Source: Candidatus Aenigmatarchaeota archaeon (GTDB taxonomy: Archaea > Aenigmatarchaeota > Aenigmatarchaeia > QMZP01). Taken from it: a stretch of DNA of 6,970 bases. Below the pieces are notes generated by a model. That model saw only the letters and a program-made list of their open reading frames with translations. It made no database searches and was not told where the DNA came from. Below are positions 1 to 6,970 of this stretch, piece after piece; position 1 is the stretch's first letter, and each line of letters starts with the position of its first letter. Position numbers and translations under genes: made by a program. The stretch is from positions 1 through 6,970 of the forward strand of contig VGIZ01000030.1 of NCBI GenBank assembly GCA_016867675.1. Reading direction: 5' to 3'.

Positions 1-480
1 CCTGTCCTGTATGCTCCTGAGCTCGCTGGTTGAGCCGAAGGTTATGGACTTGACCGTGCTTGTCGTGTAGTCGTATGTCACCCTTGCGACAGGATAGAAT
101 GTGACGGACAGGTCATTGGGCACGTCGTCGGCCTTCGGTGTCACGACCCACATGCAATTCCTTGTCTCGCCCGTTATGCCCTTGTCAGGCACGGCGGGGA
201 GCAGCTTTCCCTTGATTGCAGGGGTGCATTCCCCCCCACGGCTCCAGTCAATCCCTGTCAGCTCAACCTTCTTTATCACGCCGTCAACCGTGCCGGTGTT
301 CCTGACCTTCAGCTGCAGCTGCGCGCTCTCAGTGGAATATATCTGCGAGAAGTCAGGCTCGAACGCCTCTATGACTATGCCCTTGCCGCCAGCGACCGCG
401 CCGCCCAAACCGGGGATTGTGCAGCCTGACGCAAGAACAACTGCTATAACAGGCAATATCAGAAGGTATGCATGCCTCAT
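1..480 (-). CDS. Secreted lipoprotein, surface beta-domain family (3'-truncated by window edge)
   Basis: The minus-strand frame starts at ATG 480 and stays open for 160 codons to base 1, so the C-terminus lies outside the window. It begins MRHAYLLILP and has a hydrophobic core ending LASGC, a lipobox-like site with Cys20 as the probable lipidated residue. The mature part begins TIPGLGG, identical to the neighbour at 529-1560. Both then continue with a related beta-rich domain: a GIVIEAF / GVVITEF strand, an L.LK..N.G strand, the motif ELTGID, a Trp followed by a V/LT segment, then Y.YDY.TS and an EL-R-I helix. This resembles Ig-like/CARDB-type extracellular domains, which is an inference from pattern. 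Two Cys (in GGECTP and RNCMW) could form a disulfide. It is probably anchored outside the cytoplasmic membrane. No specific function is recognised. A TATA-like element lies about 31 nt upstream, so it may be transcribed separately from the preceding gene. Confidence 0.85.
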   Translation of the reverse strand, partial: MRHAYLLILPVIAVVLASGCTIPGLGGAVAGGKGIVIEAFEPDFSQIYSTESAQLQLKVRNTGTVDGVIKKVELTGIDWSRGGECTPAIKGKLLPAVPDKGITGETRNCMWVVTPKADDVPNDLSVTFYPVARVTYDYTTSTVKSITFGSTSELRSIQDR

Positions 481-505
481 GCTATCTTATGATTATTGAC
501 CACTT

Positions 506-516
506 ATGTTTATATT
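506..516 (-). promoter_or_regulatory. Putative TATA box for the lipoprotein gene starting at 480
   Basis: The 48-bp gap before the ATG at 480 contains an A/T-only core reading AAATATAAA on the minus strand, centred about 31 nt upstream of the ATG. Archaeal TATA boxes sit about 26 nt before the transcription start, so the leader would be only a few nucleotides. No clear Shine-Dalgarno sequence is present, which fits near-leaderless expression. The call rests on position and composition only. Confidence 0.4.
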
Positions 517-528
517 TGAGAACTGACC

Positions 529-1560
529 CTACCAGTAATAGCCGCTGATGCCGCCGTAGCCTGTTTCCTTGCCGAAGACCTGTATGGGCGTTGATGCCTC
601 AGCCTGGTACCTGTAGAAGACATCAACAATCAGCGGCCTCTCTTCCCTGTATGTCGGCAGCGTGTCAACGCTCAGCTCGCAGGTGATTGTGGCTTCCCTG
701 CCCTTCCACATCTCCTTGGTCACGATGCCTGTGCTGCAGTCGTCAGCGCCGCCAAAGCCGCCGCCGAGCGACCTGAAGCTTGTGCCCGCGGGCGGCGTCA
801 CCTTGACGCCGACAGGGTAGTTGACTATGTCACCGAAGTAGGTTGTTGCGAACGAGCCGCCGTAAAGGCCTGTGCCTGTTCCCGGCGGCACGACATAGCC
901 CCCGCCTGTGTTGGTTATCTTTATCTGGACAGGGAACAGGTTGTCATAGCCGAACTGCTGGGCGGCTGTCTTCTCGTAGTTGCCTGTGGTGACCTCTACT
1001 GTCAGCGGGCCTGATGAGACGGTTGAAGCGCCCACAGGCAGGCTGCCGCCGCTCTGCAGTATGCGCCTGAGCTCGTCAGCGTCGACTATCCATATCTTCC
1101 TCAGCGCGCTGGTCTTGTAATCATAGGAAAGCTTCGCTATGGCCGTGAACATCGGGTTCGTGCCCCTGGGCAGCGGCGGGGCAGTGAGCCTCCACTGCTT
1201 GGTCCTCTCTGTGCCTGGCGTGTTGGTTTCCCTGTCGTAGGGCAGCATCTCCCCGAACTCGCCTGTCGTGAAGCTGGTGCTCAGCAGCCCGCCCCACTGC
1301 GTTATGTCAATGCCTGTCAGCTCCGCCCTCACATTGTATGCCTTGACCTCGCCCTTGTTCTGCGCCTTGAGCATGAGCTCAACATACTCGCCTGACTGGA
1401 TGGAGGGGAAGTCAGAAGTGAATTCTGTTATGACAACGCCGTTGCCCAGCCCCGCCGTGCCCCCTCCGCCGAGGCCGGGGATGGTGCATCCTGATGCGGC
1501 TACCAGCACGGCTATCACAGGCAACGCCAGAAGCAATCTGTTGGGCTGCAAGCATGTCAC
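529..1560 (-). CDS. Secreted lipoprotein, two-domain surface protein, paralogue of both neighbours
   Basis: The product is 343 residues from GTG 1560. An N-terminal hydrophobic segment ends AASGC (Cys25), a lipobox, followed by TIPGLGGGG as in the gene at 1-480. A first beta-rich domain (about residues 40-170) carries NGVVITEF, ELTGID and SYDYKTS, ending in an ELRRIL helix. A second domain (about 185-330) carries FPVQIKITNTGGGYV, two Cys (275 and 294) and a closing VFYRYQAEASTPIQV strand pair. The same pattern, including the Cys pair, appears in the C-terminal half of the 1731-2879 product. The tail is Gly/Tyr-rich (GYGGISGYYW). The start is uncertain: TTG at 1551 has GGTGA five bases upstream and gives a signal peptide length closer to both paralogues. 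It lies 48 bp upstream of the gene starting at 480. Function is unknown; a surface or adhesion-type role is a guess. Confidence 0.85.
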   Translation of the reverse strand: MTCLQPNRLLLALPVIAVLVAASGCTIPGLGGGGTAGLGNGVVITEFTSDFPSIQSGEYVELMLKAQNKGEVKAYNVRAELTGIDITQWGGLLSTSFTTGEFGEMLPYDRETNTPGTERTKQWRLTAPPLPRGTNPMFTAIAKLSYDYKTSALRKIWIVDADELRRILQSGGSLPVGASTVSSGPLTVEVTTGNYEKTAAQQFGYDNLFPVQIKITNTGGGYVVPPGTGTGLYGGSFATTYFGDIVNYPVGVKVTPPAGTSFRSLGGGFGGADDCSTGIVTKEMWKGREATITCELSVDTLPTYREERPLIVDVFYRYQAEASTPIQVFGKETGYGGISGYYW

Positions 1561-1577
1561 CGTTTCTTTATCTTATA
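1549..1577 (-). promoter_or_regulatory. Alternative TTG start with GGTGA Shine-Dalgarno and upstream TATA-like element
   Basis: On the minus strand, GGTGA (1561-1557) matches the anti-Shine-Dalgarno core and lies 5 nt before TTG at 1551. An A/T-rich stretch TATAAGAT (about 1568-1575) is centred about 21 nt before that TTG, but only about 12 nt before GTG 1560. Starting at 1551 puts the LP of the signal peptide at residue 11, against residue 10 in both paralogues; starting at 1560 puts it at residue 14. These lines favour 1551, though GTG 1560 cannot be excluded. Confidence 0.4.
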
Positions 1578-1620
1578 CCAGATTGCAGAATGATTGAACA
1601 TTTAACTGTAATCTGGCAGC

Positions 1621-1662
1621 TATGAGAACGCTTGTTAAGTTCAACATCACTGCGTTCTCATA
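1621..1662. repeat. Perfect 11-bp inverted repeat in lipoprotein intergenic region
   Basis: TATGAGAACGC at 1621-1631 is exactly complementary to GCGTTCTCATA at 1652-1662, with a 20-nt spacer. The spacer holds a further 4-bp complementary pair (TGTT 1633-1636 and AACA 1643-1646). The element sits between the stop of the 1731-2879 gene and the start of the 529-1560 gene. It could be a 3' hairpin of the first, a leader hairpin of the second, or a dyad operator next to the AT-rich stretch at 1659-1672. No U-run follows in the minus direction, so a classical terminator is not supported. Confidence 0.6.
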
Positions 1663-1730
1663 TTAATTATATGACCATATTGCCTTATTAACTTTTTAAG
1701 GGTTGCGATGGGCGGATGTGGATATGGTTG

Positions 1731-2879
1731 TCAACCACAACCTTCCTCGCCCAAACAGGCGCCGCTTAGGCATTCGCTGCCACTCGCACATGGCTGGCCT
1801 GGACCCTTGAGTCCTGCCGCTGTTCCGCCTCTGCACTCGTCCGGCAGCGCAGTCAGCGCCTTGGGCTTCACAGTGACCTTGACGCTTGAGCGGAACTCGT
1901 AGCCGTAGCTTATCTTGAACTTCAGCGTCTTGGATATCTGCTTCTCAAAATCGTTCTTGAGTCTTTTGACCACGCACACGATCTTGGGCGACTCGCCCTT
2001 TATCAGCTCTATCATGCCGCCGCTGGGGGACAAGGTATTGCAGTTGCTTTTCGAGTCATTGCTGTCCAGCCCTGTCGTGTCTATTTTGCCTATCGGCGGG
2101 GTGCCCAGATTTATGCCTTCCAGAAGATTGACCCATGGTTTGTTGCCTTCGGATTTCAGGATGTTGGCCAGGAAGCCGTTGCCCTCGTTCTTGAGCTGGA
2201 AGCTTATGACGGTCTGCGGGTTTTCGTCGCTGACAGCGACAGGGTGCTTGTCCTCTATGCCGATGTAGCCCTTTATCGGCCCCTCGCCCACCGACCTTGT
2301 GGGCTGCGTCTCCTTGTATGTCCCTTCGGTCATCTGGCGCTGCATCTCCTCATACCTCAGCAGCGTTATCGTCGTCAGCCCCTCTGTCTCCTGGTAATAA
2401 CCCACTGAAACCTTCATCCCGTCGGCAGGACAGGTGGTGTCCAGCGCTATGCACTTGTCCGCTGTCAGGGTCCAGCTCACGCCCCTTGTCTCATAGGGCT
2501 GCAGCGTCATGGAGCAGCAGGTCTTTGACGAATCGCTGCAGCCTATCTGTGCGGACGTTCCCTGGCTGGTTGTCTGCCCGCATTCCTTGACAGGATCCTT
2601 GAACGTCCCCTCGCAATAATCGTAAAGATCAGCCGCAACGTCCTTTGCCTTCCTGCCCTGGTTCTGGACATAGGCCGTGACGCGGACCTGCTGGCCGGGG
2701 AAGACCGTGCTCGGCGTGGCTTCAAGGCTGCGTATGATGATGATGTCGTTGGTGTACTTGACCGTCGCAGGCCCGAAGAGCGTGCCAAGGAAGGGTATGC
2801 CTGAAAGGTCAAGCGAGGTGCAGCCTGAAACCACGATTACAGCGACCAGCGGCAGAACCAGCAGCAGCTTCCTGTCCAT
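1731..2879 (-). CDS. Secreted lipoprotein with two beta domains and Cys-rich C-terminal tail
   Basis: The product is 382 residues. The signal sequence MDRKLLLVLP is followed by a hydrophobic core ending VVSGC, with Cys20 as the probable lipidation site. Domain 1 (about 44-185) opens with IIIIRSLEATP and TAYVQNQGR, a CARDB-like strand pattern, and has a dense Cys insert (residues 89, 100, 114, 121, 122, 143, 150). It ends with a LLRYEEM helix matching the EL-R-I helix of the paralogues. Domain 2 (about 205-338) has ISFQLKNEGNGF, a Cys pair (280, 302) and the strand KFKISYGYEFRSSVKVTV, parallel to the second domain of the 529-1560 product. A C-terminal module (349-381) with five Cys contains CASGSECLSGAC, a small disulfide-knot pattern common in extracellular proteins. 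It is the first gene of the lipoprotein run, divergent from the pilin-like gene, and its ATG is preceded by a TATA-like box. Ligand or role is not recognisable. Confidence 0.88.
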   Translation of the reverse strand: MDRKLLLVLPLVAVIVVSGCTSLDLSGIPFLGTLFGPATVKYTNDIIIIRSLEATPSTVFPGQQVRVTAYVQNQGRKAKDVAADLYDYCEGTFKDPVKECGQTTSQGTSAQIGCSDSSKTCCSMTLQPYETRGVSWTLTADKCIALDTTCPADGMKVSVGYYQETEGLTTITLLRYEEMQRQMTEGTYKETQPTRSVGEGPIKGYIGIEDKHPVAVSDENPQTVISFQLKNEGNGFLANILKSEGNKPWVNLLEGINLGTPPIGKIDTTGLDSNDSKSNCNTLSPSGGMIELIKGESPKIVCVVKRLKNDFEKQISKTLKFKISYGYEFRSSVKVTVKPKALTALPDECRGGTAAGLKGPGQPCASGSECLSGACLGEEGCG

Positions 2880-2913
2880 AGTATTAATTACTCGTCTAAG
2901 ATATTAATAATGT
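2880..2913. promoter_or_regulatory. Compact divergent promoter region with two opposed TATA-like boxes
   Basis: Only 34 bp separate the ATG of the minus-strand lipoprotein gene (2879) from the plus-strand ATG at 2914. TATTAATTA at 2882-2890 is centred about 28 nt upstream of ATG 2914. On the other strand, TATTAATAT (2909-2901) is centred about 26 nt upstream of ATG 2879. Each box lies next to the opposite gene's start, the spacing expected for two leaderless archaeal transcripts. No Shine-Dalgarno sequence is seen for either gene. Confidence 0.5.
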
Positions 2914-3420
2914 ATGATTATGAAGGGCCAGATGATTTTTGAGTTCGTGGTCGCCACGCTGGTCTTCATAGTGATCGTCTTCTCTGTTGTGGCTATGCTT
3001 AACAGCACGGTCTCCTCGTTCACCAGCAATTACTACAGGAACCACATAAACGAGGAGGCCATGCGCGTCTCCGAGCTGTTGGTGCATTCGGTCGGCCAGT
3101 GGAATGTGGTTGGTGGAAGCGTCGCGCCAACGCTGATGGGGCTGCTCGGCTTGGCAGAGGAGTGGCCTGTGCTGGACGATGTGTCAGTCGGTTACCTTTC
3201 CGAATACTGCAAGAAGCCTGAGCAGAGGGAGAAAATGGTCAGGCTTCTGGGACTGGAGAGCAGGGGCGGGGCGCAGGGCTTCAGGATAGTGCTTTCAAAC
3301 GCCAGCCAGGTCATCATTGACTGCAGCACAGGGACTCCCTACCTTGAGCAGGGTTACGCCGAGAGGTTTGCCTATACCAGGGAGAGCGGGCTGGTCAGGC
3401 TCGGCGTCTATGTCTGGTAA
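2914..3420 (+). CDS. Pilin-like protein with archaeal class III (prepilin) signal peptide
   Basis: The product is 168 residues from ATG 2914, or 166 from the second ATG at 2920, which gives the more typical start MKGQMIFEF. KGQ at the N-terminus with Glu at +5 of the mature protein, followed by a roughly 20-residue hydrophobic stretch (VVATLVFIVIVFSVVAML), is the archaeal class III signal peptide pattern. Prepilin peptidase cuts between Gly and Gln. Such proteins assemble into, or associate with, type IV pilus-like surface filaments. The globular part has two Cys (in EYCKK and IIDCS) and ends GVYVW. A single copy with a sizeable C-terminal domain suggests a minor pilin or pseudopilin rather than a major filament subunit; this is inference. 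It is divergent from the lipoprotein cluster, so co-regulation is possible. No pilus ATPase or peptidase gene is in the window. Confidence 0.85.
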   Translation: MIMKGQMIFEFVVATLVFIVIVFSVVAMLNSTVSSFTSNYYRNHINEEAMRVSELLVHSVGQWNVVGGSVAPTLMGLLGLAEEWPVLDDVSVGYLSEYCKKPEQREKMVRLLGLESRGGAQGFRIVLSNASQVIIDCSTGTPYLEQGYAERFAYTRESGLVRLGVYVW

Positions 3421-3462
3421 AGGGGCTGTTCCTTGAAATAATCGTTCCGGACTCATGTAAAC

Positions 3463-3470
3463 TCTTTTTG
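3463..3470 (+). terminator. Possible T-run terminator after the pilin-like gene
   Basis: A pyrimidine-rich CTCTTTTTG with five consecutive T lies about 45 nt after the TAA of the pilin-like gene. Archaeal termination often uses short T-runs without a hairpin. The run is short and isolated, so this is weak. Confidence 0.25.
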
Positions 3471-3519
3471 CAGCGCACTTCATGCCAAAATCATGCATTC
3501 TGCCAACAGGTCGCTGCCA

Positions 3520-3675
3520 CAAACTATAGTGAGACCACTTAATAATCAAGGTTACAAGTGGTGCTCGTGAGCTGTTGCTCATGGCATGCCTGACAGCAAT
3601 CTGTTAGCAGCATCTCGCATATAGCGAAACAAGGAAATCTTAATAGGTGTTATTTCCTTGTTTCACTATAGTTTG
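3520..3675. repeat. Nested inverted-repeat element, possible MITE remnant or structured RNA
   Basis: A 13-bp sequence CAAACTATAGTGA at 3520-3532 recurs exactly inverted at 3663-3675, bounding a 156-bp segment. Part of each arm is the self-palindrome ACTATAGT. Just inside the left arm, 3531-3540 can pair with 3556-3566 (ACCACTT/AAGTGGT plus GAG/CTC with one bulged base). On the right is the 19-bp hairpin at 3620-3670, whose outer arm overlaps the 13-bp arm. No ORF of note is inside. Terminal inverted repeats around a short non-coding body resemble a miniature transposable element, but no clear target duplication flanks it. A structured non-coding RNA is the alternative. Confidence 0.4.
3620..3670 (-). 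terminator. 19-bp hairpin in the 3' region of the COG2403 gene
   Basis: Arms 3620-3638 and 3652-3670 are complementary over 19 positions with one exception, around a 13-nt loop. In plus-strand RNA the odd pair is C-A, a mismatch. In minus-strand RNA it is U-G, a wobble, so the helix is unbroken only in the minus transcript. That orientation fits a 3' untranslated hairpin about 33 nt beyond the stop at 3704. It could terminate transcription, protect the mRNA end, or be part of the larger repeat element. Confidence 0.5.
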
Positions 3676-3703
3676 AAAGTGTAAGAGCGGACTGCAGAAG
3701 ACG

Positions 3704-5066
3704 TCAATGACGTTTGGTGGAAGACCTCGCGAACCTTCTCACAACGGAGTGCAGCTCCTCCATGCTCCTGCTGTCCAGCTCGTAGCCTATGCGGACAACA
3801 GGCTTGCTGACCTTCAGCAGCCTCCTCAGGTCAATGGGCGTGGCGGAAATCACGACATCGCAATCAGCGCTGTTTATCGTCTGCCTGAGCTCGCCGACCT
3901 GGCGGCTGCTGTAGCCCATGGCAGGCAGGACATTGCCAATGTGCCTGAAATTTTCAAAAACCTTCCGTATTGAGCCGACGGCAAACGGCCTGGGGTCTAT
4001 CGCCGTGCAGCCGTGCCTCTGCGCGGCAATCATGCCCGCGCCGTATGCCATGCCGCCGTGCGTCAGCGTCGGCCCGTCCTCCACGACCAGCGCGCGCCTG
4101 CCCTCTATCGCCTTCGGGTCGCTTGCTGTTATCTCGGAATCAGCGTCAATTATCCTCGCAGCAGGGTTGTATTTCCTTGTGTTCGCGCGCACAGCCTCTA
4201 TGTTCTTCTCGTGCGCGCTCCTTTCCTTGTTTATCACCACTATGTCAGCCATGCGCAGGTTGGTCTCGCCGGGGTGGTATGTTATCTCGTGGCCGGGCCT
4301 GTGCGGGTCTGCTATGACAATCCTCAGCCCTGACCTGATGAACGGGAAGTCGTTGTTGCCGCCGTCAAAGACTATGATGTCAGCCTCCTTCTCCGCGGCA
4401 CGCAGTATCTTCTCGTAATCAACGCCTGCAAAGACCACGACTCCGGCGTCAATGAGCGGCTCATACTCCTCGCGCTCCTCTATGGTGCATTTCTGCTTGT
4501 CCAAATCCCCATATGTTTCAAAGCGCTGGCAGACCTGTCTTGACAGGTCGCCGTACGGCATGGGGTGCCTTATTGCGACAACCCTGTAACCCTCACCCTT
4601 GAGCACCCTGCAGATGGCGCGCGTGGTCTGGCTCTTGCCGCAGCCTGTGCGCACGGCAGTGACAGATATCACGGGCTTCCCCGGCTTCAGCATCGTTGAT
4701 TCCGGCCCCATGAGCCAGAAGTCCGCGCCGCAGGCAAGCGCCAGCGACGCCACGTGCATGACATGCATGTGGGGCAGGTCGCTGTAGGCAAGGACAACGA
4801 CACCCGCTTTGAATTTCTTTATCAGCGCAGGCAGCTGCTCCTCGGGGAATATTGGTATGCCCTTGGGGTAGAGCCTTCCTGCAAGCGCCCGTGGATAACG
4901 CCTGCCTGCTATCCCTGATATCTGCGCAGCCGTGAAGCAGGCGACATTGTAGTTCGGATTGCCGCGGAAGAACATGTTGAAGTTGTGGAATCAGGGAAAC
5001 ATCAGGCTACCCGGATGTTTTGTCCCTTCCAGCCGCTCCCATTATGATTACATTTCTTCTGCCCAT
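3704..5066 (-). CDS. COG2403 predicted GTPase / cyclic 2,3-diphosphoglycerate synthase family, gene split by a 31-nt BHB intron
   Basis: Exon 1 is 5066-5022 (15 codons, MGRRNVIIMGAAGRD) and exon 2 is 4990-3704 (FHNFNMFFRGN onward). Joined they encode 443 residues, close to the usual length of the family. The N-terminal VIIMGAAGRDFHNFN is the conserved opening of COG2403 proteins. Later come GRRYPRALAGRLYP (about 44-57), a P-loop-like TAVRTGCGKSQTTR (126-139), RHPMPYGD (about 156-163), VFDGGNNDFPF (222-232), VVINK (266-270, NKxD-like), EDGPTLTHGGMAYGAG (319-334) and a C-terminal Rossmann-like CDVVISATP segment (from 392). The characterised methanogen member cyclises 2,3-diphosphoglycerate with ATP (cpgS); whether this one does is unknown, as many members are annotated only as GTPase. 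Read without splicing, the frame hits TAG after 19 codons, and the longest downstream frame starts at ATG 4975. A TATA-like box 24 nt upstream suggests a leaderless mRNA. Confidence 0.88.
4991..5021 (-). other. Putative 31-nt archaeal mRNA intron with canonical bulge-helix-bulge motif
   Basis: The minus-strand RNA folds as follows. The outer exon-exon helix is UGGA (5031-5028) with UCCA (4989-4986). The central 4-bp helix is AGGG (5027-5024) with CCCU (4996-4993). The 5' bulge is ACA (5023-5021) and the 3' bulge is GAU (4992-4990). The inner intronic helix is AAACAUC (5020-5014) with GAUGUUU (5003-4997), around a 10-nt loop. All pairs are Watson-Crick. Cutting between bulge bases 2 and 3, as archaeal tRNA splicing endonuclease does, removes 5021-4991 exactly. 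Exons then join in phase 0 between the GAC (Asp) and TTC (Phe) codons of the family motif GRDFHNFN. The intron contains an in-frame TAG. RtcB-type ligation would be expected. Confidence 0.85.
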
Positions 5067-5364
5067 GCGCCTTTTTGTGGTTTTTTCTATAAAAAGTCAG
5101 GCTACTTCCCTGGCTTTGCGACAATACTCATCAATATCGCTAAAATCAGAGCTATGACCTTCCTGCTTCTCGAAAACTTATTGTCTGGGCTCGGATATAA
5201 GCGTGCAACGACAATTATTGTATGAATGGCATCTGCGCGATGTGAGAATTGATACGCAGATACCGTCGCAGATTGATATGTGCTAGACAACAACACCATT
5301 GGCGAATAAAGTGTAAGTATATATCAGGTGTTCCCCAAGGGATATTTAGTTTTGACGCAAAGCC
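5067..5364. other. 298-bp non-coding spacer between acetyl-CoA synthetase and the COG2403 gene
   Basis: This stretch is richer in A/T than the genes around it and holds no gene I can support. It contains the COG2403 promoter box near 5090. It also has a small dyad ATCTGCG (5231-5237) that can pair with CGCAGAT at 5255-5261 or 5267-5273, and the short palindrome ACAATTATTGT at 5211-5221. A TATATAT run at 5318-5324 (minus) lies about 22 nt upstream of an ATG at 5299. That ATG opens a 65-codon minus-strand frame to 5102 with a hydrophobic VIALILAILMSIVA near its end. Its codons (CAA, CGC, TTA, TCT) are unlike the neighbouring genes, so I regard it as probably non-coding. A short membrane peptide or an RNA gene remains possible. 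No tRNA-like arm pattern is visible. Confidence 0.5.
5087..5094 (-). promoter_or_regulatory. Putative TATA box for the split COG2403 gene
   Basis: TTTTATAG on the minus strand is centred about 24 nt before the exon 1 ATG at 5066, followed by an A-rich tract. Transcription would begin at or very near the ATG, giving a leaderless message. No convincing Shine-Dalgarno sequence precedes the ATG (AAAAAGGCGC only). The position independently supports 5066 as the true start, upstream of the intron. Confidence 0.5.
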
Positions 5365-6970
5365 CTACTTCCCTATTGTCTTCTTTATTTTCTCCACGCT
5401 CTCGGGGTTTGTCAGCGTCATCAGGTCGCCGGGAGGCTCGCTGTTGAGCAGCGCCTTGAGCACCCTTCTTATGATCTTTCCCGACCTTGTCTTCGGCAGG
5501 TCTTCCACAAAATAAATCCTTGCAGGCCTTGCTATGGGGCCTATGGCTTTCTCAACACTCTTCACAATCCGCTTCTCAAGCTCGGGTGAGGGGATGCCCT
5601 TCTTCAGGACAACGAACGCCACAGGCACCTGGCCCTTTATCTGGTCAGCGGCAGGCACCACAGCCGACTCGTCAACGTTCGCCGTCCTGTCAATTGCATT
5701 TTCCATCTCCGCAGTTGAAAGCCTGTGGCCCGCGACCTTCATCACGTCGTCCACCCTCCCTGTCAGCCTTATGAAGCCCTTCCTGTCCGTGAAGGCGCCG
5801 TCGCTTGTGTAGTACTTTCCCTTGTAGTTCTTCCAGTAGGTCTCCACATATTTCTCGTGGTTCTTGTAAACACCGCGCAGCATGCCTGGCGCGAACGGGG
5901 ACAGCTGCACCAGATAGCCGTTCTCGCCTGCCTTTGCCTTCCTGCCTTTCTCGTCAAGGACGACGTGCCTTGTGCCAGGGAAGCTCCTTCCCGCCACCGT
6001 GGGTATGAACGGCCCTATGCCAGGCAGGGCGTTTATCAGCGTGCCGCCTGTCTCGGTCTGCCACCACGTGTCTATCACAGGACACCTGCCGCCGCCGACC
6101 TTCCCAAGATACCAGAGCCATGACTCCTCGTCTATGGGCTCGCCGACCGTCCCCAGAATTTTAAGGCTGGCGAGATTGTATTTTCTCAGCCACTCGTCGC
6201 CGGATTTTATGAACATGCGTATGGCCGTCGGCGCTGTGTAGAGGACAGTGACCTTGTTGTCCTGAATGATTTTCCACCACCTTCCCATGTCAGGGAAGTC
6301 AGGCGCGCCCTCGTAAATCAGCGTCGTTACGCCCAGCGACAGCGGTCCGTAGCAGGCATAGGTGTGTCCTGTGATCCAGCCCACGTCGGCGGTGCACCAA
6401 ATTGTGTCGTCGTCGCGCAGGTTGAAGTCCCATTTCGTCGTCCAGTGCGCCTGCGTGATGTAGCCGCCGCTGTCATGGACAACGCCCTTCGGCTTTCCCG
6501 TCGTCCCGCTAGTATAAAGTATGAACAGCATGTCATTGGACTCCACTGCGCGCGGCCTGCATCTGCTGTCCTGTTTTTCCGTTTCCTGCCACGAAACATA
6601 CATCCTGCCAGCGGGCTTGGGCTTTCCCAGCCTGCTGACAAGCACTATCTTCCTGACAAGTGTGCCTTTCACAGCCTCGCTGACCTTGGCCATGAGGTCC
6701 TCGGGCTTGCCCCTCCTGTAATAGCCGTCCGCTGTCACAAGCAGCTTCGCCCTTCCGTCCAGCAGCCTTGTCTTCAGCGCCTCTGCCGAGAACGCGGAAA
6801 AGACAACTGAATGGACGGCGCCTATCCTCGCGCAAGCCAGCATGGAGATGATGGCTTCAGGAATGAGCGGCATGTAAATCGCGACAACATCGCCCTTCCT
6901 GACGCCGAGCTTCCTGAAAAGGTTCGCGCACCTGCTCACCCTGTTCGTCAGCTCGCTGTATGATATCCTC
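5365..6970 (-). CDS. acsA: Acetyl-CoA synthetase, AMP-forming (N-terminus cut by window edge)
   Basis: It converts acetate, ATP and CoA to acetyl-CoA, AMP and pyrophosphate through acetyl-adenylate (EC 6.2.1.1), in the cytoplasm. The frame is open to the right edge (first visible codon AGG at 6969, RISYSELTNR) and shows 534 residues. About 100-120 N-terminal residues of a roughly 640-residue enzyme are missing. Visible motifs in order are IPEAIISMLACARIGAVHSVVF, the phosphate-binding YTSGTTGKPKGVVHD (about residue 152), TADVGWITGHTY, GEPIDEESW, DTWWQTETGG (about 300, containing the Trp typical of acetate-specific enzymes), the hinge TGRVDDVMKVAGHR (about 403), and PKTRSGKIIRR with the adenylation Lys near 498. 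The usual FGGFS or FAGFS after HSVV reads FSAFS here. It lies 298 bp upstream of the COG2403 gene on the same strand; that gap and a separate promoter argue against one operon. Confidence 0.95.
   Translation of the reverse strand, partial: RISYSELTNRVSRCANLFRKLGVRKGDVVAIYMPLIPEAIISMLACARIGAVHSVVFSAFSAEALKTRLLDGRAKLLVTADGYYRRGKPEDLMAKVSEAVKGTLVRKIVLVSRLGKPKPAGRMYVSWQETEKQDSRCRPRAVESNDMLFILYTSGTTGKPKGVVHDSGGYITQAHWTTKWDFNLRDDDTIWCTADVGWITGHTYACYGPLSLGVTTLIYEGAPDFPDMGRWWKIIQDNKVTVLYTAPTAIRMFIKSGDEWLRKYNLASLKILGTVGEPIDEESWLWYLGKVGGGRCPVIDTWWQTETGGTLINALPGIGPFIPTVAGRSFPGTRHVVLDEKGRKAKAGENGYLVQLSPFAPGMLRGVYKNHEKYVETYWKNYKGKYYTSDGAFTDRKGFIRLTGRVDDVMKVAGHRLSTAEMENAIDRTANVDESAVVPAADQIKGQVPVAFVVLKKGIPSPELEKRIVKSVEKAIGPIARPARIYFVEDLPKTRSGKIIRRVLKALLNSEPPGDLMTLTNPESVEKIKKTIGK

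Follow-up and report, generated by a model that had tools for sequence, protein, structure and literature searches.

Watanabe (2002) is said to have described BHB introns in the cbf5 pre-mRNA of Crenarchaeota. In archaeal rRNA, BHB introns such as that of I-DmoI encode LAGLIDADG nucleases. According to the available part of PMC2738675, the cbf5 introns measure 16-44 bp, which leaves no room to encode a nuclease, and introns have been predicted in further protein genes. By 2020 one BHB intron in archaeal mRNA, that of cbf5, had been reported besides a 5'-UTR case in HVO_1309, as stated in the accessible portion of PMC7714728. Collaborative homing was defined for the cyanophage nuclease F-CphI and its partner, a group I intron in psbA (PMC6083498, excerpt).

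The window analyzed here is a 6,970-nt stretch representing contig 30 of a Candidatus Aenigmatarchaeota genome (G000), which is 772 kb in size and 64% complete. A gene on its minus strand, named COG2403 in the original prediction, is split by a 31-nt insert with an in-frame stop, and the coordinates given there for this insert were right (Table 1). Without the 31 nt, GAAGRD runs on into FHNFN in phase 0, and the motif GAAGRD-FHNFN, expected to be uninterrupted in relatives, reads continuously in the alignment of the uninterrupted genes. The automatic gene call starts at the ATG at 4975, inside exon 2. The exon-2 protein is 54-66% identical to its relatives and has no family in Pfam or NCBIfam; the joined protein yielded a weak match in the PDB to cyclic 2,3-diphosphoglycerate synthetase (E 5e-4). 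The upstream neighbor of the interrupted gene in G000 is an acetate-CoA ligase gene. Elsewhere in the window lie three consecutive lipoprotein-like genes with similar starts, and the two of them that were searched gave no Pfam family.

The proposed geometry of a 3-nt bulge, a 4-bp helix and a 3-nt bulge, all Watson-Crick, was reproduced at the junction, and cutting after the second base of each bulge removes the 31 nt and restores the frame. The frame-restoring cuts coincide exactly with a canonical 3-4-3 BHB. Shuffling the intron letters against fixed exons gave P = 0.03 for four central pairs out of four at the window's frame-restoring cut. A 66-nt stretch of the coding strand across the junction folded more stably than every one of 200 shuffled versions (z -2.4), and its opposite strand folded unremarkably (z -0.9). 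The competing 3-4-3 register, which removes 29 nt and breaks the frame, was also present, with -13.0 kcal/mol vs -12.7 kcal/mol for the 31-nt register, and it is the one displayed in the minimum-energy fold. Since the two are about equally stable, structure alone cannot pick the cut in G000, and the reading frame does.

Table 1. Coordinates of the interrupted gene, its predicted intron and related loci (positions are those of the window unless a locus is named).
Feature	Position or locus	Strand	Description
Exon 1	5066-5022	minus	15 codons, MGRRNVIIMGAAGRD; start codon and motif kept in 7/7 interrupted genes
Predicted BHB intron	5021-4991	minus	31 nt, TAG in exon-1 frame; same-boundary inserts in six other genomes
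Exon 2	4990-3704	minus	428 codons and stop, FHNFNMFFRGN...
BHB motif	4986-5031	minus	outer, central and inner helices, two 3-nt bulges
Outer helix	UGGA 5031-5028 / UCCA 4989-4986	minus	4 bp, Watson-Crick
Central helix	AGGG 5027-5024 / CCCU 4996-4993	minus	4 bp, Watson-Crick
Bulges	ACA 5023-5021 and GAU 4992-4990	minus	3 nt each
Inner helix	AAACAUC 5020-5014 / GAUGUUU 5003-4997	minus	7 bp, Watson-Crick
Same-boundary inserts, family f1			G000 31 nt, G021 29 nt, G010 20 nt, G005 17 nt, G019 17 nt
Same-boundary inserts, other families			G041 24 nt (f6), G062 32 nt (f14)
G000 rtcB insert	L233 (G000:C3), between 7147 and 7109	minus	34 nt
Other rtcB insert loci	L285, L286, L288-L299		inserts at PDGH-GYG(F/L)P motif
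Lipoprotein-like genes	1-480, 529-1560, 1731-2879	minus	three consecutive genes, similar starts (VASGCTIPGLGG, VSGCTSLDLSG)

The junction was surveyed in 156 Candidatus Aenigmatarchaeota genomes, 64 of which matched the joined protein. G016, G103 and G112, with fragments or weak partial matches only, were left out, and 61 readable junctions were obtained. Relatives with and without the insert, whose existence had been left to a search of related genomes, were both present: 54 of the 61 genes were uninterrupted, and seven, in G000 and six further genomes, carried 17-32 nt at the identical codon boundary. Outside the phylum, the junction was uninterrupted in all 78 named loci that were best by similarity. 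All seven interrupted genes have an exon 1 of equal length with the motif GA(A/Q)GRD, and this stretch can be aligned with the 54 uninterrupted genes. The G062 insert was spotted by eye; the automatic script had classed this gene as continuous because the end letters of the insert mimic codons for RD. An assembly error was rejected, as the inserts occur in seven separate genome assemblies. In G020 (L018/L041), a stop follows codon 255 of exon 2 in the homologue, and another, partial copy is found elsewhere in that genome.

Helix covariation, suggested as a check on the BHB, was evident in that each further insert has its own compensating BHB. All seven junctions have two 3-nt bulges on opposite strands around a 4-bp central helix, which at the frame-restoring cut forms 4/4 pairs in 7/7 genes, with one G-U pair, in G062. 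The inner helix has 7, 3, 4, 2, 3, 7 and 4 bp and the outer helix 4, 3, 3, 4, 0, 4 and 3 bp in G000, G021, G010, G005, G019, G041 and G062, respectively, the value of 0 denoting a leading T-T mismatch in G019. When 3-4-3 motifs were listed blindly for each junction, the true cut ranked first in five and second of six in G062; for G019 two other sites were listed and the true one was missed because its first outer pair is the T-T mismatch. The exon half of the central helix covers an Arg codon (AGG, AGA, CGT or CGC), and the intron half changes to match: pair 3 is G-C in three genes, A-T in two, T-A in one and C-G in one, and pair 1 is A-T in five and C-G in two. Helix halves from the same gene formed 28/28 pairs vs 121/168 for swapped halves, with 15/42 swaps perfect. 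Assuming independent inserts, the seven shuffled-intron chances for a 4/4 helix multiply to 1e-13. A group I or group II intron was rejected, given that Rfam had no match in the window, L020, L021 or L158 and that 31 nt is too short for a catalytic core.

EndA-family genes were detected in 141 of the 156 phylum genomes and RtcB in 136. The window's genome encodes both an epsilon2-type EndA and RtcB (the latter at G000:C3); positions 20-402 of its EndA (402 residues queried) align with the ARMAN-2 epsilon2-type EndA 4fz2 at 348 bits. Epsilon2-type EndA has a broad substrate range according to the available sections of PMC7714728 and PMC12397907. EndA is of the long form in G005 and G019 and has 225 and 202 residues in G010 and G041; no EndA match was found in the incomplete genomes G021 and G062, and no RtcB match in the incomplete genomes G005, G019 and G021. 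The data indicate that the insert is very probably an intron spliced by EndA and RtcB.

In a quick maximum-likelihood tree of the 61 exon-2 proteins, the seven interrupted genes occupied seven separate branches and needed seven changes, and the starred branches force seven. In two same-genus pairs, only one member has the insert: G041 but not G114, and G021 but not G011. The seven changes could represent several gains, or many losses of an old intron. Because the inserts are unlike in length and sequence, we favor repeated gain; remodeling of one old intron could also have produced such unlike inserts.

Open frames of 362 and 441 codons precede the interrupted gene in G041 and G019, ending 74 and 51 nt before exon 2. 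Relative to the start of exon 1 (-69 and -62), the frame ends just before it in G041 and overlaps it in G019. Both products matched LAGLIDADG_3 (PF14528) at 30.5 and 26.8 bits (cut-off 22.5), and they are 49% identical to each other over 338 residues. Near the start of the G041 frame there is a GTG but no ATG. The database search gave 20 proteins of this family, including the query's own (P0001), and the acidic motif residues E62 and D179 are invariant in 20/20. A search of PDB sequences with the nuclease yielded no match. Its structural model had a mean pLDDT of 92.7, and the 18 Foldseek matches at E <= 0.001, whose whole-length TM-scores were low, were LAGLIDADG nucleases, inteins, a maturase or WhiA. 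By motifs and modeled fold, the two neighbors belong to the predicted LAGLIDADG homing endonucleases. The G041 nuclease had matches in 18 of the 156 genomes, but beyond the G041 and G019 copies the best was 27% identical, at 69 bits. Only these two close copies exist in the 156 genomes, and both abut an interrupted gene, in families f6 and f1.

G114, a close sister of G041, lacks the nuclease, and its gene is uninterrupted. The upstream gene, which we take from its motif to be carbamate-kinase-like, ends 164 nt before exon 2 in G114; in G041 the same gene is followed by the nuclease, exon 1, the insert and exon 2. The match between the two genomes resumes 3 nt before exon 2 and continues at 93% identity over 1,353 columns. 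Exon 2 shows no difference in its first 90 nt, whereas exon 1 agrees at 35/45 positions. Gene conversion starting at a cut close to the junction would leave such a divergence pattern, although exon 1, at 45 nt, is short. Separately, the sequence upstream of exon 1 in G114 (L144/L267) is hairpin-rich, resembles the end of a mobile element and is partly repeated downstream of the gene in G041 (80% over 107 columns).

No nuclease was found upstream in the other five of the seven interrupted genes, G000 included, and tblastn detected no nuclease relics in the window. The upstream gene in G005, G010 and G021 is presumably NAD(P)HX-dehydratase-like, as named from its motif, and that in G062, on the other strand, is assumed to be ScpA-like. 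G021, with the insert, and its relative G011, without it, have the same neighbors and no nuclease beside either gene. For the G019 nuclease locus, no matching empty allele was found. Distant relatives of the nuclease are free-standing at L272, L274, L275 and L276, three of them antisense beside what we take to be topo VI-like genes and one upstream of a presumably helicase-like gene. LAGLIDADG-like frames were also seen within archaeal 23S rRNA genes at L273 and L277 (G003:C4 and G024:C7), the usual intron-encoded arrangement.

A nuclease gene adjoining the interrupted gene in two relatives would explain how the mini-intron spread, and we consider it reasonably probable that the insert is both a BHB intron cut by EndA and joined by RtcB and a descendant of collaborative homing. 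The tRNA-splicing endonuclease EndA would cut the 31 nt out of the mRNA at the BHB, and RtcB would join the exons. A free-standing LAGLIDADG homing endonuclease would target the conserved site in the uninterrupted gene; we infer that the G041 and G019 nucleases cleave this site. The mini-intron would split the target, sparing the carrier's own gene, and splicing would keep the gene working. The window's copy would have arisen by collaborative homing and later lost its nuclease neighbor. The evidence for splicing is strong, and our confidence in the two parts together is restrained because that for homing comes from two genomes and a single empty allele.

A less probable but serious alternative is that the BHB intron is spliced by EndA and RtcB as above and that its spread is unrelated to homing, through repeated origin or inheritance with frequent loss. 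The exon's ready half-BHB would then drive the origin, and the adjoining nucleases would be incidental or use the locus for intronless homing. The five interrupted genes without an adjoining nuclease agree with this, and the exon letters do make up the first central-helix half and most of the outer pairs. Among the 54 uninterrupted genes, 24 have GGA as the Gly codon, so part of the BHB motif pre-exists. However, the chance of both close nuclease copies falling among the 7/61 interrupted genes is 0.011, and G114 is without both nuclease and insert. Exon 2 starts with TTCCAC, as a shared target after the cut would give, in 6/7 interrupted vs 13/54 uninterrupted genes (p = 0.003, uncorrected for relatedness).

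A decaying pseudogene, or a protein that starts in exon 2 at the ATG at 4975 with exon 1 as a relic, is very improbable. The gene caller picks 4975 and a broken copy occurs in G020, of the same family, but in 7/7 genes exon 2 stays open over 421-430 codons, the motif and start codon of exon 1 are kept in all of them, and the residue at the ATG is not conserved (V, T, L, M, L or V in the other six). Random indels in relatives, which the original prediction had associated with a pseudogene, are not what the inserts show, as they share one boundary with a BHB in each. Least credible of all is that the ribosome skips the insert in uncut RNA by programmed bypassing or frameshifting: bypassing in T4 gene 60 likewise involves a hairpin and an in-frame stop beyond the take-off codon, but the take-off (GAC/GAT) and landing (TTC/TAT) codons are unmatched in the seven genes, the unlike inserts of 17-32 nt keep the BHB geometry at the cut, including the pairs between exon and intron end, and G000 has EndA and RtcB genes.

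A BHB intron of this kind may not be confined to one gene. Many of the RtcB matches were broken off or contained stops, and 21 rtcB loci were read, consisting of G000's own and 20 others, of which 17 were chosen as broken-looking and G010, G020 and G041 served as controls. An insert of 16-34 nt was present at the active-site motif PDGH/GYG(F/L)P (or PDMH) in 15 of the 21 loci, those of G000, G003, G008, G014, G050, G056, G065, G090, G094, G095, G097, G115, G120, G123 and G126. The gene was continuous at the motif in G051, G062, G010, G020 and G041, and G110 was unreadable. All 15 inserts have a stop in the unspliced frame, and their removal restores the motif. Their BHB is weaker or relaxed, with 49/60 central pairs (4/4 in four inserts and 3/4 in 11, the odd pair being G-A), and the better BHB was chosen among cuts that restore the motif equally, which favors the pairing count. 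Shuffled inserts reach equal pairing with P of 0.007-0.28 each. At GFDI/NCG, the G050 rtcB (L289) carries another apparent insert, also with a stop.

A scan of the G041 contigs for further BHB introns in protein genes gave 92 candidates vs 87, 79 and 80 in three decoy geometries, and three in the strongest class vs one, two and four; with no excess over the decoys, the scan identifies no further introns. The known junction was its second-best locus. A CBF5 search, with matches in 134 of the 156 genomes, revealed no recurring break among the matches listed. The match at G098:C6 falls into two parts (profile 8-173 and 163-320), which are separated by about 1.6 kb and lie in long open frames; an intein or a large insert may be the cause.

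For the BHB intron spread by collaborative homing, a more specific form, to which we give an even chance, is that conserved codons are entered by a single cassette, made up of the free-standing nuclease gene, a 5' exon that replaces the resident one and a BHB intron of 17-32 nt. The intron in such a cassette would be an immunity to the nuclease that splicing can remove, and repeated rounds would have left nuclease-free mini-introns in the COG2403-named gene and perhaps also in rtcB. If rtcB is similarly interrupted, the splicing ligase would need its own activity for its own mRNA, a testable loop. A nuclease gene outside the intron and a matched empty allele offer a testable answer to how mini-introns spread. 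Mini-inserts also mislead gene calling, as the conserved exon 1 is lost from the predicted protein.

The rarity of BHB introns in protein genes, as originally noted, agrees with the available parts of PMC7714728 and PMC2738675. New beyond the original prediction are the recurrence of the insert, the adjoining predicted homing endonuclease and rtcB as a second host gene. No paper combining COG2403 and intron was found, and the titles and abstract openings among the matches listed contained no intron in a COG2403-named gene or rtcB, with bioRxiv and most subscription journals outside the scope of the search.

Among known systems, rRNA introns of the I-DmoI type likewise couple BHB splicing to LAGLIDADG homing, but the nuclease gene lies inside the intron there and outside it, upstream of exon 1, here. 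In cbf5 of Crenarchaeota, as covered by the accessible part of PMC2738675, short BHB introns are also found at a conserved motif of a protein gene with patchy gain and loss, of 16-44 bp vs 17-32 nt here. The present case is in another gene and another phylum, its motif is canonical 3-4-3 whereas that of cbf5 is often relaxed, and a predicted homing endonuclease stands beside the gene in two genomes, none being described for cbf5 in that part of the source. The Haloferax volcanii HVO_1309 transcript also has a BHB in mRNA for the splicing endonuclease (PMC7714728, excerpt), located in the 5' UTR; here it lies within the coding sequence and its cutting is predicted. F-CphI and psbA (PMC6083498, excerpt) differ in having a self-splicing group I intron and an EndoVII-type nuclease in phages, whereas a protein-spliced BHB mini-intron and a LAGLIDADG protein on an archaeal chromosome are proposed here. 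As in the phage system, a free-standing nuclease gene in G041 adjoins a gene with a predicted intron in the presumed target, and a related genome, G114, is without both.
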